From Halopenitus malekzadehii (GTDB lineage: Archaea; Halobacteriota; Halobacteria; Halobacteriales; Haloferacaceae), in contig NZ_FNWU01000001.1 of the NCBI RefSeq assembly GCF_900108505.1, forward strand, positions 1,008,725 to 1,072,724: a DNA stretch of 64,000 nucleotides. Direction: 5' to 3'. Below the pieces are notes generated by a model, which did not search any database, was not told the DNA's origin, and saw only the letters and a list, made by a program, of their open reading frames with translations. Both the position numbers and the translations under genes were made by a program. The first letter of the stretch is position 1. The number at the start of each line of letters is the position of its first letter. This document shows positions 1 to 64,000 of the stretch, piece by piece.

Positions 1-1
1 C

Positions 2-49
2 GGGATCGCCTTCGCCATCGGGGGCGTCTACCTCGTCTCGACGGCCTGA
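2..49 (+). CDS. 3' end of a membrane protein (partial)
   Basis: Only the last 15 codons of a gene that begins before the window are present, ending in TGA at 47-49. The reading frame gives a glycine-rich hydrophobic tail (GIAFAIGGVYLVSTA), which looks like the final transmembrane segment of a membrane protein. Nothing more can be said about its function. The frame is open to the window edge, and the next gene begins about 100 bp downstream in the same direction. Confidence 0.5.
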   Translation, partial: GIAFAIGGVYLVSTA

Positions 50-154
50 GGCGTCGACGTCGTACTCGGAGCCGCGATATTGCGATCGACAGTCCGCTGG
101 GGTCACGCTTGCGCTGGAGTCAAACCTTTGAGTCGGCCGCCCCCATCTCCCAGT

Positions 155-988
155 ATGTTCGGCCGCGATCCGATCGAGATGACCTGGGAAGACGTCGGGT
201 TTCTCCATTGGCCCGTCGATCCCGCCACCGTGGCGGATCGACTACCGGACCGGCTCGAAGTCGCGACCGTCGACGGGGACGCCTACCTCGGCGTCGTTCC
301 CTTCGTGATGCGCGACATCCGGATACGGGGACTCCCGATCGGACTCTCGTTCGTCGAACTCAACCTTCGAACCTACGTCGACGGCCCGGCCGGACCGGGT
401 GTCTACTTCCACTCGCTGGACGCCGACGATCCGATCGGTGTCGCGATCGCACGGACGCTATTTGCGCTGCCGTACTACCGCGCCGACACGTCGGTTAGGC
501 ACGAGATCGCCACCGGGGCCCGGTCGGGCGCGAGGCCGAATATGGGGACGGAGCCAGCCGCCGAGACAACGCCGGAAGCAGCCACGCCGAACGAGAACGT
601 GTCCGGAGTCGTCGAGCCATCGATCACGGCGGTTCACGTTCGGAGTCGGCGCACGCACGGCGGCGCGGACCCTGCCGACTTCGACGCGACCGTTCATCCG
701 ACCAGCCCCGAAACCGGCGGCCCGACCACGCCCGAGCCTGAAACGCGGGCGGCGTTTCTCACCGAGAACTACCGGTTTTACGCCACAGCGGGGGACGCAG
801 CGCTACTTCCGAGCGGACTCTACTGCGGGGAGATCGACCACGAGCCCTGGCCCCTGCGGGAGGCGAGTGCGGAGATCCGGGCCAACGCGCTGTTCGCGGC
901 GAACGGGTACGACCGTCCGGATGGCGATCCCCTGGTTCATTACTGTCGATCGCTTTCGGTCACTGCCGACCGGATCCGCCGAGTGTGA
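155..988 (+). CDS. DUF2071 (YqjF-like) family protein
   Basis: A 277-residue cytosolic protein of unknown biochemical role. The N-terminal half shows the family pattern: an opening WxDVxFLHWPVDP-like segment, GDAYLGVVPF, then FVELNLRTYV, GVYFHSLDA and LPYY. These are the conserved strands of DUF2071 proteins. A Thr/Glu/Pro-rich stretch of about 60 residues is inserted mid-protein, a common haloarchaeal linker, before the FYA...LPSGLYCGEIDHEPWPL segment typical of the C-terminal part. I start at the ATG at 155. The upstream in-frame ATG at 80 adds 25 residues with no family similarity, and the ATG at 179 is a second alternative. The last codons and the stop lie inside the first copy of a 30-bp tandem repeat, so the C-terminal few residues may be recent additions. 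Confidence 0.75.
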   Translation: MFGRDPIEMTWEDVGFLHWPVDPATVADRLPDRLEVATVDGDAYLGVVPFVMRDIRIRGLPIGLSFVELNLRTYVDGPAGPGVYFHSLDADDPIGVAIARTLFALPYYRADTSVRHEIATGARSGARPNMGTEPAAETTPEAATPNENVSGVVEPSITAVHVRSRRTHGGADPADFDATVHPTSPETGGPTTPEPETRAAFLTENYRFYATAGDAALLPSGLYCGEIDHEPWPLREASAEIRANALFAANGYDRPDGDPLVHYCRSLSVTADRIRRV

Positions 989-1083
989 GAGCAATGAGTA
1001 TGCGGGCAATGAGTGTGAGAGCAATGAGTATGCGGGCAATGAGTGTGAGAGCAATGAGTATGCGGGCGATGAGTATGCGGGCG
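981..1083. repeat. 30-bp tandem repeat, about 3.4 copies, at a stop codon
   Basis: Three near-perfect copies of a 30-bp unit start at 981, 1011 and 1041. Each unit is two related 15-bp halves (GAGTGTGAGAGCAAT and GAGTATGCGGGCAAT), and a partial fourth copy follows to about 1083. The TGA stop of the DUF2071 gene sits at 986-988 inside the first copy. The array therefore occupies the 3' end and downstream region between convergent genes. It is a likely slippage-generated minisatellite with no coding role that I can support. Confidence 0.85.
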
Positions 1084-1113
1084 TCAGGTGCGATAGTCCG
1101 GCGTCGGCGTGGC

Positions 1114-2403
<1,290 letters not shown>

Positions 2404-2423
2404 ATCCCGAGTGCAGCATCCCC

Positions 2424-2441
2424 CCCGAAATCAGTTTCGGG
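2424..2441 (-). promoter_or_regulatory. Hairpin in the gdhA 5' leader
   Basis: A perfect inverted repeat, CCCGAAA-TCAG-TTTCGGG (7-bp arms, 4-nt loop), lies 20-40 bp before the glutamate dehydrogenase start codon, between it and a TATA-like AATAATT at about 2457-2464. It could be an operator at the transcription start or a short RNA stem. The paralog at 37.4 kb has no such element next to its start. Confidence 0.5.
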
Positions 2442-2546
2442 TATCTTCGGTTGTGACAATTATTGCCAGTCCACGGTTCAGCAGTCATCTCGGTCGAGCG
2501 TCGTCGCCGGTTCGGTGCGAACGGGGCGGTCGCCGCCTCCCGAGAC

Positions 2547-2552
2547 TTATAT
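2547..2552 (+). promoter_or_regulatory. TATA box for the PH-domain operon
   Basis: TTATAT lies 26 bp upstream of the ATG at 2576, the spacing expected for a leaderless haloarchaeal transcript. It supports the choice of that start. Confidence 0.6.
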
Positions 2553-2575
2553 CCGACGCCGAACAAGCCGGGGGT

Positions 2576-3097
2576 ATGGCTGCCGACCCCACCTCCGACT
2601 CCGCGGCCGAGTCGCCACCCCCGGATCCGGCGACCGTCACCCGTCGACTCGACGGCCGGATCCGCGTCGTGTGGATCCTCCGTTCGGTCCTGATCGCCGC
2701 TCTCCTCGCCGGCCTCACGGTCGCCATCGGCCGGTTCGTCGAAACGCCGCGGTGGCTGCCTGCCCTGGTCGGCGGCCTCACGCTGGCGCTGGCGGTTCCG
2801 TACGCGATCGTCCGATACCGGCGCTGGTCGTACGCCATCCGCGAGGACGCGCTGTACCTCGATCGTGGGGTCATCACCCGCGTTCGAACGGTGGTGCCGC
2901 TCGTCCGGATCCAACACGTCGACTCCCGCCGCGGCCCGGTCGAACGAGCCACCGGCTTGGCGTCCTGCGTGGTGTATACGGCCGGATCGCGCGGCGCCGA
3001 CGTCCGGATCCCGGGGTTGACCCCCGAGGACGCCGACGACGTCCGCGAGACGCTCAAACGGCTCGCGATCCGTGCCGACGGGGAGGACGCGGTGTGA
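2576..3097 (+). CDS. PH-domain membrane protein (YdbS-like)
   Basis: A 173-residue protein with an acidic N-terminus and two hydrophobic helices at about residues 33-52 and 60-78. These are followed by a bacterial pleckstrin-homology (bPH2, formerly DUF304) domain with the typical YAIREDALYLDRGVITR and VVPLVRIQHVDSRRGPVER pattern. Such proteins resemble Bacillus YdbS, a small membrane partner of YdbT; their molecular role is poorly defined. The start at ATG 2576 is supported by a TATA box 26 bp upstream. The gene overlaps the next one by GTGA (3094-3097), so the two are translationally coupled and probably form one complex. Confidence 0.85.
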   Translation: MAADPTSDSAAESPPPDPATVTRRLDGRIRVVWILRSVLIAALLAGLTVAIGRFVETPRWLPALVGGLTLALAVPYAIVRYRRWSYAIREDALYLDRGVITRVRTVVPLVRIQHVDSRRGPVERATGLASCVVYTAGSRGADVRIPGLTPEDADDVRETLKRLAIRADGEDAV

Positions 3098-4848
3098 AAC
3101 TGTCCCCGCTCTCGATCCCGTACCGCGCCCTTCAGAAGGCGTCGACGGTCCTCGTCGCGCTGTTTTTCCTCGGCACGTCCGGGACGGTCGATGGTGTCGT
3201 CACGATCGGCATCGGCGTGCTGGTCGCGGCAGCCGCGCTCGCCTACGAGACCGCCTATTATCGGCGGTTCGAGTACGAGTGTACTCTCGACACGTTCGAC
3301 ATCGCGTCCGGCGTGATCTCCCGGCGTGATCGGGAGATCCCGTACGGACGGATCCAGAACGTCGACGTCTCCCGGAACGTCCTCCAGCGGCTTCTCGGCA
3401 TCGCCGCCGTCGATCTCGAAACCGCCGGTGGGTCCTCCACCGAGGGCGCGATCCGGTACGTGGCCGCCTCGCGGGCGACCGATCTCCAGCGGGAGATCCG
3501 GCGACGAAAGGCGACACGAGCTGACGAACGGTCGGCGGCGCAGGAAGCCGACCGGCGGGCCAGCGATCTGGATTCCGCCGATGGCTCGAAGCCTCCCGTG
3601 CCGACCGAGGACCCGGAAACGGAGCTGTTCACCCTCTCGCCTGCGGAACTGGCTCTCGTCGGTGCGCTCTCGTTCGATCCACGGCTGATCGGCCTCCTGG
3701 CGTTCGTCGGCTCCGGGTCGGTCCCCGTTCTCTCGGGGTTTCTGCCGTCGACGACCGCTTTCGTCGTCACGATCACCGGGGTCATCGCCCTCGGGCTGTT
3801 GCTCGTGGCCTCCTGGATGGTCGGCGCGGCGGTCGCCATCACCAACTACTACGGGTTCCGGTTGACCCGGACGGGTGACGACCTTCGGTACGAGCGAGGG
3901 CTGTTCAAACGGTACTCCGGGTCGATCCCGACCGACAAGGTGCAGAGCCTGACGATCACCGACAACCCGGCGAAACGGCTGGCTGGATACGCGACGCTGA
4001 CGATCGAAACGGCGGGCTATGCCCCCGGACAGGGCGGCACGTACGGTAGCCAAGCGGCCGTACCGCTTGCTCGCCGCGATCGGGTTCGCGAGCTGGCGCG
4101 TGAGATCGAGGCGTTCGACGACCCCGACTTCCGGCGACCGCCTGCGCGTGTTCGCGTTCGATACGCGATCCGATACGTCGCGATCGTCGTGGCCCTCACC
4201 GCGATCGCGTTCGGCGCCGATCGGTTCGTTGCCGCCACGATACCGTGGTACGTCACGGCGGCGCTCGTTCCCGTTGCCGTGATCGCGGCCCACTACAAGT
4301 GGGTTCACCGCGGCTACTGGCTCGGCGAGAACCACCTTCTCACGCGTGTCGGGTTCTGGAAGCGGAAGACGCGTGTGGTTCCCTACTACCGGATCCAGAC
4401 GCTGATCGACGCACGAACCGTGTTCCAGCGTCGATGGCGGATCGCGACGGTCGTCGCCGATACCGCCGGCTCCAGCGGGTTCATCGGGCGCGATGCCGCC
4501 GCGTTGGACGTCGACGCCGCCGACGCCGATCGACTCCGCGCGGACCTCTCCGACCGGCTGCGAACGGCGCTGGCTGAACGGCGTGGTCGCGGGAGCTCGA
4601 ACGCTACACCCACCGATGTGACGGCCGATCCGGAGCGTCCGCCGGTCGAAAACGAAACGGGGACACCGGACGTTGATCGGTCAGCGGGCGATGGCGAGTT
4701 TCGGTGGGTCACGGACGAGACTCAGTCAGCGGCCGACGCATACTCATCGGAGACGGGTTCCAACGCTGACGTGGATCCAGACGCCGACGCGGATCGGCAC
4801 TCCGACGCGGATCCCGACGCTGATGGGAATTCCGACGACGAACGGTGA
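3094..4848 (+). CDS. Multi-PH-domain membrane protein (YdbT-like)
   Basis: A 584-residue membrane protein with a GTG start overlapping the previous stop (GTGA). It contains three bPH2 modules, each recognisable by a first strand followed by a conserved 'P..RIQ..' segment: around residues 52-115 (EIPYGRIQNVDVSRNVLQR), 250-310 (SIPTDKVQSLTI) and 408-470 (VVPYYRIQTLID). Pairs of transmembrane helices precede each module. The last 70 or so residues are an acidic Asp/Thr-rich tail with DxDADxDADG repeats and no obvious domain. The organisation matches Bacillus YdbT, and the preceding gene matches YdbS. Function is unknown; a role in the membrane or against membrane-active compounds has been suggested for bacterial homologues. 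Confidence 0.85.
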   Translation: MKLSPLSIPYRALQKASTVLVALFFLGTSGTVDGVVTIGIGVLVAAAALAYETAYYRRFEYECTLDTFDIASGVISRRDREIPYGRIQNVDVSRNVLQRLLGIAAVDLETAGGSSTEGAIRYVAASRATDLQREIRRRKATRADERSAAQEADRRASDLDSADGSKPPVPTEDPETELFTLSPAELALVGALSFDPRLIGLLAFVGSGSVPVLSGFLPSTTAFVVTITGVIALGLLLVASWMVGAAVAITNYYGFRLTRTGDDLRYERGLFKRYSGSIPTDKVQSLTITDNPAKRLAGYATLTIETAGYAPGQGGTYGSQAAVPLARRDRVRELAREIEAFDDPDFRRPPARVRVRYAIRYVAIVVALTAIAFGADRFVAATIPWYVTAALVPVAVIAAHYKWVHRGYWLGENHLLTRVGFWKRKTRVVPYYRIQTLIDARTVFQRRWRIATVVADTAGSSGFIGRDAAALDVDAADADRLRADLSDRLRTALAERRGRGSSNATPTDVTADPERPPVENETGTPDVDRSAGDGEFRWVTDETQSAADAYSSETGSNADVDPDADADRHSDADPDADGNSDDER

Positions 4849-4857
4849 CCGTACCCC

Positions 4858-5613
4858 TCACTCGGTTCGCGGGAGCAACCGCGCCCCGACGGCGAGCGTG
4901 AGAACGGCGATCGCCGCGAGCACGGCCAGATCCCCGGCCCACGGCCCGCCGTCGTAGGTGATCGCTCGCACGCCGCGCGCGAAGTAGGTCAACGGTGAGA
5001 CCGCGACGGCCGGCAGAAACCACCCCGGGAGCAGCGACGGCGGGACGAAGGTCTCGGACAGGAAGAGAAGCGGGAGGGCGATCGTGTTGCTGGCGGCGAT
5101 CACCCCGTCCTGCGTGTCGGCCACCGATCCGAGGACCGCGCCCACGCCACAGAACGCCGCCACGCCGACGGCGACGAACGCGGCAACGGCCGCCAACGCG
5201 GGAGTGATGCGAACGGCGGCGTCGGTAACGAGCAACACGAGTCCGAAGACGAGCAGACTTGCAACGCCGATGATCGCGACGTTCACGAGCGTGTGTGCGA
5301 GCAACCACTCGACTCGGGTCAGCGGCGTGGTCGCCAGTTTTTCGAACCGGTTCCCGTCACGATGGCGGGCGATCTCGGAGCCGACCCGCGAGAGGGGGGT
5401 GAAGAGGACGACGACGCCGATGTAGCCGGGGAGGTAGTAGCCGGCCGGCTCGGCGAACAGGCCGCCGCCGGTCGGCTGTGTCCGGACCAGCGCCCCGAAG
5501 ATCACCACGAGGATCACCGGGAAGAAGAACGTGAAGAAGACCGCCGTTCGCCGCCGCAGGAACGATCGGGCCGCCGCGATCGTCTCCGACCGAATCCGAC
5601 GCAGGCGGCTCAT
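4858..5613 (-). CDS. ABC-2 type transporter permease
   Basis: A 251-residue integral membrane protein with six predicted helices. The first hydrophobic helix (AVFFTFFFPVILVVIFGALV), the cytoplasmic RHRDGNRFEKLATTPLTR segment and the SETFVPPSLLPGWF...NPL/SPLTYF-like region are hallmarks of ABC-2 export permeases of the DrrB/NodJ type. The start codon overlaps the stop of the upstream ATPase gene by 4 nt (5610-5613), so the pair forms a coupled exporter. The substrate is unknown; lipids, drugs or glycans are typical for the family. Confidence 0.9.
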   Translation of the reverse strand: MSRLRRIRSETIAAARSFLRRRTAVFFTFFFPVILVVIFGALVRTQPTGGGLFAEPAGYYLPGYIGVVVLFTPLSRVGSEIARHRDGNRFEKLATTPLTRVEWLLAHTLVNVAIIGVASLLVFGLVLLVTDAAVRITPALAAVAAFVAVGVAAFCGVGAVLGSVADTQDGVIAASNTIALPLLFLSETFVPPSLLPGWFLPAVAVSPLTYFARGVRAITYDGGPWAGDLAVLAAIAVLTLAVGARLLPRTE

Positions 5614-6797
5614 CGGCTCCCTCCATCGGTCGCGGCACGCGACGAGGACGGCCCGGATCCGGCGGTCGAGTCGGCGGTGTCGATCGACTCCTCGGTTCCG
5701 GTGGGACGGTACGCTTCACCCGTGAGTTCGAGGTAGACGTCCTCGAGCGACGGCTCGCTCCAGGACACCGACTCGACGTCGATCCCCGCCGCGGTCAGCG
5801 CGTCGAGCACGTCGTTGATCCCCTCGAGCGGAACGTCGTCCACCTCGATCGCCGTCCCGTGAGGTCCGTGGGTCCCATCGGCTGTCTGACCGGCAGTCGG
5901 GTCGGCAACCGAGTCGGCGTGTGCCCCCCGCTCCCGGATCTCGAAGTGGGTGTTCGATCGGATCGCGGCGACGCCGGCTTCGCGAGCGGTTGCAGCGTCG
6001 GTGGGGCCGTCCGTCTCCGGAATCTCAAGCGTGACCGAGAGCGTGGGGTGCCCGCCGTACTCCGCGATCAGGGACGTCGGCGAACCGACGGCGACGATCG
6101 TCCCCTCACGCATCAACCCGACGCGATCGGCGAGTTGCTCGACCTCACTCATCGCGTGGCTCGTCAGGAAGACCGTCGTTCCGGCCGCGGCGGCCGCCCG
6201 GATCACGCGGTGGATGTCCCGGCGACCGGCGGGATCGATGCCGGTCGTGGGCTCGTCCAGAAAGAGCACGTCCGGGTCGTTGACCAGCGCGGTCGCCACA
6301 CACGCGCGCCGTCGCTGTCCCCCCGAGAGCGTTTCATACCAGGCGTCCGCGTCCGACTCCAGCCCCACGTCGGCCAGGACGGCATCGACGTCGCGGGCAT
6401 CCGTGTACAGCCCGGCATAGTACGACACCAGTTCACGGGCCGTGAGCCGCCCGGGTGGATCGAACGACTGCGGAAGCAGGCCGATCCGTTCCGGATCGAC
6501 CGCCGCCGGCTGGGTCCCCAGGACGCGCACGGTTCCGTCGACCGACGTCGTCCCGGTGAGCGCTCTGACCAGCGTGGTCTTGCCGGCGCCGTTCGGACCG
6601 ATGAGCCCGAACACCTCGCCGCGACCGACCGCGAGGTCGGCCCCCGAAAGTGCCGTCACGTCGCCGTAGGACTTGTGCACGTCGGCGGCGTGCAGGACCG
6701 GCTCGCCGTCGTCGGCCCGTCCGCCGTCGTTGGTTCCGCCGCCCGTATCGGCAGTCGTCCCGCCACCGCTCCCGTCGGCGTCGGAATCGGTTCTCAT
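5610..6797 (-). CDS. ABC exporter ATP-binding protein
   Basis: A 395-residue ATPase energising the permease encoded immediately downstream. After an acidic Gly/Thr-rich leader of about 30 residues it shows Walker A GPNGAGKTT, the Q-loop LLPQSF, signature LSGGQRRR, Walker B VLFLDEPTTG and the switch His in FLTSHAMSEVE. The C-terminal extension of about 130 residues contains a disordered insert and a final domain ending in SLEDVYLELTGEAYRP, the usual DrrA-type regulatory tail. I start at the ATG at 6797 because the open frame beyond it has no family similarity. A second disordered Thr/Asp/Ser stretch sits at the very C-terminus, just before the 4-nt overlap with the permease. Confidence 0.9.
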   Translation of the reverse strand: MRTDSDADGSGGGTTADTGGGTNDGGRADDGEPVLHAADVHKSYGDVTALSGADLAVGRGEVFGLIGPNGAGKTTLVRALTGTTSVDGTVRVLGTQPAAVDPERIGLLPQSFDPPGRLTARELVSYYAGLYTDARDVDAVLADVGLESDADAWYETLSGGQRRRACVATALVNDPDVLFLDEPTTGIDPAGRRDIHRVIRAAAAAGTTVFLTSHAMSEVEQLADRVGLMREGTIVAVGSPTSLIAEYGGHPTLSVTLEIPETDGPTDAATAREAGVAAIRSNTHFEIRERGAHADSVADPTAGQTADGTHGPHGTAIEVDDVPLEGINDVLDALTAAGIDVESVSWSEPSLEDVYLELTGEAYRPTGTEESIDTADSTAGSGPSSSRAATDGGSR

Positions 6798-6901
6798 ACC
6801 CGTCGGTCGGAGTCGAGTCCGCCTAAGGGATTCGCTTTCCCGAATCGAGATGGACGTCACGATGGAGGACGCGGCTCCGATGCGGGGCGAATACGCCGAG
6901 G

Positions 6902-8407
6902 CTACACGACGAGCGAGTCGAAGACGACGGCCAGCAACACGAGCCCGAGATACGCGTTCGACGCGTGGAACGCGCGGAACGCCGCCGTTTCCGTCTGTTC
7001 GTAATGAAGCCTGACGACGGCCCACAGAAAGACCGCGCCGAGCGCGACGCCGACCACGAGGTAGACGACCCCCAGCGCGTCGGCGGTCGCGGCGAGGACC
7101 GCCGCGGCCACGAGCGTCGCACCCAGGTACCACAGGATGTGTCGACGCGTCGTCGTCCCGCCGCGGACGACCGGCATCATCGGGAAGCCGCCGCGCTCGT
7201 AGTCGTCGCGGTACGCCAACGCGAGGTTGTAGAAGTGCGCCGGCGTCCACAGGAAGATGAGCGCGGCCAACAACAACCCGCCGCCGCCGATCTCGCCGGT
7301 GACGGCCGCCCAGCCGATCAACGCTGGCAGCGATCCCGCGGCCCCGCCGATGACGGTGTTCTGGACGGTGTTCGGCTTCAATACCAACGTGTAAACGACG
7401 CTGTAGAACGCGATCGCGGTGACCCCGAGCGCCGCCGCAAGCGGGTTCACCAGCCAGAACACCCCCACCGAGATCACCGTCAGCGACAGGCCGAAGGCGA
7501 TCGCGTGGCTGACCGGGATCAGATCGAGCGCGAGCGGTCGATCGGCGGTTCGTTGCATCCGCTTGTCGACGTCGCGCTCGAACACGTGATTGAACGTCCC
7601 CGAGGCGCCGATCGCCAGCGATCCGCCGACCAGGGTGAAGGCGATGGTTCGCGGCGTGAACGCCGCTCCGTCGACCATTCCGTCCGCAAGCGCCATCGCT
7701 GCCGCGGCGACGAGACACAGCAGCCACATCAACCGGGGTTTCATCAGCCGGAAATACGCCCGTGCGGTCGCCACCCGTCGCGGCCAGCCACCGGCCGGGA
7801 TGGACGGGGATTCGGAGGCGGAGGCGGAGGCGTCGTCGGTGTCGGGGTCGAGGGATACGGTCGGGTTGGCGTCGCCGGTCGAACCGGGCTCAACGACGGG
7901 ATCGTCGTGGACGGATCCGGCCGGCGTCGGGTCCTCGTCGGGATCCCCGGTTTCGGCCTCGAGCCACCACGTCAGTGCCGCCAGCGACGTGACAAAGATG
8001 GCGATCCCCGTCACCAGATGTAGCACCGAGACGGATCGCGTGATGTCCGTGGTCGCGATGTAGGCACCGAACCCCGCCTGTATCGGGTACGCGAGAAGGA
8101 CGAGCGCCGTCGCGGCTTTGACCCGGGTCGCGGCGCGGTCGCGAAAGACCGCCACCGCCGCAGCGACCACGAGAAGGCCGACGACGATCGCGGCCACGCG
8201 GTGCCCGATCGCGATCCACCCGATCGGGTCCGTCGGCGTCGTGTATCCGGTTCCACACGCCGGCCAGGCGGCACAGGCGGTGGTCGCGTCCGAGAGAGCC
8301 GTCGTCGCGCCGACGACCAACAGGAGATAGATCCCGATCGTCGCGGCCGAGAGCAGCGTCGGGACGCGGTCGGATACGGTCACTGATCCCGGCTTCGAGT
8401 CGGCCAC
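6902..8407 (-). CDS. ctaB: Heme A synthase-like/protoheme IX farnesyltransferase fusion
   Basis: A 501-residue polytopic membrane protein in two parts. Residues about 15-150 form a half CtaA/COX15-like unit with four helices, a Cys pair (CAAWPAC, 45-51) and two histidines in GHR (69) and SVLHL (130), which resemble the heme-binding histidines of CtaA. An acidic Ser/Asp linker spans 150-205. Residues about 215-501 are a UbiA prenyltransferase with RDVDKRMQRTADRPL (the Mg-prenyl-diphosphate motif of CtaB). It is expected to make heme O from protoheme and possibly take part in heme A formation for the terminal oxidase. The start is GTG at 8407. The FAD synthase gene lies 82 bp upstream in the same direction. 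Confidence 0.88.
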   Translation of the reverse strand: MADSKPGSVTVSDRVPTLLSAATIGIYLLLVVGATTALSDATTACAAWPACGTGYTTPTDPIGWIAIGHRVAAIVVGLLVVAAAVAVFRDRAATRVKAATALVLLAYPIQAGFGAYIATTDITRSVSVLHLVTGIAIFVTSLAALTWWLEAETGDPDEDPTPAGSVHDDPVVEPGSTGDANPTVSLDPDTDDASASASESPSIPAGGWPRRVATARAYFRLMKPRLMWLLCLVAAAAMALADGMVDGAAFTPRTIAFTLVGGSLAIGASGTFNHVFERDVDKRMQRTADRPLALDLIPVSHAIAFGLSLTVISVGVFWLVNPLAAALGVTAIAFYSVVYTLVLKPNTVQNTVIGGAAGSLPALIGWAAVTGEIGGGGLLLAALIFLWTPAHFYNLALAYRDDYERGGFPMMPVVRGGTTTRRHILWYLGATLVAAAVLAATADALGVVYLVVGVALGAVFLWAVVRLHYEQTETAAFRAFHASNAYLGLVLLAVVFDSLVV

Positions 8408-8489
8408 ATATATCTCCCGCGCTTTGGCGAACGTCTCCCGAGTCGATCCGCCGGGTCGATCGGTCCGAGCGAGCGATCCTCAGGACGCC

Positions 8490-8933
8490 CTACCGGTCAA
8501 CGTCGCCGCCGCGCTCGGCGAGGATCCGGTCGATGATGGCGCCCGTGGAGAGGACCTCGTCCGCGTATTGCTGCTCCCGAGGACTGGCTCGCTCGACGCG
8601 GCAGTCGATCCCCCGGCCCGCGAGCTGCTCGGCGATCGCCTCCCGGTCGTGGTGCTGGTCGTATCCGAGGACGATGACGTCCGGATCGAGCCGTTCGACG
8701 GGGACGAAGATGTCGGATTCGTGGCCGAGATGGGTCGTGTCGACCGCGGCAAGGGCGTCGACCATCTCCCGTCGCTGTTCGTCCGAAAGGATCGGCGGAC
8801 GCTTGTGGGTCACGTTCGCCGCCCGAGCCACGATGACGTGCAGTTCCTCGCCGTAGGTCGCGGCGTCCTCGAGGTAGTGAACGTGTCCGGGATGCAGGAG
8901 ATCGAAGGTGCCCTGTGCGAGGACGCGGGTCAC
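8490..8933 (-). CDS. ribL: FAD synthase (RibL-type nucleotidyltransferase)
   Basis: A protein of about 147 residues in the cytidylyltransferase/RibL family. Archaeal RibL transfers AMP (or CMP) from the nucleotide to FMN to give FAD. The N-terminus reads [18 protein letters not shown], containing the HxGH nucleotide-binding motif, and [11 protein letters not shown] follows as in GlyC/RibL proteins. I prefer the GTG at 8933, which overlaps the JAMM-protein stop as GTGA, over the GTG at 8942 that would add three residues. Translational coupling to the JAMM gene is likely. Glycerol-3-phosphate cytidylyltransferase activity is the main alternative, but the short length and archaeal setting favour FAD synthase. 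Confidence 0.82.
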
Positions 8934-9526
8934 CGAAACCACCCGCCGGCGTCGTCCCCGTCGTTTGCGTCGTCATCGCGGTCGGAGCGGCGCGTCTCCC
9001 CGTTCTCGGCGTCCGTCGCCGTGTCGACGTCGACGCCTTCCGCCTCCAGTTCCCGATCGATGTCCGCCTGCGTGAAGTCGAAGAAGTGTGACTCCGGTAG
9101 ATCGACGTCGAGTACGTCGATCGTCGTCGGATCGCCCTCGTTGTCGAAGACCCGCCAGTCGCCCCACTTGTAGGGTGCGCCGACGATGATGTGGATCTGT
9201 CCCTGTCCGAACGTCGCCAGATCGGCCGCGCTCGGACGGAGCGCTCCGTTCGGGTGGGAGTGAACCGATCCGACCGATTGGACGTCGTTCGGCTTCATGT
9301 TCGTTCGCACGGTCGCGCTGACCGGGTTCGACTCCGTCCCCGGAATCACGAGGACGTCCGTGATAACCTGTCCGGATCGGTCCGTATCCAGGTCGAGCTT
9401 GCGTGCGTCCTCCGCGCGGAGGAATCCCATATACTCGTTCGGGTGCGTGTCCTCGCACGCCTCGAGGATGAACTCCATCGTCTCCCGGGCGATCCCGAGA
9501 AGTTCGTCCGACCGGAACAGGCGCAT
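8930..9526 (-). CDS. JAMM/MPN+ metalloprotease (desampylase-like)
   Basis: A 198-residue protein with a complete JAMM zinc site: Glu31 in NEYMGFL, then His89-x-His91 in [16 protein letters not shown] with Ser99 and Asp102. Haloarchaeal JAMM enzymes of this type cleave ubiquitin-like SAMP proteins from targets, so a desampylase role is plausible. About 45 residues at the C-terminus are acidic and disordered ([10 protein letters not shown]...DGDDAGG). The start is ATG 9526, and the longer open frame upstream is not conserved-looking. The gene overlaps ribL by 4 nt and is divergent from the RecJ-like gene 122 bp away. Assignment to a particular Haloferax JAMM paralog is not possible from sequence reading alone. 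Confidence 0.85.
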
Positions 9527-9617
9527 ACGTCGCCCTCCGAGCCGTCGATTCAAAGGGATTCCGGAGTCATCGCCCGCCGGCACACCGACACGCACGCGCG
9601 AAACCGAAGATAACAAG

Positions 9618-9624
9618 CTTAACA
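9618..9624 (+). promoter_or_regulatory. TATA-like box of the RecJ-like gene
   Basis: GCTTAAC, about 27 bp before the ATG at 9649, has the spacing expected for a leaderless transcript. Confidence 0.45.
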
Positions 9625-9648
9625 CCGGCTCGTCCGCAACCGATCGGT

Positions 9649-11688
9649 ATGACCGACCAGACCGCCGGGGATTCCGGCACGCGGGACGATTCGAGTCCCG
9701 AACCCGAGGCCGAACACGCCGAGGGGACCGACGCGTTCGAGTACGTCGACGATGCCGATGTGGGAACCGCTTCCGACGCGACCCTCGAGGACGACGTTCC
9801 CGCCGACCCCGACGCGAGCCCAGAGGACGACCGGCCGGTCGTCTACGACCTCGCACCGGACTGCACACGCGTCGACGTCGAGACGGGCGCCTACTATCAC
9901 GCCGAAGTCAACGGCGTCGTGGAGTACGGCGTCTTCGTCGACGTTTCGGATGCGGTCTCCGGACTCGTTCACGAATCGAATCTCGCGGGCGACTATGACG
10001 TCGGCGATCGGCTCGTCGTCGACCTCGAGGAGATACGGGAGAACGGCGACATCGCCTTCGACGACGTGTCGCTGACCGACTACCGAACCGAGATAATCGA
10101 GCACGAACCTGCCATCACGCGTGTTCGCGGCCTCGAACCGGCGACGAACGTCACGATCGAGGGTGAGGTCGTGCAGGCCAAACAGACCGGTGGGCCGACG
10201 ATCTTCGCCGTCTCCGACGCCTCCGGGATCGTCTCCTGTGCCGCCTTCGAGGAGGCGGGCGTTCGGGCGTACCCCGAGATCTCCGTCGGCGACCTCGTCC
10301 GGGTCGGCGGTGACGTCGAGATCCGGGAGGATGCCATCCAGATCGAGGTCGAGTCGATGACGCCGATCTCCGGCGATCGAAACGGCGAGGCTCGAGCGCG
10401 GCTGGAGTCGGCGATCGAGGAGCGGGCCGAGCCCCGCGATGTCGATCCGCTCGTGGAGTGGGACGCGTTCGCCCCGATCCGGGAGGACCTCCGCGACCTC
10501 GCCAGGCTGTTGCGGCGGACCGTTCTTGAGGGGCGACCGATCCGGGTCCGTCACCACGCCGACGGCGACGGAATGTGTGCAGCGATCCCGGTCCAACACG
10601 CGCTCGAAAACTTCGTGCAGACGGTCCACGAGGACCTGGACGCGCCGCGACACCTGTTCAAGCGGCTGCCCAGCAAGGCGCCCTACTACGAGATGGAGGA
10701 CGTCACCCGCGACCTCAACTTCGCGCTGGACGGCCAGGCGCGCCACGGCCAGAAGCTTCCGTTCCTGCTGATGCTCGACAATGGGTCGACCGAGGAGGAC
10801 GTCCCAGCCTACGAGAATCTCGCCCACTACGACATCCCGATCGCGGCCGTCGACCACCACCATCCGGACCCGGAGGCGGTCGAGCCGCTGTTGGACGCCC
10901 ACGTCAACCCGTACCTCTACGACGAGGATTACCGGATCACCACCGGGATGATGTGTGTCGAGCTCGCCCGACTGATCGATCCCACGATCGACGGCGAGTT
11001 GAACCACGTTCCGGCGGTCGCCGGCCTCTCCGACCGGTCGAAGGCAGAGACGATGAGCGACTACCTCGAGCTGGCCGACGCGGCCGGCTACGACCGCGAC
11101 GACGTCCTCGACATCGGCGAGGCGCTCGATTACGCCGCCCACTGGCTCCGCTATTCGGAGGGCAAAACGCTCGTCAACGACGTCCTGAACGTCGGCTGTG
11201 AGGACGCCGATCGACACGAGCGTCTCGTGGAGTTCCTCTCGGAACGCGCCGAACGCGACGTCGACCGGCAGCTCTCGGCGCTCGATGGCCACGTCGAACA
11301 CGAGCGTCTCGCCTCCGAAGCACATCTCTACCGCATCGACCTCGACGAGTACGCCCACCGGTTCACCTACCCCGCGCCGGGGAAGACCACCGGCGAGCTT
11401 CACGACACCCGGGTCCAGGAGACCGGCGATCCGGTGATAACGATCGGCTACGGCCCGGACTTCGCCGTCCTGCGCTCGGACGGCGTCAGACTCGACATCC
11501 CGCGGATGGTCACCGAACTGAACGATGAGCTTCCGGAGGCAGGCGTCTCGGGCGGCGGTCACCTCGTCGTCGGCTCCATCAAGTTCGTGAAGGGTCGGCG
11601 AGAGGAGGTCATCGAGTCGCTCGTCGAGAAGATGGCCGACGCCGAGATCGACGAGGCGCTCTCCTCGGCGACAGTCCTCGAGGAGTAG
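9649..11688 (+). CDS. RecJ-like DHH nuclease with S1 and OB domains
   Basis: A 679-residue single-strand exonuclease-like protein. A disordered acidic leader (1-65) is followed by an S1-like RNA-binding domain (about 83-145, VNGVVEYGVFVDVSDAVSGL) and an OB-fold (about 165-240, TIEGEVVQAKQTGGP). The DHH phosphoesterase core then has RHHADGDGMC (301-310), MLDNGS (375-380) and VDHHH (401-405). The C-terminal DHHA1 domain ends with GGGHLVVGSIKF. The metal-binding Asp/His residues all appear intact. Archaeal proteins of this architecture are related to the GINS-associated nuclease and RecJ and act on single-stranded DNA or RNA; which one applies here is unknown. It is divergent from the JAMM-ribL pair. 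Confidence 0.88.
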   Translation: MTDQTAGDSGTRDDSSPEPEAEHAEGTDAFEYVDDADVGTASDATLEDDVPADPDASPEDDRPVVYDLAPDCTRVDVETGAYYHAEVNGVVEYGVFVDVSDAVSGLVHESNLAGDYDVGDRLVVDLEEIRENGDIAFDDVSLTDYRTEIIEHEPAITRVRGLEPATNVTIEGEVVQAKQTGGPTIFAVSDASGIVSCAAFEEAGVRAYPEISVGDLVRVGGDVEIREDAIQIEVESMTPISGDRNGEARARLESAIEERAEPRDVDPLVEWDAFAPIREDLRDLARLLRRTVLEGRPIRVRHHADGDGMCAAIPVQHALENFVQTVHEDLDAPRHLFKRLPSKAPYYEMEDVTRDLNFALDGQARHGQKLPFLLMLDNGSTEEDVPAYENLAHYDIPIAAVDHHHPDPEAVEPLLDAHVNPYLYDEDYRITTGMMCVELARLIDPTIDGELNHVPAVAGLSDRSKAETMSDYLELADAAGYDRDDVLDIGEALDYAAHWLRYSEGKTLVNDVLNVGCEDADRHERLVEFLSERAERDVDRQLSALDGHVEHERLASEAHLYRIDLDEYAHRFTYPAPGKTTGELHDTRVQETGDPVITIGYGPDFAVLRSDGVRLDIPRMVTELNDELPEAGVSGGGHLVVGSIKFVKGRREEVIESLVEKMADAEIDEALSSATVLEE

Positions 11689-11783
11689 GTCGGTACCCCG
11701 CCGTCGACGACGCGTGACGGGTTGCTGTTCGGGTTCCGCAGACATCTGTTTTCACTTGATCCGTACCGGATCCGTCGTGAGTC

Positions 11784-13547
11784 TCACGCGAACGCCACCC
11801 GTCGACGGACCAGCACCAGCGCCGCGCCGCCGACGGTCACGAGTCCCCCCGTGATTCCGATCGGGAACCGGACGCTGCCGCCGCGCCAGTCGGCGACGAA
11901 CACCCTGTGGAAGTAGTCCGCGGCCGTGGCGCTCTCGAACGCGACCAGTACCTCGCGGTTCCGGGTCGCGGCTGACGGGTTCCAGTTGAGACTCCCGACG
12001 ACGACGGTGTCGTCGGCGACGAGACCTTTAGCGTGGATCTTCGCGTATCGGCTCCGGGGTTCGGTCACCGCAACCGACAGCGGGATCGAGTCGGCGGCGG
12101 CTCGGGCGTTCAGCCGCGCGGCGAGCGCCTCGTTCTGCTCCGCGTCGTACCACGCGTTCGAGAGGAGGAGACGACTGTCGACGCCTCGCTCGGCCGCTCG
12201 AATGACCGCGTTCAACAGCCGCCACTCGGGGCCGTCGCTTCGGGGGACGGTCACGAGCACGCGCTCGTCGGCGGCGTCGATCCGCTCGACGATCTCGTCG
12301 GCCGCGTTCTCAGGGGCGAGCAGCAGCTCGACGTTCGAGGCGGTCGTCCGGTGGGGTTCAAACCGCGTCGGATAGGTCCCGTTGGCGCGTCCCCCTTCGT
12401 GGGTGGTCACGGTTTCGCGGGCCCGTCGCCACGGCACCGCGTCGATCGCGGTCGCATCCCGGTCGAACACCGACGCAAGCTCGTCGGCAAACCCGCGGTC
12501 GAACACGGTGACGCCCCAGCCGCGGTTCCCCGCGCCACCGGTTCCGGAGGGCTTCCAGTTCTCGGTGAGAACGACCGCTCGACCGTCGACGACCGCGTAC
12601 TTCGGGTGGTGGTAGGCGAACCGGGATCGCGGTCCAGCCAGGACGCGTGGTTCGATCCCGGCCGCGGCGAGGCGATCCAGCGTTCGCGCGGTCTCCGCGG
12701 AGAACCCGCCGACCGGATCGCCCTCGACGAGAACCCGAACCGTCACGCCGCGCCGGTGCGCCTCGATCAGCTCGTCGGCGATCCGCGTCGACGAGAACGT
12801 GTAGCCGGCGAGAAACAGCCGGTCTTCGGCCCCCTCGATCGCCGATAGCGGCGCGTCGCTCGCGTCCGGGAGGACGAACGCCTCCACCGTCGCGGAGCGG
12901 TTCGCCGGGTCGGCGGACGGATCGATGCTGTCGGAGCCGTGCGGTCGGTACCCGTACGGACGCCACCCGTTGCCGCGGAGTCCCTCCCACGACCGGTTCC
13001 AGACCTCGGCCTCCCGAGCCCGTTCGTAGGCGACGACGTCGACCGGCTCGCCGTCATAGGCGAGGACGATCCGGTCGCCGGATGCCGACAACGGAAAATA
13101 CCCGGGCAACCGGTGAACGAGAACGTCGACGTGGATGCTTGCGGCATTCGGCGCCGTACTCAGGGCGATCCGACCGGAGACGTTCGACGGGAGCCGCGTG
13201 TCGTAGTAGCCGTCCGAGAGGGTCCAGTTCCCGGCGACCGGCAGGTCGACGATCAGGTATTCACCCTCGTTACCCGCCGCGATCGGGTTCGGATACAGTT
13301 CGACGATGACTCCACCGGAGGCGACCGAGGTGTTCTTCCGATCCGTGACGGTCCCCGTCGCTCCACCACCGGTGGTCGCCGTTTCCCCGTCCACGGTCTT
13401 GCTCGGCGCCAGCGTCGTCGATTCTGACGCGCCGGCGGCGGCCGTCGGGACGCTCACGCCGCCGATCGCCGCTCCAAGCAGGAGCGCGACGACGAGGAGG
13501 AGACGGCACCACCGCGGGCCAGTCGATGTGGCATCGATCGAACGCAC
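11784..13547 (-). CDS. Secreted phospholipase D-like protein with lamin-tail domain
   Basis: A 587-residue exported protein. Residues 1-38 form a signal peptide (LLLVVALLLGAAIGG, then an Ala-rich cleavage area). A lamin-tail-like beta domain (about 75-170) opens with VIVELYPNPIAAGNEGEYL. Two PLD modules follow, with HHPKYAVVDGRAVVLTENW (an HxKxxxxD variant with EN-W after it) and KIHAKGLVADDTVVVGSLNW. The C-terminus has a hydrophobic helix followed by RRR, consistent with a membrane anchor. It probably acts on phosphodiesters outside the cell; nuclease and phospholipase activities are both possible. The GTG start at 13547 is supported by TTATAAAC at 13570-13577. Confidence 0.85.
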   Translation of the reverse strand: MRSIDATSTGPRWCRLLLVVALLLGAAIGGVSVPTAAAGASESTTLAPSKTVDGETATTGGGATGTVTDRKNTSVASGGVIVELYPNPIAAGNEGEYLIVDLPVAGNWTLSDGYYDTRLPSNVSGRIALSTAPNAASIHVDVLVHRLPGYFPLSASGDRIVLAYDGEPVDVVAYERAREAEVWNRSWEGLRGNGWRPYGYRPHGSDSIDPSADPANRSATVEAFVLPDASDAPLSAIEGAEDRLFLAGYTFSSTRIADELIEAHRRGVTVRVLVEGDPVGGFSAETARTLDRLAAAGIEPRVLAGPRSRFAYHHPKYAVVDGRAVVLTENWKPSGTGGAGNRGWGVTVFDRGFADELASVFDRDATAIDAVPWRRARETVTTHEGGRANGTYPTRFEPHRTTASNVELLLAPENAADEIVERIDAADERVLVTVPRSDGPEWRLLNAVIRAAERGVDSRLLLSNAWYDAEQNEALAARLNARAAADSIPLSVAVTEPRSRYAKIHAKGLVADDTVVVGSLNWNPSAATRNREVLVAFESATAADYFHRVFVADWRGGSVRFPIGITGGLVTVGGAALVLVRRRVAFA

Positions 13548-13569
13548 GGGACGTCTGGCGCGGTTTCGC

Positions 13570-13577
13570 TTATAAAC
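13570..13577 (-). promoter_or_regulatory. TATA box for the PLD/lamin-tail gene
   Basis: Read on the minus strand this is GTTTATAA, centred 26 bp before the GTG start at 13547. It supports leaderless transcription from that GTG codon. Confidence 0.6.
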
Positions 13578-13613
13578 ATCCGGAGAAGAAACGAGGGCAA
13601 AAAACCGAACGGC

Positions 13614-14954
13614 TTACGCGGGCGTTGCAGCGGTCTCGAGGGCCGTTTCGGCCTTCTCGGCCTCGGTTTGAACGATGAAGACGCGTTCGCCGGTGTACTC
13701 GGCGACCGCCTCGAGGGCGTCCGTCGTCCCGATCTGGCGTAGCGCCCACGCGGCCGCGGCGCGGACGTCGTCTGAGTCGTCGGACTCGAGAGCCTCCGCC
13801 AGGGGTTCGATCGCGCGTGCGTCGCCGAGGAGTCCGAGCGCACGGGCCGCGTACGGGCGAACCTGATCGTTCTCCATCTCGAGTTTGTTCGCGAGCGGCT
13901 GGACGGCCTCGGTCGCGCCGATCTCGCCGAGCGCCTTGAACGTCACCTTCTGGAGCTGCGGGTCCGAGTCCTCGTCGACGTACTCGACCAACGTCTCGGT
14001 GGCTTCCGTGGCCGCCATCTTGCCGAGGATCCGGATCGCCGGCTTCTCGCGTTTGCCGGCCCGCTGGAGCATCCGGTCGACTGCGTCGTCGGTCGCCGCG
14101 CGTTTGCCCATCCGTTCGAGGGCCTCGAGGCAGTGTCGTTCCATGAACTCCGACTGGAAGGCGTCGAGCGCGAGGAGGATCATCTCGACGTTGCCCTCCT
14201 GTTCGTGGACCTTCAGCGCGGACCACTCAACCGGATAGTCCTTGTAGTGGCCGAGCACGTCGTAGAATCCCTGCGCTTGCAGCTGTTCGTTCGTCTTCAG
14301 GTCGTCCCACTCCTCGGCGGCCTCCAGGTCGTCCGATAGCGTCTCGACGCTCGCCACGAGCGCGTCGATCGTGTCGGCGTCCGCGTCCGCATCGAGGTCG
14401 GCGTCCGCGACCGCCTCGGCGATGGACTCGAGGGTCAACACGAGCGCCTCGACGTCGTCGGTCTCGGGCTCGACGTCGACGTCGATCTCGTCCGCGACGT
14501 CGGCAGCGAACGACTCGATCGCGGCCTCGATATCGACGGTGCCGGCGTCGGTCCATTCCGTGTTCTCGATCGTCTCGATCGCCGTTTCGATGGACGCGAC
14601 GACGTCTCCGGCGTAGGGACCACGAGCGTCCTCGAGGTCGGCTCGGAGGTCATCGATCCGGGACTCGAGCGCTTCCTGGGGATCCGCGGCCTCTTCGTCC
14701 TCATCGTTCTCGTCCTCGGTCTCCGCGTCTCCCAGGTCGGCGTCGGTGAGCGACGATTCGGCGTCATCGAGAAGCGCCTCGACGTCGTCGAGATCCGCCT
14801 CCGTCTCGGCGTCCGCCAATAGCGTCTCGATCTCGTCGAGATACTCGTTCAGGCTCTCCTCGGTGGCGTCCTCGGGGAGTTCGGGTGCCGCCGCGTCCTG
14901 TTCCGTTGACGCCTCCTCGGGGGCGTCGTCCGCGTCGTCCTCGCCGTTGCTCAT
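13614..14954 (-). CDS. Acidic HEAT-repeat protein
   Basis: A 446-residue cytosolic protein. The N-terminal 100 residues are extremely acidic with long helical Glu/Ala/Asp runs. A middle region of mixed acidic helices (about 100-230) precedes a WDDLKTNEQLQAQGFYDVLGHYKDYP segment. The C-terminal third consists of HEAT/PBS-lyase-type repeats (KPAIRILGKMAATEATE, KALGEIGATEAVQPL, ARALGLLGDARAIEPL, AAWALRQIGTTDALEAV). Such solenoids act as protein-binding scaffolds and no catalytic motif is visible. The start is ATG 14954, with TTAATGG about 27 bp upstream on the minus strand. Haloarchaea commonly carry such a protein, but its partner is unknown. Confidence 0.82.
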   Translation of the reverse strand: MSNGEDDADDAPEEASTEQDAAAPELPEDATEESLNEYLDEIETLLADAETEADLDDVEALLDDAESSLTDADLGDAETEDENDEDEEAADPQEALESRIDDLRADLEDARGPYAGDVVASIETAIETIENTEWTDAGTVDIEAAIESFAADVADEIDVDVEPETDDVEALVLTLESIAEAVADADLDADADADTIDALVASVETLSDDLEAAEEWDDLKTNEQLQAQGFYDVLGHYKDYPVEWSALKVHEQEGNVEMILLALDAFQSEFMERHCLEALERMGKRAATDDAVDRMLQRAGKREKPAIRILGKMAATEATETLVEYVDEDSDPQLQKVTFKALGEIGATEAVQPLANKLEMENDQVRPYAARALGLLGDARAIEPLAEALESDDSDDVRAAAAWALRQIGTTDALEAVAEYTGERVFIVQTEAEKAETALETAATPA

Positions 14955-15072
14955 ATACCGAAACTGCGCGCGTAGTCCATTAAGTCGTTTCCCTTCGCCC
15001 GTCGTTGTGGGTGGCCACCACGAACCGACGAGTGCCACGTGTGGTCGCGGTCGACTGTCGTCCCGTGGATCG

Positions 15073-15291
15073 CTATCGTTCGGGTTCGACGGCGAGATCG
15101 GTCGCGATCCAGCCGTCGGGGTTATTGGCTTCGGAGAAGACACGTTTCCCTGGAGAGGTGCGAGAGACCGTGACTGCCGGGCGTGAGCACGTTTCAGCCG
15201 GATCGTGGTCGTTTCGTCGATCGCCGTCACCGACGACGGTCCCGTCGACCGGCGTCGGTCGATCGGTGTCGGTCCCGTTCCCAGGGGGCAT
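15073..15291 (-). CDS. Small haloarchaeal protein with NPDGWI-type C-terminus
   Basis: A 72-residue open frame whose C-terminal half (KRVFSEANNPDGWIATDL) resembles the conserved 'NxDAWIxSD' ending of a family of very small haloarchaeal proteins. The N-terminal half is a disordered Thr/Asp/Arg-rich tail. It is transcribed divergently from the Old Yellow Enzyme gene. A CATTATGT box about 27 bp upstream of the ATG (minus strand) supports expression. Function is unknown. Without a database comparison the family link rests on memory. Confidence 0.5.
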   Translation of the reverse strand: MPPGNGTDTDRPTPVDGTVVGDGDRRNDHDPAETCSRPAVTVSRTSPGKRVFSEANNPDGWIATDLAVEPER

Positions 15292-15429
15292 TATCGGTCC
15301 GTATTTCGCTCGAACACATAATGGTTTTGGTCGGCCTAAATGATCGGGGGGCCAGGGACAACCCGGTGGTTCGGTGCGTCTCTCGGCAGCGATCGGTGCG
15401 ACTTACCGTTCCGGAACCGTTGGTCCGAT

Positions 15430-16512
15430 ATGCCGTCGTTGTTCTCCCCGGTCACGCTCCGGGATACCGAGATACGGAACCGCGTGATGGTATCACCGAT
15501 GTGCCAGTACTCCGCCAAAAACGGGTTTCCGACGGAGTGGCATCGGGTCCACTTGGGATCCCGCGCGGTCGGCGGTGCCGGGATCGTGATGACTGAGGCG
15601 ACCGCCATCGAACCACGGGGGCGGATCTCCCCGCAGGACCTCGGAATCTGGTCGGACGACCACGCAGAGGCACTCGAGCCAATAACCTCGTTCATCCGGT
15701 CGCAAGGGGCGACGCCCGGGATCCAGCTCGCACACGCCGGCCGGAAGGCCTCGACCACGCGACCCTGGGAGGGACACGCCCCGCTCGGGCCCGAGGAGGG
15801 CGGCTGGGAGACGATCGCCCCGAGCGGGCCGTATCCCTATCCGGACGCCGAGCCGCCGCGCACGCGGACGATGGATCACGACGACATCACGGACGTGATC
15901 GACGCGTTCGTCGCCACGGCCGAACGGGCTCGCGACGCCGGTTTCGAGATCGCGGAGGTCCACGCCGCCCACGGTTACCTGCTTCACGAGTTCCTCTCCC
16001 CCGTCGCAAACGATCGGGACGACGAGTACGGCGGAAGCTTCCGGAACCGAACGCGGTTGACGCGGGAGGTGACCGCGGCGGTCCGGGACGTCTGGCCCGA
16101 CGACAAGCCGGTCTTCGTCCGGGTCTCCGCGACCGACTGGCTCCCCGACCGTGCGGCGTGGGACCTCGCGGACTCGATCCGGCTGGCGCCGGCGCTGGCC
16201 GAGGCGGGTGCGGACCTGATCGACGTCAGCAGCGGCGGAACCCATCCGGATCAGCAGGTCCCCGAGTCCGGACCGGGCTACCAGGTTCCGTACGCCGAGT
16301 CGATCCGTGAGGACACCGACGTGCCGGTCGCGGCGGTCGGCAAGGTGACCGAGCCGACCCACGCCGACGCGCTCGTGCGGAACGGACGTGCGGACGTGGT
16401 CGCGCTCGGCCGGGAACACCTCCGCCATCCGCAGTGGGCGCTCGAGGCGGCCCACGAACTCGGCGCCGAGATCGAATGGCCGGTCCAGTATAGTCGCGCC
16501 CGCTTCGAGTAG
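15430..16512 (+). CDS. Old Yellow Enzyme family NADH:flavin oxidoreductase (YqjM-like)
   Basis: A 360-residue FMN-dependent ene-reductase. It shows the thermophilic-like/YqjM subclass signature: Cys25 in VSPMCQYSA (the redox-tuning cysteine at the active site), QLAHAGRKAST, the catalytic-site HAAHGYLLHEFLSP, and YGGSFRNRTRL. The C-terminal barrel carries the expected GKVTEPTHADALV and LGREHLRHP. It reduces activated C=C bonds of unsaturated carbonyls using NAD(P)H; the physiological substrate is unknown. The ATG at 15430 matches the family N-terminus (MPSLFSPVTLRD), whereas 30 residues of open frame upstream do not. Confidence 0.92.
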   Translation: MPSLFSPVTLRDTEIRNRVMVSPMCQYSAKNGFPTEWHRVHLGSRAVGGAGIVMTEATAIEPRGRISPQDLGIWSDDHAEALEPITSFIRSQGATPGIQLAHAGRKASTTRPWEGHAPLGPEEGGWETIAPSGPYPYPDAEPPRTRTMDHDDITDVIDAFVATAERARDAGFEIAEVHAAHGYLLHEFLSPVANDRDDEYGGSFRNRTRLTREVTAAVRDVWPDDKPVFVRVSATDWLPDRAAWDLADSIRLAPALAEAGADLIDVSSGGTHPDQQVPESGPGYQVPYAESIREDTDVPVAAVGKVTEPTHADALVRNGRADVVALGREHLRHPQWALEAAHELGAEIEWPVQYSRARFE

Positions 16513-16562
16513 CCTCGTCATCTCCCCACCCACTTTTGGTGTGGGACGACGTATCCCGGATA

Positions 16563-17456
16563 ATGGCTCCCTCCGACCGTGATCGCTCCGACGAGACCGG
16601 ACCGACCGATGCTGAACCCCTTGAGGACCGACTCGCCGAGCTGACCGACGTGCTCGCCGAGCTCCGGTCGGACCTCGAGGCCGATCGTCGGGGGTCAGGG
16701 CGATGGTTCGGTTCCGACAGCTCGATCTCGGGGTCGGACCGACGCCCGCCGTTCCGTCCGCCGAACCCGGTCGAGCTGTTGCGGCTCACCGAACGCTACA
16801 CGATCCCGACGCTGATCGCGCTCCTTGAGACGACGATCCGGTCGCTCGAGCTGCTCCAGGCGTCGCTTCGCCTCGCGGATCCTGACGGCAAGCTCCGTCC
16901 GACGGACGATCGCTCGATGCCCGGGCGTCGCGGCAGCGATCGAGCCCGAACCGGGGACGATCGGCTCGCGGACGTTCGCGACGGCGCGGCCGCCGGGCTC
17001 ACGCGATCGCTCTCCGAGCTTCACCGTGCCCTCTCGGAGTCGGATCTCCCGCGAGAGGCGACTTCCCGGGAGATACTCGAGGATGCACGCGAACTCACCG
17101 CCGAGATCGAGACGCGACTGGCGGACGCGGAGACTCGTGACCGAGCCGGAAACGCCGATCGAGCCGGACGCGATTCCGCGGCGGAACCGGTCTCGATCGA
17201 CGTCACGGAGCCCACACAGGACGCCGATTCGGACGACGAGCAGAACGGAGGACCGGGCGACGGGCAGGACGAAGGCTCGGACACGCCCGACGTCGACGTT
17301 GACGCCGAACTCGAGTCGATAAAGCGGAACATCGAGAGCGATGCTGGATCGGAAGCGACCAACGAGGAATCGGAAGCAACCGACGACGGAACGAAAGCGA
17401 ACACCGACGAGGACGAGCAAGCCGACGACGAGAGGCAAACCGACGAGGACGAGTGA
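16563..17456 (+). CDS. Uncharacterised haloarchaeal acidic protein
   Basis: A 297-residue protein that I do not recognise. It starts with a charged helix (EDRLAELTDVLAELRSDLEA). A semi-hydrophobic helical segment around residues 65-100 (PNPVELLRLTERYTIPTLIALLETTIRSLELLQASL) is the only part that looks folded and conserved. A second helical stretch near 145-195 resembles a coiled coil (TRSLSELHRALSES, DARELTAEIETRLADAE). The last 100 residues are Asp/Glu/Thr-rich and disordered. There are no Cys and no catalytic motif. It follows the OYE gene by 50 bp in the same direction. An imperfect stem (CCCAC-N7-GTGGG, 16529-16545) lies between them. Confidence 0.65.
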   Translation: MAPSDRDRSDETGPTDAEPLEDRLAELTDVLAELRSDLEADRRGSGRWFGSDSSISGSDRRPPFRPPNPVELLRLTERYTIPTLIALLETTIRSLELLQASLRLADPDGKLRPTDDRSMPGRRGSDRARTGDDRLADVRDGAAAGLTRSLSELHRALSESDLPREATSREILEDARELTAEIETRLADAETRDRAGNADRAGRDSAAEPVSIDVTEPTQDADSDDEQNGGPGDGQDEGSDTPDVDVDAELESIKRNIESDAGSEATNEESEATDDGTKANTDEDEQADDERQTDEDE

Positions 17457-17546
17457 ACGCGCCGAGCGGAGGCGGAATCGTTCCTCCCCGCCCTCGAACT
17501 CGAAACCCCGACGACGACCGGCGCTCGGATCGCTCGTCCGGTCCGA

Positions 17547-17969
17547 CTACTCGATCGGCTCGAACCGGAACCCGTCCCAGTCCTGGCTGTCGGGCTCGCG
17601 GATCCCGGCGTCGGGGTCGCGGAGCTCCTCGACGTAGACCGGCGTCACCGGATCGCCGACCGCGACGTCAATGTCCTCGACGACCTGGCCGATCGCCCGG
17701 ACCGGCGGGCCGTCGTATTCCGTGCCGAGATCGAACTCCACGATCGCGAGGGTGTTCGGCGCGCGCACGCCCGGCGGCGTCGCGGTCGACTCCGTCCAGG
17801 TGACCACCGTCGCCTCGTACTCCCGGAGGTCGACCGTCCCGACGCGCTCCGCTCCGTTCGGGCCGACCGGGTGCGGCGGGTAACTCACTGTGCCGTCCGC
17901 GTACTCCGCCGCCTCGAAGACCGGGTCGTCGGTCTCCTCGTCGCCGGCAGCAGCGTTCGGCCCGCTCAT
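17547..17969 (-). CDS. OB-fold (DUF35-type) thiolase partner subunit
   Basis: A 140-residue OB-fold protein encoded directly after a thiolase, with a 4-nt overlap (17966-17969). The core reads VVTWTESTATPPGVRAPNTLAIVEFD, then VRAIGQVVEDIDVAVGDPVTPVYVE, the usual strands of DUF35-type acyl-CoA-associated subunits. The zinc-ribbon cysteines often found at the N-terminus of that family are absent here: the protein has no Cys. In haloarchaea, beta-ketothiolases built of a catalytic alpha subunit and a small OB-fold beta subunit have been described, and this pair fits. Its likely role is to hold or position the acyl-CoA substrate for the thiolase. Confidence 0.82.
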   Translation of the reverse strand: MSGPNAAAGDEETDDPVFEAAEYADGTVSYPPHPVGPNGAERVGTVDLREYEATVVTWTESTATPPGVRAPNTLAIVEFDLGTEYDGPPVRAIGQVVEDIDVAVGDPVTPVYVEELRDPDAGIREPDSQDWDGFRFEPIE

Positions 17970-19126
17970 CGTCCCGCCTCCATCACGGTCGTCGTCACGC
18001 AGTTGCCGAACCCGCCGACGTTACACGCCAATCCCACGTCGGCCCCGACCTGCCGCGCGCCGGCCTGCCCGGTCAGTTGGGAGAATATCTCGTAGACTTG
18101 GGCGACGCCGGAGGCGCCGAGCGGGTGCCCCTTGGACTTCAACCCGCCGGAGGTGTTGATCGGCAGCTTGCCGTCTCGGTCAGTGACGCCCTCCTCGACG
18201 GCGCGCCACCCCTCGCCCTTCTCGAAGAAGCCGAGGTCCTCGGATTGGAGGAACTCCAGGATGGTGAACATGTCGTGTAGCTCCGCGACGTCGACGTCGT
18301 CGGGCTCCATCCCGGCCATTTCGTAGGCGATCTCGCTCGAGTCGACGACGCCGCCCATCGTGGTCGGATCCGCGCGCTCGTGGACGACGTGGGTGTCGGT
18401 GGCGCCGCCGATCCCCGCGATCGTGACGTAGTCGTCGGCCGGGACGTACTCCTCGGCGACCGATTCCGGGCAGAAGAGGAGCGCGGCCGACCCGTCCGTG
18501 ATCGGACAGAAGTCGTACAGGCGCAGCGGGTCGGCGACGATCGGCGACTCGAGGACGGTCTCCAGATCGACCGCCTTGCGGAACTGGGCGTGGGGGTTGT
18601 CGACGCCGTTGCGGTGGTTCTTCACCGCGACCTTGCCAAGCGACTCGCGGGGTGCGTCGTAGGTCTCGAGGTAGAGGCGGGCGGTCAGCCCCGCGAACGA
18701 GGGGAGCGTCACGCCGTGTTTGTACTCGACCGGATGCGTGAGCGAGGCGATCACGTCGGTGGACTCGGCGGTGCTCCGATGGGTCATCTTCTCGCCGCCG
18801 ACGAGCATCGTCAGCTCGGAGGCGCCGGAGGCGACCGACTGCCAGGCGGCGTACACGCCCGCGCCGCCCGAGGAGGAGGTTTGGTCGATCCGAGCGGTGT
18901 AGGCGGGCGTCGCCGCCAGGTCGTGGGCCAGCGCGTTCGGGATGCCGGTTTGGCCCTCGAACTCGCCGCTGGCCATATTCGATACGTACAGGTGGTCGAG
19001 CTCGCTCGCGTCGACGCCGGCGTCGGCGAGACAGGCCGTCCCCGCCTCCGAGAGGAGATCGAGCACCCACCCGTCACGCTCGCCGAACTGCGTCATCGAC
19101 GCACCGATGATCGCGACACGGTCCAT
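17966..19126 (-). CDS. Thiolase family catalytic subunit with Ser nucleophile position
   Basis: A 386-residue acetyl-CoA acetyltransferase/beta-ketothiolase-like protein. The N-terminal half carries DQTSSSGGAG, where the usual nucleophilic Cys is Ser84. The C-terminal half keeps His284 in ELHDMFT, His334 in SKGHPLGASG and ACNVGGFGN. The set Ser-His-His resembles reports for haloarchaeal BktB-type ketothiolases with two different subunits. It may act in acetoacetyl-CoA or ketovaleryl-CoA formation or cleavage, feeding lipid, mevalonate or polyhydroxyalkanoate metabolism. The start at ATG 19126 matches the family N-terminus (VAIIGASMTQFGERD). GTATAC about 26 bp upstream serves as a TATA-like box. 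It is co-transcribed with the OB-fold subunit gene. Confidence 0.9.
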   Translation of the reverse strand: MDRVAIIGASMTQFGERDGWVLDLLSEAGTACLADAGVDASELDHLYVSNMASGEFEGQTGIPNALAHDLAATPAYTARIDQTSSSGGAGVYAAWQSVASGASELTMLVGGEKMTHRSTAESTDVIASLTHPVEYKHGVTLPSFAGLTARLYLETYDAPRESLGKVAVKNHRNGVDNPHAQFRKAVDLETVLESPIVADPLRLYDFCPITDGSAALLFCPESVAEEYVPADDYVTIAGIGGATDTHVVHERADPTTMGGVVDSSEIAYEMAGMEPDDVDVAELHDMFTILEFLQSEDLGFFEKGEGWRAVEEGVTDRDGKLPINTSGGLKSKGHPLGASGVAQVYEIFSQLTGQAGARQVGADVGLACNVGGFGNCVTTTVMEAGR

Positions 19127-19221
19127 ACCGGTCGATGCGACGCCCCGGTCGTATACCTTCCCCTTCCCGTTCCGGTTCCCGTCACCGATCCCGTCCTCGC
19201 AGGTGAATCCCGTGGTGAGCG

Positions 19222-19419
19222 TCAGGCGTCGACGACCTCGTAGCCCGCGTCGTCGATCGCGGCCACGACCGCCTCGGCCTCGGCATTGCCGGAGACCGTG
19301 ACGATCCCGGCCTCGTGGTCCGCGGTTGCGTCCTCGACGCCGGGGACCTCCGAGAGCGCCTCGACGACTGCGGTTTCGCATCCGTCACAGGCCATTCCTG
19401 ACACCGTGTATTCCGTCAT
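19222..19419 (-). CDS. copZ: Heavy-metal-associated copper chaperone
   Basis: A 65-residue single HMA domain with the metal-binding motif GMACDGC (Cys11 and Cys14) near the N-terminus and the ferredoxin-like fold ending in AIDDAGYEVVDA. It delivers or buffers Cu(I) in the cytosol. It is transcribed divergently from an Lrp/AsnC-type regulator carrying a TRASH metal-sensing domain, which strongly suggests a copper-response pair. The start at 19419 gives exactly the HMA domain; the longer open frame upstream runs into the regulator's gene and is not used. Confidence 0.9.
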   Translation of the reverse strand: MTEYTVSGMACDGCETAVVEALSEVPGVEDATADHEAGIVTVSGNAEAEAVVAAIDDAGYEVVDA

Positions 19420-19513
19420 ACCGATACCTTGGGCCCGATGATTGATGTCGATTTCCCTTTCGATCCGAATTCGATCACCCCAATTCGAACCAGAAACGCA
19501 TAGCCGATCGAGG

Positions 19514-19520
19514 TTTAAAC
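19514..19520 (+). promoter_or_regulatory. TATA box for the TRASH regulator
   Basis: TTTAAAC lies about 25 bp upstream of the ATG at 19541, matching a leaderless start. It is immediately followed by an inverted repeat. Confidence 0.6.
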
Positions 19521-19532
19521 TTGGATAGCCAA
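19521..19532 (+). promoter_or_regulatory. Candidate operator TTGG-N4-CCAA between TATA box and start
   Basis: A perfect inverted repeat TTGG-ATAG-CCAA sits between the TATA box and the start codon of the AsnC-TRASH regulator. A bound protein here would block transcription start, so autoregulation by the metal-sensing regulator is an attractive guess. The arms are only 4 bp, so chance occurrence is possible. Confidence 0.35.
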
Positions 19533-19540
19533 AGTACCCT

Positions 19541-20137
19541 ATGCGAACCCTCGACGACACCGACCGCGAGATCCTCGCGCTGTTGAGCGAGGACGCCAGA
19601 CGCCCGTTCAGCGACATCGCCGACCGAGTCGACCTCTCGGCGCCGGCGGTCTCGGATCGGGTCGACCGACTCGAGGAGATCGGCGTGATCGAGGGGTTCA
19701 CACTCCGGGTCGACCCCGGGACGCTCTCGAGCGGCGTCGCCGTCCTCGTCCGTCTCGACCTGCCGCTTTCGGCCGTCGACGACGCCTACGGCACCCTTCG
19801 CGGGCACGATTGCGTTGACCACGCCTTCAAGACGGCCGACGGCGAGGTGGTGTGTACCGCCACTCTCGATCCGGCAGCCGTCGGTGACCTGATCGCGGAC
19901 GTCCTCGACGACCCCGACGTGGCCCGGGACGTCTCGGTCCGGCTGCTCGAGTCCCACGCGTGGGACTCCACGATCGGTCCGGACGTCGACCTCGCGATCG
20001 ACTGTGTGGAGTGCGGCAATTCCGTCACCGAGGAGGGCGAATCCGCACGCATCGACGGCACGCTGTACCACTTCTGTTGCGGGTCCTGTCTTTCACGATT
20101 TCGGGACCGATACGACCGGATCGAGGAGGGCGCGTGA
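19541..20137 (+). CDS. Lrp/AsnC-type transcriptional regulator with TRASH metal-binding domain
   Basis: A 198-residue regulator. Residues 1-55 form the AsnC winged helix-turn-helix (LDDTDREILALLSEDARRPFSDIADRVDLSAPAVSDRVDRL, shown here in part). A RAM-like ligand-binding region follows to about 145. Residues 153-190 form a TRASH domain with Cys155, Cys158, Cys179/180 and Cys183 (CVECG and CCGSC). TRASH domains sense copper and related metals in archaea. The divergent copZ gene makes copper the most likely signal. The ATG at 19541 is preceded by TTTAAAC and an inverted repeat. It may activate or repress copZ and copper exporters located elsewhere. Confidence 0.9.
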   Translation: MRTLDDTDREILALLSEDARRPFSDIADRVDLSAPAVSDRVDRLEEIGVIEGFTLRVDPGTLSSGVAVLVRLDLPLSAVDDAYGTLRGHDCVDHAFKTADGEVVCTATLDPAAVGDLIADVLDDPDVARDVSVRLLESHAWDSTIGPDVDLAIDCVECGNSVTEEGESARIDGTLYHFCCGSCLSRFRDRYDRIEEGA

Positions 20138-20222
20138 CCGGGTCGGGAGAACGGAGGCGGATCAGGATCACGATCGGTCCGCGAACGGAAACGCACACAT
20201 ACCTCCGGCCGTATCGGAGCGT

Positions 20223-20555
20223 ATGGGACTCGGCGGCACGGCCAAGAAGATCCAGACGCTCGCGGAGAAGGCGGAACAGACCTATCAACGACTCAACGAT
20301 CTGCGCGAGGAGGTCGAAAAGACCCAGGAGACGGTCACCGAGACCGGCGATCGGGTCCGCCAGCTCGAGACCGAGATGGCCGAACAGCGCGCGGTCCTGG
20401 ACGCGGTCGCCGAGGAGGTCGGCGTCGACCTCGAGGCGGTCAGCACCGACGCACACATCACCGAGGCCGAATCGGATGACGAGGCCGACGACGCTGGCGA
20501 TGACGGCAGCGCCGACACGGACGGTGATGATGAGGCGGTCGACGACGACTCCTGA
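20223..20555 (+). CDS. Small coiled-coil haloarchaeal protein (DUF5798-like)
   Basis: A 110-residue protein beginning MGLGGTAKKIQTLAEKAEQ. A long amphipathic coiled-coil helix runs to about residue 70 (LNDLREEVEKTQETVTETGDRVRQLETEM), followed by an acidic Asp/Ala tail. The opening resembles a small haloarchaeal family that I remember as DUF5798; I cannot confirm the number. Function is unknown. It follows the AsnC-TRASH gene by 85 bp, so co-transcription is possible but not shown. Confidence 0.7.
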   Translation: MGLGGTAKKIQTLAEKAEQTYQRLNDLREEVEKTQETVTETGDRVRQLETEMAEQRAVLDAVAEEVGVDLEAVSTDAHITEAESDDEADDAGDDGSADTDGDDEAVDDDS

Positions 20556-20668
20556 CCGGCGTTGAAACGACGCCCGAACGACGCTTGAACGGCCTCGGCA
20601 CGGCGCCGCCATCGGGAGCCGAACCGGCGAACCGATCCGCCTAACTCGTTCTTCGGCCAGGTTCGGAT

Positions 20669-21160
20669 ATGCGCGTCAGCGTCATCGGCGGGAGTTCGAT
20701 CGACGACTCGGAGGCACGGATCGCCGAGGCGGTCGGCCGCGAACTGGCCGACCGTGGTCACACCGTCGTTTGTGGCGGCCTCGGCGGGACGATGGCGGCC
20801 GTCTGTCGCGGCGCTCGGGCCGCCGACGATCCGGCCGAAACGATCGGGATCCTCCCCGGAGACCGCCGGTCGACGGCGAACCGGTTCGTCACGATTCCGA
20901 TCGCGACCGGGATCGGCCACGCGCGGAACGCGCTCGTGGTCCAGAACGGCGACGCCGTGATCGCACTGGCTGGAGGCGCCGGAACCCTTTCGGAGATCGG
21001 GATGGCCGCCGTCTACGACCGCCCCATCGTCGGGCTCGGAACGCACGACTGTGAGGGGATCAAGGCGCTCGATCGGTTCGAAGCGGTCGAAACGCCGGCT
21101 GAAGCGGTCGCAGTCGTCGAGGCGGCCGTCGACGACGGTCACGTCCGAGACTCCGACTGA
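20669..21160 (+). CDS. TIGR00725/LOG-like Rossmann-fold protein
   Basis: A 163-residue protein starting RVSVIGGSS, with HTVVCGGLGGTMAAVCRGA and ALAGGAGTLSEIGMA, the nucleotide-binding pattern of the TIGR00725 group related to LOG/'lysine decarboxylase-like' proteins. The full PGGxGTxxE motif of LOG cytokinin-activating phosphoribohydrolases is altered here to AGGAGTLSE. It may bind or hydrolyse a nucleotide; the substrate is unknown. The stop is 21 bp from the convergent dph2 gene. Confidence 0.82.
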   Translation: MRVSVIGGSSIDDSEARIAEAVGRELADRGHTVVCGGLGGTMAAVCRGARAADDPAETIGILPGDRRSTANRFVTIPIATGIGHARNALVVQNGDAVIALAGGAGTLSEIGMAAVYDRPIVGLGTHDCEGIKALDRFEAVETPAEAVAVVEAAVDDGHVRDSD

Positions 21161-21181
21161 TCGGAAACGTCGCGAGAATCG

Positions 21182-22225
21182 TTACCAGGTTCCGTGGAAC
21201 GTGTCGAACTCGATGTCCTCGAGGGGACGCTGGCCGACGGCGGCCTCGTACTCGCCGGGCGTCAACATCGGCTTGTGGAACTGCGGGCCGTCGTCGGTCG
21301 TGATCCGGGGACAGCCCGTGTTCACGAACGCGTCCATATCGAAGTTCCGGAGTCGATCCGGGGTGACCTCGTCCATCGTGATGAGATAGGCGTCGTCGTT
21401 GTTCTCAAGGATCTCCTCGGCCTGTTCCCAGCGGCCCTGTCCGATCTTCGTACAGAAGATGACGCCCCACGTCTTGGCGTCCATCGCCCGGTGAACGGCG
21501 CCGTAGCGCTGTTTGAGGAACTTCTCGTGGTCGGCGATCGTCACGACGTTGTTGACCGGGTCGGCGATCACGACGTTCTTGTCGGGATGTTCCATCGCGA
21601 GCCCCACGGGGTGGAACTTCCCGCCGCCGACGTACAGCACCTGGTCGGCGTCGATGTCGGCCGACGCGTAGTTGCAGCCGAGCACCTGTCCCTCCTTGGT
21701 GAGCCGGTCGTCGCCGCGGCGCGTGTGGACCTCGTAGCCGCGCTCCTCGAGCCATTCGGTCATCTCGTCGAACCGGTTCATGTGCTGGGCGGTCGTGACG
21801 AGACCGACGTTCGGGTCCACGTCGGTGTCGGCAAGTTCCCCGAGTGACTCCTCCATAATCGGGAACGGGTCGACGTTCGAGAAGAGGGGGACGTAGATGA
21901 TCTTGTCCGACTCCTTCATCGGCGTGTGACCGAAGTGGACGAAGACATCGGTTCGCCGCATCAGGTAGGTATCGAGATCGCAGGCGCCGTAGCAGGGCTG
22001 CCCGGAGAGCATAAACGTGACGTCGTCGGGCGCGCGCTCGCGCAGGTCGTCGGCGACCTTCGGGCCGCGCCGCTTGAGTCCTTCGGGGAACTGCAGTCCG
22101 ACGGTCGAGGCGTCCCGCTCCTCGATCGCGTCGATGACGCGCTCCAGCTCGTAGTCCCACTCTCGGTCGTGTTTGAGGGCCATCCCCGTCCGCGTGAGAT
22201 CGCCTTCCGTTGACCCGCCGCTCAT
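21182..22225 (-). CDS. dph2: Diphthamide biosynthesis radical enzyme Dph2
   Basis: A 347-residue enzyme that transfers the 3-amino-3-carboxypropyl group of S-adenosylmethionine to a histidine of elongation factor 2, the first step of diphthamide synthesis. The three cysteines that hold the unusual [4Fe-4S] cluster are visible in QPCYGACDLDTYL, VLGCNYAS and NTGCPRITTDD, one per repeat domain. FHPVGLAM and the GQGRW segment also match. The start is ATG 22225. A GGTTAAATCG element about 26 bp upstream on the minus strand fits a TATA box. The gene stands alone between convergent and divergent neighbours. Confidence 0.93.
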   Translation of the reverse strand: MSGGSTEGDLTRTGMALKHDREWDYELERVIDAIEERDASTVGLQFPEGLKRRGPKVADDLRERAPDDVTFMLSGQPCYGACDLDTYLMRRTDVFVHFGHTPMKESDKIIYVPLFSNVDPFPIMEESLGELADTDVDPNVGLVTTAQHMNRFDEMTEWLEERGYEVHTRRGDDRLTKEGQVLGCNYASADIDADQVLYVGGGKFHPVGLAMEHPDKNVVIADPVNNVVTIADHEKFLKQRYGAVHRAMDAKTWGVIFCTKIGQGRWEQAEEILENNDDAYLITMDEVTPDRLRNFDMDAFVNTGCPRITTDDGPQFHKPMLTPGEYEAAVGQRPLEDIEFDTFHGTW

Positions 22226-22427
22226 ACCCGATCGATACCGTCCACGACGGTTAAATCGCCCGTTCGGGCCCGCTATCCCGTGCCGTTCTCTCGCACGCCG
22301 GCGCCGTCACCGGCCTCGCTCCCACCTGCCTCGGCGCCGCCGACCCCACCGCATCCACCTCGCCTCCACCGACCACATCGCTGTCCGAGCCGACACGCAC
22401 ATCCCGACGGCGGGCGAATGAGGGGGT

Positions 22428-23078
22428 ATGAGCGAGATCCCGCTCGAGCACGTCCACGTCGCGCCCGATGACGATCCGGCCGGGAAGCCGGCAGTTTTCG
22501 TCCTTCACGGACGCGGAGCCGACGAACAGGACCTCCTGCCGATCGCCGGTGAGCTCGGCGACGACGTCCACGTGGTTAGCTTCCGGGCACCCGACCCGCT
22601 CCAGGGCGGATACACGTGGTACGAACTCGACCTCTCCAACGGCGGCCTCCATCAGAGCCAGCCGGATCCGGAGGACTTCAGACGGAGCCTCGATGCGGTC
22701 GCCGAGAGCGTGTCTGCGGCGGTCGACGCCTACGACCTCGATCCGGATGCCCTCGGACTGCTGGGGTTCAGTCAGGGCGCGATCACGAGTCTGAGTCTGG
22801 TTCTCGAGTCGCCAGAGACGTTCGCGTGGGTCGTCGGGCTGCACGGCTATCTCCCCGACTCCCACACCGATCTGGATCCGGACGGGATCGTGGACAAACC
22901 CGTCTTCATCGGCGGCGGAACCGGTGATCGTGTCATCCCGATCGAACGCGTACAGGGTGCGGCCGAGCGGTTCGAGGAACTCGGCGCCGACGTCACCTCC
23001 GAGACGTACCCGGTCGGTCACGGGGTCGGCCCCGACGAACTCGCCGACGTCGTCGCGTTCGTCGACGCCCATCGCTGA
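22428..23078 (+). CDS. Phospholipase/carboxylesterase family alpha/beta hydrolase
   Basis: A 216-residue serine hydrolase of the dienelactone-hydrolase/carboxylesterase fold. It shows the oxyanion-site LHGRGADEQDLLPIA, the nucleophile Ser115 in LLGFSQGAIT, the Asp in GGTGDRVIPIE and the catalytic His in YPVGHGVGPDE. It hydrolyses short acyl esters or lysophospholipids; the physiological substrate is not known. No TATA box is obvious; the preceding 60 bp are pyrimidine-rich. A strong inverted repeat (23116-23136) lies 38 bp after the stop. Confidence 0.88.
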   Translation: MSEIPLEHVHVAPDDDPAGKPAVFVLHGRGADEQDLLPIAGELGDDVHVVSFRAPDPLQGGYTWYELDLSNGGLHQSQPDPEDFRRSLDAVAESVSAAVDAYDLDPDALGLLGFSQGAITSLSLVLESPETFAWVVGLHGYLPDSHTDLDPDGIVDKPVFIGGGTGDRVIPIERVQGAAERFEELGADVTSETYPVGHGVGPDELADVVAFVDAHR

Positions 23079-23115
23079 CGCAGCGCCGATGACGCGACAC
23101 CGGACGCACGCCATT

Positions 23116-23136
23116 GGACACCCTGTATCGGTGTCC
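23116..23136. terminator. Inverted repeat downstream of the esterase gene
   Basis: GGACACC-N7-GGTGTCC is a perfect 7-bp stem with a 7-nt loop between the esterase stop and the YlbF-like gene. A nested alternative, CACCGGAC (23098-23105) with GTCCGGTG (23133-23140), competes with it. No T-tract follows, so a terminator role is only one possibility; an operator is the other. Confidence 0.35.
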
Positions 23137-23202
23137 GGTGCCGGATGGCTCGGATCCGTCGCATCCGGCAGGTTGAAACCGTCGCATCACCAACCATATC
23201 CT

Positions 23203-23577
23203 ATGAGTGCCGAAGCGATCACCGTCGAGGACCTCGGCCGACAGATCGGCGACCGGATCACCCAGCTCCCCGAGTACGAACGGTTCGAGGCGGCCAGGAC
23301 GGCGGTCGAGAACGACGACGCTGTCCAGGAGAAGATCGACGAGTTCGAGGGACTCCGCCAGGAGTTTATGGCGGCCCAGCAGACTGGACAGGCGACCCAG
23401 TCCGGGCTCAACGAGGTCCAGCGCGTCCAGGAGGAGCTCCACTCGATGCCGAAGATGGCGGAGTACCTCGACGCGCAGGAGGAACTGACCGACCGACTTG
23501 CGGCCGTCAACGAGGCGATCTCGGAGCCGCTCTCGATCGACTTCGGCGGCGAAGCCGGCGGCTGCTGTCACGACTAG
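23203..23577 (+). CDS. YlbF/YmcA-like protein with C-terminal Cys-Cys-His-Asp
   Basis: A 124-residue helical protein of the YlbF family, with an IDEFEGLRQEFMAAQQTG core and LSIDFGGEAGGCCHD at the end. In Bacillus, YlbF (RicF), YmcA (RicA) and YaaT (RicT) form a complex with RNase Y that carries Fe-S clusters bound through cysteines; the C-terminal Cys121-Cys122-His123 here could similarly bind metal. The partner proteins are not in this window. The ATG at 23203 is chosen as the first methionine giving the family N-terminus (MSAEAITVEDLGRQIGDRI). Function in archaea is unknown. Confidence 0.8.
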   Translation: MSAEAITVEDLGRQIGDRITQLPEYERFEAARTAVENDDAVQEKIDEFEGLRQEFMAAQQTGQATQSGLNEVQRVQEELHSMPKMAEYLDAQEELTDRLAAVNEAISEPLSIDFGGEAGGCCHD

Positions 23578-23625
23578 CTCGCAAGCGATCCGCAGTCTCG
23601 TCTCGGTCCGGGGGTTGACCCGACG

Positions 23626-23632
23626 TTTATAT
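23626..23632 (+). promoter_or_regulatory. TATA box for the MinD-like gene
   Basis: TTTATAT lies 27 bp upstream of the ATG at 23656 (leaderless spacing). Confidence 0.65.
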
Positions 23633-23655
23633 CCAATACCGACCCAGCCTGCCCT

Positions 23656-24534
23656 ATGATCGCCGTCGCCGGCGGAAAGGGCGGGTGTGGGAAAACGACG
23701 ACCACCCTCGGGCTCGCGCGGACGCTCCCTGGAACGATCCGTGCCGTCGAGGGAGACTGGGATATGCCGAATCTCCACGCGCTTGCCGGGATCCCTCGTG
23801 ACCCTCAACACACTCCCGGTGAGACACGGCGCACTCCCCGTGAGTCCCAACCGGCCCCGGGAGAGCCGTCGACCCGCGACGCGACGATCGGCCATCGATC
23901 CGACGGCACAGTTCGAGTCATCCCGCCGCCGATCGATCTCGGCGACGCGGACGTAGCCTATCATCTCGACCGATGTCGTGAGTCGAGTAGCGAGTCGGTC
24001 GTCGCGACGCTCGTCGACTGTCCCTCCGGAGCCGGCCCGGACGCGGCCGTACCGCTGTCGGTCGCCGATCGGACGCTGCTCGTGACCACGCTCTCCCCGC
24101 CGGCGCTTCGCGACACGGCCAAGACCGCGGCGATGGCTCGAGAACTCGACGCCGACCCGATCGGGGCCGTCGTGATGCGGGCTGAAGCCGTACCGGAAGA
24201 CGTCTCGACGTTCCTGTCGACACCCGTCCTCGGCGCCGTTCCGGCCGTTCGCCCGCCGGTGGTGTCTGACGCCCGCGTGCGCGCCGCCTACCGGGAGATC
24301 GCGGACGAACTTCGACAGTCGATCGGTGACGATACGTCCCCACGATCGATCGGTAACCGGAGTGAGGACGTGGTCCCGCCGACCGAGCGCACGCCCTCAA
24401 CCGATCCACGGGATGATCGGATGACGCCCGGTCCACGGGGTGATCGAGCGGCGCCCGGTCCACGGGACGACCGGACGACGTCCGGCAGACGGACGACCGA
24501 CGTCGACCCGTCGAACTGGGCATATCCGCGATAA
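23656..24534 (+). CDS. ParA/MinD-family ATPase
   Basis: A 292-residue P-loop ATPase. The deviant Walker A GGKGGCGKTTT (6-16) is typical of MinD/ParA, DWDMPNLHALAG (A' region) follows, and LVDCPSGAGPDAA is the Walker B region. Residues 50-80 contain a repetitive Pro/Thr/Arg insert (HTPGETRRTPRES). The C-terminal 60 residues are disordered and contain three degenerate 27-bp repeats (24406-24486), before a final SNWAYPR. ParA/MinD proteins position or partition other molecules by switching between monomer and dimer. The KaiC-like gene starts 31 bp downstream behind its own TATA-like box. Confidence 0.88.
   Translation: MIAVAGGKGGCGKTTTTLGLARTLPGTIRAVEGDWDMPNLHALAGIPRDPQHTPGETRRTPRESQPAPGEPSTRDATIGHRSDGTVRVIPPPIDLGDADVAYHLDRCRESSSESVVATLVDCPSGAGPDAAVPLSVADRTLLVTTLSPPALRDTAKTAAMARELDADPIGAVVMRAEAVPEDVSTFLSTPVLGAVPAVRPPVVSDARVRAAYREIADELRQSIGDDTSPRSIGNRSEDVVPPTERTPSTDPRDDRMTPGPRGDRAAPGPRDDRTTSGRRTTDVDPSNWAYPR
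24406..24486. repeat. In-frame 27-bp tandem repeat, three degenerate copies
   Basis: Copies begin at 24406, 24433 and 24460. Each encodes a variant of a nine-residue unit like PRDDRMTPG within the disordered tail of the MinD-like protein. The unit is a multiple of three, so copy number changes keep the frame. Confidence 0.75.
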
Positions 24535-24536
24535 AC

Positions 24537-24545
24537 GGTTTAACC
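24537..24545 (+). promoter_or_regulatory. TATA-like GGTTTAACC for the KaiC-like gene
   Basis: The box is centred 25-27 bp before the ATG at 24566 and directly after the previous stop. It suggests the KaiC-like gene can be transcribed separately from the MinD-like gene. Confidence 0.5.
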
Positions 24546-24565
24546 CTGGAACGCGTAGTCGACCT

Positions 24566-25195
24566 ATGGCGCGGCTCCCGACCGGAATCTCCGTTCTCGA
24601 CCGCCAACTCGGCGGCGGCATCCCGAGCGGGAGCATCGTCGCGCTGACGGCGTCGCCGGCGAGCCAGGTCGAGTTGTTCCTCTACGAACTCACGGCCGCC
24701 CGCGGCACGCTCTACCTCACGACGATCCGGTCCGAGGAGGCCGTTCGTGACGGGATCGAACGGTCCACGACGCGCGTCGGCGACCCGACGATCCGGGACA
24801 TCGGCGGGGATACCGCTCTCGATCTCGACCACGCCAACGACCTGATCGCGACGCTTCCGGAGGAGGCAAACCTCATCATCGACGCCGTCGATCCCCTCGA
24901 ACGCCACGACACTGCCCGATATCGGCGATTCCTCAACACCTTACAGACGCATATGACAAACACGGGCAGCGTCGCCGTCATCCACGCGATGAAGGGCCGG
25001 GACGTCCCGTCGAACCGCGATCTCACGGAACACGTCGCGGACGTCGTGTTCGATCTCCACACCGAGGTCACCGCCAACGAGGTCATCAATCGCCTCGCCG
25101 TGCCGAAGTTCCGCGGCGGCGCCGCCCTCGATGAACCGGTGAAGCTCAAGCTCGCGGAGTCGGTCACCATCGACACGAGCCGCGACATCGCCTGA
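24566..25195 (+). CDS. KaiC/RadA-like protein with degenerate Walker A
   Basis: A 209-residue RecA-superfamily domain. It opens LPTGISVLDRQLGGGIPSGSIVALTASP, matching KaiC-type proteins, but where the P-loop should read GxxGxGK[T/S] it reads SPASQVE, so there is no Lys-Thr/Ser pair. The later strands LIIDAVDPLE (Walker B-like) and VAVIHAMKGRDVP remain. It is probably a non-hydrolysing ATPase homolog that binds partners or nucleotides in another way. The gene follows the MinD-like ATPase closely, so the two proteins may interact. Such single-domain KaiC-like proteins are frequent in haloarchaea; none has a clear role known to me. Confidence 0.8.
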   Translation: MARLPTGISVLDRQLGGGIPSGSIVALTASPASQVELFLYELTAARGTLYLTTIRSEEAVRDGIERSTTRVGDPTIRDIGGDTALDLDHANDLIATLPEEANLIIDAVDPLERHDTARYRRFLNTLQTHMTNTGSVAVIHAMKGRDVPSNRDLTEHVADVVFDLHTEVTANEVINRLAVPKFRGGAALDEPVKLKLAESVTIDTSRDIA

Positions 25196-25261
25196 GGACG
25201 TGGATTCCGTCCGACCGATCGGGCCGGTGGACCCATGCCTGCTGCGTCGTCCGGCGTCGCT

Positions 25262-26323
25262 TCACCCGACGTGTATGAGCCCGGTGAGGCCGATCGTCTC
25301 GGCCACCATCCACGCGATGAACAGCGTGTAGACCGCGAGCAGCGCATAGGACTCGATCGCGGTGAGCCGGAGCCCGGTTCGAAGGAACGCGAACAGGACC
25401 ACCGTCGCGAGCGTCAACACGCCGAACAGCGGGGCGGCGACCGCGAAGTTCACCGGGACGCTCCCGACGAGCAGGACGCCGATCGGGATCGCGACGAGGA
25501 GGTCGAAGGTGTTGGATCCGAGCACGTTCCCGAGGCTCGTGATTCCCTTCTCGTCGGTCGCCGACCGGATGCTCACGAGCGCGTCGGGGAGGCTCGTGGC
25601 GGCGGCGACGATCGTCACTCCTGCGAGGAACTCGGGGATGCCGAACGTCGTCGAGAGCGACTCGACGCCCCCGACGAGCGTCTGGACGGCGATCAGAATC
25701 CCCAGGAGGCCGCCGACGAGCCGTGCCCACTCGCGACCGACCGAGATGTCGGTCGGGGGCTCGCCCGCGACGTGGTCGCCCACGTCCTGCCACTGGATGA
25801 AGAGATACAGCCCGTAGAGTCCAAGCGGGATCACGGCCAACGGTCGGGTGAGCTCCCCGACCAGCGCCGGCGGCTCCGGCACCGGAACGTAGATCACCGC
25901 GAGCGCGAAGGTCACGACGAGTGCGGAGATGGCGATCATGTAGAACTGCGCCTCCTTGTAGACGATCGCCCGGTTCGTATCGAGGTCCGCATCGGTCGCG
26001 AGCGCCGACAGCGCCGGGATCACGAGCACGTTGAAGATGGCCGACCCGACGATCGCTCCCACCCCCATCTCGAAGACGCCGGCCAGGGCCGTCACCACGA
26101 CGCTTGCGAACTCCGGGAAGCTCGACCCCACCGCCACGACGATCGAGCCCTGGACGACCGCCGGCAGGCCGTATTGTGCCGACAGCGCCTCGGCCGCCTC
26201 CTCGAGCCAGCCGCTTGCGACCCAGACGACCGCGGTGGCGATCGCGATGACCACGACGTCGGCGGCCGGCGTCGACGGGAGGAGACCGCCGAGTGCCAGC
26301 GGCACGCCGTCCGTCATCGGCAT
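25262..26323 (-). CDS. Sodium/calcium exchanger family membrane protein
   Basis: A 353-residue membrane protein with about ten helices in two inverted halves. The alpha-repeats are visible as VAVGSSFPEFASVVVTAL...GSAIFNVLVIPAL and AAATSLPDALVSIRSA...GSNTFDLLVAIP, each with the acidic ion-binding residue (Glu in FPEFA, Asp in LPDAL). It exchanges Na+ (or H+) for Ca2+ or a related cation. I give the first of two close ATG codons (26323 and 26317). A small membrane protein gene lies 52 bp upstream in the same direction and may be co-expressed. Confidence 0.9.
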   Translation of the reverse strand: MPMTDGVPLALGGLLPSTPAADVVVIAIATAVVWVASGWLEEAAEALSAQYGLPAVVQGSIVVAVGSSFPEFASVVVTALAGVFEMGVGAIVGSAIFNVLVIPALSALATDADLDTNRAIVYKEAQFYMIAISALVVTFALAVIYVPVPEPPALVGELTRPLAVIPLGLYGLYLFIQWQDVGDHVAGEPPTDISVGREWARLVGGLLGILIAVQTLVGGVESLSTTFGIPEFLAGVTIVAAATSLPDALVSIRSATDEKGITSLGNVLGSNTFDLLVAIPIGVLLVGSVPVNFAVAAPLFGVLTLATVVLFAFLRTGLRLTAIESYALLAVYTLFIAWMVAETIGLTGLIHVG

Positions 26324-26375
26324 CGGTCTCCCGTCATCGGCACCGGCCCCCACATCCGCGACGCTCGTCCACCCG

Positions 26376-26636
26376 TCATCCGAGAATCCCGTACCCGATC
26401 GCCGCGAACGCGCTTGCCACCGCGAGCAGGCCCCAGTTGCGAACCGTATCGAGGGCGGTATAGGGGCCGCCCTTGCGGGTGAACAGGTACAGCAGATACA
26501 CCCCGATCGGCGCGAGGGTGGGCACGGTTCCGGGGTCGGTGACCGGAACCAGGCGGCCGACAACCGCGACCGCGATCGTCGAGACTGCGGCGACGGCCGC
26601 CACGATCACGTCCTCGCGGGCGTCTTCGAGGTCCAT
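26376..26636 (-). CDS. Small three-helix membrane protein
   Basis: An 86-residue membrane protein with three hydrophobic stretches (IVAAVAAVSTIAVAVVGRLV, LAPIGVYLLYLF, WGLLAVASAFAAIGYGIL) and a short charged N-terminus. It is conserved-looking and haloarchaeal in composition, but I recognise no family. A GTCTTTTGAAC element about 26 bp upstream of the ATG (minus strand) could be its TATA box. It precedes the cation-exchanger gene by 52 bp, so the two may share a transcript. Confidence 0.65.
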   Translation of the reverse strand: MDLEDAREDVIVAAVAAVSTIAVAVVGRLVPVTDPGTVPTLAPIGVYLLYLFTRKGGPYTALDTVRNWGLLAVASAFAAIGYGILG

Positions 26637-26756
26637 ACGCGTGGCTGTGTGTGCGACCGTTCAAAAGACATCGGTTCGCCGTGTGAACGCCCACGGTCGC
26701 CCGTTTCCGGCCGGCGGGCCGGTCGGCGGGCCGGATGGCGTGGGTGGCGTGTAGCG

Positions 26757-27698
26757 TTACTCCTCGTCGAGGTCTTCGAGTTCCTCGGCCAGGTCGTCGG
26801 CGTCGACGTCGACGTCCTCGAGAGCGTCCTCGATGTCGCCGGCGCCGCCGCCACCCATACCGCCCATCATTCCACCGAGACCACCCATCCCGCCGCCCTC
26901 GATGACCTCCTCGATGACGACGCGGTCGAGGTCCAGCCGGTCCATCAGGTCCTGGGCGACCTGCTGTTTCTGGAACATCCACTGCTGGTTCATCTGCATC
27001 CCGGGGGAGGCCTCGATGTAGAGGACGTCCGTTTCGACCTCCTCGGTCTCGGGCTCCTCGTCGTCGTCCTCTGCCGGAACCTCTTCGGTCTCGGTGACCG
27101 TCTCGATCCGGACCTCGGGTTCCTCCTGGAGGTACATTCCGAGCATTCCGGTGGCCTTCTCCGCGCGGTCCTCGATGACCTCGAGAACCTCGTACTCGTA
27201 CTCGAGGTCCTCGCCGGCCAGCGGATGGTTGAAGTCGACGCGCGCGCGGCCGCCGATGATCGTCTCCAGGCGGCCCTGCTGGCCGTCGATCTGGATCTGC
27301 GCGCCCGGGTACCGCTCGTCCTCACCGATCTTGTCGGCTTTCACCGTCTCGACCTCCTCGGGGTCGTACTCGCCGAACGCCTCCGCCGCAGGCACGTCGA
27401 CGGTCCCCTCGTCGCCGGCCTCGGCGCCGATGAGCGCGTCCTCGACGCTGGCGAAGACGTGACCGGCGCCGATCGCGATGATGCGCGGCTCGAACTCGTA
27501 CTCCTCGGTGTCGATCTCGGCCTCTTCGGCGACCGCCTCGTCGGTCGTGTCGATGACCTGGTCGTCGTCGGCGGTTCGGATCGTGTAGGCGATACGGACG
27601 AAATCGCCGTCCTGCAGGCCGGTTGCTGCGTCCTCGGTCTCCTCGCTATCGGCCTCGCTGGCGTCCGCGGCCGCGTCGGCCTGCTCTTGGTCACTCAT
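26757..27698 (-). CDS. slyD: SlyD-like FKBP peptidyl-prolyl isomerase
   Basis: A 313-residue cytosolic protein with an acidic 30-residue leader. An FKBP domain is split by a large flap (GDFVRIAYTIRT, IIAIGAGHVFASVEDALIG, VDVPAAEAFGEYDPEEV, then DFNHPLAGEDLEYEYEVLEV), the SlyD arrangement with an insert-in-flap chaperone part. A later acidic region leads to a second folded part (TDVLYIEASPGMQMNQQW) and a Gly/Met-rich tail. It catalyses proline isomerisation and may act as a chaperone. The start at 27698 follows a CTTAAG element about 27 bp upstream. The size and Gly-Met tail are typical of haloarchaeal large FKBPs. Confidence 0.9.
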   Translation of the reverse strand: MSDQEQADAAADASEADSEETEDAATGLQDGDFVRIAYTIRTADDDQVIDTTDEAVAEEAEIDTEEYEFEPRIIAIGAGHVFASVEDALIGAEAGDEGTVDVPAAEAFGEYDPEEVETVKADKIGEDERYPGAQIQIDGQQGRLETIIGGRARVDFNHPLAGEDLEYEYEVLEVIEDRAEKATGMLGMYLQEEPEVRIETVTETEEVPAEDDDEEPETEEVETDVLYIEASPGMQMNQQWMFQKQQVAQDLMDRLDLDRVVIEEVIEGGGMGGLGGMMGGMGGGGAGDIEDALEDVDVDADDLAEELEDLDEE

Positions 27699-27839
27699 AC
27701 CCCAACGATCCCCCGTTGCACCCTTAAGAAGCACGGTTCTCCCCCACGAGTCCGCTCCGATCAGTTCGGGTATAACGCGGGAATTCGGGGAGTACAGACG
27801 ACACGCGCCCATTTCCCGGGTATCCAGCTACTGCTTCCG

Positions 27840-27887
27840 GACAGCGGTCGTTGCCTGTCGGGTGACAGCGGTCGTTGCCTGTCGGGT
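27840..27887. repeat. 24-bp tandem repeat, two copies
   Basis: Two identical 24-bp units (27840-27863 and 27864-27887; unit begins GACAGCGGTCGTTGCC) lie in the region between the divergent FKBP and CYTH genes, followed by GAC of a third start. They may affect the spacing of the CYTH promoter. Confidence 0.8.
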
Positions 27888-27953
27888 GACCGTGTTCCGG
27901 TCGTCGACGCCGCGAACGGCGGCCTTTTCATCGGCACGGTCGTCGAGGGGTGT

Positions 27954-28541
27954 ATGTACGAGGTCGAGCTCAAGGTGGCCGCCGATGTCGCCGCCGTTCG
28001 CGATCGGCTCTCGTCGACCGACGCTGATCGGTTGGAGGCGATCCGGCAGGTCGACACGTACTACGACGCACCCGACCGCGACTTCGCCGCGACCGACGAG
28101 GCGCTTCGGATCCGGGTTGAACGACCGCTTGCCGGGTCGGAAGCCGCTGGGTCACGCACGGATGATGACGGCACGACGCCGCGAACGAAGGTGACGTATA
28201 AGGGGCCCCTCGTCGACGAGGCGTCGAAAACGCGCGAGGAGCACGAGACGACCGTCGCCGACGGCGAGGAGCTGGCGGCGATCCTCAACGGGCTCGGATA
28301 CACGCCGACCGCGACCGTCGAGAAACGCCGCGAGTTCTACCGGCTCGACGGGTACACCCTGACGCTGGACCGCGTCGACGACGTCGGCGAGTTCGTCGAG
28401 ATCGAACGGGAGATCGAGACCGCGGACGGGATCGACGCCGCTCGCGATCACGCCGGCGACCTGCTCCGAGAGCTCGGCCTCGACCCGGACGACCAGATCC
28501 GAACGTCCTACCTCGGGTTGTTGCTCGACGGTGACGCCTGA
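27954..28541 (+). CDS. cyaB: CYTH-domain phosphatase (class IV adenylyl cyclase/ThTPase family)
   Basis: A 195-residue CYTH protein that begins with the signature ExExK (Glu3-Val-Glu5-Leu-Lys7) and has the later YYDAPDRDFA, ALRIRVE, KVTYKGP, EHETT, KRREFY and GEFVEIERE segments lining the triphosphate tunnel. Such enzymes act on triphosphates or make cAMP; a triphosphatase is the more likely role in archaea. The start at ATG 27954 gives the motif at the correct distance. The tandem repeat at 27840-27887 sits about 70 bp upstream. Confidence 0.9.
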   Translation: MYEVELKVAADVAAVRDRLSSTDADRLEAIRQVDTYYDAPDRDFAATDEALRIRVERPLAGSEAAGSRTDDDGTTPRTKVTYKGPLVDEASKTREEHETTVADGEELAAILNGLGYTPTATVEKRREFYRLDGYTLTLDRVDDVGEFVEIEREIETADGIDAARDHAGDLLRELGLDPDDQIRTSYLGLLLDGDA

Positions 28542-28584
28542 CCGGCGGTGAGGGCGTGTTCCGGATCGGACAGTGAACCACCGG

Positions 28585-29259
28585 TCACCGCACGTAGTAG
28601 GGGTCCTCGCCCGCGATGAACCGACCGAGATCGCTCTCGCGCCGGTAGTCGGTTCGGCGGAGTTCACGCAGCCCCGCCGACAGCCGGTCCGCGTGGTCGG
28701 ATCCCCAGTCCCGCGGATCGCGGATCGGAACGACCAGCCAGCCGGAGCCGAGTAGTTCGGTTCCGTGGACCGCCTCGAGGCCGCCGGCCGCGTCGATCTC
28801 GGCCCACGTTTTGGCGGTGTAGGACTCGATGACGTGGCGGGTCGCCCGATCTCCGACCGGCAGCAGTACGTGGGCGGCGATCGCCCGCAGTTCGGCGTCG
28901 AAGACCGGTTCGAGTTCCGCATAGGAGTCCTCGGACGGGTCGGCGACGCTCGTGTCCGGAACACACGAGTGGAGGTACGACAGGAACGTGCTCCCGATGT
29001 CGATCCACGGCGTCGTCTCGGCGTCGCCATCACCGGATGCATCGGTGCTGACGAGCCCACCGTCAGCGAGCGCACCGAAGAACCGTTCGGACCACGTCTC
29101 GCCCGTGAACGGGACCCCCGACGTCCGCCCGCCGTGAACGCCCGGGTGGTCACCGATCACGTGAAAATCGGCGTTTGCGTCGCCGTATCCGGGGACGTAC
29201 TCGGCGCAGCCGGGCCGCATTCCGAACGGGTTCCGGAGCCGATCGGTGACGTTTCGCAC
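28585..29259 (-). CDS. Uracil-DNA glycosylase-like protein
   Basis: A 224-residue protein in the uracil-DNA glycosylase superfamily. FGMRPGCAEYVPGYGDANADFHVIGDHPGVHGG holds the motif-A-like region (shown here over two parts: VPGYGDANADFHVIGDHPG, GVHGGRTSGVPFTG), and LLGSGWLVVPIRDPRDWG replaces motif B. Removal of uracil or another damaged base is expected, but the classical residues cannot be checked without an alignment. I place the start at GTG 29259, giving VRNVTDRLRNPFG, which looks like the family N-terminus; ATG 29220 is the alternative. A 48-residue membrane protein gene lies divergently just upstream. Confidence 0.65.
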   Translation of the reverse strand: MRNVTDRLRNPFGMRPGCAEYVPGYGDANADFHVIGDHPGVHGGRTSGVPFTGETWSERFFGALADGGLVSTDASGDGDAETTPWIDIGSTFLSYLHSCVPDTSVADPSEDSYAELEPVFDAELRAIAAHVLLPVGDRATRHVIESYTAKTWAEIDAAGGLEAVHGTELLGSGWLVVPIRDPRDWGSDHADRLSAGLRELRRTDYRRESDLGRFIAGEDPYYVR

Positions 29260-29336
29260 GACGACGGCTACGACGGTGCCGCCCAAATGGCGTTCGGATC
29301 GGATCCGTTTTTGTGGGTCCGCTCCGATCGTCGAGT

Positions 29337-29483
29337 ATGGCAGACCATTCCGCGGAACCCGACCCGAACGCACGCGTCACGTCCCCGATGCAGGATTTCA
29401 CCGGAAGCCAGGCGCTCACCGGCGGCGTCGTTCTCCTGATCGGTCTCGCGATCGCGTACCTCGTCCCGGCGCTGTTGCTGTAG
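29337..29483 (+). CDS. 48-residue single-helix membrane protein
   Basis: A short gene of 48 codons with an acidic N-terminus and a conserved-looking VTSPMQDFTGSQALTGG segment leading into one transmembrane helix (VVLLIGLAIAYLVPALLL) at the C-terminus. It resembles small haloarchaeal membrane proteins of unknown role (I recall the pattern 'SPMQxFT' from such families). It is divergent from the uracil-DNA-glycosylase-like gene. Short size leaves some doubt, but composition and topology argue that it is real. Confidence 0.6.
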   Translation: MADHSAEPDPNARVTSPMQDFTGSQALTGGVVLLIGLAIAYLVPALLL

Positions 29484-29618
29484 TCTCGGCCCATCGTGTC
29501 ACGTCGCGATCGGCGACGGCCGGGATGGCGTCCCCGGAACCGGTCGGATGGGACGACGATCACGGCCGCGTTCGACCACCGTCGGTGACGTCCGCGAGAA
29601 CCAGTCGACGAGCGGCGG

Positions 29619-30878
29619 CTACCGCGGGTACCAGGCCAACGGGTGATCGGCGACGAGGTCGACCGACACCTGCTCGTCGAGGTCGAACTCCTCGGAGTGG
29701 TTGTGCAGGCAGTGGACCGACTCCCCGGAGTCGAGCTCGACGCGATAGATGAACGAGGGACCGACGTACTGCCGGGAGACGACGGTACCGTCGGCGACGC
29801 CGTCCGCCGCGGGGGACGCTCGGAGGTCATCGGGGCGGACGAGGACGTCGACCGGCGCGCTGTCGTAGACCGTGTCGTACCCCTCGAGCGTTGCGGCGTT
29901 GAACCTCCCGATACCGGTCTCAACGGAGCCTTCACGGAGGTGTCCCTTGAGGAACGCCGCGCGCCCGAGGAAGGAGGCGACGAACTTCGACTCGGGCTGT
30001 TCGAACACCGACTCGGGGGAGCCGATCTGCTCGAGCTGGCCGTCGTGCATCACGGCGATCCGGTCGGAGATCGAGAGCGCCTCCTCCTGGTCGTGGGTCA
30101 CCGAGACGGCGGTGACGCCCGCCGCCTTGAGGATCCGTCGGACTTCCTCGCGCATCTCCACGCGGAGCCGAACGTCGAGGTTCGAGAACGGCTCATCGAG
30201 GAGAAGCACGTCCGGCTTCGGAGCCAGCGACCGGGCCAGCGCGACGCGCTGTTTCTGGCCACCCGACAGCTGGTCCGGCGTCTTCTTCCCGTGATCCGGC
30301 ATATTCACCAGATCGAGCAGCTCGTCGACGCGCGCCTCGATCTCGGCGTCCGACCGGTCCGAAAGGCCGAACGCGATGTTCTCCCGAACGGTCAAATGGG
30401 GGAATAAGGCGAAGTTCTGGAAGACGATCCCGACGTCGCGGTCCTCCGGCGCAGTGCTTTGGTCCGGTTCCGCGACGCACTCGTCGCCGATCGCGATCCG
30501 CCCCTCGCTGGGCGTCTCCAGGCCGGCGATCATCCGGAGTGTGGTCGTCTTCCCGCAGCCGGAGGGACCGAGCAGGGTCAACAGCTCCCCGTCTCGAACC
30601 GCCAGGTCAACGCCCGAGACCGCCGATTCGGAGCCGAACCGCTTGTGGACGCCGTCCAGCGCCAGCACGGTCTCGCTTGCGGTGACGACCTCGTCGGGGT
30701 CGGCACTGCCGATCGGATCGGACCGCGACGTCGTCCGCGAACGGGTGTCGGCCGCGGTCTCGGGATCGAGCGCGGCACGCGACCCGGACGATGGCCTCGC
30801 AGTCGATGTTGAGGCCCCATCACCGTCCGTATCGGTCGGTTCGGCCGTCCCGCGAACGGAGCTGCGTTGGTGTGACAT
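29619..30878 (-). CDS. ABC transporter ATP-binding protein (Fe3+/polyamine type)
   Basis: A 419-residue ATPase. After a disordered acidic/Thr-rich leader of about 65 residues it shows Walker A GPSGCGKTT, Q-loop VFQNFALFPHLTV, signature LSGGQKQRVALARSL, Walker [13 protein letters not shown] and VTHDQEEALSISD. The C-terminal TOBE-type domain binds a regulator or the substrate signal. It resembles FbpC/PotA. No permease or binding protein is next to it, so it is an orphan here. A perfect inverted repeat TTTAGG-N4-CCTAAA about 50 bp upstream resembles metal-dependent (DtxR/IdeR-type) operators, favouring ferric-ion uptake. Confidence 0.88.
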   Translation of the reverse strand: MSHQRSSVRGTAEPTDTDGDGASTSTARPSSGSRAALDPETAADTRSRTTSRSDPIGSADPDEVVTASETVLALDGVHKRFGSESAVSGVDLAVRDGELLTLLGPSGCGKTTTLRMIAGLETPSEGRIAIGDECVAEPDQSTAPEDRDVGIVFQNFALFPHLTVRENIAFGLSDRSDAEIEARVDELLDLVNMPDHGKKTPDQLSGGQKQRVALARSLAPKPDVLLLDEPFSNLDVRLRVEMREEVRRILKAAGVTAVSVTHDQEEALSISDRIAVMHDGQLEQIGSPESVFEQPESKFVASFLGRAAFLKGHLREGSVETGIGRFNAATLEGYDTVYDSAPVDVLVRPDDLRASPAADGVADGTVVSRQYVGPSFIYRVELDSGESVHCLHNHSEEFDLDEQVSVDLVADHPLAWYPR

Positions 30879-30926
30879 GGTCAGAGAGGGTGAAACGCCG
30901 CGAATGGGTTCGTTGCTGATTCATAC

Positions 30927-30942
30927 TTTAGGAACCCCTAAA
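30927..30942 (-). promoter_or_regulatory. DtxR-like inverted repeat upstream of the ABC ATPase
   Basis: TTTAGG-AACC-CCTAAA is a perfect 6-bp-arm palindrome 48-64 bp before the start codon of the Fe/polyamine-type ATPase. The TTAGG/CCTAA arms resemble the half-sites bound by DtxR-family iron regulators. It may overlap the core promoter. Confidence 0.5.
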
Positions 30943-31018
30943 ACCGTTTCGCTCGTCCCGTGTTGACACACATCATATACTGCCCCGTCGGTCAGTCGCT
31001 TGCACATCGTTGGCCCAC

Positions 31019-31055
31019 ATCGATCGGCGGGAACGTTCGAATCGATCGGCGGGAA
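31019..31055. repeat. 15-bp direct repeat downstream of purL
   Basis: ATCGATCGGCGGGAA occurs at 31019-31033 and 31041-31055, 22 bp apart, in the intergenic space between the ABC ATPase promoter and the 3' end of purL. No function is evident. Confidence 0.7.
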
Positions 31056-31065
31056 AGGACCCGAC

Positions 31066-33291
31066 TCAGGCGATCTCGCGTTCGAGCACGTCCCGCAGAT
31101 CGCGGACTTCGGCGGCCGTCGTCTCGACGCGGTCCTCGCCGACCGCCAGCCGAAGTCGTCCGCCGTCCGTTACCGATCCGAGCGTGTGGACCGGGACGTC
31201 GCCGGCCAGCTCGGCCACCGCCTCCGAGTCGGTCGTCTGGACCACGAGCCGACCGGGCGTCTCCTCGAAGGCGGCGACGTGGTCGGGCAGTTCGACGTCG
31301 GCCCCGGCTTCATCCGTGACGAGCTCGGCGAGCGCGACCGCCAGCCCGCCATCGCTCACGTCGTGCGCAGCGACCGTCGACTCGTGTCGCGCGACCCGCG
31401 CGAGCGTGTCGATCAGGTCCACGGGGTCCGCTTCGGGAAGCGTCGGGAATCGGTCGGTGCCGCCGACCTGCGCCAGATACTCCGAGCCGCCGAGCGCATC
31501 GCCCCCGGCGCCCACGAGGAGGAGCTCGGAGTCGTCGGCGACGGTCGCATCGAGCGCGGCGGGCGGTGCGTCGTACCCGCGCTTCGTTCCGAGCACCGCG
31601 AGCGTCGGGGTCGGCGGGATCGGTCCCTCGACGCTGTCGTTATACAGCGATACGTTGCCGCCGACGACCGGCGTCTCGAGGGCGGCACACATCTCGGCGA
31701 GTCCGTCGACGATCGCGGTGAAGCCGCCGTAGACGTCCGACTTCTCGGGATTGCCGCCGTTGAGGCAGTCGACCGCCGCGAGCGGAACCGCACCCTTCGC
31801 CGCCAGGTTGGTCGCGTTCTCGAGCGCGACCGCACGGGCACCGTCGTAGGGGGCGGCTTCAGTCCAGTTCGGGTTCGCGCCGGACGAGAGCGCGAGCCCG
31901 ACCCCGGTCGCATCAGTTGCGTCAGTCCCGTCGGTCCCGTCGAGGGCGTCCGCCTCGGCCGCTTCATCGATCGCCATAATCGCTGCGTCGTCGCCGGGCG
32001 TGAGCGCGGTTCGTGTGCCGACCTCGTGGTCGTACTGGCGGTAGACCCACTGCTTGCTCGCCGTCGAGGGCGCGGAGAGGACCGCCTCGAAGGCCGTATC
32101 GAGGTCGACCTCGGGAAGATCTCGGGGTGCACGTTCGGGCTCGGTCGCGTCCAGATCGTTCATCGGCGCGCCGTCAGCGAGGAATGCGGCGTCGACGTCG
32201 ACGACCGTCTCGCCTTCGAAGGTGCAGGTGTAGGTCCCCTCAGTCACCTTGCCGATGACCGAGCACCCGAGGTCGAACCGCTCCGCCAGCTCCCGAACGC
32301 GCTCGACGTTCTCGGGGGCGACCTCGTAGCACATCCGCTCCTGGGACTCCGCGAGGAGGATCTCCAGCGGCGCCATATTCGGTTCGCGCTGGTGGACCTG
32401 ATCGAGTGCGAGACGCGCGCCGAGTCCGCCCTTCGCGACCAGCTCGGAGGAGGCGCCGCCGAGGCCGGCCGCGCCGAGGTCGCGGGCGGAGACGACGAGA
32501 TCCCCATCGAGCAGTGCCTCGTTGCACTCGATCAGCAGCTTCTCCGCGTAGGGGTCGCCGACCTGCACGGCCGGCCGGTCCTCGGTCTCGGCGTCCTCCG
32601 CGAGGTCCTCGGAGGCGAAGGAGGCGCCGCCGAGACCGTCACGCCCGGTCGCGTTGCCGACGAGGACGAGTGCGTTGCCGGGTTCCTGGGCCGTTGCGGT
32701 CACGAGCCGCTCCTCGTTCGTCAGGCCGACGCAGGCGACGTTGACGAGGGGGTTGCCCTCGTAGCCCTCGTGGAAGGCGACGCTGCCCCCGACCGTCGGG
32801 ACGCCGATGCAGTTCCCGTAGTGGGAGATCCCCTCGACGACGCCCTCGAAGAGGTATTTCGCGTGGTCCCGGTCGAAGGACCCGAAGTACAGCGAGTCGA
32901 GCAGGGCGATCGGGTACGCGCCCATACTCATCGTGTCCCGAACGATGCCGCCGACGCCGGTGGCCGCCCCGTCGAAGGGGTCGACGTAGGAGGGGTGGTT
33001 GTGGCTCTCGACGCCGAAGGTGACATAGGTGTCGCCGTAGTCGTCGCCGTCGCGCTCGCCTGCGGGCGTCTCCGCGGCGTCGGGCGTTGGCAGCGCGAGT
33101 ACGGCGGCGTCGTCGCCCGGGCCGATCACGACCGCGTCGCCCTCGCTCTCGAAGGCGCCCAAAAGCGGTCGCGAGGAGCGATACGCACAGTGTTCGCTCC
33201 AGAGGTTCTCGAACAGCTCGGCCTCGGCTGGGGTGGGATCGCGTCCGAGCTCCTCGCGCACGAGCTCGGCGTCCGCGTCGGACAGGCTCAT
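31066..33291 (-). CDS. purL: Phosphoribosylformylglycinamidine synthase subunit PurL
   Basis: A 741-residue small-type PurL, the ATP-dependent synthetase subunit that makes formylglycinamidine ribonucleotide in purine biosynthesis, with PurQ and PurS supplied from elsewhere. It shows the N-terminal [22 protein letters not shown], the catalytic-site [22 protein letters not shown], and paired AIR-synthase-like domains ([31 protein letters not shown]). An acidic Thr/Asp-rich insert ([13 protein letters not shown]) is present near residue 445. The length matches archaeal PurL. The start is ATG 33291, divergent from the aminotransferase. PurD lies in the same window at 57-58 kb. Confidence 0.95.
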
Positions 33292-33403
33292 TCAGTTGTA
33301 TGGTGATATCGGCCGTTCTAATGTCTTTCCATACCCACATTCGTGGATCACGATTCGGAACGTGTGACCGGCACCGTATGGGGCCGCCGACGTGTGCGAC
33401 GTG

Positions 33404-33415
33404 CGACACGTGTCG
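33404..33415. promoter_or_regulatory. 12-bp palindrome between purL and the aminotransferase gene
   Basis: CGACACGTGTCG is a perfect palindrome in the 190-bp divergent intergenic region. Further CACGTG or GACGTG elements flank it (33388-33440). It lies 67 bp before the aminotransferase ATG and 113 bp before the purL ATG, so a regulator bound here could affect either gene. Confidence 0.35.
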
Positions 33416-33450
33416 CCGCCCGACGCACGTGACTCGCGGGATGTGACAAG

Positions 33451-33457
33451 AATTATT
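33451..33457 (+). promoter_or_regulatory. TATA-like box for the aminotransferase gene
   Basis: AATTATT is centred about 28 bp upstream of ATG 33482. Confidence 0.5.
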
Positions 33458-33481
33458 CGCGGCCGGATCGCTGCGTTAGGT

Positions 33482-34612
33482 ATGGCATCACCGACGTTCT
33501 CCGACCGGATCGAACGGATCCCGCCCAGCGGCATCCGCGACGTCTTCGAGGCGGCCGGCGACGACGCGATCGATATGGGGATCGGTCAGCCCGATTTCCC
33601 GACCCCGAATCACGCACGCGAGGCCGCCGTCGAGGCGATCCGGGCCGGACGTGCGGATAGTTACACGCCGAACCGCGGCCTGGAGTCGCTCCGGGAGGCG
33701 ATCGTCGCCAAACACGAACGCGATCAGGGCGTCTCGGTCGACGTCGACGACGTGATCGCGACCGCCGGCGGCAGCGAGGGACTCCACCTCGCGATGGAGG
33801 CCCACGTGGATGCGGGCGACGAGGTCATCGTTCCCGACCCCGGGTTCGTCTCCTACGCGGCGCTGACGAAGCTCGCGGGCGCGGACCCGGTTCCCGTCGA
33901 ACTGCGGGACGACCTCACGCTCGATCCGGCGGCCGTCGAGGACGCGATCACCGAGGACACCGCCGCCTTCGTCATCAACTCGCCGGCGAACCCGACCGGC
34001 GCCGTTGCACCCCGCGAGGACGTCGCGGAGTTCGCCCGCATCGCACGGGAGCACGACGTGCTGTGCATCTCCGACGAGGTCTACGAGTACACCGTCTTCG
34101 ACGGCGATCACCACTCGCCGATGGAGTTCGACACGGGCGGGAACCTGGTGGTCGTCCACTCGGTCTCGAAGCTCTACTCGATGACGGGCTGGCGGCTCGG
34201 CTGGGTCACCGCGACGAGCGATCGGATCGACCGGATGCTCCGTATCCACCAGTACGCACAGGCGTGCGCGTCGGCGCCCTCGCAGTTCGCCGCGGAGGCC
34301 GCCCTCACCGGCGACCAGTCGGTGGTCGACGAGATGACGGCCACGTTCAAACGACGGCGCGACGTCCTGCTCGATGGACTCGCGGAGATCGGCATCGACT
34401 GTCCGACGCCGCGCGGGGCCTTCTACGCGATGCCGAAGGTGCCCGACGGCTTCGTCGACGAATGCATCGAACGTGGTCTCATCATCGTCCCCGGAGACGC
34501 CTTCGGCGACGGCGGCGCCGGCCACGCCCGACTCTCCTACGCGACCGACGAGGCGACCATCCGCGACGCGCTCGACGTGATGGCCGACGCCCACGACGCC
34601 GTCACCGAGTGA
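33482..34612 (+). CDS. Class I/II PLP-dependent aminotransferase
   Basis: A 376-residue aspartate-aminotransferase-fold enzyme. It shows MGIGQPDFPTP, YTPNRGLESLREAI, INSPANPTGAVA (NPTG motif), CISDEVYEYTVFDG, and the PLP-lysine segment SVSKLYSMTGWRLGW. The C-terminal RLSYATDEATI provides the arginine that binds the alpha-carboxylate. The amino donor/acceptor pair cannot be assigned; aspartate, aromatic or alanine types are all possible. I start at ATG 33482 because it gives the family N-terminus and a TATA-like box sits 28 bp upstream. Confidence 0.93.
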   Translation: MASPTFSDRIERIPPSGIRDVFEAAGDDAIDMGIGQPDFPTPNHAREAAVEAIRAGRADSYTPNRGLESLREAIVAKHERDQGVSVDVDDVIATAGGSEGLHLAMEAHVDAGDEVIVPDPGFVSYAALTKLAGADPVPVELRDDLTLDPAAVEDAITEDTAAFVINSPANPTGAVAPREDVAEFARIAREHDVLCISDEVYEYTVFDGDHHSPMEFDTGGNLVVVHSVSKLYSMTGWRLGWVTATSDRIDRMLRIHQYAQACASAPSQFAAEAALTGDQSVVDEMTATFKRRRDVLLDGLAEIGIDCPTPRGAFYAMPKVPDGFVDECIERGLIIVPGDAFGDGGAGHARLSYATDEATIRDALDVMADAHDAVTE

Positions 34613-34685
34613 CGCCGTCGCTTGGGGCTGCAGGGAGCCCCGGCCGGCACAACCGTTTACTTGATGCGCCGCGTTCGATCCGGAA

Positions 34686-35657
34686 GTGGACCGACGCGTC
34701 GCCATCGGATCCGTGCTCGCCGGGATCGCTTCCGGGGTCGGCGCCGGCCTGCTGTCCGCCGCGGATCCGCCCCCGACGGGCCCGATCGCGACGTTCCCGA
34801 CGCCCCTCGGGATCGCTTTGTTCCCGATAGCGAGCAAGGGGCTGCTCCTCGCGGCGATCCTGCTCGTCGCGTACGGACTCTACGCCTTCACGCTCGCTGC
34901 GCTCACGCGTCACGCGAGCAAGCGGCGCGCCCACGACGCGCGGAACGTTCTGCGGCTCGCGTTCGGGCTCGCCGCCACCGTCACCGCCCTCGCGGCCCTG
35001 ACCCAGCAGTGGCTCGGCCTGCTTCTCTCGCTCGGCGTCGTCGGGTTCGCGATCACGTTCGCGCTCCAGCAGCCGCTGTTGTCGTTGATCGCGTGGGGCT
35101 ATATCCTCCTCAAACGACCCTACGGCGTCGGCGATCGGGTCCGGATCGGCGACGCGAAGGGCGACGTCATCGCCGTCGACTTCCTGGTCACGACGATCTG
35201 GGAGATCAACGGCGAACTCGTCACGACCAACCAACCGTCGGGACGCGTGATCACCGTCCCGAACAGCCTCGTACTCTCCTCGGAGGTCGTCAACTTCGGC
35301 GGGGGCGGGTCCCCGTCGGTCTGGAACGAGATCCCGATCCAGGTGGCCTTCGAGACCGACCTCGCGTTCGCCCGCGATCTGATGCGCGAGGAGGCCGCCG
35401 ACTACCTTGGCGAGGAGATGGCCCGCCACGTCGCCACCTACCGTGAGGCGCTCGCGGAGACGCCGGTGGAGCTGGAGGTCGCCGACGGCCCGTCGGTGAA
35501 CGTCACCCAGCGCGAGAGCTGGGTCGAGCTGCGGCTCCGATACCTGGCACATCCCCGCCGCGGCCAGCGGGTAAAAAACGAGCTGTACGAACGGATCCTG
35601 GACCGGTTCAACGAGCATCCCGACCGGATCGCCTTCCCTGTAAGCCGGAACCGGTGA
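34686..35657 (+). CDS. Small-conductance mechanosensitive channel (MscS family), copy 1
   Basis: A 323-residue membrane protein with a GTG start. Four hydrophobic helices precede the MscS pore helix (GVVGFAITFALQQPLLSLIAWG). The beta-domain entry KRPYGVGDRVRIGDAKGDVIAVDFLVTTI and VTVPNS-like ITVPNSLVLSSEVVNF follow, then the C-terminal alpha/beta domain. It releases solutes upon hypo-osmotic shock. It is separate from the second MscS gene, which is coupled to DacZ at 55 kb. Confidence 0.9.
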   Translation: MDRRVAIGSVLAGIASGVGAGLLSAADPPPTGPIATFPTPLGIALFPIASKGLLLAAILLVAYGLYAFTLAALTRHASKRRAHDARNVLRLAFGLAATVTALAALTQQWLGLLLSLGVVGFAITFALQQPLLSLIAWGYILLKRPYGVGDRVRIGDAKGDVIAVDFLVTTIWEINGELVTTNQPSGRVITVPNSLVLSSEVVNFGGGGSPSVWNEIPIQVAFETDLAFARDLMREEAADYLGEEMARHVATYREALAETPVELEVADGPSVNVTQRESWVELRLRYLAHPRRGQRVKNELYERILDRFNEHPDRIAFPVSRNR

Positions 35658-35682
35658 CTGGCGGCGTCGAGCAACACCCGTC

Positions 35683-35739
35683 CGACGACTAGCGATGCGC
35701 CACCGACGACTAGCGATGCGCCACCGACGACTAGCGATG
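35683..35739. repeat. 21-bp tandem repeat at the cdd stop codon
   Basis: Units CGACGACTAGCGATGCGCCAC begin at 35683 and 35704, and a partial third copy (35725-35739) runs into the last codons of the cytidine deaminase gene, whose stop (CTA on the plus strand, 35731-35733) lies inside it. Each copy contains CTAG, which is rare in haloarchaeal DNA, and a duplicate of the gene's 3' end. Confidence 0.85.
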
Positions 35740-36141
35740 TTCGGCCGCCGAGAGCGTGTCCGCCGAGATCGTGTTCGGAAGCAGCTCCCCGAGCGTGTAG
35801 GTCGTCGTCCCGTCCGCGCCCTCGTCACAGACGATCGTGAGGTCGTCGTCGCAGAACTCCGCCAGCGTCTGCCGGCACATCCCGCAGGGCGTGACGCCGT
35901 CCTTCGCGCCGGATGTGACCGCGATCCGGTCGAACGCCTCGTGGCCGTTCTTGACGGCCTCCGCGATCGCGACCTCCTCGGCGTGGAGGCTGTTCGAGTA
36001 GTTCGCGTTCTCGATGTTACACCCGGTGTAGACCGTCCCGTCGGCGGTGACAAGCGCCGCACCGACGGTGTATCCTGAATACGGAACGTGGGCGTTCTCT
36101 AGCGCGTTTCGAGCCGCCTCGATGAGCTGATCGGCGTCCAT
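35731..36141 (-). CDS. cdd: Cytidine deaminase
   Basis: A 136-residue zinc hydrolase that converts cytidine or deoxycytidine to uridine in pyrimidine salvage. It shows the substrate loop PYSGYTVGAALVTADG and TGCNIENANYSNSLHAEEVAIA, where His53-Ala-Glu55 takes the place of the Cys-Ala-Glu seen in tetrameric enzymes, and zinc ligands Cys86 and Cys89 in TPCGMCRQ. The length is that of the homotetrameric class. The start at 36141 has a GGATTTATC element about 28 bp upstream. The final codons are covered by a copy of the 21-bp tandem repeat. Confidence 0.92.
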   Translation of the reverse strand: MDADQLIEAARNALENAHVPYSGYTVGAALVTADGTVYTGCNIENANYSNSLHAEEVAIAEAVKNGHEAFDRIAVTSGAKDGVTPCGMCRQTLAEFCDDDLTIVCDEGADGTTTYTLGELLPNTISADTLSAAEHR

Positions 36142-36281
36142 TGCCAATCGGTGGACGACCTCGATCGATAAATCCACGGGTCGTCGCGGAGCGTCGTCCG
36201 TGGGTTGTGCGCGTGGTAGTTTCACGCGTTCAGCATTTGACTCCGGCACGCCTTTCCCGTTCACTCGTCTCGTCCGAGACG

Positions 36282-37241
36282 ATGCAGAGGCGCACATACA
36301 TACGGGGGATCACAGCTGCAGCAACCACCGGCGCGTTCGCCGGTTGTACCGGCGGAAACGGCGGGTCTGACGGCACCGATGGGTCGGATGGATCCGAAGG
36401 TGGTGCCGGTTCCAGCGATACGGACGACGGATCGACCGACGCCACGCGCTATGGAACCCTCTCGACGAGCGTCACCGATCAGCCGAACGACATCGGCGAC
36501 TTCGAGTCACTCGTCGTGACGATCGACGGGATCTGGATCAAGCCTGCCGAGTCCGGGGACGATTCGGACGACGAGGACGCCCAGACGCCCGATCAAGAAG
36601 CGACGGAGGACGGAACCGCCGAGACGACTGAGACCGATACGGCGACTACGACCGACACGGCGACGCCGGCGGGAACTGAGGCCGCAACGGCAACTCCTGA
36701 CGGCGAGGAGAGTGACGATGAGGAGGCGGACGGTGACGATGGTACCGACGCCGAGAACGCCGAGGACGCCGACGGCGAAACCGGTCGGTACTACGTCGAG
36801 TTCGCGGAGCCGCAGGAGGCTGATCTCGTCCAACTGCAGGACGGCAGCACCAAGCTCATCGACGAGACTGAGGTCGAAGTCGGCAGTTATCAATTCCTCC
36901 AGCTCGACGTCACCAAGACGACCGGCGTCTTGACCACCGGCGAGGAGGCGGACGTCCGGACGCCCGGAAACGCGCCGCTTCAGTTCAAGCAGTCCTTCGA
37001 GGTCCGGGAATCGGCCACGACGACGTTCATTGCCGACTTCGCCCCGAACCGGACCGGACAGGGAACACGCTACATCATCCGCCCCGTCGCCAGTGGGACG
37101 ACCGTCCGATACGGGGACGAATCGGGAGCCGAAACGACCGAAACGACTGACACCGCGACGCCGCCCGGAACCGAGGCGGAGTCGGGAACGACCGATCCCG
37201 GCACGGAGTCCCAGACGGAGAGTCCGGGAGCCGCACAGTAG
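36282..37241 (+). CDS. DUF4382-type surface lipoprotein with Thr-rich linkers
   Basis: A 319-residue exported protein. The N-terminus MQRRTYIRGITAAATTGAFAGC combines a twin-arginine motif with a lipobox Cys22 (shown in two parts: QRRTYIRG and GAFAGC). A Gly/Asp/Ser leader follows, then TLSTSVTDQPNDIGDFESLVVTIDGI, the start of a DUF4382-like domain. It is interrupted by about 70 residues of Thr/Glu/Asp repeats and continues with YYVEFAEPQEADLVQLQDG and VGSYQFLQLDVT. The C-terminal Thr-rich tail resembles the linker. It is probably anchored at the outer face of the cell membrane; the function of DUF4382 proteins is unknown. Confidence 0.82.
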   Translation: MQRRTYIRGITAAATTGAFAGCTGGNGGSDGTDGSDGSEGGAGSSDTDDGSTDATRYGTLSTSVTDQPNDIGDFESLVVTIDGIWIKPAESGDDSDDEDAQTPDQEATEDGTAETTETDTATTTDTATPAGTEAATATPDGEESDDEEADGDDGTDAENAEDADGETGRYYVEFAEPQEADLVQLQDGSTKLIDETEVEVGSYQFLQLDVTKTTGVLTTGEEADVRTPGNAPLQFKQSFEVRESATTTFIADFAPNRTGQGTRYIIRPVASGTTVRYGDESGAETTETTDTATPPGTEAESGTTDPGTESQTESPGAAQ

Positions 37242-37366
37242 CGCGGGAACGGTCGCCACCGTTCGATCCCCACTGTGGCGGTTGAACGCAGTGGGTGGGC
37301 GTGGCAAAATTCGCCACGGGAGTATGAGACGGTACAGTTAACCACGCGGATGTGGCTCGTGTAGGT

Positions 37367-38620
37367 ATGTCGGACGAGACCAATCCGTTCGAGAGTCTCC
37401 AGGAGCAGATCGACGACGCCGCGGCACACCTCGACGTCGACGACGGAGTCATCGAGCGGCTGAAGAACCCCGAACGGGTGCTCGAGACCAACCTCACCGT
37501 CGAACTCGACGACGGCTCCCTCGAAACGGTCCGGGCGTACCGCTCGCAGTTCAACGGCGACCGCGGCCCGTATAAAGGCGGGATCCGCTACCACCCGGGC
37601 GTCACCCGCGACGAGGTGAAGGCGCTGTCGGGCTGGATGGTGTACAAGTGTGCGACCGTCGACATCCCCTACGGCGGCGGGAAGGGCGGCATCAGCATCG
37701 ATCCCACCCAGTACTCCGAGGCCGAGCTGGAGCGGATCACTCGGGCGTTCGCGACCGAGCTCCGGCCGATCATCGGCGAGGACCGCGACATCCCCGCACC
37801 CGACGTCAACACGGGACAGCGGGAGATGAACTGGATCAAAGACACCTACGAGACCCTCGAAAACACGACTGCTCCCGGCGTCATCACGGGAAAGGCGATC
37901 GACTCGGGCGGGTCGGCGGGGCGCGTCGAGGCAACCGGCCGCTCAACGATGTTCGCGGCCCGCGAGGTTTTTGACTGGATCGGCGAGCAGATCGAGGGCG
38001 CCTCGGTCGCCGTACAGGGGTACGGCAACGCCGGCTGGATCGCGGCTGACCTCCTTGACGATATCGGCGCGACGGTCGTCGCCGTCTCTGACTCCGCCGG
38101 CGGCATCCACGACCCACGTGGACTGGATCCGGTCGACGTGAAGGACCACAAGAACGAGACCGGCAGCGTCGTCGGCTACGGCGACGCCGAGGAGGTATCC
38201 AACGAGGAGCTGCTTACGCTTGACGTCGACCTCCTCGTTCCCGCGGCCCTCGAGAACGCGATCGACGCCGACCTCGCCGAGGACGTGCAGGCCGATGTCG
38301 TCGTCGAGGCGGCCAACGGTCCGCTGACGCCGGGTGCCGACGACGTCCTCGCCGACAGCAACGTTTGGGTCGTGCCGGACATCCTCGCGAACGCCGGCGG
38401 CGTCACCGTCTCCTACTTCGAGTGGGTCCAGAACCGACAGCGGTTCAGCTGGACCGAAGAGCGCGTGAACGAGGAGCTCGAACGGGTCACCATCGAGGCC
38501 TTCGACGGCCTCGTCGATGCCTACGAGGCCCACGACCTGCCGAACCTCCGCACCGCGGCCTACGTCGTCGCGCTCCAGCGCGTGGCCGATGCCTACGACC
38601 AGGCCGGAAACTGGCCCTAA
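37367..38620 (+). CDS. gdhB: Glutamate dehydrogenase (paralog 2)
   Basis: A 417-residue glutamate dehydrogenase family protein, similar overall to the gene at 1.1-2.4 kb but with distinct sequence: [33 protein letters not shown] and the Rossmann [12 protein letters not shown] (GxGNxG with Tyr and Ala/Trp changes). It interconverts glutamate and 2-oxoglutarate. The two paralogs may differ in coenzyme or direction of use. I choose ATG 37367 ([10 protein letters not shown]) over 37352, supported by AGTTAACC about 27 bp upstream. The symbol is provisional, to separate the paralogs. Confidence 0.94.
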
Positions 38621-38677
38621 ACGGCTGAACGGCGCAAAACTGGGTGGGGAACCGTTTTCAACGGGTCGAGATGTCTG

Positions 38678-39064
38678 TTAGGCCGTCGCGTCGATCTCGT
38701 CGAGCCGTGCGGCGAGGAAGACGGCGATCGGCACGTCCGCCTCCTCGACGAACCGTGCGAGTTCCTCGCCGTCGCGCTCGACGACGACCGTCGGGATCAG
38801 CTCGATGTCGTACTCCTCGACGCCCGGTCCGACCTTGGATCCGTCATCGGCCTTCTCGACGGGATGGTGTTCGATCCGGTCGTCGGGGACGCCGGCGGCC
38901 TCCAGGGCCGCGGCGAAGTCCGGGAGCTGCTGGCGGCAGTCGCCACACCAGTCGCCGCCCCAGACCTTGAACACGTACGCGTCGTCAGCACCCACGGTCT
39001 CGATCGCGTCCTCATAGCCCGCTTCGCTCCACGCCGCGTTCGGCTGTAGCGTCCGTAGTGGCAT
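38678..39064 (-). CDS. Thioredoxin-fold protein (WCGDC)
   Basis: A 128-residue thioredoxin-like protein with active-site WCGDC (Cys40, Cys43) in FKVWGGDWCGDCRQQLP and the cis-proline segment ELIPTVVVERDG. It reduces disulfides or transfers electrons; the Gly-Asp pair between the cysteines differs from the common Gly-Pro. The start at 39064 is supported by a strong TATA box (AAATAAAA on the plus strand, 39086-39093) 25 bp upstream on the minus strand. Confidence 0.88.
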   Translation of the reverse strand: MPLRTLQPNAAWSEAGYEDAIETVGADDAYVFKVWGGDWCGDCRQQLPDFAAALEAAGVPDDRIEHHPVEKADDGSKVGPGVEEYDIELIPTVVVERDGEELARFVEEADVPIAVFLAARLDEIDATA

Positions 39065-39085
39065 ACGCCCGCCTAGGGGCGGGGC

Positions 39086-39093
39086 AAATAAAA
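39086..39093 (-). promoter_or_regulatory. TATA box for the thioredoxin gene
   Basis: Read on the minus strand this is TTTTATTT, about 25 bp before the ATG at 39064, in an otherwise GC-rich spacer. A CCGCC-TAGG-GGCGG inverted repeat (39070-39083) lies between the box and the start codon. Confidence 0.65.
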
Positions 39094-39225
39094 GGGGCGC
39101 GTCGCCGGCGGTTTTCCGTGCAGGCGTCACACCAGCCCAACGCGAGTGCCGGTCGGCTCACCCACCCGATCGCACCTTGCCGCAGTCCGTAGATGGTTTA
39201 GGCGCGCTCGTCGTAGGCGAGGCCA

Positions 39226-40158
39226 ATGGACGACGGCATCCTCGACACCGTCGGATCGCCGCTGGTTCGCGTCTCCTCGCCGGCGGGGACCACGGTGGCG
39301 GCGAAGATCGAATCGAAGAACCCGGGCGGGTCGGCCAAGGATCGTCCCGCGATCGCGATGATCGAGGCTGCCGAGGAGTCCGGCGAGCTCTCGCCGGGCG
39401 ACGGCATCGTCGAGCCGACCTCCGGCAACACCGGCGTCGGGATCGCGATGTGCGGCGCGGCGAAGGGCTACGACGTGACGATCGTGATGCCGACCTCAAA
39501 ATCGCCCGAACGACGCCGCATCATGCGGGCCTTCGGGGCCACCGTCGAGCTCGTCGAGGGCGACATTTCGGACGCCAAGGATCGGGCCGACGAGCTCGAG
39601 GCCGAGGGGCTGGTTCAGCTGCGGCAGTTCGAGAACCCCGCGAATCCGCGTGCCCACTACGAGACGACCGGCGTGGAGCTCCTCGACCAGGTCGATGGCC
39701 GGCCGATCGACGCGCTCGTCGCCGGCGTCGGCACCGGGGGGACGATCACCGGCACCGGCCGGCGTCTCCGGGAGGCGTTCCCGGACGTCAGGATCGACGC
39801 CGTCGAGCCCGCCGACAGCGCGGTGTTGTCCGGCGAGGAGCCGACCGGCGATTCCTTCCAGGGAATGGGGCCGGGGTTCATCGCCCCGAACCTCGATACG
39901 GACCTCCTCGATGGAGTTCACACGGTCGAACTCGCGGACGCCGAGGCGGAGTGTCGACGGCTCGCTCGCGAGGAGGGGATCCTGGTCGGGCAGTCCTCGG
40001 GCGCTTCGAACCTCGCGGCGAAGGCCGTCGCCGGGGATCTTCGGGAGTCGGGCGCGTACGCCGGCGACGAGCCGCTCGTGGTCACGGTCTTTTGGGACAG
40101 CGGCGAGCGCTACCTCTCGACCGGGATGTTCGAACCCGACGGGAACGACGTCGAGTGA
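39226..40158 (+). CDS. cysK: Cysteine synthase (PLP-dependent beta-replacement)
   Basis: A 310-residue enzyme of the cysteine synthase/cystathionine-synthase family. It shows KIESKNPGGSAKDRPA with the PLP lysine, EPTSGNTGVGIA, VAGVGTGGTITG (phosphate loop) and GQSSGASNLAA. It makes cysteine from O-acetyl- or O-phosphoserine (or homocysteine) and sulfide; the donor is not decided by sequence reading. The ATG at 39226 gives the family N-terminus. GGTTTAGGCG about 27 bp upstream may be its promoter. It is divergent from the thioredoxin gene. Confidence 0.93.
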   Translation: MDDGILDTVGSPLVRVSSPAGTTVAAKIESKNPGGSAKDRPAIAMIEAAEESGELSPGDGIVEPTSGNTGVGIAMCGAAKGYDVTIVMPTSKSPERRRIMRAFGATVELVEGDISDAKDRADELEAEGLVQLRQFENPANPRAHYETTGVELLDQVDGRPIDALVAGVGTGGTITGTGRRLREAFPDVRIDAVEPADSAVLSGEEPTGDSFQGMGPGFIAPNLDTDLLDGVHTVELADAEAECRRLAREEGILVGQSSGASNLAAKAVAGDLRESGAYAGDEPLVVTVFWDSGERYLSTGMFEPDGNDVE

Positions 40159-40215
40159 CGCGTCGGGAGCGGCCGGACGCAGCGGAACCGGCAGAACAGC
40201 CGGAATGAACCGTAC

Positions 40216-40668
40216 TCAGGGTGAGAACTCCGAATCGCTCACGCGGACCACGACGGTCCCGTCGAGGTCGTCCCGGTCGTGTTCCGGGACCGTCCCCCGT
40301 TCGCGCCGTTTGAACACCGGATCGACGAGCTCGCCGTCGACGACGCCGAACAGCTCGAGTCGCTGGTCGGTTTCCTCGGGGCGAACCTCGCCGTCGCGGA
40401 CCTGCCGTGCGAGCTCCCGCGAAAGCCATTCCTCGGCGTCGATCGACGGGTCGCGGATCAGCGTCTCGCGGACGAAGCGGACGAGGTACCAGTTCAGGTC
40501 GTTACACAGCGAGACGGCCGCGCCGAGGCTCACCGTCTCGACCGCGATGCTGTTGGCGAACGGCTCCGTGATCTCGTACGTCGACAGCGCCTCCCGGGCG
40601 GTCTCGCGCGAGAGGAGTTCGTACGCGAGGCTCACCGCCGGATCGCCCACGAGACACACCTGCGTCAT
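40216..40668 (-). CDS. Uncharacterised haloarchaeal protein (DUF5804-like)
   Basis: A 150-residue cytosolic protein with a well-conserved-looking first two thirds (LLSRETAREALSTYEITEP, SLGAAVSLCNDLNWYLVRFV, DAEEWLSRELARQVRDGEV) and a charged C-terminal tail. I recall this pattern as a haloarchaea-specific family (DUF5804) with unknown role. It follows metK by 93 bp in the same direction, so it may share that transcript. Confidence 0.68.
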   Translation of the reverse strand: MTQVCLVGDPAVSLAYELLSRETAREALSTYEITEPFANSIAVETVSLGAAVSLCNDLNWYLVRFVRETLIRDPSIDAEEWLSRELARQVRDGEVRPEETDQRLELFGVVDGELVDPVFKRRERGTVPEHDRDDLDGTVVVRVSDSEFSP

Positions 40669-40761
40669 ATCCGGAGTCGGTTCCCCGACCGCAAATCGGT
40701 TGTGGTCGGTCGATCCGTGGTCGTCGCCCCTCGTCCGTGGTCGGGCGGTCGCGACCCGTGG

Positions 40762-41964
40762 TCAGAACGTCGAGACGTCGCCCTCGATGACGCGCCGGGT
40801 CACGCCCGTAACGTCGTCGAGCTCCGCGTCGACGATCGCGACGATCTCGTCCTCGACGTCCGCCAGGTCGACCTCGTCCTCGGTGACCACCTGCGCGTCG
40901 GCGACGTGCGGCTCGTCGATCGGGCGGCCGATCTGCGAGAGCAGGCGGACCTGCAGGTCGCGGATCCCGTCGACCTCGGCGGCGACGGACTCGGCGATCT
41001 CCGTCGAGAGCAGGTTGTAGATCTTGCCGATGTGGTTGACCGGATTCTTGCCGGAGGTCGCCTCCATCGACATCGGCCGGTTCGGCGTGATCAGCCCGTT
41101 CGCGCGGTTGCCGCGACCGACCGAGCCGTCGTCACCCTGCTCGGCGGACGTCCCCGTCACGGTGAGGTAGATGGAGTTCTCCTCGTAGTCGTCGGCGGTG
41201 TTGACGTCGACGTGGACCTCGCGGTCGGTCCGGTCGCGGGCGAGATCGGACACGAACTCCCGGACCGATTCAACGGCGTCGTCGTACGCCTCGAAGTCGT
41301 CGATGTAGCGGTCGACCATCGCGGCGGCCACCGTGATGTCGATCCGGTCGCCCTCGCGTTTGCCCATGATCTTCACGTCCGGGCCGAGTTCGGGATGGTC
41401 GGCGTGGTAGGTCGTGTTGAGCTCGCGCTCGGCGTCGTGCACGATCCGCTCGGTTTCGGTGAGCGGCGCGTGGCCGACGCCGAAGGAGGTGTCGTTGGCC
41501 ATCGGAACCTGTGCTTCCTCCTCGCCGAAGACGTCCTGCAGGTCGCCCGACCCCTCGCCGAGCTTGACGTCGACGATGACGTCGGTCCCGTACTCCAGTT
41601 CCGGGATCGCCTCGGCGAGGTACTCGCGGGCCGCCGCCAGTGCCGTCGAGTCGACCGGCAGCTGTTGACCGTCGTATTTCTTGGTTGCGCGACCCACGAT
41701 GAGGATGTAGATCGGCTCGACCACCTCGCCGCCGCCGAACGCGGGGGCGGCGTTGCCGGCGACCAGTTGCGTCTCGTCAGTGTTGTAGTGGAGGACCGTG
41801 CCGACCCGATCGAGGTATAGCTGTGAGAGTGCCCGGGAGACCGACTCCGCGATGCCGTCGCTTATCGAATCTGGATGCCCGATCCCCTTTCGCTCGACGA
41901 TCTCGACGTCCTGATCCTCGACCGCCGTCCGGTCGAGGCGACTGACCTGGATGTTCCGACTCAT
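40762..41964 (-). CDS. metK: Archaeal S-adenosylmethionine synthetase
   Basis: A 400-residue methionine adenosyltransferase of the archaeal type, unrelated at first sight to bacterial MetK. It opens [21 protein letters not shown], with [18 protein letters not shown] near the N-terminus, [33 protein letters not shown], and later [33 protein letters not shown] (quoted only in part: [20 protein letters not shown]). It makes S-adenosylmethionine, used for example by Dph2 in this window. A TATA-like GTTATAC (minus strand) and an 18-bp inverted repeat lie directly upstream. Confidence 0.95.
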
Positions 41965-41972
41965 TAGCTACG

Positions 41973-41990
41973 CGTATCGGACGCGATACG
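41973..41990 (-). promoter_or_regulatory. Inverted repeat CGTATCG-GACG-CGATACG before metK
   Basis: A perfect palindrome with 7-bp arms sits between the metK TATA box (41991-41997) and its ATG, just 9-26 bp from the start codon. It is suited either to repressor binding at the transcription start or to a stem in a very short leader. Confidence 0.55.
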
Positions 41991-41997
41991 GTATAAC
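41991..41997 (-). promoter_or_regulatory. TATA-like box of metK
   Basis: GTTATAC on the minus strand lies about 30 bp upstream of the metK ATG. Confidence 0.5.
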
Positions 41998-42386
41998 TTG
42001 CGGAAAGTGTTTCGGTGCTATTCATTCCTCTGAGGAATATTCCGACGGACGGATCGGGATGGTCGGTCCGACTGATCGACCGCCGGGGTATGGACCGCGT
42101 CGATAGAGTGGTTGGCGGAGGCGGGATCGGTTGATGCGGAACTATCGGATCGATCAAAAGTGACGTGAATACGTGGCGTGTCGTATATCTGAGGCCAGTA
42201 TCAGGGCCATAAAAGAAACGATACTGAGGATCATCGAGATGGTGTGGCCAGTTTTGACGGAGCAGATGCGGTTTAGGTACCACCGGACCGATCGACTGAC
42301 GGCGTCCGTGCCGCGAGGCGGCATCCCGGACGCCGACGCGGACGAGTGCTCCCAGTGGCTTGGTCAGTCACCGGTTCGTCCCGATC

Positions 42387-42406
42387 GCCTCGCCGCAAGG
42401 CGGGGC
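42387..42406. ncRNA. 8-bp stem with GCAA tetraloop (candidate structured RNA)
   Basis: GCCTCGCC-GCAA-GGCGGGGC forms eight pairs (one G-U) with a GNRA-type loop when transcribed as the plus strand. It lies in the non-coding region after tfb and upstream of metK (both on the minus strand). It could be part of a small RNA or just a GC-rich chance hairpin. Confidence 0.3.
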
Positions 42407-42410
42407 CGAT

Positions 42411-42446
42411 CGATCTCTGGCCGGTTATCGACCTCTGGCCGGTTCT
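42411..42446. repeat. 18-bp tandem repeat, two copies
   Basis: CGATCTCTGGCCGGTTAT at 42411-42428 is followed directly by CGACCTCTGGCCGGTTCT at 42429-42446 (15 of 18 identical). It adjoins the GCAA hairpin. Confidence 0.75.
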
Positions 42447-42542
42447 CTGAACGCGTTCTCTCGCAACGCTCTCCGGTATGCTCCCGGAATACGCTCAAAA
42501 ACGTGCTTCCGAAACCGATTCCGGTGTCGAGATGCCCCGCGA

Positions 42543-43610
42543 TCAGGCGGCGGCGTCCGCGTCGCCTTCTCCGACGCCGGGGAACCGCGCCTCCTCGGCC
42601 TCGAGCAGCTCCTGGTAGCGGTTCCGGATCGTGACCTCGCTCATTCCGGTGGCGTCGCTGACCTCGCTCTGGGTGAGATCGACGTTGGTGAGTTTTCCGG
42701 CGGCGTAGATCGCGGCGGCCGCGAGGCCGACCGGCGACTTGCCGCTGTGGACGTTCTGCCGTTTCCCCTGCTCGAGCAGCTGGCGGGCGAACTGCTCGGT
42801 CTCGTCGGGGACTGCCAGGTCGCTTGCGAACCGCGGGAGGTACTCGACGGGGTCGGCCGGCTGGATCTCCAGCTTCAGCTCCCGGTTGATGTACCGGTAG
42901 GCGCGCTTGAACTCCTCGGCGTCGACCCGGCTGACGGCCGCGATCTCGTCGATCGATCGCGGTACCTGCTCCATCCGGGCGGCCGCCTGGAGGCTCGCCG
43001 TCGCGATCCCCTCGATCGACCGGCCGGGGAGCATGTCGTTGTCGAGCGCCTGCCGGTAGATGACGGAGGCGGTCTCGCGGACGTTCTCGGGGAGGCCGAG
43101 CGCGGAGGCCATCCGGTCGATCTCGCCGAGCGCCTGTTTGAGGTTACGCTCCTTCGAATCGCGGGTCCGGAAGCGCTCGTTCCAGGTCCGGAGCCGCTGC
43201 ATCTTCTGTCGCTGGTTCGAGGAGAGCGAGTTGCCGTAGGCGTCCTTGTCCTGCCAGCCGATGTTCGTCGAGAGCCCGTCGTCGTGCATCATCTTCGTCG
43301 TCGGGGCGCCCACGCGGGACTTCGAGTCCTTCTCGCTGGCGTCGAACGCGCGCCATTCGGGCCCGCGGTCGATCTCGTCGGCGTCGACGACGAGGCCACA
43401 GCTCGAACAGACGGTCTCGGCGCCCTCGTTTCGAAGGGTGCTGCCACACTCCGGACAGGTCGTCGTCGACTCGTGGTCGTGTTCGTGTGCCTGCTCGTCC
43501 TCGGTCGTCGATTCGGCGTCGCCGGAGCGCGTCCCGGTCCGTCGGTCGTCGGTCGTCTCTCGGTTCGTGTCGGTCGTGCGCCGGGTGGCGCTGAAGCGTG
43601 TCTGACTCAT
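42543..43610 (-). CDS. tfb: Transcription initiation factor TFB
   Basis: A 355-residue archaeal TFIIB homologue that bridges TBP-bound promoters and RNA polymerase. A disordered Thr/Asp/His leader of about 50 residues precedes the zinc ribbon (Cys52, 55, 68, 71: CPEC...CSSC). The B-reader/linker follows (GPEWRAFDASEKDSKSRVG), then two cyclin-like repeats (FERNL-like SKERNLKQALGEIDRMASAL, KSPVGLAAAAIYAAG) and a C-terminal helix-turn-helix (SEVSDATGMSEVTIRNRYQEL) for BRE contact. Haloarchaea usually have several TFBs, and this is one of them. A TATA box at 43674-43682 suggests a leader of about 40 nt. Confidence 0.95.
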   Translation of the reverse strand: MSQTRFSATRRTTDTNRETTDDRRTGTRSGDAESTTEDEQAHEHDHESTTTCPECGSTLRNEGAETVCSSCGLVVDADEIDRGPEWRAFDASEKDSKSRVGAPTTKMMHDDGLSTNIGWQDKDAYGNSLSSNQRQKMQRLRTWNERFRTRDSKERNLKQALGEIDRMASALGLPENVRETASVIYRQALDNDMLPGRSIEGIATASLQAAARMEQVPRSIDEIAAVSRVDAEEFKRAYRYINRELKLEIQPADPVEYLPRFASDLAVPDETEQFARQLLEQGKRQNVHSGKSPVGLAAAAIYAAGKLTNVDLTQSEVSDATGMSEVTIRNRYQELLEAEEARFPGVGEGDADAAA

Positions 43611-43673
43611 TGGGTGTGCTCGTGATGACTGCGGGCCGCGGTCGCGTGGTGCGCGGCTGAGGAGGACGAAAGG

Positions 43674-43682
43674 AATATAAAA
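43674..43682 (-). promoter_or_regulatory. TATA box of tfb
   Basis: ATTTTATAT (minus strand) is located about 64-72 bp upstream of the tfb ATG, so the transcript probably carries a 5' leader of about 40 nt, unlike most genes here. Confidence 0.55.
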
Positions 43683-43805
43683 TCGACCTCGCTCGTGTTC
43701 TTCACTCAGAGTTAGGAACTGGGTAGTAATAAATGTATTGTGTTATCCGATCACAACCGACGGTAGACGCCCCGAAACCTCCGAAAACTCCAACACGATC
43801 GTTCG

Positions 43806-43826
43806 TTTATATATATATATGAATAT
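43806..43826. promoter_or_regulatory. AT-rich tract (TTTATATATATATATG) of unclear role
   Basis: A long alternating TA run in an otherwise GC-rich genome lies 64-84 bp beyond the asnB-like stop and about 200 bp upstream of tfb. It could be an upstream tfb promoter, a transcription terminator for the asnB-like gene (U-rich read-out) or a spacer. No gene starts close by on the plus strand. Confidence 0.35.
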
Positions 43827-43889
43827 GGTCCCGATTCGGTGACGGGCACGGCGATCCGGGTCGATCCTCCGTTCGGTTCCGATCGCGGT

Positions 43890-45071
43890 CTATCCGACGG
43901 TTTCGCCCGCGGGATCCGACTCGATCAGCTCCGCCTCGACGTACCGCTCGACGTGGTTCTCCATCCGCCGTTTAAACCCGGCCTGCCGGGCGAGCCGGTC
44001 GAGCTCGCGGGAGACGTAGGTGCCGTACTGCACCGCCTTCTTCTCGGCAGTCCGGACGGACTCCGGGACCAGTCCCTCGGCGGCGCTCCGGAGCGCGATC
44101 TTCCGTTCGTCGGGCGTCGCGAGCAGTTCGCCGGGCAGCCGTCGCGCAGCCGCCACCACACGGTCATCCAGAAGTGGCGTGACGGGCTCGATCCCGGTCG
44201 CCCGGATCGCACCGACGTCGCGTTCGATCTGTGCCGGCAGCGTCCGCATCGTCTCGTCGCGCGCGCCTTGCACCGTATTCGCGTCGACCCGGTGGTCGTC
44301 CCCGGGCTCGACGACCTTGCTGTACCCGCCGAACAGCTCGTCGGCCCCCTGCCCGAGCAGGATCCGATCGTGCCCGTCCGCTGCAGCAGCGCGCGCGGTG
44401 CAGTATAGCGGGATCGCGATCGCGAGATCCATCGGGTTCGTTCGCCCGGTCGCCGCGGCGATCTCCGGAACGGCAGCCCGGAGGTCGTCGTGGTCGATCC
44501 GGACCTCGTGCAGCTCACGATCCATCGCGTCCGCGGCCGCCCGTGCTGCCGCGACGTCGTGGCAGTCCTCGAAGCCGGCGACGTAACAGGGTGCCTCGGG
44601 AGCGCCCGCCGCGATGACCGCTGAATCGACGCCGCCCGAGAACGCGACGGCGGCGTCGGATTCGACGTCATCGACGTCGTCGCCGGCGTCGAGACGGATC
44701 ACGTCCCGGGTCGCCGTCTCAACCGCCGTTTGTGCAGCAGCCGCCGGATCCGCTCGCGAGTCCGGGAGCGTCCAGACGGTCCGTTCTCCCTCGGGCGTCA
44801 GTATCGCACCGGCCGGAACCGGGCGCGGATCCGTGAGGGAGCGCCGGTCGAACGCCCACGATCCCGCCGCCGTCGGGTCGGCAGCGTCCGCCTCCACGAA
44901 GACCGGAACGCGGCCGAGAACGTCACGAGCGAGGATCGGCGTCCCGTCCTCACGCTCGATCCGGCCGCCGAACCCCGCGCCGCCGGGAAACGGATCGGAC
45001 TCGCGGAGCGCTCGACGAACGCGGTCGGGAGTCACGCCGCCGACGCCACGGAAGTCTCCATCGGACGTCAT
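43890..45071 (-). CDS. Asparagine synthase-like protein with degenerate glutaminase half
   Basis: A 393-residue protein. The C-terminal two thirds are an asparagine-synthase ATP-pyrophosphatase domain: PP-loop VAFSGGVDSAVI (145-150 core) and RILLGQGADELFGGYSKVVEP. The N-terminal 120 residues resemble a shortened class II glutaminase (GRIEREDGTPILARDVLGRVPVFV) but do not begin with the catalytic Cys2, so glutamine use is unlikely. It may use ammonia or act on another substrate. It follows a PHP-domain gene by 6 bp in the same direction, so both are probably in one operon. Confidence 0.85.
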   Translation of the reverse strand: MTSDGDFRGVGGVTPDRVRRALRESDPFPGGAGFGGRIEREDGTPILARDVLGRVPVFVEADAADPTAAGSWAFDRRSLTDPRPVPAGAILTPEGERTVWTLPDSRADPAAAAQTAVETATRDVIRLDAGDDVDDVESDAAVAFSGGVDSAVIAAGAPEAPCYVAGFEDCHDVAAARAAADAMDRELHEVRIDHDDLRAAVPEIAAATGRTNPMDLAIAIPLYCTARAAAADGHDRILLGQGADELFGGYSKVVEPGDDHRVDANTVQGARDETMRTLPAQIERDVGAIRATGIEPVTPLLDDRVVAAARRLPGELLATPDERKIALRSAAEGLVPESVRTAEKKAVQYGTYVSRELDRLARQAGFKRRMENHVERYVEAELIESDPAGETVG

Positions 45072-45077
45072 CGAGTC

Positions 45078-45761
45078 TCACCGGAGGTCGTCCAGCCGTC
45101 TGAGGACCCGCCGCTTCGCGCCGCCGGCCGCCTGACGGAAGGAGACGTGCCAGGGGGTTCGGCGACCGATGACGCTCGTTCGTCCGGCGGCGATCGCCTT
45201 GAGGATCCCGGCGGCGGACCGCTCGTCGGCGTCGACCTCGGTGACCGCCTGTCCGACCATCTCCGAGACGTGGGCGTCGCTGCCGGCGGTCATCGGCAGG
45301 TCGCGTTCCAACGCGAACCGCTCGGCCTTGCGGTTCGCCCGTCCGGTCAGCAGCCGGGAGTTGTACACCTCGATCGCGTCGGCACTGGCGAGCTGGTCGT
45401 CGTCGATGTGGGCCGCGACGCCGTGGCGGGTCTTCTGGAACGGGTGTGGAACGACCGCGATCCCGCCCTGGTCGTGGATCCGATCGAGGGTTTCCTCGTA
45501 GGGGAGCCCGGAGGGAACCAACTCCTCGATGCCGAACGCGAGCACGTGGCCGGCCGCACACGTCACCTCCATCCCGACGATCCCCACGAGGCCGTACTCG
45601 GCGGCGCGATCGGCGGCCTCGATCGACGCGTCGATCGCGTCGTGGTCGGTGACCGCGATGGCGTCGAGCCCGACCGCGGCCGCCTGCTCCAACAGCAGGT
45701 CGACCGGGTCGCGGCCGTCGTGGGAGCGTTCCGAGTGGGTATGCAGCTCGACCGAAAGCAC
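45078..45761 (-). CDS. PHP-domain phosphoesterase
   Basis: A 227-residue PHP protein starting VELHTHSERSHDGRDP (metal ligands His-x-His) with TDHDAIDA, GMEVTCAAGHVLAFG, VVPHPFQKTRHGV and TAGSDAHVSEMVG, the full set of metal ligands for the polymerase/histidinol-phosphatase superfamily. It hydrolyses phosphoesters; relatives include histidinol phosphatase and 5'-3' exoribonuclease (RNase AM/TrpH). The start codon is GTG at 45761. The asparagine-synthase-like gene follows after 6 bp. Confidence 0.88.
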   Translation of the reverse strand: MLSVELHTHSERSHDGRDPVDLLLEQAAAVGLDAIAVTDHDAIDASIEAADRAAEYGLVGIVGMEVTCAAGHVLAFGIEELVPSGLPYEETLDRIHDQGGIAVVPHPFQKTRHGVAAHIDDDQLASADAIEVYNSRLLTGRANRKAERFALERDLPMTAGSDAHVSEMVGQAVTEVDADERSAAGILKAIAAGRTSVIGRRTPWHVSFRQAAGGAKRRVLRRLDDLR

Positions 45762-45863
45762 GACCGTTCGTACGCGGGAGTCCCTGAAAAGCGGCGCGGT
45801 GTGCGGGCCGCCGGTCGGATCGGTCCCGACCTCGCGTGTCGGGCGGGCTCGGACTCGATGATC

Positions 45864-45890
45864 CGGCCGGTACGGTTATGCGTCCGGCCG
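45864..45890. repeat. Inverted repeat CGGCCGG-N13-CCGGCCG
   Basis: This 7-bp-arm palindrome surrounds TACGGTTATG, 24-50 bp upstream of the start of the 2-TM protein gene at 45914. It might be an operator, but GC-rich palindromes are common here. Confidence 0.35.
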
Positions 45891-45913
45891 CCGCTCGTTC
45901 AGCCAGTGATCCG

Positions 45914-46228
45914 ATGACCGACGTCGAGGACGTTCTGGCCGACCGTGGCGTCGATTTCGACTCAGCCTTCGCGTACGCGCTCAGCCCGGCGATGGTCCGG
46001 TTGATCATCGTCTTTCTGGCAGGCTGGCTGCTGTTACCGGTCGGGCTGTTGGTCTTTTTCACCCCGGAACTGGTCGTCGGCTACAGCGGCATCGTCCGGG
46101 AGGCCGTCGGGATGATCATCGGCTTGGTCATCATCATGGGCGCCGGCGCCCTGCTCGTCGGCGGCCTGATCGGGGCGCTGTTCAAGACGATCGCGGACGC
46201 GAACCGGTACGCGACGGCGTCGGCGTGA
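45914..46228 (+). CDS. Two-helix membrane protein of unknown function
   Basis: A 104-residue protein with an N-terminal charged part (MTDVEDVLADRGVDFDSAFAYA) and two transmembrane helices (LIIVFLAGWLLLPVGLLVFF and MIIGLVIIMGAGALLVGGLI). The AYALSPAMVRLIIV segment looks conserved. The function is not recognised. I start at ATG 45914 because upstream codons have shadow composition. It is convergent with nothing and precedes the geranylgeranyl reductase by 113 bp. Confidence 0.7.
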   Translation: MTDVEDVLADRGVDFDSAFAYALSPAMVRLIIVFLAGWLLLPVGLLVFFTPELVVGYSGIVREAVGMIIGLVIIMGAGALLVGGLIGALFKTIADANRYATASA

Positions 46229-46341
46229 ATTCCCGGGGCGACCCGGGACGGCACTCCCTGCCGATCCCGGTGTTCTGACGCCGGCTGAAGGACGGAAATC
46301 GGCATAAAGAGTTTTGCCCGCCCGGCGGCCACGAATGAGGT

Positions 46342-47712
46342 ATGACCACCCACGAGTACGACGTCGTCGTTGCGGGGGCCGGCACGGCCGGCTGTTACGC
46401 CGCGACGACGATCGCCGATGCGGGCCTCGACGTCGCCATCGTCGAGCGAAAGGACGAGACCGAGGCCGGCCACATCGCCTGCGGCGACGCGTTGAAGGGG
46501 GCCGACGCGTTCCCCGAGGCGATCCCCAAATCCCGGATCGAGCCCGCGTTCACGAACACGGGCGTCGACCACGGCCGCTTTGAGATCCCCCAGGAGGACA
46601 CGGTTCTCGAGATCCCCGTTCCCGGCGAGCTCGCGGTCATCGACCGCTGGGACTACGGCCGCCGGCTCATCGAGGCCGCCGCGGACGCCGGCGTCGAGTT
46701 CCACTACGAGACCGTGATCGGGGACGTACTCCAGGACGAAACCGGCCGCGTGACCGGGCTTCGCGGGAAACACCGCGGGGACGCGATCGACTTCGCGGCG
46801 GACGTGGTGATCGACGGGGCGGGCTCGCTCTCGCTGCTGCAGGACAAGGTCGACTTCTCAGGTACGACCTTCGACACGAACGTCCGATACTCGCAGTTCT
46901 GCTCGGCCTACCGCGAGATCGTGGAGGTTCCCGAGCCGGTCGAGTGGGACGACGCGCTCGTGTTCAAACCGACCGAGCGCGCGGCGGGGTACCTCTGGTA
47001 CTTCCCGCGGACGGACACCGAGATCAACGCGGGGCTCGGCTTCCAGATGAACGAGGAGCCGATGCAGCTCATCGAGTCCCTCAAACGGGACCTCCGGGAC
47101 CGCCCCGAGTTCGCCGGCGCGACCGTCACCGACAAGCTCGGCGCCGCCCTCCCGACCCGCCGCCCCTACGACTCCGCGATCGCACCGGGGTATATGGCGG
47201 TCGGCGACGCGGCCGGCCACGTCAACCCGACGACCGGGGGCGGGATCGCCGGCGCGGCCTACGCGGGCAAGTACGCCGGCGAACAGGCCGTCGAGGCGAT
47301 CGGTGACGGCGACGTGAGCGAGGACGCTCTCTGGCGGTACAACGAGCGCGTGATGGACCACTTCGGCGGCCGGTACGCCGGCCTCGACGTCTACAACATC
47401 CTCTCGACCGCCGTCGACATCGACGACCTGATGGGGCTGCTGGCGGCCCTCCCGGGCGAGAACCTCGCGGAAGCGCTGTATGAGGGCTCGACGTCGATGT
47501 CCTTCGGGCTCAAGCTCAAGTGCGCGATCAAGAGCTTCGGCTACTGGGGAACGATCTGGAACTTCTACGAGACCAAACAGCTCGCCGACGAGCTGCTCGA
47601 CCACTACGGGGCCTATCCGTCATCCCCCGACCGAATGACCGCCTGGACCGACTCCCGCGACGAGATCCTCGACCGGATCTACGAGACGACCGGCGCCGAA
47701 GCGAAGTACTGA
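46342..47712 (+). CDS. ggr: Geranylgeranyl reductase (archaeal lipid saturation)
   Basis: A 456-residue FAD-dependent reductase that saturates the geranylgeranyl chains of archaeal ether lipids. It shows the FAD-binding VVVAGAGTAGCYAATTIADAG (in part: AGAGTAGCYAA) and IVERKDETEAGHIACGDALKG near the N-terminus, and GYMAVGDAAGHVNPTTGGGIAGA (in part: VGDAAGHVNPTTGGG), which binds the ribityl and pyrophosphate. The length is typical for the family. ATG 46342 follows a weak ATAAAG element about 35 bp upstream. Other members of this FAD family reduce related isoprenoids, but the archaeal setting supports the lipid role. Confidence 0.92.
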   Translation: MTTHEYDVVVAGAGTAGCYAATTIADAGLDVAIVERKDETEAGHIACGDALKGADAFPEAIPKSRIEPAFTNTGVDHGRFEIPQEDTVLEIPVPGELAVIDRWDYGRRLIEAAADAGVEFHYETVIGDVLQDETGRVTGLRGKHRGDAIDFAADVVIDGAGSLSLLQDKVDFSGTTFDTNVRYSQFCSAYREIVEVPEPVEWDDALVFKPTERAAGYLWYFPRTDTEINAGLGFQMNEEPMQLIESLKRDLRDRPEFAGATVTDKLGAALPTRRPYDSAIAPGYMAVGDAAGHVNPTTGGGIAGAAYAGKYAGEQAVEAIGDGDVSEDALWRYNERVMDHFGGRYAGLDVYNILSTAVDIDDLMGLLAALPGENLAEALYEGSTSMSFGLKLKCAIKSFGYWGTIWNFYETKQLADELLDHYGAYPSSPDRMTAWTDSRDEILDRIYETTGAEAKY

Positions 47713-47850
47713 TCGGGAATCGCGTCCCTGTCCGGGCCTCTCGTCGGACGCTACGCCTCGAGTCGACGCGCCACGCCCCGGTATCGACGGCGACGCGGCG
47801 ATCGTTCGTGGGATGATCCCGGCCCCGAACGACGGACATCGGCAGGAGGG

Positions 47851-47857
47851 TTTATAG
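47851..47857 (+). promoter_or_regulatory. TATA box for the histidine kinase gene
   Basis: TTTATAG lies 26 bp before ATG 47881 and decides against the GTG at 47857 as start. Confidence 0.6.
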
Positions 47858-47880
47858 TGGTCGACGAAGTCGTTCCGACG

Positions 47881-49977
47881 ATGGCACTCTCGGCCGGAAC
47901 GGTGGGCGTCGGGTACCTCGCGTTGGGGTCCGCGCTGCTGTTCCTGCTGCGGGAGCCCCTTCGACACCCTGACACACCCGGCAGCCGTGGGTTCGCGCTC
48001 GCGGTACTCGGGATCTCGTTGTGGCCGATCGGCCTCGGGAACGAGTACCTCGTCGCGAACCCGGACCTCTCGGTGGCCGCCTGGAACGTTCGGTTCCTCG
48101 CGGCCTCCCTGCTCGCGATCGGGTGGCTGCTGTTGTCGGTCGAATCGACGACGGGCTGGTGGCCCTCGAAACGCGCGCTCGTTCCGTTCGTCGCCTACGT
48201 CGGCCTCGGCCAGGCGATCGCGTGGTCGAACCCGTATCATCACCTGGTGTTGACGCCGGAGACGACGGTCCAGGGAACCGTCCTTATGGCCGTCTACGGG
48301 CCATGGTTCTGGGTCCAGTCCGGCGTGAACTATTTCCTGGTTCTGACCGGGACGGTGCTGCTTGCCGGCGAGTGGTTGCGGTCGCGTGGACTGCGGCGGC
48401 GACAGGCCGCGATCCTGACGCTGGCGGTCGTTCCCCCCGTCATTGCGAATCTGCTGACGCTGTTCGGGACCGTCCCGATCCGGTACGATCTCACCCCGAT
48501 CGGGCTCGCGGGCAGCGGCGTGTTCCTGTTGCAGGCGCTCTATCGGATGGATCTCCTCACCGTCGTGCCGGTCGCTCGGGAGGTCGCGATGGCGGAGATG
48601 GATGATGCCGTCGTCACGATCGACGACGAGGAACGCGTGCTCGATTACAACGCCACCGCCGATCGGCTCTTCGCCGGCGACGACGTTCACGTCGGGATGC
48701 CGGCCTCGGCGTTCTTCGAGACGCTGCCGTCGACCGTGTACGACCGCATTCTCGAGGCGGCAACGCATACCGGAGACGGGAGCGAGGCCGAATCGATCCC
48801 CGAGGAGACGGATGGCGGCACCGAATCGGCGCCAGAAGTGGCCGCTTGCGGTTCCGGGTCGACTCCCGGTGAAGCGACGGCGTCGAGCGCCGACGCTGAC
48901 GCACGGACCGAGGTGGGACCCGATCCCGATCCCGATCACGATCACGATGATATGGAGATCACCGTCGAGATGGGCGATGCGGATCGACACTTCTCGGTCT
49001 CGGCGTCGACGGTCCAACGGTCGATCGACTCGACGGCGTGGGTGATCGTCCTGCGGGATATCACCCCGATCAAACGGCGCGAACGGGAGTTGGAGGACCG
49101 TGAAGAGGAACTCGAGCTGCTTCGACAGATCCTCTCCCGCGTGCTCCGACACAACATCCGGAACAAGCTCACGACGATCCGAGGGAACGCCGACCTCCTC
49201 GCCGAGGACATCGTGGACGGGATGGCGACCGCGGACGAGGCGGCGATCGCGGACGACGCAGTGACTGCGGACGAGGCGGTGACCGCTGACGACGCGGCGA
49301 TCGCGGACGCCGAAGACGGCGACCGATCCGAGGAAGCGATGCTCGAGCGGATCGAGGCGATCCGCGAGGCGACCGAGGAGCTGCTCGGCAACAGCGAGAA
49401 CGCACGCGAGATCGAACGCATCATCGACCAACGTGGCCGTGTCGTCCGATACGATCTCGAGGGGGTCGTGCATCGGGTCGTCGAGTCGGTCCGCCGGGAC
49501 CATCCCGACGTCGCCGTGTCCGTCGAGCGGGACGGTCCCGAAACGGTGACCGGTGGACCGGGGCTCGAGACCGCGCTTCGGTGTCTCGTCGAAAACGCCG
49601 CCGACCACAACGACGCCGCCAACCCCGCCGTCCGGGTGTCGATCGACGGGACGGACTCGGAGACGATCGTCTCCGTGGCGGACAACGGGCCGGGAATCCC
49701 CGACAACGAACTCACCGTTCTCGACACGAACGAGGAGACGCCGTTGTCCCACGGGAGCGGCGTCGGCCTCTGGCTGGTCAAGTGGGCCGCCGACTCGGTC
49801 GGCGCACGCCTCTCGATCGAGACGAAGGGCTCCGTCTCGACTGCCGGATCGGTTGCTGATGGGGGTGACGCGACGGATACGGGGTCGACTGCGACTGATG
49901 CGGAGTCGACTACAACTGATGCGGAGTCGGCCTCGATCCCGGACGGGGCGACCACGGTCGTCTCGCTTCATCTGTGA
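47881..49977 (+). CDS. 7TM-type sensor histidine kinase
   Basis: A 698-residue sensor. Residues 1-235 contain seven helices of the histidine kinase N-terminal 7TM region (GYLALGSALLFLL, LAVLGISLWPIGL, GWWPSKRALVPFV, MAVYGPWFWVQSGVNYF). A PAS-like domain follows (VVTIDDEERVLDYNATADRL, interrupted by a disordered Asp/Glu/Thr insert near 295-350 and ended by WVIVLRDITPIKRRE). The phospho-acceptor helix is SRVLRHNIRNKLTTI, with an unusual Ala/Asp/Thr repeat inserted after it. The HATPase domain has N-box ENAADHNDAA, SVADNGPGIP and SHGSGVGLWLVKW. An acidic Asp/Ser/Thr tail follows. No response regulator lies next to it. The stimulus is unknown. Confidence 0.88.
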   Translation: MALSAGTVGVGYLALGSALLFLLREPLRHPDTPGSRGFALAVLGISLWPIGLGNEYLVANPDLSVAAWNVRFLAASLLAIGWLLLSVESTTGWWPSKRALVPFVAYVGLGQAIAWSNPYHHLVLTPETTVQGTVLMAVYGPWFWVQSGVNYFLVLTGTVLLAGEWLRSRGLRRRQAAILTLAVVPPVIANLLTLFGTVPIRYDLTPIGLAGSGVFLLQALYRMDLLTVVPVAREVAMAEMDDAVVTIDDEERVLDYNATADRLFAGDDVHVGMPASAFFETLPSTVYDRILEAATHTGDGSEAESIPEETDGGTESAPEVAACGSGSTPGEATASSADADARTEVGPDPDPDHDHDDMEITVEMGDADRHFSVSASTVQRSIDSTAWVIVLRDITPIKRRERELEDREEELELLRQILSRVLRHNIRNKLTTIRGNADLLAEDIVDGMATADEAAIADDAVTADEAVTADDAAIADAEDGDRSEEAMLERIEAIREATEELLGNSENAREIERIIDQRGRVVRYDLEGVVHRVVESVRRDHPDVAVSVERDGPETVTGGPGLETALRCLVENAADHNDAANPAVRVSIDGTDSETIVSVADNGPGIPDNELTVLDTNEETPLSHGSGVGLWLVKWAADSVGARLSIETKGSVSTAGSVADGGDATDTGSTATDAESTTTDAESASIPDGATTVVSLHL

Positions 49978-50009
49978 CGCCATCGCCGCGTGGATGCAGA
50001 GCCGCACCC

Positions 50010-50015
50010 TTATAG
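50010..50015 (+). promoter_or_regulatory. TATA box for the small DUF5800-like gene
   Basis: TTATAG lies about 26 bp before ATG 50039. Confidence 0.55.
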
Positions 50016-50038
50016 GGAGGACACGCCTCGGATCGGCC

Positions 50039-50245
50039 ATGAGCACCATCCTCTCCATCGAGGACGACGGCGTCGACGTCGTCTACCAGGGGACCGAGTT
50101 CCGACTCGACCGCGATCTGATCGAGGAGGCCACCGAGAAGGACTACCCGAACGTCACCGACCACGAGATCCTCCAGATCGTCGAATCCGATCCCGACCTC
50201 ACAGGGGAACCGCGCCGCGTCGGGGACGTGGTCGCGGGAGCCTGA
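50039..50245 (+). CDS. Small haloarchaeal protein (DUF5800-like), coupled to GTPase
   Basis: A 68-residue cytosolic protein (LSIEDDGVDVVYQGTEFRLD, then EEATEKDYPNVTDHEILQIV and GEPRRVGDVV). I recall this as a haloarchaeal family, DUF5800; the exact number is not verified. The stop is only 3 nt before the GTPase ATG, so the pair forms one transcript and may work together. The function is unknown. The start is ATG 50039, which overlaps no other gene and has a TATA box at the expected distance. Confidence 0.75.
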   Translation: MSTILSIEDDGVDVVYQGTEFRLDRDLIEEATEKDYPNVTDHEILQIVESDPDLTGEPRRVGDVVAGA

Positions 50246-50248
50246 CCG

Positions 50249-51442
50249 ATGGTGACGGTCGCGCTGGCTGGCAAACCGAACGCGGGAAAATCGACCCTGT
50301 ATACCGCTGCAACGATGGCCGATGTCGATGTCGCGAACTACCCGTTCACGACGATCGACGCGAACCGAGGAGTCACACACGTCCGTACCGAGTGTCCGTG
50401 CCTCGCTCGAAACGAGCGATGTGGGGCGGAGAACTGCCGCGGCGGGACGCGATACGTTCCGGTCGAACTCCTCGACGTGGCCGGGCTCGTCCCCGGCGCA
50501 CACGAGGGCAAGGGGCTGGGCAACCAGTTCCTCGACGAGCTGACCAACGCGGACGTCATCCTCAACGTCGTCGACGCCTCCGGCGGAACCGACGCGGAGG
50601 GGGAACCGGTTCCGGTCGGGAGCCACGATCCGCTCGAGGACGTCGACTTCATCGAACGCGAGATGAACCTCTGGCTCGCCGGGATCATCGACCGCAACTG
50701 GGAGGGCGTCGAACGGAAGTCACGATCGCCCGATTTCGACCTCGAGGAGGCACTCACCGACCTACTTACGGGGTTCGGCGCGACGACGGCGGACGTGACG
50801 GCGGTCCTCCGGTCGATCGACTATCCCAATGACCCATTTAAGTGGACGGACGAGGATCGCGAACGGCTCGCCCGGGACCTTCGCCGCCGAAGCAAACCGA
50901 TCGTCGTCGTCGCCAACAAGGCGGACGCCGCGCCCCAGGCGAACATCGATCGGCTTCGGGAGCAAACCGACCAGCCGGTCGTGTTCGCCACCGCCGACGG
51001 CGAGCTCGGACTCAGGCGGGCCGCCGACGCCGGCGTCGTCGAGTATGACCCCGGCGATCCGGGGTTCGATATCGTCGACGACGACGCGGTCTCGGACGAG
51101 CAGCGCGAGGGTCTCGAGCAGATTCGTGACGTGATCGACGACATCGGCGACACCGGCGTGCAGACGGCCCTGAACACGGCCGTGTACGATCGGCTCGACC
51201 GGTTCACCGCGTATCCGGTCCAGGACGCCTCGAAGTGGACCGACGCCCGCGGCAACGTCCTTCCCGACGCGTTTCTGCTCCGGGCGGGCGCGACCCCGAG
51301 GGATCTCGCGTACGCCGTCCACACGGACATCGGCGAGGGCTACCTCCACGCGATCGACGCGCGGTCGAACCGCCGGATCGGGGAGGACCACGAGCTCACG
51401 GAGGGCGACGTGATCAAGGTCGTCTCGACGGCCGGGCCGTGA
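50249..51442 (+). CDS. YchF/DRG-type GTP-binding protein with TGS domain
   Basis: A 397-residue P-loop GTPase of the OBG family. It shows G1 AGKPNAGKSTLYTAAT, G2/G3 PFTTIDANRGVTHV and ELLDVAGLVPGAHEGKG (DxxG), G4 VVANKAD (NKxD), and a C-terminal TGS domain (TAYPVQDASKW...GATPRDLAYAVHTDIGEGYLHAI, in part). A small cysteine-bearing insertion CPCLARNERCGAENCRGG sits after G2 and looks like a metal site. These proteins act in translation or ribosome quality control in archaea. The gene follows the small DUF5800-like gene by 3 nt. Confidence 0.9.
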   Translation: MVTVALAGKPNAGKSTLYTAATMADVDVANYPFTTIDANRGVTHVRTECPCLARNERCGAENCRGGTRYVPVELLDVAGLVPGAHEGKGLGNQFLDELTNADVILNVVDASGGTDAEGEPVPVGSHDPLEDVDFIEREMNLWLAGIIDRNWEGVERKSRSPDFDLEEALTDLLTGFGATTADVTAVLRSIDYPNDPFKWTDEDRERLARDLRRRSKPIVVVANKADAAPQANIDRLREQTDQPVVFATADGELGLRRAADAGVVEYDPGDPGFDIVDDDAVSDEQREGLEQIRDVIDDIGDTGVQTALNTAVYDRLDRFTAYPVQDASKWTDARGNVLPDAFLLRAGATPRDLAYAVHTDIGEGYLHAIDARSNRRIGEDHELTEGDVIKVVSTAGP

Positions 51443-51631
51443 TCCGACCCTCCCGACGGAGATAGCGGAAACCATATCCTGTTTTTGGCACGCGACCGGT
51501 CGGATGCTAGAGAATGGGTGATATTCCCACGCAGCCACGAATACAGTCCGTTCAGATTTTGAAGGAGACGTTCGGGTCATTCCGCCCGACAGCCACGACT
51601 CAGAAATAACTAACAAGCATCATAGATGTGA

Positions 51632-51648
51632 ATAAATATTCCATTTAT
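51632..51648 (+). promoter_or_regulatory. AT-rich inverted repeat upstream of the SsuA-like gene
   Basis: ATAAAT-ATTCC-ATTTAT is a perfect 6-bp-arm palindrome just upstream of the TATA box (51653-51660). It is suited to a regulator acting on the ABC transporter operon. Confidence 0.45.
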
Positions 51649-51652
51649 GCAT

Positions 51653-51660
51653 ACTTTATA
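51653..51660 (+). promoter_or_regulatory. TATA box for the SsuABC-like operon
   Basis: ACTTTATA lies 29-36 bp before ATG 51689, followed by a GGAGG-like stretch at 51680-51684 that may act as a ribosome-binding site. Confidence 0.55.
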
Positions 51661-51688
51661 GGGGATACGGCCGGTACGTGGAGGCAAG

Positions 51689-52744
51689 ATGGACCGACGA
51701 GGATTCCTGACGACGGCCGGAACGACGATCGCCACGCCGCTCGTGGCTGGCTGCATCGCGACCGGCGGAAGCGGTGGCGGAAACGGCAACGCCGGCGGCT
51801 CGAACGACGGGTCCGGAACGAATTCCGGGAACGGATCGAGCGGCGGCGACGGTAGAACGATCACGGTCGATTGGGCCTACTACAACCCGATCAGCCTCGT
51901 GCTCCGGGACCACGGCTGGCTCGAGGAGGAGTTCGCCGACGACGACGTCTCGATCGAGTGGGTGCTCAGCCTCGGAAGCAACCAGGCCAACGAGTACTCC
52001 CAGAGCGGGTCCGCCGAGTTCGCCTCGACGGCGGGGATCGCGGCGCTGCTCGCACGCACGAACGGCGTCCCGATCCGGACGCCGTACATCTACTCGAAGC
52101 CGGAGTGGACCGCGCTCGTGGCCAAATCCGACTCGGGGATCGAGGAGGTCGCGGACCTGGAGGGCAAACGCGTCGCCGCGACGCGAGGAACCGACCCGTA
52201 CTTCTTCCTGCTCCAGGCCCTCGAGACCGCCGGACTCTCCGAGTCCGACGTCGAGGTCGTCCACCTCCAGCATCCCGACGGGCAGTCGGCGCTCGTGCAG
52301 GACGACGTCGACGCGTGGGCCGGTCTGGACCCCCATATGGCCGAGCTGGAGCTGGAACACGACGTCGATCTGTTCTTCCGGGAGCCCGACTTCAACACCT
52401 ACGGCTTCCTCAACGTGCTCGATGGATTCCTCGAGGACCATCCCGAGGACGCACGTCGGGTCCTCGAGACCTACGAGCGCGGGCGCCAGTGGGCACTCGA
52501 GAATCCCCAGGAGACGGCGTCGATCCTCGCCGCCGAATCGGACATGTCCCAGGCGGTCGCCGAGCGCGTGTTCGTCGAGCGAAACGACCTCTCGACCGCG
52601 CTCCCCGGCGAGCAGCATCGTGACCTCCTCTCCACGCTGGCGCCCATCCTGAAGGACGAGGGGATGGTCCAGCCCGACGCCGACCTCCAGGCGCGGATCG
52701 ACGAGCTGATCGACTCCGAGACCGCACGCGAGGTGGTGAACTGA
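51689..52744 (+). CDS. ABC transporter substrate-binding lipoprotein (SsuA/TauA type)
   Basis: A 351-residue exported protein. The N-terminus combines a twin-arginine motif (DRRGFLTTAG) with a lipobox ending in Cys22 (LVAGC), so it is a Tat-dependent lipoprotein. A Gly/Ser/Asn linker precedes the periplasmic-binding domain of the NMT1/SsuA class (SGSAEFASTAGIAALLARTNG, VPIRTPYIYSKPEWTALVAK, DLEGKRVAATRGTDPYFFLL). It captures aliphatic sulfonates, thiamine precursors or related anions. The stop shares one base with the permease ATG. Confidence 0.9.
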   Translation: MDRRGFLTTAGTTIATPLVAGCIATGGSGGGNGNAGGSNDGSGTNSGNGSSGGDGRTITVDWAYYNPISLVLRDHGWLEEEFADDDVSIEWVLSLGSNQANEYSQSGSAEFASTAGIAALLARTNGVPIRTPYIYSKPEWTALVAKSDSGIEEVADLEGKRVAATRGTDPYFFLLQALETAGLSESDVEVVHLQHPDGQSALVQDDVDAWAGLDPHMAELELEHDVDLFFREPDFNTYGFLNVLDGFLEDHPEDARRVLETYERGRQWALENPQETASILAAESDMSQAVAERVFVERNDLSTALPGEQHRDLLSTLAPILKDEGMVQPDADLQARIDELIDSETAREVVN

Positions 52745-53577
52745 TGGCGACGGTCGAGGACCACGACGGCGTGACGGCGATCGGGGAGCGTCTGACCGCG
52801 TGGGTTCGCGACCGTTCTCCGTCCGCGATTGGCTTCCCGCGCCGTGCCCTCGGCCTCGTCGTACCCGGCCTGCTCGTCGTTGGCTGGCACCTGCTCATCA
52901 CCCAGGGCGTCTTCCAGCCCCACCAGCTACCGGCGCCGATGACCGTCCTCTCGACGTTCGTGGCGATGGGTGCCTCCGGCGAGCTGTGGGGCCACCTCAG
53001 CGTCACGATCCAGCGCGTCGCGTTCGGCGTGCTCTTCGGCGTGAGCGCCGGGATCGTCTTCGGGACGATCACCGGGCTGTTCGGGCTCGCGAACGACCTG
53101 CTGGATCCCCTCCTTCAGAGCATGAAGAACATTCCCTCGCTGGCGTGGGTCCCGCTGTTCCTGTTGTGGTTCGGCATCGGCGAGAGCGCGAAGGTGACGC
53201 TCATCGCGCTGGGTGCGTTCTTCCCGGTGTACCTCAACCTCTCCACGGGGATCCAGGGGATCGACGAGGACCTCCTCGAGGTCGTCGAGGTCTACGACGT
53301 CGGCCGCCTCGAGACGCTTCGGCGCGTCGTCTTCCCCGCCGCCCTCCCGAACCTGCTGGTCGGCATCCGCGGCGGCGTCGGGTTGGCGTGGATGTTCGTG
53401 GTCGCGGCCGAGCTGATCGCCGCCAGCCAGGGCCTCGGCTTCCTGTTGAGCGACGGCCGGGTGCTCGCACGTCCCGACATCATCGTCGGCTCGATCCTGC
53501 TGTTCGCGTCACTCGGAAACCTCTCGGACATCGGTGTGAAGGCGTTACAGCGACGACTCGTCTACTGGAGCGCCTAG
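52744..53577 (+). CDS. ABC transporter permease (SsuC type)
   Basis: A 277-residue membrane protein with six helices and the EAA-like loop of BinPDC permeases ([40 protein letters not shown], in part: [17 protein letters not shown]). It forms the channel that imports the substrate captured by the upstream lipoprotein. The ATG overlaps the previous stop by one base (TGATG). The ATPase ATG follows 1 nt after its TAG stop. Confidence 0.9.
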
Positions 53578-53578
53578 G

Positions 53579-54292
53579 ATGATCGAGACGCGCTCGCTCA
53601 CCAAGACCTACGACGACACGGTCGCGCTCCGCGAGGTCGACTTCGCGGCCGACGACGGGGAGTTCGTCTCAGTCGTCGGTCCGTCCGGCTGCGGGAAGAG
53701 TACCCTGCTGCGCGTGCTCGCCGGCCTCGAGTCGGGCTTCGACGGGACGGCCTCGATTGACGGGACACCGGTGAACGCCGGCGGCAGCGACGACGTCGGG
53801 GTCGTCTTTCAGGACCCGCGCCTGCTCCCGTGGGCGACCGTCCGGGAGAACGTTCGGATCGGCTTTGACGAGTCGGTGACCGACGACCGCATCGACGACC
53901 TGATCGACCGCGTCGGACTCGACGGCTTCGAGATGGCACTTCCCGAGGAACTCTCCGGCGGGATGGCCCAGCGGGTCGCGCTCGCTCGTGGGCTGGCGTA
54001 CGGCCCGCAGGCCCTCCTGCTCGACGAGCCGTTCAGCGCGCTCGACGCGCTGACGAAGGTCGAGCAACAGGAGTTCCTGCTCGACGTGCGGGACGACATC
54101 GACGCGACGGTCGTCCTTGTGACCCACGACGTCGAGGAGGCCGTCTACCTCGCCGACCGTGTCGTCGTGCTGGGCGGCCAGCCCGGCACCGTCGTCGCGG
54201 ACGTCGAGGTGCCTCTCGATCGACCCCGCGATCGAACGGACGAGCGGCTGATCGAGACTCGCGAGCGCGTGACGGACGCGCTCGGGGTGTGA
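53579..54292 (+). CDS. ABC transporter ATP-binding protein (SsuB type)
   Basis: A 237-residue ATPase with Walker [12 protein letters not shown]-loop [10 protein letters not shown], signature [15 protein letters not shown], Walker [14 protein letters not shown] and switch His [15 protein letters not shown]. It powers the importer encoded by the two genes before it. It closely follows the permease (1 nt gap). Confidence 0.9.
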
Positions 54293-54369
54293 TCGCCCCC
54301 TCTCCCCACTGCCGAGGGAACAGCCGTTCCGCCATCCGTCAGACGCGCGCGTGACGACGGCACAACTGC

Positions 54370-54377
54370 TTTATATA
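54370..54377 (+). promoter_or_regulatory. TATA box for dacZ
   Basis: TTTATATA lies 24-31 bp before the dacZ ATG (54401), a strong leaderless promoter. Confidence 0.7.
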
Positions 54378-54400
54378 CGGGGTCGGACGTTTAAGTAACG

Positions 54401-55210
54401 ATGTCCACCCTCACCGACCTTCTCGGCGACGTCGTGGCCGACGTCGACGACGTCTTCCTGTTTTCCCCGAGCGGATCGTTTCACGACCGGTTCCGCGAGG
54501 CCGACGTCGACGTCGTCGTCGTCGATACCGAAAACGACGTCGACGCCGAGACGTTCGTCGAACTCCCGCTGGAGTTCGATAACGTCCGCGACCGGATCCG
54601 GTTCGGCATCGAGGGCGCGGTCGAGAACGGGATCGTCGAGGAGGGCGACGCGATCGCCTGTTCGGTGGCGGTGTTCGCCGACGACGCGGATTCGGTGATC
54701 CGCGTCCGGGCGACCGAGGACATGGGGTCCGGGATCTACGACCTGTTCGTCGACTCACGAGCCGACCCGGACGTCATCCGTGACGTCTTCCAGGTGGCGA
54801 TCGAACTCGGCAAGAAGGGCCAGAAAGGCAAGCCGGTCGGCGCGCTGTTCGTCGTCGGGGACGCCGGAAAGGTGATGAACAAATCGCGACCGCTCAGCTA
54901 CAACCCCTTCGAGAAGAGCCACGTTCACGTCGGCGACCCGATCGTGAACGTGATGTTGAAGGAGTTCTCCCGGCTCGACGGCGCGTTCGTGATCTCCGAC
55001 TCGGGGAAGATCGTCTCCGCGTACCGCTACCTCGAGCCGGCCGCCGAGGGTGTCGACATTCCCAAGGGACTCGGCGCACGGCACATGGCCGCCGGCGCGA
55101 TCACGCGTGACACGAACGCGACCGCGATCGTGCTCTCCGAGTCCGACGGGCTCGTGCGGGCGTTCAAGGGGGGACGGCTCATCCTCGAGGTCGATCCGGA
55201 GGCGTACTGA
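54401..55210 (+). CDS. dacZ: Archaeal diadenylate cyclase DacZ
   Basis: A 269-residue enzyme that makes c-di-AMP from two ATP. The C-terminal DAC domain carries RLDGAFVISDSGKIVSAYRYL, with the catalytic Asp-Gly-Ala at 193-195, and LGARHMAAGAITRDTNATAI, where GARH (225-228) corresponds to the bacterial RHR region. The N-terminal 130 residues contain a pyruvate-kinase-like small domain typical of archaeal DacZ. c-di-AMP controls osmotic and potassium homeostasis in Haloferax. The gene has a clear TATA box, and its stop shares one base with the start of an MscS channel gene (TGATG), so channel and cyclase are translationally coupled. Confidence 0.92.
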   Translation: MSTLTDLLGDVVADVDDVFLFSPSGSFHDRFREADVDVVVVDTENDVDAETFVELPLEFDNVRDRIRFGIEGAVENGIVEEGDAIACSVAVFADDADSVIRVRATEDMGSGIYDLFVDSRADPDVIRDVFQVAIELGKKGQKGKPVGALFVVGDAGKVMNKSRPLSYNPFEKSHVHVGDPIVNVMLKEFSRLDGAFVISDSGKIVSAYRYLEPAAEGVDIPKGLGARHMAAGAITRDTNATAIVLSESDGLVRAFKGGRLILEVDPEAY

Positions 55211-56016
55211 TGACGGGGATGTCCGTCCCGATCACGGTACAGGAAACGGTTTCGGAGGTGATCGCGCTGGTTCCGCCGCGCATCTGGCTCGCGTTATTCA
55301 TCGTCATCTTCGGAGTCATCGCCGGCTACCTCGTCGAAGTGGTCAACCGACGACTGCTTGAACGAGCCGGCGTTCCGGCGTCTACCGAAGGAACCGCCTT
55401 CGAGCGAACCGTACGCGGGTTCGGGCTCTCGACGGTGACCATCATTGCGAAACTCTCGAACTACTTCATCGTCGGGATCGCCGTCCTCACGGCCCTGTCG
55501 GTCGCCGACGTCCAATACACCGAGCTCTTCTGGGGCGACGTCGCGACGTTCGTGCCGCGGCTGTTCATCGCGATCGTCGTCCTGATCGTCGGGATCGTGG
55601 TCGGCGACAAGATCGAGTTATACGTCGCCGAACGGCTCCGCGGGGTCAAACTCCCGGAAACGGGCGTGATATCCACCGTCGCGAAATACAGCGTCGTCTA
55701 CGTCGCGGCCCTGATCGCCCTCGATCAGATCGGCGTCGCGACCCTGGCGTTGATAGTCCTACTTGCGGCCTATGCGTTCGCGCTCGTGGTGCTCACCGCC
55801 TTGGCCACCAAGGACCTGCTCGCTGCCGCCGCCGCCGGAGTGTTTCTCCTCCTGCGACACCCGTACGGGATCGGCGACGAGGTGAAAGTCGCGGACCGAC
55901 GCGGGATCGTTCAGGAGGTCGACCTGTTCGTCACGCACATCGAGACCGACGGCGAGGAACACGTCCTGCCGAACCACATCGTGTTCCGTGAGGGGATCGT
56001 CAGAATACGGGACTAG
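55210..56016 (+). CDS. MscS-family mechanosensitive channel, copy 2 (dacZ-coupled)
   Basis: A 268-residue membrane protein with an N-terminal helix, further helices ([42 protein letters not shown]), the pore helix ([24 protein letters not shown]) and a short beta domain ending in [14 protein letters not shown]. It lacks the large C-terminal alpha/beta domain of full MscS. It is coupled to dacZ, suggesting c-di-AMP-linked osmotic relief. The stop overlaps the stop of the convergent acyltransferase in the sequence CTAG (56013-56016). Confidence 0.88.
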
Positions 56017-56621
56017 CTCCGCTCACCGGACGTCTCGGCTTCGCGTTCGGAGACCACCTCGGCCGGCACGCCGGCGACGGTCGTCCCGGCCGGAACGTCC
56101 TTGGTCACGAGCGAGTTGGCGGCGACACGAGCGTCCTCCCCGATCGTCACCCCGGGCAACACGATCGCGCCGGCGCCGATCATCGCGCGTTGCCGCACCA
56201 CCACGTCGCCGAGCCGATATTCGTCCTGGAGGAACTCGTGACACAGCAGGGTGGCGTCGTATCCGACGATCGCGTCCGATTCGATCGAGATCCGCTCGGG
56301 CCAGAACACGTCCGGCGTCGACTCCAGCCCCCAGGAGACGCCCGCGCCGACCGAGACCCCGATCCGCCGCAACAACCAGTTCTTGAGCCGGAGGCTTGGC
56401 GAGATCCGGCACGCCAGTATCACGAGATAGTTCCTGACGACGACGAGCGGCGACTTCGCGTCCGGCCAGGACCACAGCGAGTTGCGCGGTCCCGGGGTCG
56501 CGACCCGGTCCAACTGGTCACGACGCCGTGGCCCGGTTTCGCCCGAGCCGTCGACGTCCTCGTCCCCGGGGCTTGAGGGATCCGAGGGGCGCTCCGACGC
56601 CCCGTGGTGCTCGTCGTTCAC
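56013..56621 (-). CDS. Hexapeptide-repeat acyltransferase
   Basis: A 202-residue protein. A disordered acidic leader of about 45 residues is followed by a helical region ([22 protein letters not shown]) and a left-handed beta-helix acyltransferase ([70 protein letters not shown]). It probably acetylates a sugar or similar acceptor. I choose the GTG start at 56621 because CTTTAACC (56643-56650) provides a TATA box 26 bp upstream; the longer open frame has shadow composition. Its stop shares CTAG with the stop of the convergent MscS gene. Confidence 0.82.
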
Positions 56622-56642
56622 GCCGTTCGATCCGCTCCCCGT

Positions 56643-56650
56643 GGTTAAAG
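56643..56650 (-). promoter_or_regulatory. TATA-like box for the acyltransferase gene
   Basis: Read on the minus strand this is CTTTAACC, centred 26 bp before GTG 56621. Confidence 0.5.
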
Positions 56651-56904
56651 ACCTCGCGCTCACGACTACCTCCGCGCGCGGTTGTCTCTCTGCCCACCGC
56701 CGCCCCCAGTCACGGCGCCGCCTCCGGTCACGGGTCCCGTGTTCCGACCCTTCAAACCGAATGCCGACGCATCCGTCCGCGTGCCGTGATCCCACCGACC
56801 CACGACGGTCCAGGCGGGTGCGTGACGCGCCGTCGTGGGATCTTCCCGGACCCCACCGCCCCGGACCGACGGAATGCGTCACCTGCTCGCAAGCACTCGG
56901 GCAG

Positions 56905-58188
56905 TCACTCCCGAATGGCGTCCATATGCTCGAGCCGTCGGTCGATGAGGGACGCGGTTCCGATGTCGTGTCGGATCCGCACCCGATCGCCGGCGGCGGA
57001 GAGCGCCTCCGAGGCCACCGATTCCGCCGCCTCGATCGACGCCCCCAACCCGACGACGGCGAAGGCGCGTGAGGTCGTCGTGTAGAGCCCGTCCTCCCGC
57101 TCGTCGACGCTGGCGTAGAACAGCAGCGCGTCCCCGACGCTTTCCTCGTCGACATCGATGCGGGCGCCCGCGTCCGGGCCCGTCGGGTAGCCATCGGGTA
57201 CGGCGTACTTACAGACGGTGGCTCGCTCGGCGAAGGACAGCTCCGGAAGGCTCTCTCCGTCGCGAGCGGCGGTGATCACGTCGATGAACGGCGTTTCGAG
57301 TACCGGGAGCGTGTTCATCGCCTCCGGGTCGCCGAACCGGGCGTTGAACTCGACGACCTTCGGTCCCTCGGCGGTGAGCATAAACTGTCCGTAGAGGACG
57401 CCCGTATATTCCGGCAGCGCCTCGACGACCGCCTCGATGACCGCGACGGCGTCGTCGTAGTCTCCGTCGTCCATAAACGGCAGCGAGAACTCGGCGTCGG
57501 AGTAGGAACCCATCCCACCCGTGTTCGGTCCTTCGTCGCCCTCGTAGGCGCGTTTGTGGTCCTGGACCGCCGGCGTTGTCCGCACGTCGCCGTTGGCGAC
57601 GAACGCCTGGATCGTGAACTCCTCACCGACGAGCCGTTCCTCCAACACGACGCGGTCGTACTCGGACTCCCGGAGATATTCCTTCGCTTCGGCGGCGGTG
57701 ACCTGGTCGCCGATCACCTTGACGCCCTTCCCGCCGGTGAGTCCGACGGGTTTGACGGCGAGGTCGCCGTCGTACTCATCGATGTACTCGCAGGCGGCCT
57801 CCATATCGGTGAACGTCTCGAAATCCGGACAGCCCGGGATGTCGTTGTTCCGCATAAACCGCCGTTGGTAGGCCTTGTCCGTCTCGATCCGTGCCGCCTC
57901 CTGGTGCGGGCCGAACGTGTATACGCCGACCTCATCGAGGGCGTCGGCGACGCCGGCGGCAAGCGCCGATTCGGGGCCGATCACGGCCACACTCGCGTCG
58001 ATCGACTCGGCGTAGTCGACGATTGCCGCCGCATCCGTCTCCGAGGTGGTCTCGAACCCCTCCGCGAGCCGGGCGATCCCGGGGTTCCGGTTGCTCGCAC
58101 AGGCGTGAAGTTCACAATCCGGAGCGAGTGCGCGGGCGATCGCGTGTTCGCGGCCGCCGCCACCGATCAGCAACACGGTCTCGGTCAT
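56905..58188 (-). CDS. purD: Phosphoribosylamine-glycine ligase PurD
   Basis: A 427-residue ATP-grasp enzyme that joins glycine to phosphoribosylamine in purine biosynthesis. The N-terminus [16 protein letters not shown] binds the phosphoribosyl group, [16 protein letters not shown] follows, and the ATP-grasp domain contains [41 protein letters not shown] and [14 protein letters not shown]. The start at 58188 has a GATTTACAC element about 27 bp upstream (minus strand). PurL in the same window catalyses a later step of the pathway. The adjacent 283-bp stretch between this gene and the acyltransferase (56622-56904) contains only that promoter. Confidence 0.95.
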
Positions 58189-58417
58189 ACGCGAGGGGTT
58201 TCCGCACGGTAGTGTAAATCTTGTCGTTACATCCGACGGATACAACCACGATCGTGGATCAGAGCCGGGGATCACCATCGTCGAACACGGGGGTCGTCGA
58301 TTCCGGTCGTCGCCGACCTCAACCGCCGTCGAGCCAAGACTCGAGAACCCCGGTCGACGGCGCGCTCGGAGCTTCGAGTGTCGACGGCTTTTCACCGTGG
58401 CCGCCGTACCGGCAGCT

Positions 58418-60682
58418 ATGTCCACACCGACCGACCGGAATCGGCTGTCCGCGGAGGGAAGTCCGTACCTCCGTCAACACGCCGACAATCCGGTCAACTG
58501 GCAGCCGTGGGACGATCGTGCCTTCGAGACCGCCGCCGAACACGACGTCCCCCTCTTCGTCTCGGTCGGCTACGCCGCCTGCCACTGGTGTCACGTGATG
58601 GAGGAGGAGAGCTTCTCGGATCCCACGGTCGCCGAGACCCTCAACGAGTCCTTCGTCCCGATAAAGGTTGACCGCGAGGAACGGCCCGACGTCGACGACG
58701 TGTTGATGACCGTCTGTCAGCTCGTCTCCGGCGGCGGCGGATGGCCCCTGTCGGCGTGGTGTACGCCCGACGGGAAACCTTTCTACATCGGGACGTACTT
58801 CCCGCGGGAGCCGACGCGGGGGCGTCCCGGATTCCTCGAGCTCTGCAACCGGATCGCTGACTCCTGGAGCGATCCGGAACAGCGGGCCGAAATGGAATCC
58901 CGAGCTGATCAGTGGATGGCCGCAGCCCGCGATGAGGTCGAGTCGGTTCCGGAGCATCCCGGTGACCCCCCGGGATCGGCGGTCCTCGAGGAGGCAGCTG
59001 CGGCCGCCGTTCGCGGGTACGACGAGGAACACGGGGGGTTCGGAACGAGCGGCCCGAAGTTCCCCCAGCCGCGTCGGCTCGATCTGCTGCTTCGAGCCGG
59101 TGGTTCCGCCAACCGAACCGCCGATGGAACGACTGACCGGACCGCCGATGGAACGACTGACCGGACCGACATCGGTCGTGAGGCGGCTACGGACCGGAAC
59201 GCGGCCCTACAGGCCGCGACGGGGACTCTCGATGCGATGGGTGAGGGAGGAATATACGACCACGTCGGCGGCGGATTCCATCGCTACGCGACCAACCGCT
59301 CCTGGACGGTGCCACACTTCGAGAAGATGCTGTACGACAACGCGGAGCTCCCTCGCGTGCTTCTCGACGCGTTTCAGGCGACGGGGACCCCGCGATACGG
59401 GCTCCTCGCACAGGAGACGTTCGCCTTCCTCGATCGTGAACTCTCCCACCCGGACGGCGGCTTCTTCAGCACCCTCGATGCCCGGAGCGTTCCGCCCGAC
59501 TCCCGTCGCGGGTCGACGACGGATGCGTCGGAGGCAGCGCCCGATCCGGTTGAAGGTGCATTCTACACCTGGACGCCCGCGGAGATCGACGCCGTCCTCG
59601 AGGAACCGGATGCATCACTCGTTCGCGACCGGTTCGGCGTGACCCCTGCCGGAAACTTCGAACGCGGGACAACGGTGCTCACCGAATCGACGTCGATCGA
59701 GGAACTCGCGACCGACCACGGACTCGACCGATCGACGGTCCGCGACCGGCTGCGTGCGGCCCGCCTCGATCTGTACGAGGCCCGCGATCGTCGGCCGCGT
59801 CCGGCACGGGACGAGAAAGTGATCGCGGGCTGGAACGGGCGAGCGATCTCCGCGTTCGCGGCGGGCGCACGTGCGTTGGACCCGGGGCTTTCGGAGCGGG
59901 CGACCGCGGCCCTCGAGTTCGTTCGCGATCGGCTGTGGGACGCGGCGGACCGTCGACTCGACCGACGGTGGATCGACGGCGACCGTACGGGCCCGGGCTA
60001 TCTCGATGACTACGCGTTCCTCGCGCGCGGCGCTTTCGACACGTATCAGGTGACCGGCCGTCCCGATCAGCTCGGGTTCGCCATCGAACTCGCCGATCGG
60101 ATCGTTGCGGATTTCTACGACGAGGAGGCAGGCACGATCTACTCGGTTCCGAGCAAGCCCGCCGACGAGTCCGCTGATGAGGCTGCTCGTCCGAGCGACC
60201 TCTCGGTCCGTACCCAGTCGTTGACCGACCGATCGCTGCCCTCGAGCGTCGGCGTCGCGGTCGAATTGCTTGCCGAGCTCGACGGATTCGTTCGTGACCG
60301 TTCGTACCGCTCCGTCGCGGAGACCGTTCTGGGGACACACGCCGACCGGATCCGAGCCGGACCGCTCGAACACGCGTCGCTCGTTCTGGCTGCCGATCGC
60401 GTCGCGAACGGTGGGATCGAGCTCGTGTTCGCCGCCGATGACCGCGCCGAATCGTGGCGGGAAACGCTCTCGAAGCGGTTCCTCCCTGGAGCAGTCATCG
60501 CCCCGCGCCCCGCAACGTCGGCGGCAACCGCCGACTGGTGTCGGGAGATCGGTGTGGAAGGGGTTCCCCCCATCTGGGACGGCCGGGATGCGATCGACGG
60601 AGAGCCGACCGTCTACGCGTGCCGTGGGTTCGCATGTTCGCCGCCGAAGACCGATATCGAGGCCGCGCTCGACTGGCTGTGA
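58418..60682 (+). CDS. Thioredoxin-fold YyaL/DUF255 protein
   Basis: A 754-residue protein of the DUF255/spermatogenesis-associated-20 family. The N-terminal thioredoxin-like domain has SVGYAACHWCHVMEEESF (CHWC, Cys55 and Cys58) and VDREERPDVD. The central and C-terminal helical (alpha/alpha)6-like barrel shares pattern with N-acylglucosamine 2-epimerases (GGIYDHVGGGFHRYA, WTVPHFEKMLYDNAEL, GWNGRAISAF). A 24-bp direct repeat (59117-59164) duplicates eight residues (TADGTTDR) in a loop. The role is unknown. The ATG at 58418 gives the family N-terminus. Confidence 0.92.
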   Translation: MSTPTDRNRLSAEGSPYLRQHADNPVNWQPWDDRAFETAAEHDVPLFVSVGYAACHWCHVMEEESFSDPTVAETLNESFVPIKVDREERPDVDDVLMTVCQLVSGGGGWPLSAWCTPDGKPFYIGTYFPREPTRGRPGFLELCNRIADSWSDPEQRAEMESRADQWMAAARDEVESVPEHPGDPPGSAVLEEAAAAAVRGYDEEHGGFGTSGPKFPQPRRLDLLLRAGGSANRTADGTTDRTADGTTDRTDIGREAATDRNAALQAATGTLDAMGEGGIYDHVGGGFHRYATNRSWTVPHFEKMLYDNAELPRVLLDAFQATGTPRYGLLAQETFAFLDRELSHPDGGFFSTLDARSVPPDSRRGSTTDASEAAPDPVEGAFYTWTPAEIDAVLEEPDASLVRDRFGVTPAGNFERGTTVLTESTSIEELATDHGLDRSTVRDRLRAARLDLYEARDRRPRPARDEKVIAGWNGRAISAFAAGARALDPGLSERATAALEFVRDRLWDAADRRLDRRWIDGDRTGPGYLDDYAFLARGAFDTYQVTGRPDQLGFAIELADRIVADFYDEEAGTIYSVPSKPADESADEAARPSDLSVRTQSLTDRSLPSSVGVAVELLAELDGFVRDRSYRSVAETVLGTHADRIRAGPLEHASLVLAADRVANGGIELVFAADDRAESWRETLSKRFLPGAVIAPRPATSAATADWCREIGVEGVPPIWDGRDAIDGEPTVYACRGFACSPPKTDIEAALDWL
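59117..59164. repeat. In-frame 24-bp tandem repeat in the YyaL-like gene
   Basis: Two identical 24-bp copies (59117-59140, 59141-59164) encode TADGTTDR twice in a surface loop before TDIGREAATDR. The unit is a multiple of three, so changes in copy number keep the frame. Confidence 0.85.
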
Positions 60683-60727
60683 TCGGCTCTCGACCGGATC
60701 GAGCGCTGCTCTCCACCCTGAATCCTA

Positions 60728-61588
60728 TCACTCCGGCCGGTGCACTTCGCCGCCTCGTGCGTCCGCATCTCGCCGCCGGAGCGCCGCGGCGGCGTTGGCC
60801 GCCTCGTAGCCGAACAGGACGTCCTTCGCGTAGGGTTCGACCGCTTCGGTCGCCTCGATCAACGCATCGACGTCGACGTCCGCGGCGTACAACTCGACCG
60901 AGACGGGCGTCTCCGGCGGCGCGCCGTGGACGTCGTAGTCGCCGCCGAGCCGAGATCGAAACCCCCGAACGATCGTCTCGAGCCAGTAGGTCGTCGCGTA
61001 CTCGGTGTCGTATATCGGCACCACGAACTCGTCGACGTGATCGGCCACCGCGTCGACGGCGATCCCCGATCGCGTGCGAAGGTGTCCCGGGTACGGGTCC
61101 GGATGGACCGAGAGATAGGTCCGCCCGGACACCCGATCGGCGGCTGCGGCGACGAAGTCGGTGATCGTGGCCGCCCGCCAGCCCGCCCACTCGTCGTGGT
61201 CGCTCTCGTCGAACAGCCGCTCACAGCGTTCACACCGACAGTATCCTTCCCGTGGGAATCCAACGTCGTCGAGCCTGACGTCGGGGGCGACCGCGGCACA
61301 GTCCTCGACCATCTCGAGCAGTCCGCGCCGATACTCGGGATGTGTCGGACAGATATGGGTCCACTCGAACTCCGTCCGGTCGCGACTTGCCGGCAACCCG
61401 CGGTCGTCGACCGGAACGAGCCCCGAGTCATCGTCGGCTGCCGCGGTATCACCGAAACACGACACCATATTGACCGCGTTCGCGATCGGCTCGGCCGCTC
61501 GCCCGGTGACGTCTTTCACCTCGTAGAACCCGCGATCGAACTCGCCGATCGATACGTCGTCGGCGTTGCGCGTGACCACCCCGTACAT
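60728..61588 (-). CDS. TIM-barrel-like protein with Cys motif (glycosidase-like)
   Basis: A 286-residue protein that I do not recognise firmly. HICPTHPEYRRGLLEMVEDC, VRLDDVGFPREGYCRCERCERLF and TYLSVHPDPYPGHLRTRSG resemble strand ends of TIM-barrel glycosidase-like proteins (catalytic-type Asp in RLDDVGFP). The Cys cluster CRCERC could bind metal. VVPIYDTEYATTYWLETIV fits a later strand. Haloarchaeal relatives probably exist; the substrate is unknown. A CCTTTTAACC element about 28 bp upstream of the ATG (minus strand) may be its promoter. Confidence 0.6.
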   Translation of the reverse strand: MYGVVTRNADDVSIGEFDRGFYEVKDVTGRAAEPIANAVNMVSCFGDTAAADDDSGLVPVDDRGLPASRDRTEFEWTHICPTHPEYRRGLLEMVEDCAAVAPDVRLDDVGFPREGYCRCERCERLFDESDHDEWAGWRAATITDFVAAAADRVSGRTYLSVHPDPYPGHLRTRSGIAVDAVADHVDEFVVPIYDTEYATTYWLETIVRGFRSRLGGDYDVHGAPPETPVSVELYAADVDVDALIEATEAVEPYAKDVLFGYEAANAAAALRRRDADARGGEVHRPE

Positions 61589-61705
61589 ACACGACGCTAC
61601 TCGATGGCCGTGGTTAAAAGGGATGTTCGAGGGCCGGACGGGATCGGTTCGGAGGACGGTATGACCCGACCGGCTCGTGGGACTGTCAGCTGTTCGATCG
61701 ACTCG

Positions 61706-61801
61706 TTATTCGACTTCCACCGGCTCCTTATCGCCGGAGACGATGAAGTAGACGGTGGCTACGAGGGCCAATGCGACCAGGAGTTTCGCTTTCGTGCCCA
61801 T
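61706..61801 (-). CDS. 31-residue single-helix membrane peptide
   Basis: A 31-codon gene (MGTKAKLLVALALVATVYFI, then a short acidic tail). The Lys-rich start, one transmembrane helix and acidic tail match a recurrent type of tiny haloarchaeal membrane protein. GTTTTTAG about 27 bp upstream (minus strand) gives a plausible TATA box. It lies just beyond the pyrI stop. The size leaves doubt, but start, frame and promoter agree. Confidence 0.55.
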   Translation of the reverse strand: MGTKAKLLVALALVATVYFIVSGDKEPVEVE

Positions 61802-61948
61802 ATGTAACGGTACGTATCGTATGGCTAAAAACTACCGGGACGGTTCGCATCCGAGGACGGTTCGCGTGCCCGACGTCGGTTTCTCGTGTGGCGTCGATGG
61901 GCGACCGTTCCATGAACCTCCGCAGCGTACTTCCCGTGGATCACTGCC

Positions 61949-62410
61949 TCACACGTCGATGTGTTCGGCGATCCGGTCACGCAGGATCTCCGAACAGTAA
62001 TCACACCGCACGCCGTCGTCCATCACCGCAAAGCGCGTCTCGACCGGCTCGTCGTCGTTCGAGATGCAGTTCCGGTTGGGACACGAGAGCACGCCGACGA
62101 CCTCCGTCGGTCGCTCGACCCGGTTCTTCTCGACCACCTCGTAGTCGCGGACGATGTTGATCGTCGCCTCCGGCGCGATGAGCGAGAGGACGTCGACCTC
62201 GGACTGGCTCAACTCCCGCCCTTCGACTTTGAGGATGTCCTTGCGACCCAGCCGATCGGAGGGGACGTTCATCCCGATCGAGAGGCTGAACTCCTCGGAT
62301 CCGTCGATCCCGAGGATCGCGAGCACGTTCAGCGATTGCCCGCCGGTGATGTGGTCGATGACCGTCCCGTTCCGGATCTTCGAGACGCGGAGTTCGCGGT
62401 CCGGACTCAT
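61949..62410 (-). CDS. pyrI: Aspartate carbamoyltransferase regulatory subunit
   Basis: A 153-residue regulatory subunit of aspartate transcarbamoylase. The nucleotide-binding N-terminal domain reads [23 protein letters not shown] (in part) and [20 protein letters not shown]. The zinc domain has CPNRNC and CDYC. It binds CTP or ATP to regulate PyrB and holds the hexa-trimeric complex. The start codon overlaps the stop of pyrB by 4 nt (62407-62410), so the two are coupled. Confidence 0.95.
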
Positions 62411-63324
62411 GCCGCATCACCGCCGAGGAGCATATCCAGAAGCGCCATTCGAACCGGGACCCCGTTGTGTGCCTGTTCGAAGTACCGTGCGTGGGACGTC
62501 TCGTCGACGTCCGCCGCGATCTCGTCGACGCGGGGCAGCGGATGCATCACGGTCAGATCCGGATCGGCGGCCGACAGCGTGTCGGCGTCGATCCGGTATT
62601 CGCCGGCTATCTGGTGGTATTCGTTCTCATCGGGGAACCGTTCACGCTGGATCCGGGTCACGTATAATACGTCGAGCTCCGGGAGCACTGCGTCGAGTTC
62701 GGTGTGTTCGCGGACCTGGGCACCCGACTCGTGAAGATCGAACCTGACGGACCGGGGCAACCGCAGCGATTCAGGGCTGATGAAGTGCTGGGTCGCGTCG
62801 AAGTTCGTCAGCGCGGACGCAAGCGAGTGGACCGTTCGTCCGTACTTTAGATCGCCCATGATCCCGATCGTGAGGTCATCGAGCCCGTGTCGTTCCCGGA
62901 TCGTGTGGAGATCCAAAAGCGTCTGCGACGGATGTTGACCGGCGCCGTCGCCGGCGTTGATGACCGGGACGTCGACGAACTCGGAGGCCATCTTCGCGGA
63001 TCCTTCGCTCGGGTGTCGCAAGACCAGCGCGTCCGCGTATCCCTCGATCACGCGGACCGTGTCGGCAAGGGACTCACCCTTTTTTACTGAGGAGGACTCG
63101 ATCGATCCCATATCGATCGTCTCCGCACCGAGCCGTTTCGCGGCGGTCTCGAAGCTCATCTTCGTCCGGGTACTCGGTTCGAAAAAGCAGAGCGCGAGCA
63201 CGGACCCTGAATATCGTTGCTCGAACGCCTCCCGTGACCCGTCGATCTCGCGGGCCCGATCGAGTACCGCCTCGATGTCGGGCCGCGAGAGCTGTGTCGC
63301 GGTGATGAGGTGGTCCTGACGCAT
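62407..63324 (-). CDS. pyrB: Aspartate carbamoyltransferase catalytic subunit
   Basis: A 305-residue catalytic subunit, forming carbamoyl-aspartate in the first committed step of pyrimidine synthesis. It shows [19 protein letters not shown] (carbamoyl-phosphate-binding STRT), [31 protein letters not shown] and [13 protein letters not shown]. The 240s loop [12 protein letters not shown] is present. The length is standard. The pyrI gene follows with a 4-nt overlap. Confidence 0.95.
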
Positions 63325-63403
63325 CGTCTATCCGGCGGTCGGGGAGCATCTTGAATCCGTCGGGTCCGCAAGCATCGTCCGTTCGGACTCGACGATGGAC
63401 CAC

Positions 63404-63748
63404 TCAGTCGTCGGCCGTCGCCGCCCCGGTGGCATCCGGTCCGGCATCCTCACCGGTCGCGTCCTCAATGCTTGGTGGGTACACGCCGCGTTCAAGCGTC
63501 AGATCGGATTTCGGGCGAGCCATACAGGTGAGTGCGTACTCCTCTGCCTCCTCGTCGGTTAGCCCCCGTGCTGCGGGCTGTGTGACCTCCCCCTCGAGAA
63601 TATGGGCCGAACAGGCGAGACACATCCCCACTCGACAGGAGTACTCCTGGGCGATCCCCTCCTCGAGACAGGCGTTGAGGATCGTCTGGGTGTCGGACAC
63701 CTCGATCGACTCGCCGGTGCCGGCGAACTCGACGGTGTACTCGGACAT
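63404..63748 (-). CDS. [2Fe-2S] plant-type ferredoxin
   Basis: A 114-residue plant-type ferredoxin with cluster ligands Cys38, Cys43, Cys46 (SCRVGMCLACSAH) and Cys75 (LTCMARP). It lacks the large acidic N-terminal extension of the main haloarchaeal ferredoxin and ends in an acidic Ala/Thr/Asp tail. It transfers electrons to an oxidoreductase not identified here. The start at 63748 is the family N-terminus. Confidence 0.9.
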   Translation of the reverse strand: MSEYTVEFAGTGESIEVSDTQTILNACLEEGIAQEYSCRVGMCLACSAHILEGEVTQPAARGLTDEEAEEYALTCMARPKSDLTLERGVYPPSIEDATGEDAGPDATGAATADD

Positions 63749-63884
63749 ACTGACCGGATTCGCCCAGGGTCGGCAAAACTCTTGCCATCGGATCGGTCCG
63801 CAGAGCGTGGATCGGCGATCGTGACGGAACGGCCGGAGCCGACCATTCGCAACGCTAATCCCGCGTTACCCGTTGTGGTGGGAT

Positions 63885-64000
63885 ATGAAAGCCACCGCTC
63901 GAGCCCATCCGATACAGGGACTCGTGAAGTACCACGGGATGCGCGACGAGCAGCTTCGGCTCCCGTACCACGACAGCATCAGCCTCTGTACGGCGCCGAC
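63885..64000 (+). CDS. mvaD: Phosphomevalonate decarboxylase, 5' end (partial)
   Basis: Only the first 38 codons are in the window (MKATARAHPIQGLVKYHG, then RDEQLRLPYHDSISLC). The opening matches the haloarchaeal phosphomevalonate decarboxylase, a GHMP-kinase-fold enzyme of the modified mevalonate pathway that supplies isopentenyl phosphate. The rest lies past the window edge. Confidence 0.8.
   Translation, partial: MKATARAHPIQGLVKYHGMRDEQLRLPYHDSISLCTAP

Follow-up and report, generated by a model that had tools for sequence, protein, structure and literature searches.

The divergent copper gene pair

The window, by which we mean the whole 64,000-nucleotide (64-kb) stretch of DNA analyzed here, belongs to a host genome (G000) of 3.1 Mb in 41 contigs and contains two copper-related genes that point away from each other. 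The reverse strand at positions 19222–19419 encodes a copZ-like copper chaperone of 65 amino acids, and the forward strand at positions 19541–20137 a CopR-type regulator of 198 amino acids, assigned from Pfam, a structure profile, a structural model and invariant cysteines. Between them lies a divergent promoter region of 121 bp (19420–19540). A preliminary description of this DNA had reported an HMA chaperone and a TRASH regulator in this arrangement, and its coordinates and domains agree with the called ORFs and with Pfam; its reading of the pair as a metal-sensing AsnC/Lrp-type regulator divergent from CopZ is probable, with support from the sequence. The chaperone gene product consists of a single HMA domain (PF00403, E=7.8e-18, 65.1 bits in Pfam) with the metal-binding loop GMACDGC, which fits the GMxCxxC pattern, and we regard it as a putative CopZ.

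The two promoters are unequally built. Upstream of the regulator ATG at 19541 is a good TTTAAA (forward strand, 19514–19519), probably the TATA box of a leaderless transcript and invariant in all six columns across three genomes of the genus. The copZ promoter offers a poor TATA-like GGGAAA, with a palindrome beside the core; its putative BRE and weak TATA-like core, TCGAAAGGGAAATC (reverse strand, 19450–19463), resemble the core of the host's chromosomal copA promoter, TTCAAAAGGGAAACC. The genus alignment is invariant in 12 of 12 columns at 19453–19464. A further, largely genus-conserved block, TTGGG-CCGA-...-TTGATG (19429–19447), is flanked by the copZ start on one side and the copZ core promoter on the other, and may correspond to the transcription start or the leader. 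Taken as a whole, the two genes appear to form an ordinary haloarchaeal pair for the copper response, and no new mechanism is revealed by them.

The regulator and its family

The N-terminus of the regulator (residues 4–51) matches the AsnC-type HTH (PF13404, E=6.5e-16, 58.3 bits in Pfam), while its C-terminus (residues 152–198) matches TRASH_HVO_1752_C (PF24273, E=3.8e-25, 88.2 bits against a curated cut-off of 27). The middle, at about residues 64–138, is RAM-like, though no Pfam RAM model was listed for the protein at E-values up to 1. Profile positions 3–138 match Lrp/AsnC structures (best 7fby, E=1.5e-19). In an AlphaFold2 model the HTH is followed by a beta-alpha-beta-beta-alpha-beta unit of RAM-like form and by a TRASH hairpin with a helix; given its mean pLDDT of 79.6 and pTM of 0.48, the packing of the domains is uncertain. 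With this model, Foldseek returned 42 matches at E≤0.001, which were Lrp/AsnC proteins and a siroheme decarboxylase of the same fold. Five cysteines (C155, C158, C179, C180 and C183) are the same in all 28 aligned sequences, comprising the window regulator and 27 of 37 haloarchaeal loci, and we take them to be the metal ligands of the TRASH domain.

The fusion of an AsnC-type HTH to a TRASH metal site had been singled out as of interest because AsnC regulators usually sense amino acids, but it is not unusual. Of 30 related genomes, 28 encode a full-length relative at E≤1e-30; the other two have completeness values of 80% and 78%. Halopenitus persicus is the nearest relative with a species name that was found, its regulator being 94% identical. 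All 145 genomes in a sample of the class contained the TRASH family PF24273, counted as a domain family irrespective of the AsnC fusion. Of 14 named controls the same search matched two, Haloferax volcanii and Sulfolobus acidocaldarius, above the cut-off in one. AsnC-TRASH fusions are common in haloarchaea, and the fusion is already known, since VNG1179C/CopR of Halobacterium, a copper regulator that has been studied, is built in the same way. With PF24273 a curated family and the architecture described in part of the literature (PMC4236453), novelty was rejected. From its domains and from published descriptions, the window protein would be a CopR (VNG1179C)-type Lrp/AsnC regulator. The RAM domain of VNG1179C has been suggested to be non-functional (PMC4236453). 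The namesake of the TRASH family, HVO_1752 of Haloferax volcanii, is described as a site used for insertion and lacking an obvious function (PMC8223754). Its deletion is reported to give no phenotype in the conditions tested, the mutant growing as wild type does under many of them (PMC8223754).

Regulators of this family are often linked to copper genes. A divergent copZ accompanies 31 of the 67 loci scanned, as detected by a regular expression that may miss some, and an HMA protein lies no more than 300 bases downstream at 29 of the 67.

A repeat between the TATA box and the start codon

In the preliminary description, a TTGG-N4-CCAA repeat, TTGGATAGCCAA (19521–19532), was proposed as an operator that would block initiation at the regulator promoter. 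Its position between TTTAAA and the ATG is exactly as claimed, and it is the sole instance in the window, where a mean of 0.12 is expected; 12 of 100 shuffles of the window contained at least one. The proposed function fared less well. Alignment of the gap with close relatives, the check named beforehand, revealed that the repeat is not conserved even within the genus: it is absent from both other genus genomes examined (L083, and L084, whose sequence here is the same as that of L011), and four of its eight half-site bases are invariant in the three-genome alignment, compared with 70 of 121 columns of the gap as a whole. Nor is it enriched genome-wide: the genome contains it 11 times and the reversed pattern 36 times. 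Among 60 loci examined, including 13 bacterial loci and eight other AsnC-type loci of the host genome, it was found in two, the window locus itself (L001) and one Paenibacillus locus. Its score against the copA-promoter motif described below is 2.5 bits, versus 10.9 for the palindrome at 19457–19471. We therefore rejected the repeat as an operator; judging by these comparisons, it is probably a chance occurrence.

A palindrome in copA promoters

CopA relatives were found in 37 of 40 genomes and gave 30 loci, 26 of them with a usable start (L118, L122, L133 and L134 were dropped for want of one). Three promoters of the genus Halopenitus were kept apart, so that the training set comprised the 23 copA promoters from other genera. 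Expectation maximization with a palindrome constraint on these 23 yielded CTTTGGAATCCAAAG, written CTTTSGAWTCSAAAG; in 17 of the 23, the best site falls between -76 and -81 relative to the copA ATG. An unconstrained search of 21 promoters (L117 and L121 were also left out) recovered the same motif with a log-likelihood ratio of 148.4, against 53.6–61.7 for 15 dinucleotide shuffles; the promoters are related sequences, and such shuffling does not preserve kinship. Maxima of the weight matrix were -5.5 to 7.1 bits in coding-region controls and 9.6 to 21.2 bits in promoters, the latter being the training set itself. In the held-out promoters the motif appeared at -77 in three of three, at 18.1, 19.3 and 20.6 bits. 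Motifs for VNG1179C have already been published, in figures (PMC4236453, PMC4177876).

Two copA promoters, L111 and L112, also carry a weak second motif-like site near -46 (4.7 and 5.4 bits), which places it about 31 bp, or three turns of the helix, away from the main site at -77. No such second site near -46 was among the top three in the copA promoter L113.

A candidate operator for copZ

The best match to the copA motif in the 64-kb window is CTTTCGATCCGAATT (19457–19471), which scores 10.9 bits and lies inside the copZ/regulator gap; outside the gap, none of 63,850 window positions reaches 10 bits. Its center is at -44 from the copZ ATG and -77 from that of the regulator. The equivalent sites in the other two genus genomes score 11.0 and 10.6 bits, and 13 of the 15 columns are invariant across the three. 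These observations make 19457–19471 the better operator candidate than TTGG-N4-CCAA, although it is weaker than the copA sites and carries two mismatches to TTTSGAWTCSAAA.

The geometry of the site also differs from that at copA. At the host's two copA genes (contigs C27 and C11) and at an extra copZ on C11, the palindrome ends 24–25 bp upstream of the analogous core, a spacing counted by eye, whereas in the window it overlaps the putative copZ core (19450–19463) rather than lying upstream of it, which counts against an activating role.

The palindrome across haloarchaeal regulator loci

Sites of at least 10 bits are present at 30 of the 67 regulator loci scanned and lacking at 37. Where copZ and the regulator are divergent, 16 of 31 loci reach this score, centered at -44 to -48 (10 loci) or -74 to -78 (six loci) from the copZ ATG; two pairs among the 16 (L011/L084 and L027/L089) look like one genome represented twice. 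No site of at least 10 bits was detected in the other 15 divergent gaps, which belong to 11 Halorubrum, one Halobellus, one MAG, genome G014 and L099 (3.6 bits). The divergent pair is kept at L012, L014–L023, L025, L046 and L085, with no palindrome match in the gap; L085 is the locus of G014, which has no gap site, yet a strong copA site (L125, 21.2 bits). Loci without a detected divergent copZ have a site of at least 10 bits in 14 of 36 cases, centered at -48 to -60 (eight) or -81 to -83 (six) from the regulator ATG. The palindrome goes with copper genes in many, though not all, lineages, and the window site is a weak one.

The positions could be read as mirror images: in one form the site is near -45 from copZ and, measured from the regulator, at -76 to -86; in the other it is near -50 from the regulator and about -76 from copZ. 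We offer, as a tentative notion that leans towards the doubtful, that a single CopR palindrome in the gap would take one of these two positions and that lineages flip which gene is proximal and which distal, the present genus having the copZ-proximal form and a regulator separate from copA.

Other copper genes of the host genome

The chromosomal copA (contig C27, at 203 kb) is unlinked to the window regulator. A paralogue of the regulator (46%) resides on contig C11 with a divergent copZ of its own; copA, with CTTTGGAATCCAAAT, is directly downstream of it. The interval C11:17000–30000 (L076) amounts to a second copper module, consisting of the extra copZ (18.3 kb), the divergent copZ/regulator-paralogue pair (25 kb) and the downstream copA. 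The C11 copA promoter has the same sequence as that of another genome (L116), which is suggestive of transfer. As L116 is also a training promoter, the C11 copA is not an independent instance of the motif.

A genome-wide search for TTTSGAWTCSAAA with at most one mismatch, which the window site with its two mismatches falls outside, found six places against two for the backward control. Two lie upstream of copA genes (C11:25927 and C27:203818). A third, C11:18959, is found about 430 bases ahead of the extra copZ on C11, for which the weight matrix gives a better site at C11:18586 (16.5 bits). No copper gene was recognized in the ORF lists near the remaining three.

Proposed mechanism and alternatives

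The reading we favor, with moderate confidence, is that the metal-loaded regulator activates copZ from 19457–19471 and copA from a stronger site, its own promoter being mainly constitutive. By analogy with relatives, from which DNA binding, oligomeric state, metal identity and activation are all drawn, the HTH would bind DNA and the RAM-like middle would assemble dimers or larger oligomers. The TRASH cysteines would take up metal, most likely copper and perhaps also silver. The regulator would then bind the conserved 15-bp palindrome overlapping the weak TATA-like core of copZ and, when metal-loaded, activate this gene, as well as copA elsewhere on the chromosome from the stronger copy of the palindrome at -77, while the regulator's TTTAAA promoter would probably be mainly constitutive. 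The paralogue on C11 could instead be the protein that binds.

Activation of copZ is favored because the build of the gap, with a good TTTAAA for the regulator, a poor target core and a palindrome beside that core, resembles that of Pyrococcus CopR/copA. There, CopR is reported to activate copA; its targets have a C-enriched TATA box and, immediately upstream of the BRE, a semi-palindrome. When CopR is absent the regulator promoter is strong and that of copA weak (PMC7830388). In Halobacterium salinarum, copper-dependent activation of copA and of chaperones has been described (PMC3551603, PMC1779511), and the induction of copA by copper depends on VNG1179C (PMC1779511, PMC3551603; reviewed in PMC3600143). 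Our confidence is tempered because so many regulator loci are without a site, because the geometry is unlike that at copA, and because the likeness to VNG1179C is drawn from published descriptions.

The same overlap of palindrome and core TCGAAAGGGAAATC, unlike the arrangement at copA, might instead serve repression, in which the regulator would cover the BRE/TATA-like core of copZ until released by metal. Contrary to the reports above, VNG1179C has been called a repressor of copper ATPases (PMC5605881), its heat-shock targets being both repressed and activated (PMC5605881), and CopR of T. onnurineus was reported as a repressor (via PMC7830388). We nevertheless judge repression of copZ unlikely: at copA the motif precedes the analogous core, a position suited to an activator, yvgX (copA) is no longer copper-induced in the VNG1179C deletion of H. 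salinarum (PMC1779511), and Pyrococcus CopR stimulates transcription in vitro (PMC7830388). The autorepression reported for T. onnurineus CopR (via PMC7830388) might also be invoked for TTGGATAGCCAA, which the regulator would bind to block its own initiation in a manner altered by metal. The repeat is unique in the window, sits between TTTAAA and the ATG, and has half-sites that resemble the TTGGA/CCAAA of the copA motif (CTTGGATAGCCAAAG), albeit with a spacing one base longer. Its poor motif score, its lack of conservation in L083 and L084/L011 and of enrichment in the genome, and a report that copper leaves the VNG1179C transcript unchanged in H. salinarum (PMC3551603) render this explanation very improbable.

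That unchanged transcript also tells against a scheme which is otherwise compatible with activation of copZ, namely that one operator (-44 from copZ, -77 from the regulator) drives both genes and that the regulator is metal-induced too. The restriction of the 16 divergent sites to -44 to -48 or -74 to -78 from copZ would suit such sharing, as would the genus copA site, likewise at -77. In Haloferax alexandrinus, moreover, silver is reported to raise copA (at three doses), a neighboring lrp (at two doses) and copZ (at the top dose) (PMC10694973). However, no copA follows the window regulator, which has its own TTTAAA, and the distance of -77 may merely follow from the length of the gap; we consider a shared operator somewhat unlikely.

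Relation to known systems

With activation from 19457–19471 as the preferred reading, a cross-genus operator candidate for a haloarchaeal copper regulator replaces a palindrome that is probably due to chance, and ties the window copZ to copA elsewhere in the genome. The nearest counterpart, as far as published descriptions allow the likeness to be drawn, is the haloarchaeal VNG1179C/CopR of H. salinarum, which shares the Lrp/AsnC HTH and TRASH architecture (PMC3551603, PMC4236453, PMC1779511) and whose targets are yvgX (copA) and the HMA chaperones VNG0702H and VNG2581H. As points of difference, the window regulator diverges from copZ and has no linkage to the chromosomal copA. In Haloferax alexandrinus a comparable metal-responsive set of copA, lrp and copZ is consecutively numbered (PMC10694973); copA there adjoins lrp/copZ, whereas the host's chromosomal copA lies elsewhere.

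Pyrococcus furiosus CopR/copA resembles the window in its HTH and TRASH domains, divergent target, semi-palindrome beside the BRE, atypical target TATA and stronger regulator promoter, but differs in having copA rather than copZ across the gap, the consensus TTNNCAWWWTGNNAA and an extra His-rich tail on CopR (PMC7830388). The Saccharolobus solfataricus cluster of CopT/CopR, CopM and CopA likewise pairs a TRASH regulator with a chaperone and includes CopA alongside them (PMC3600143); its CopM is a TRASH chaperone, set apart from the HMA-type CopZ (PMC7830388).
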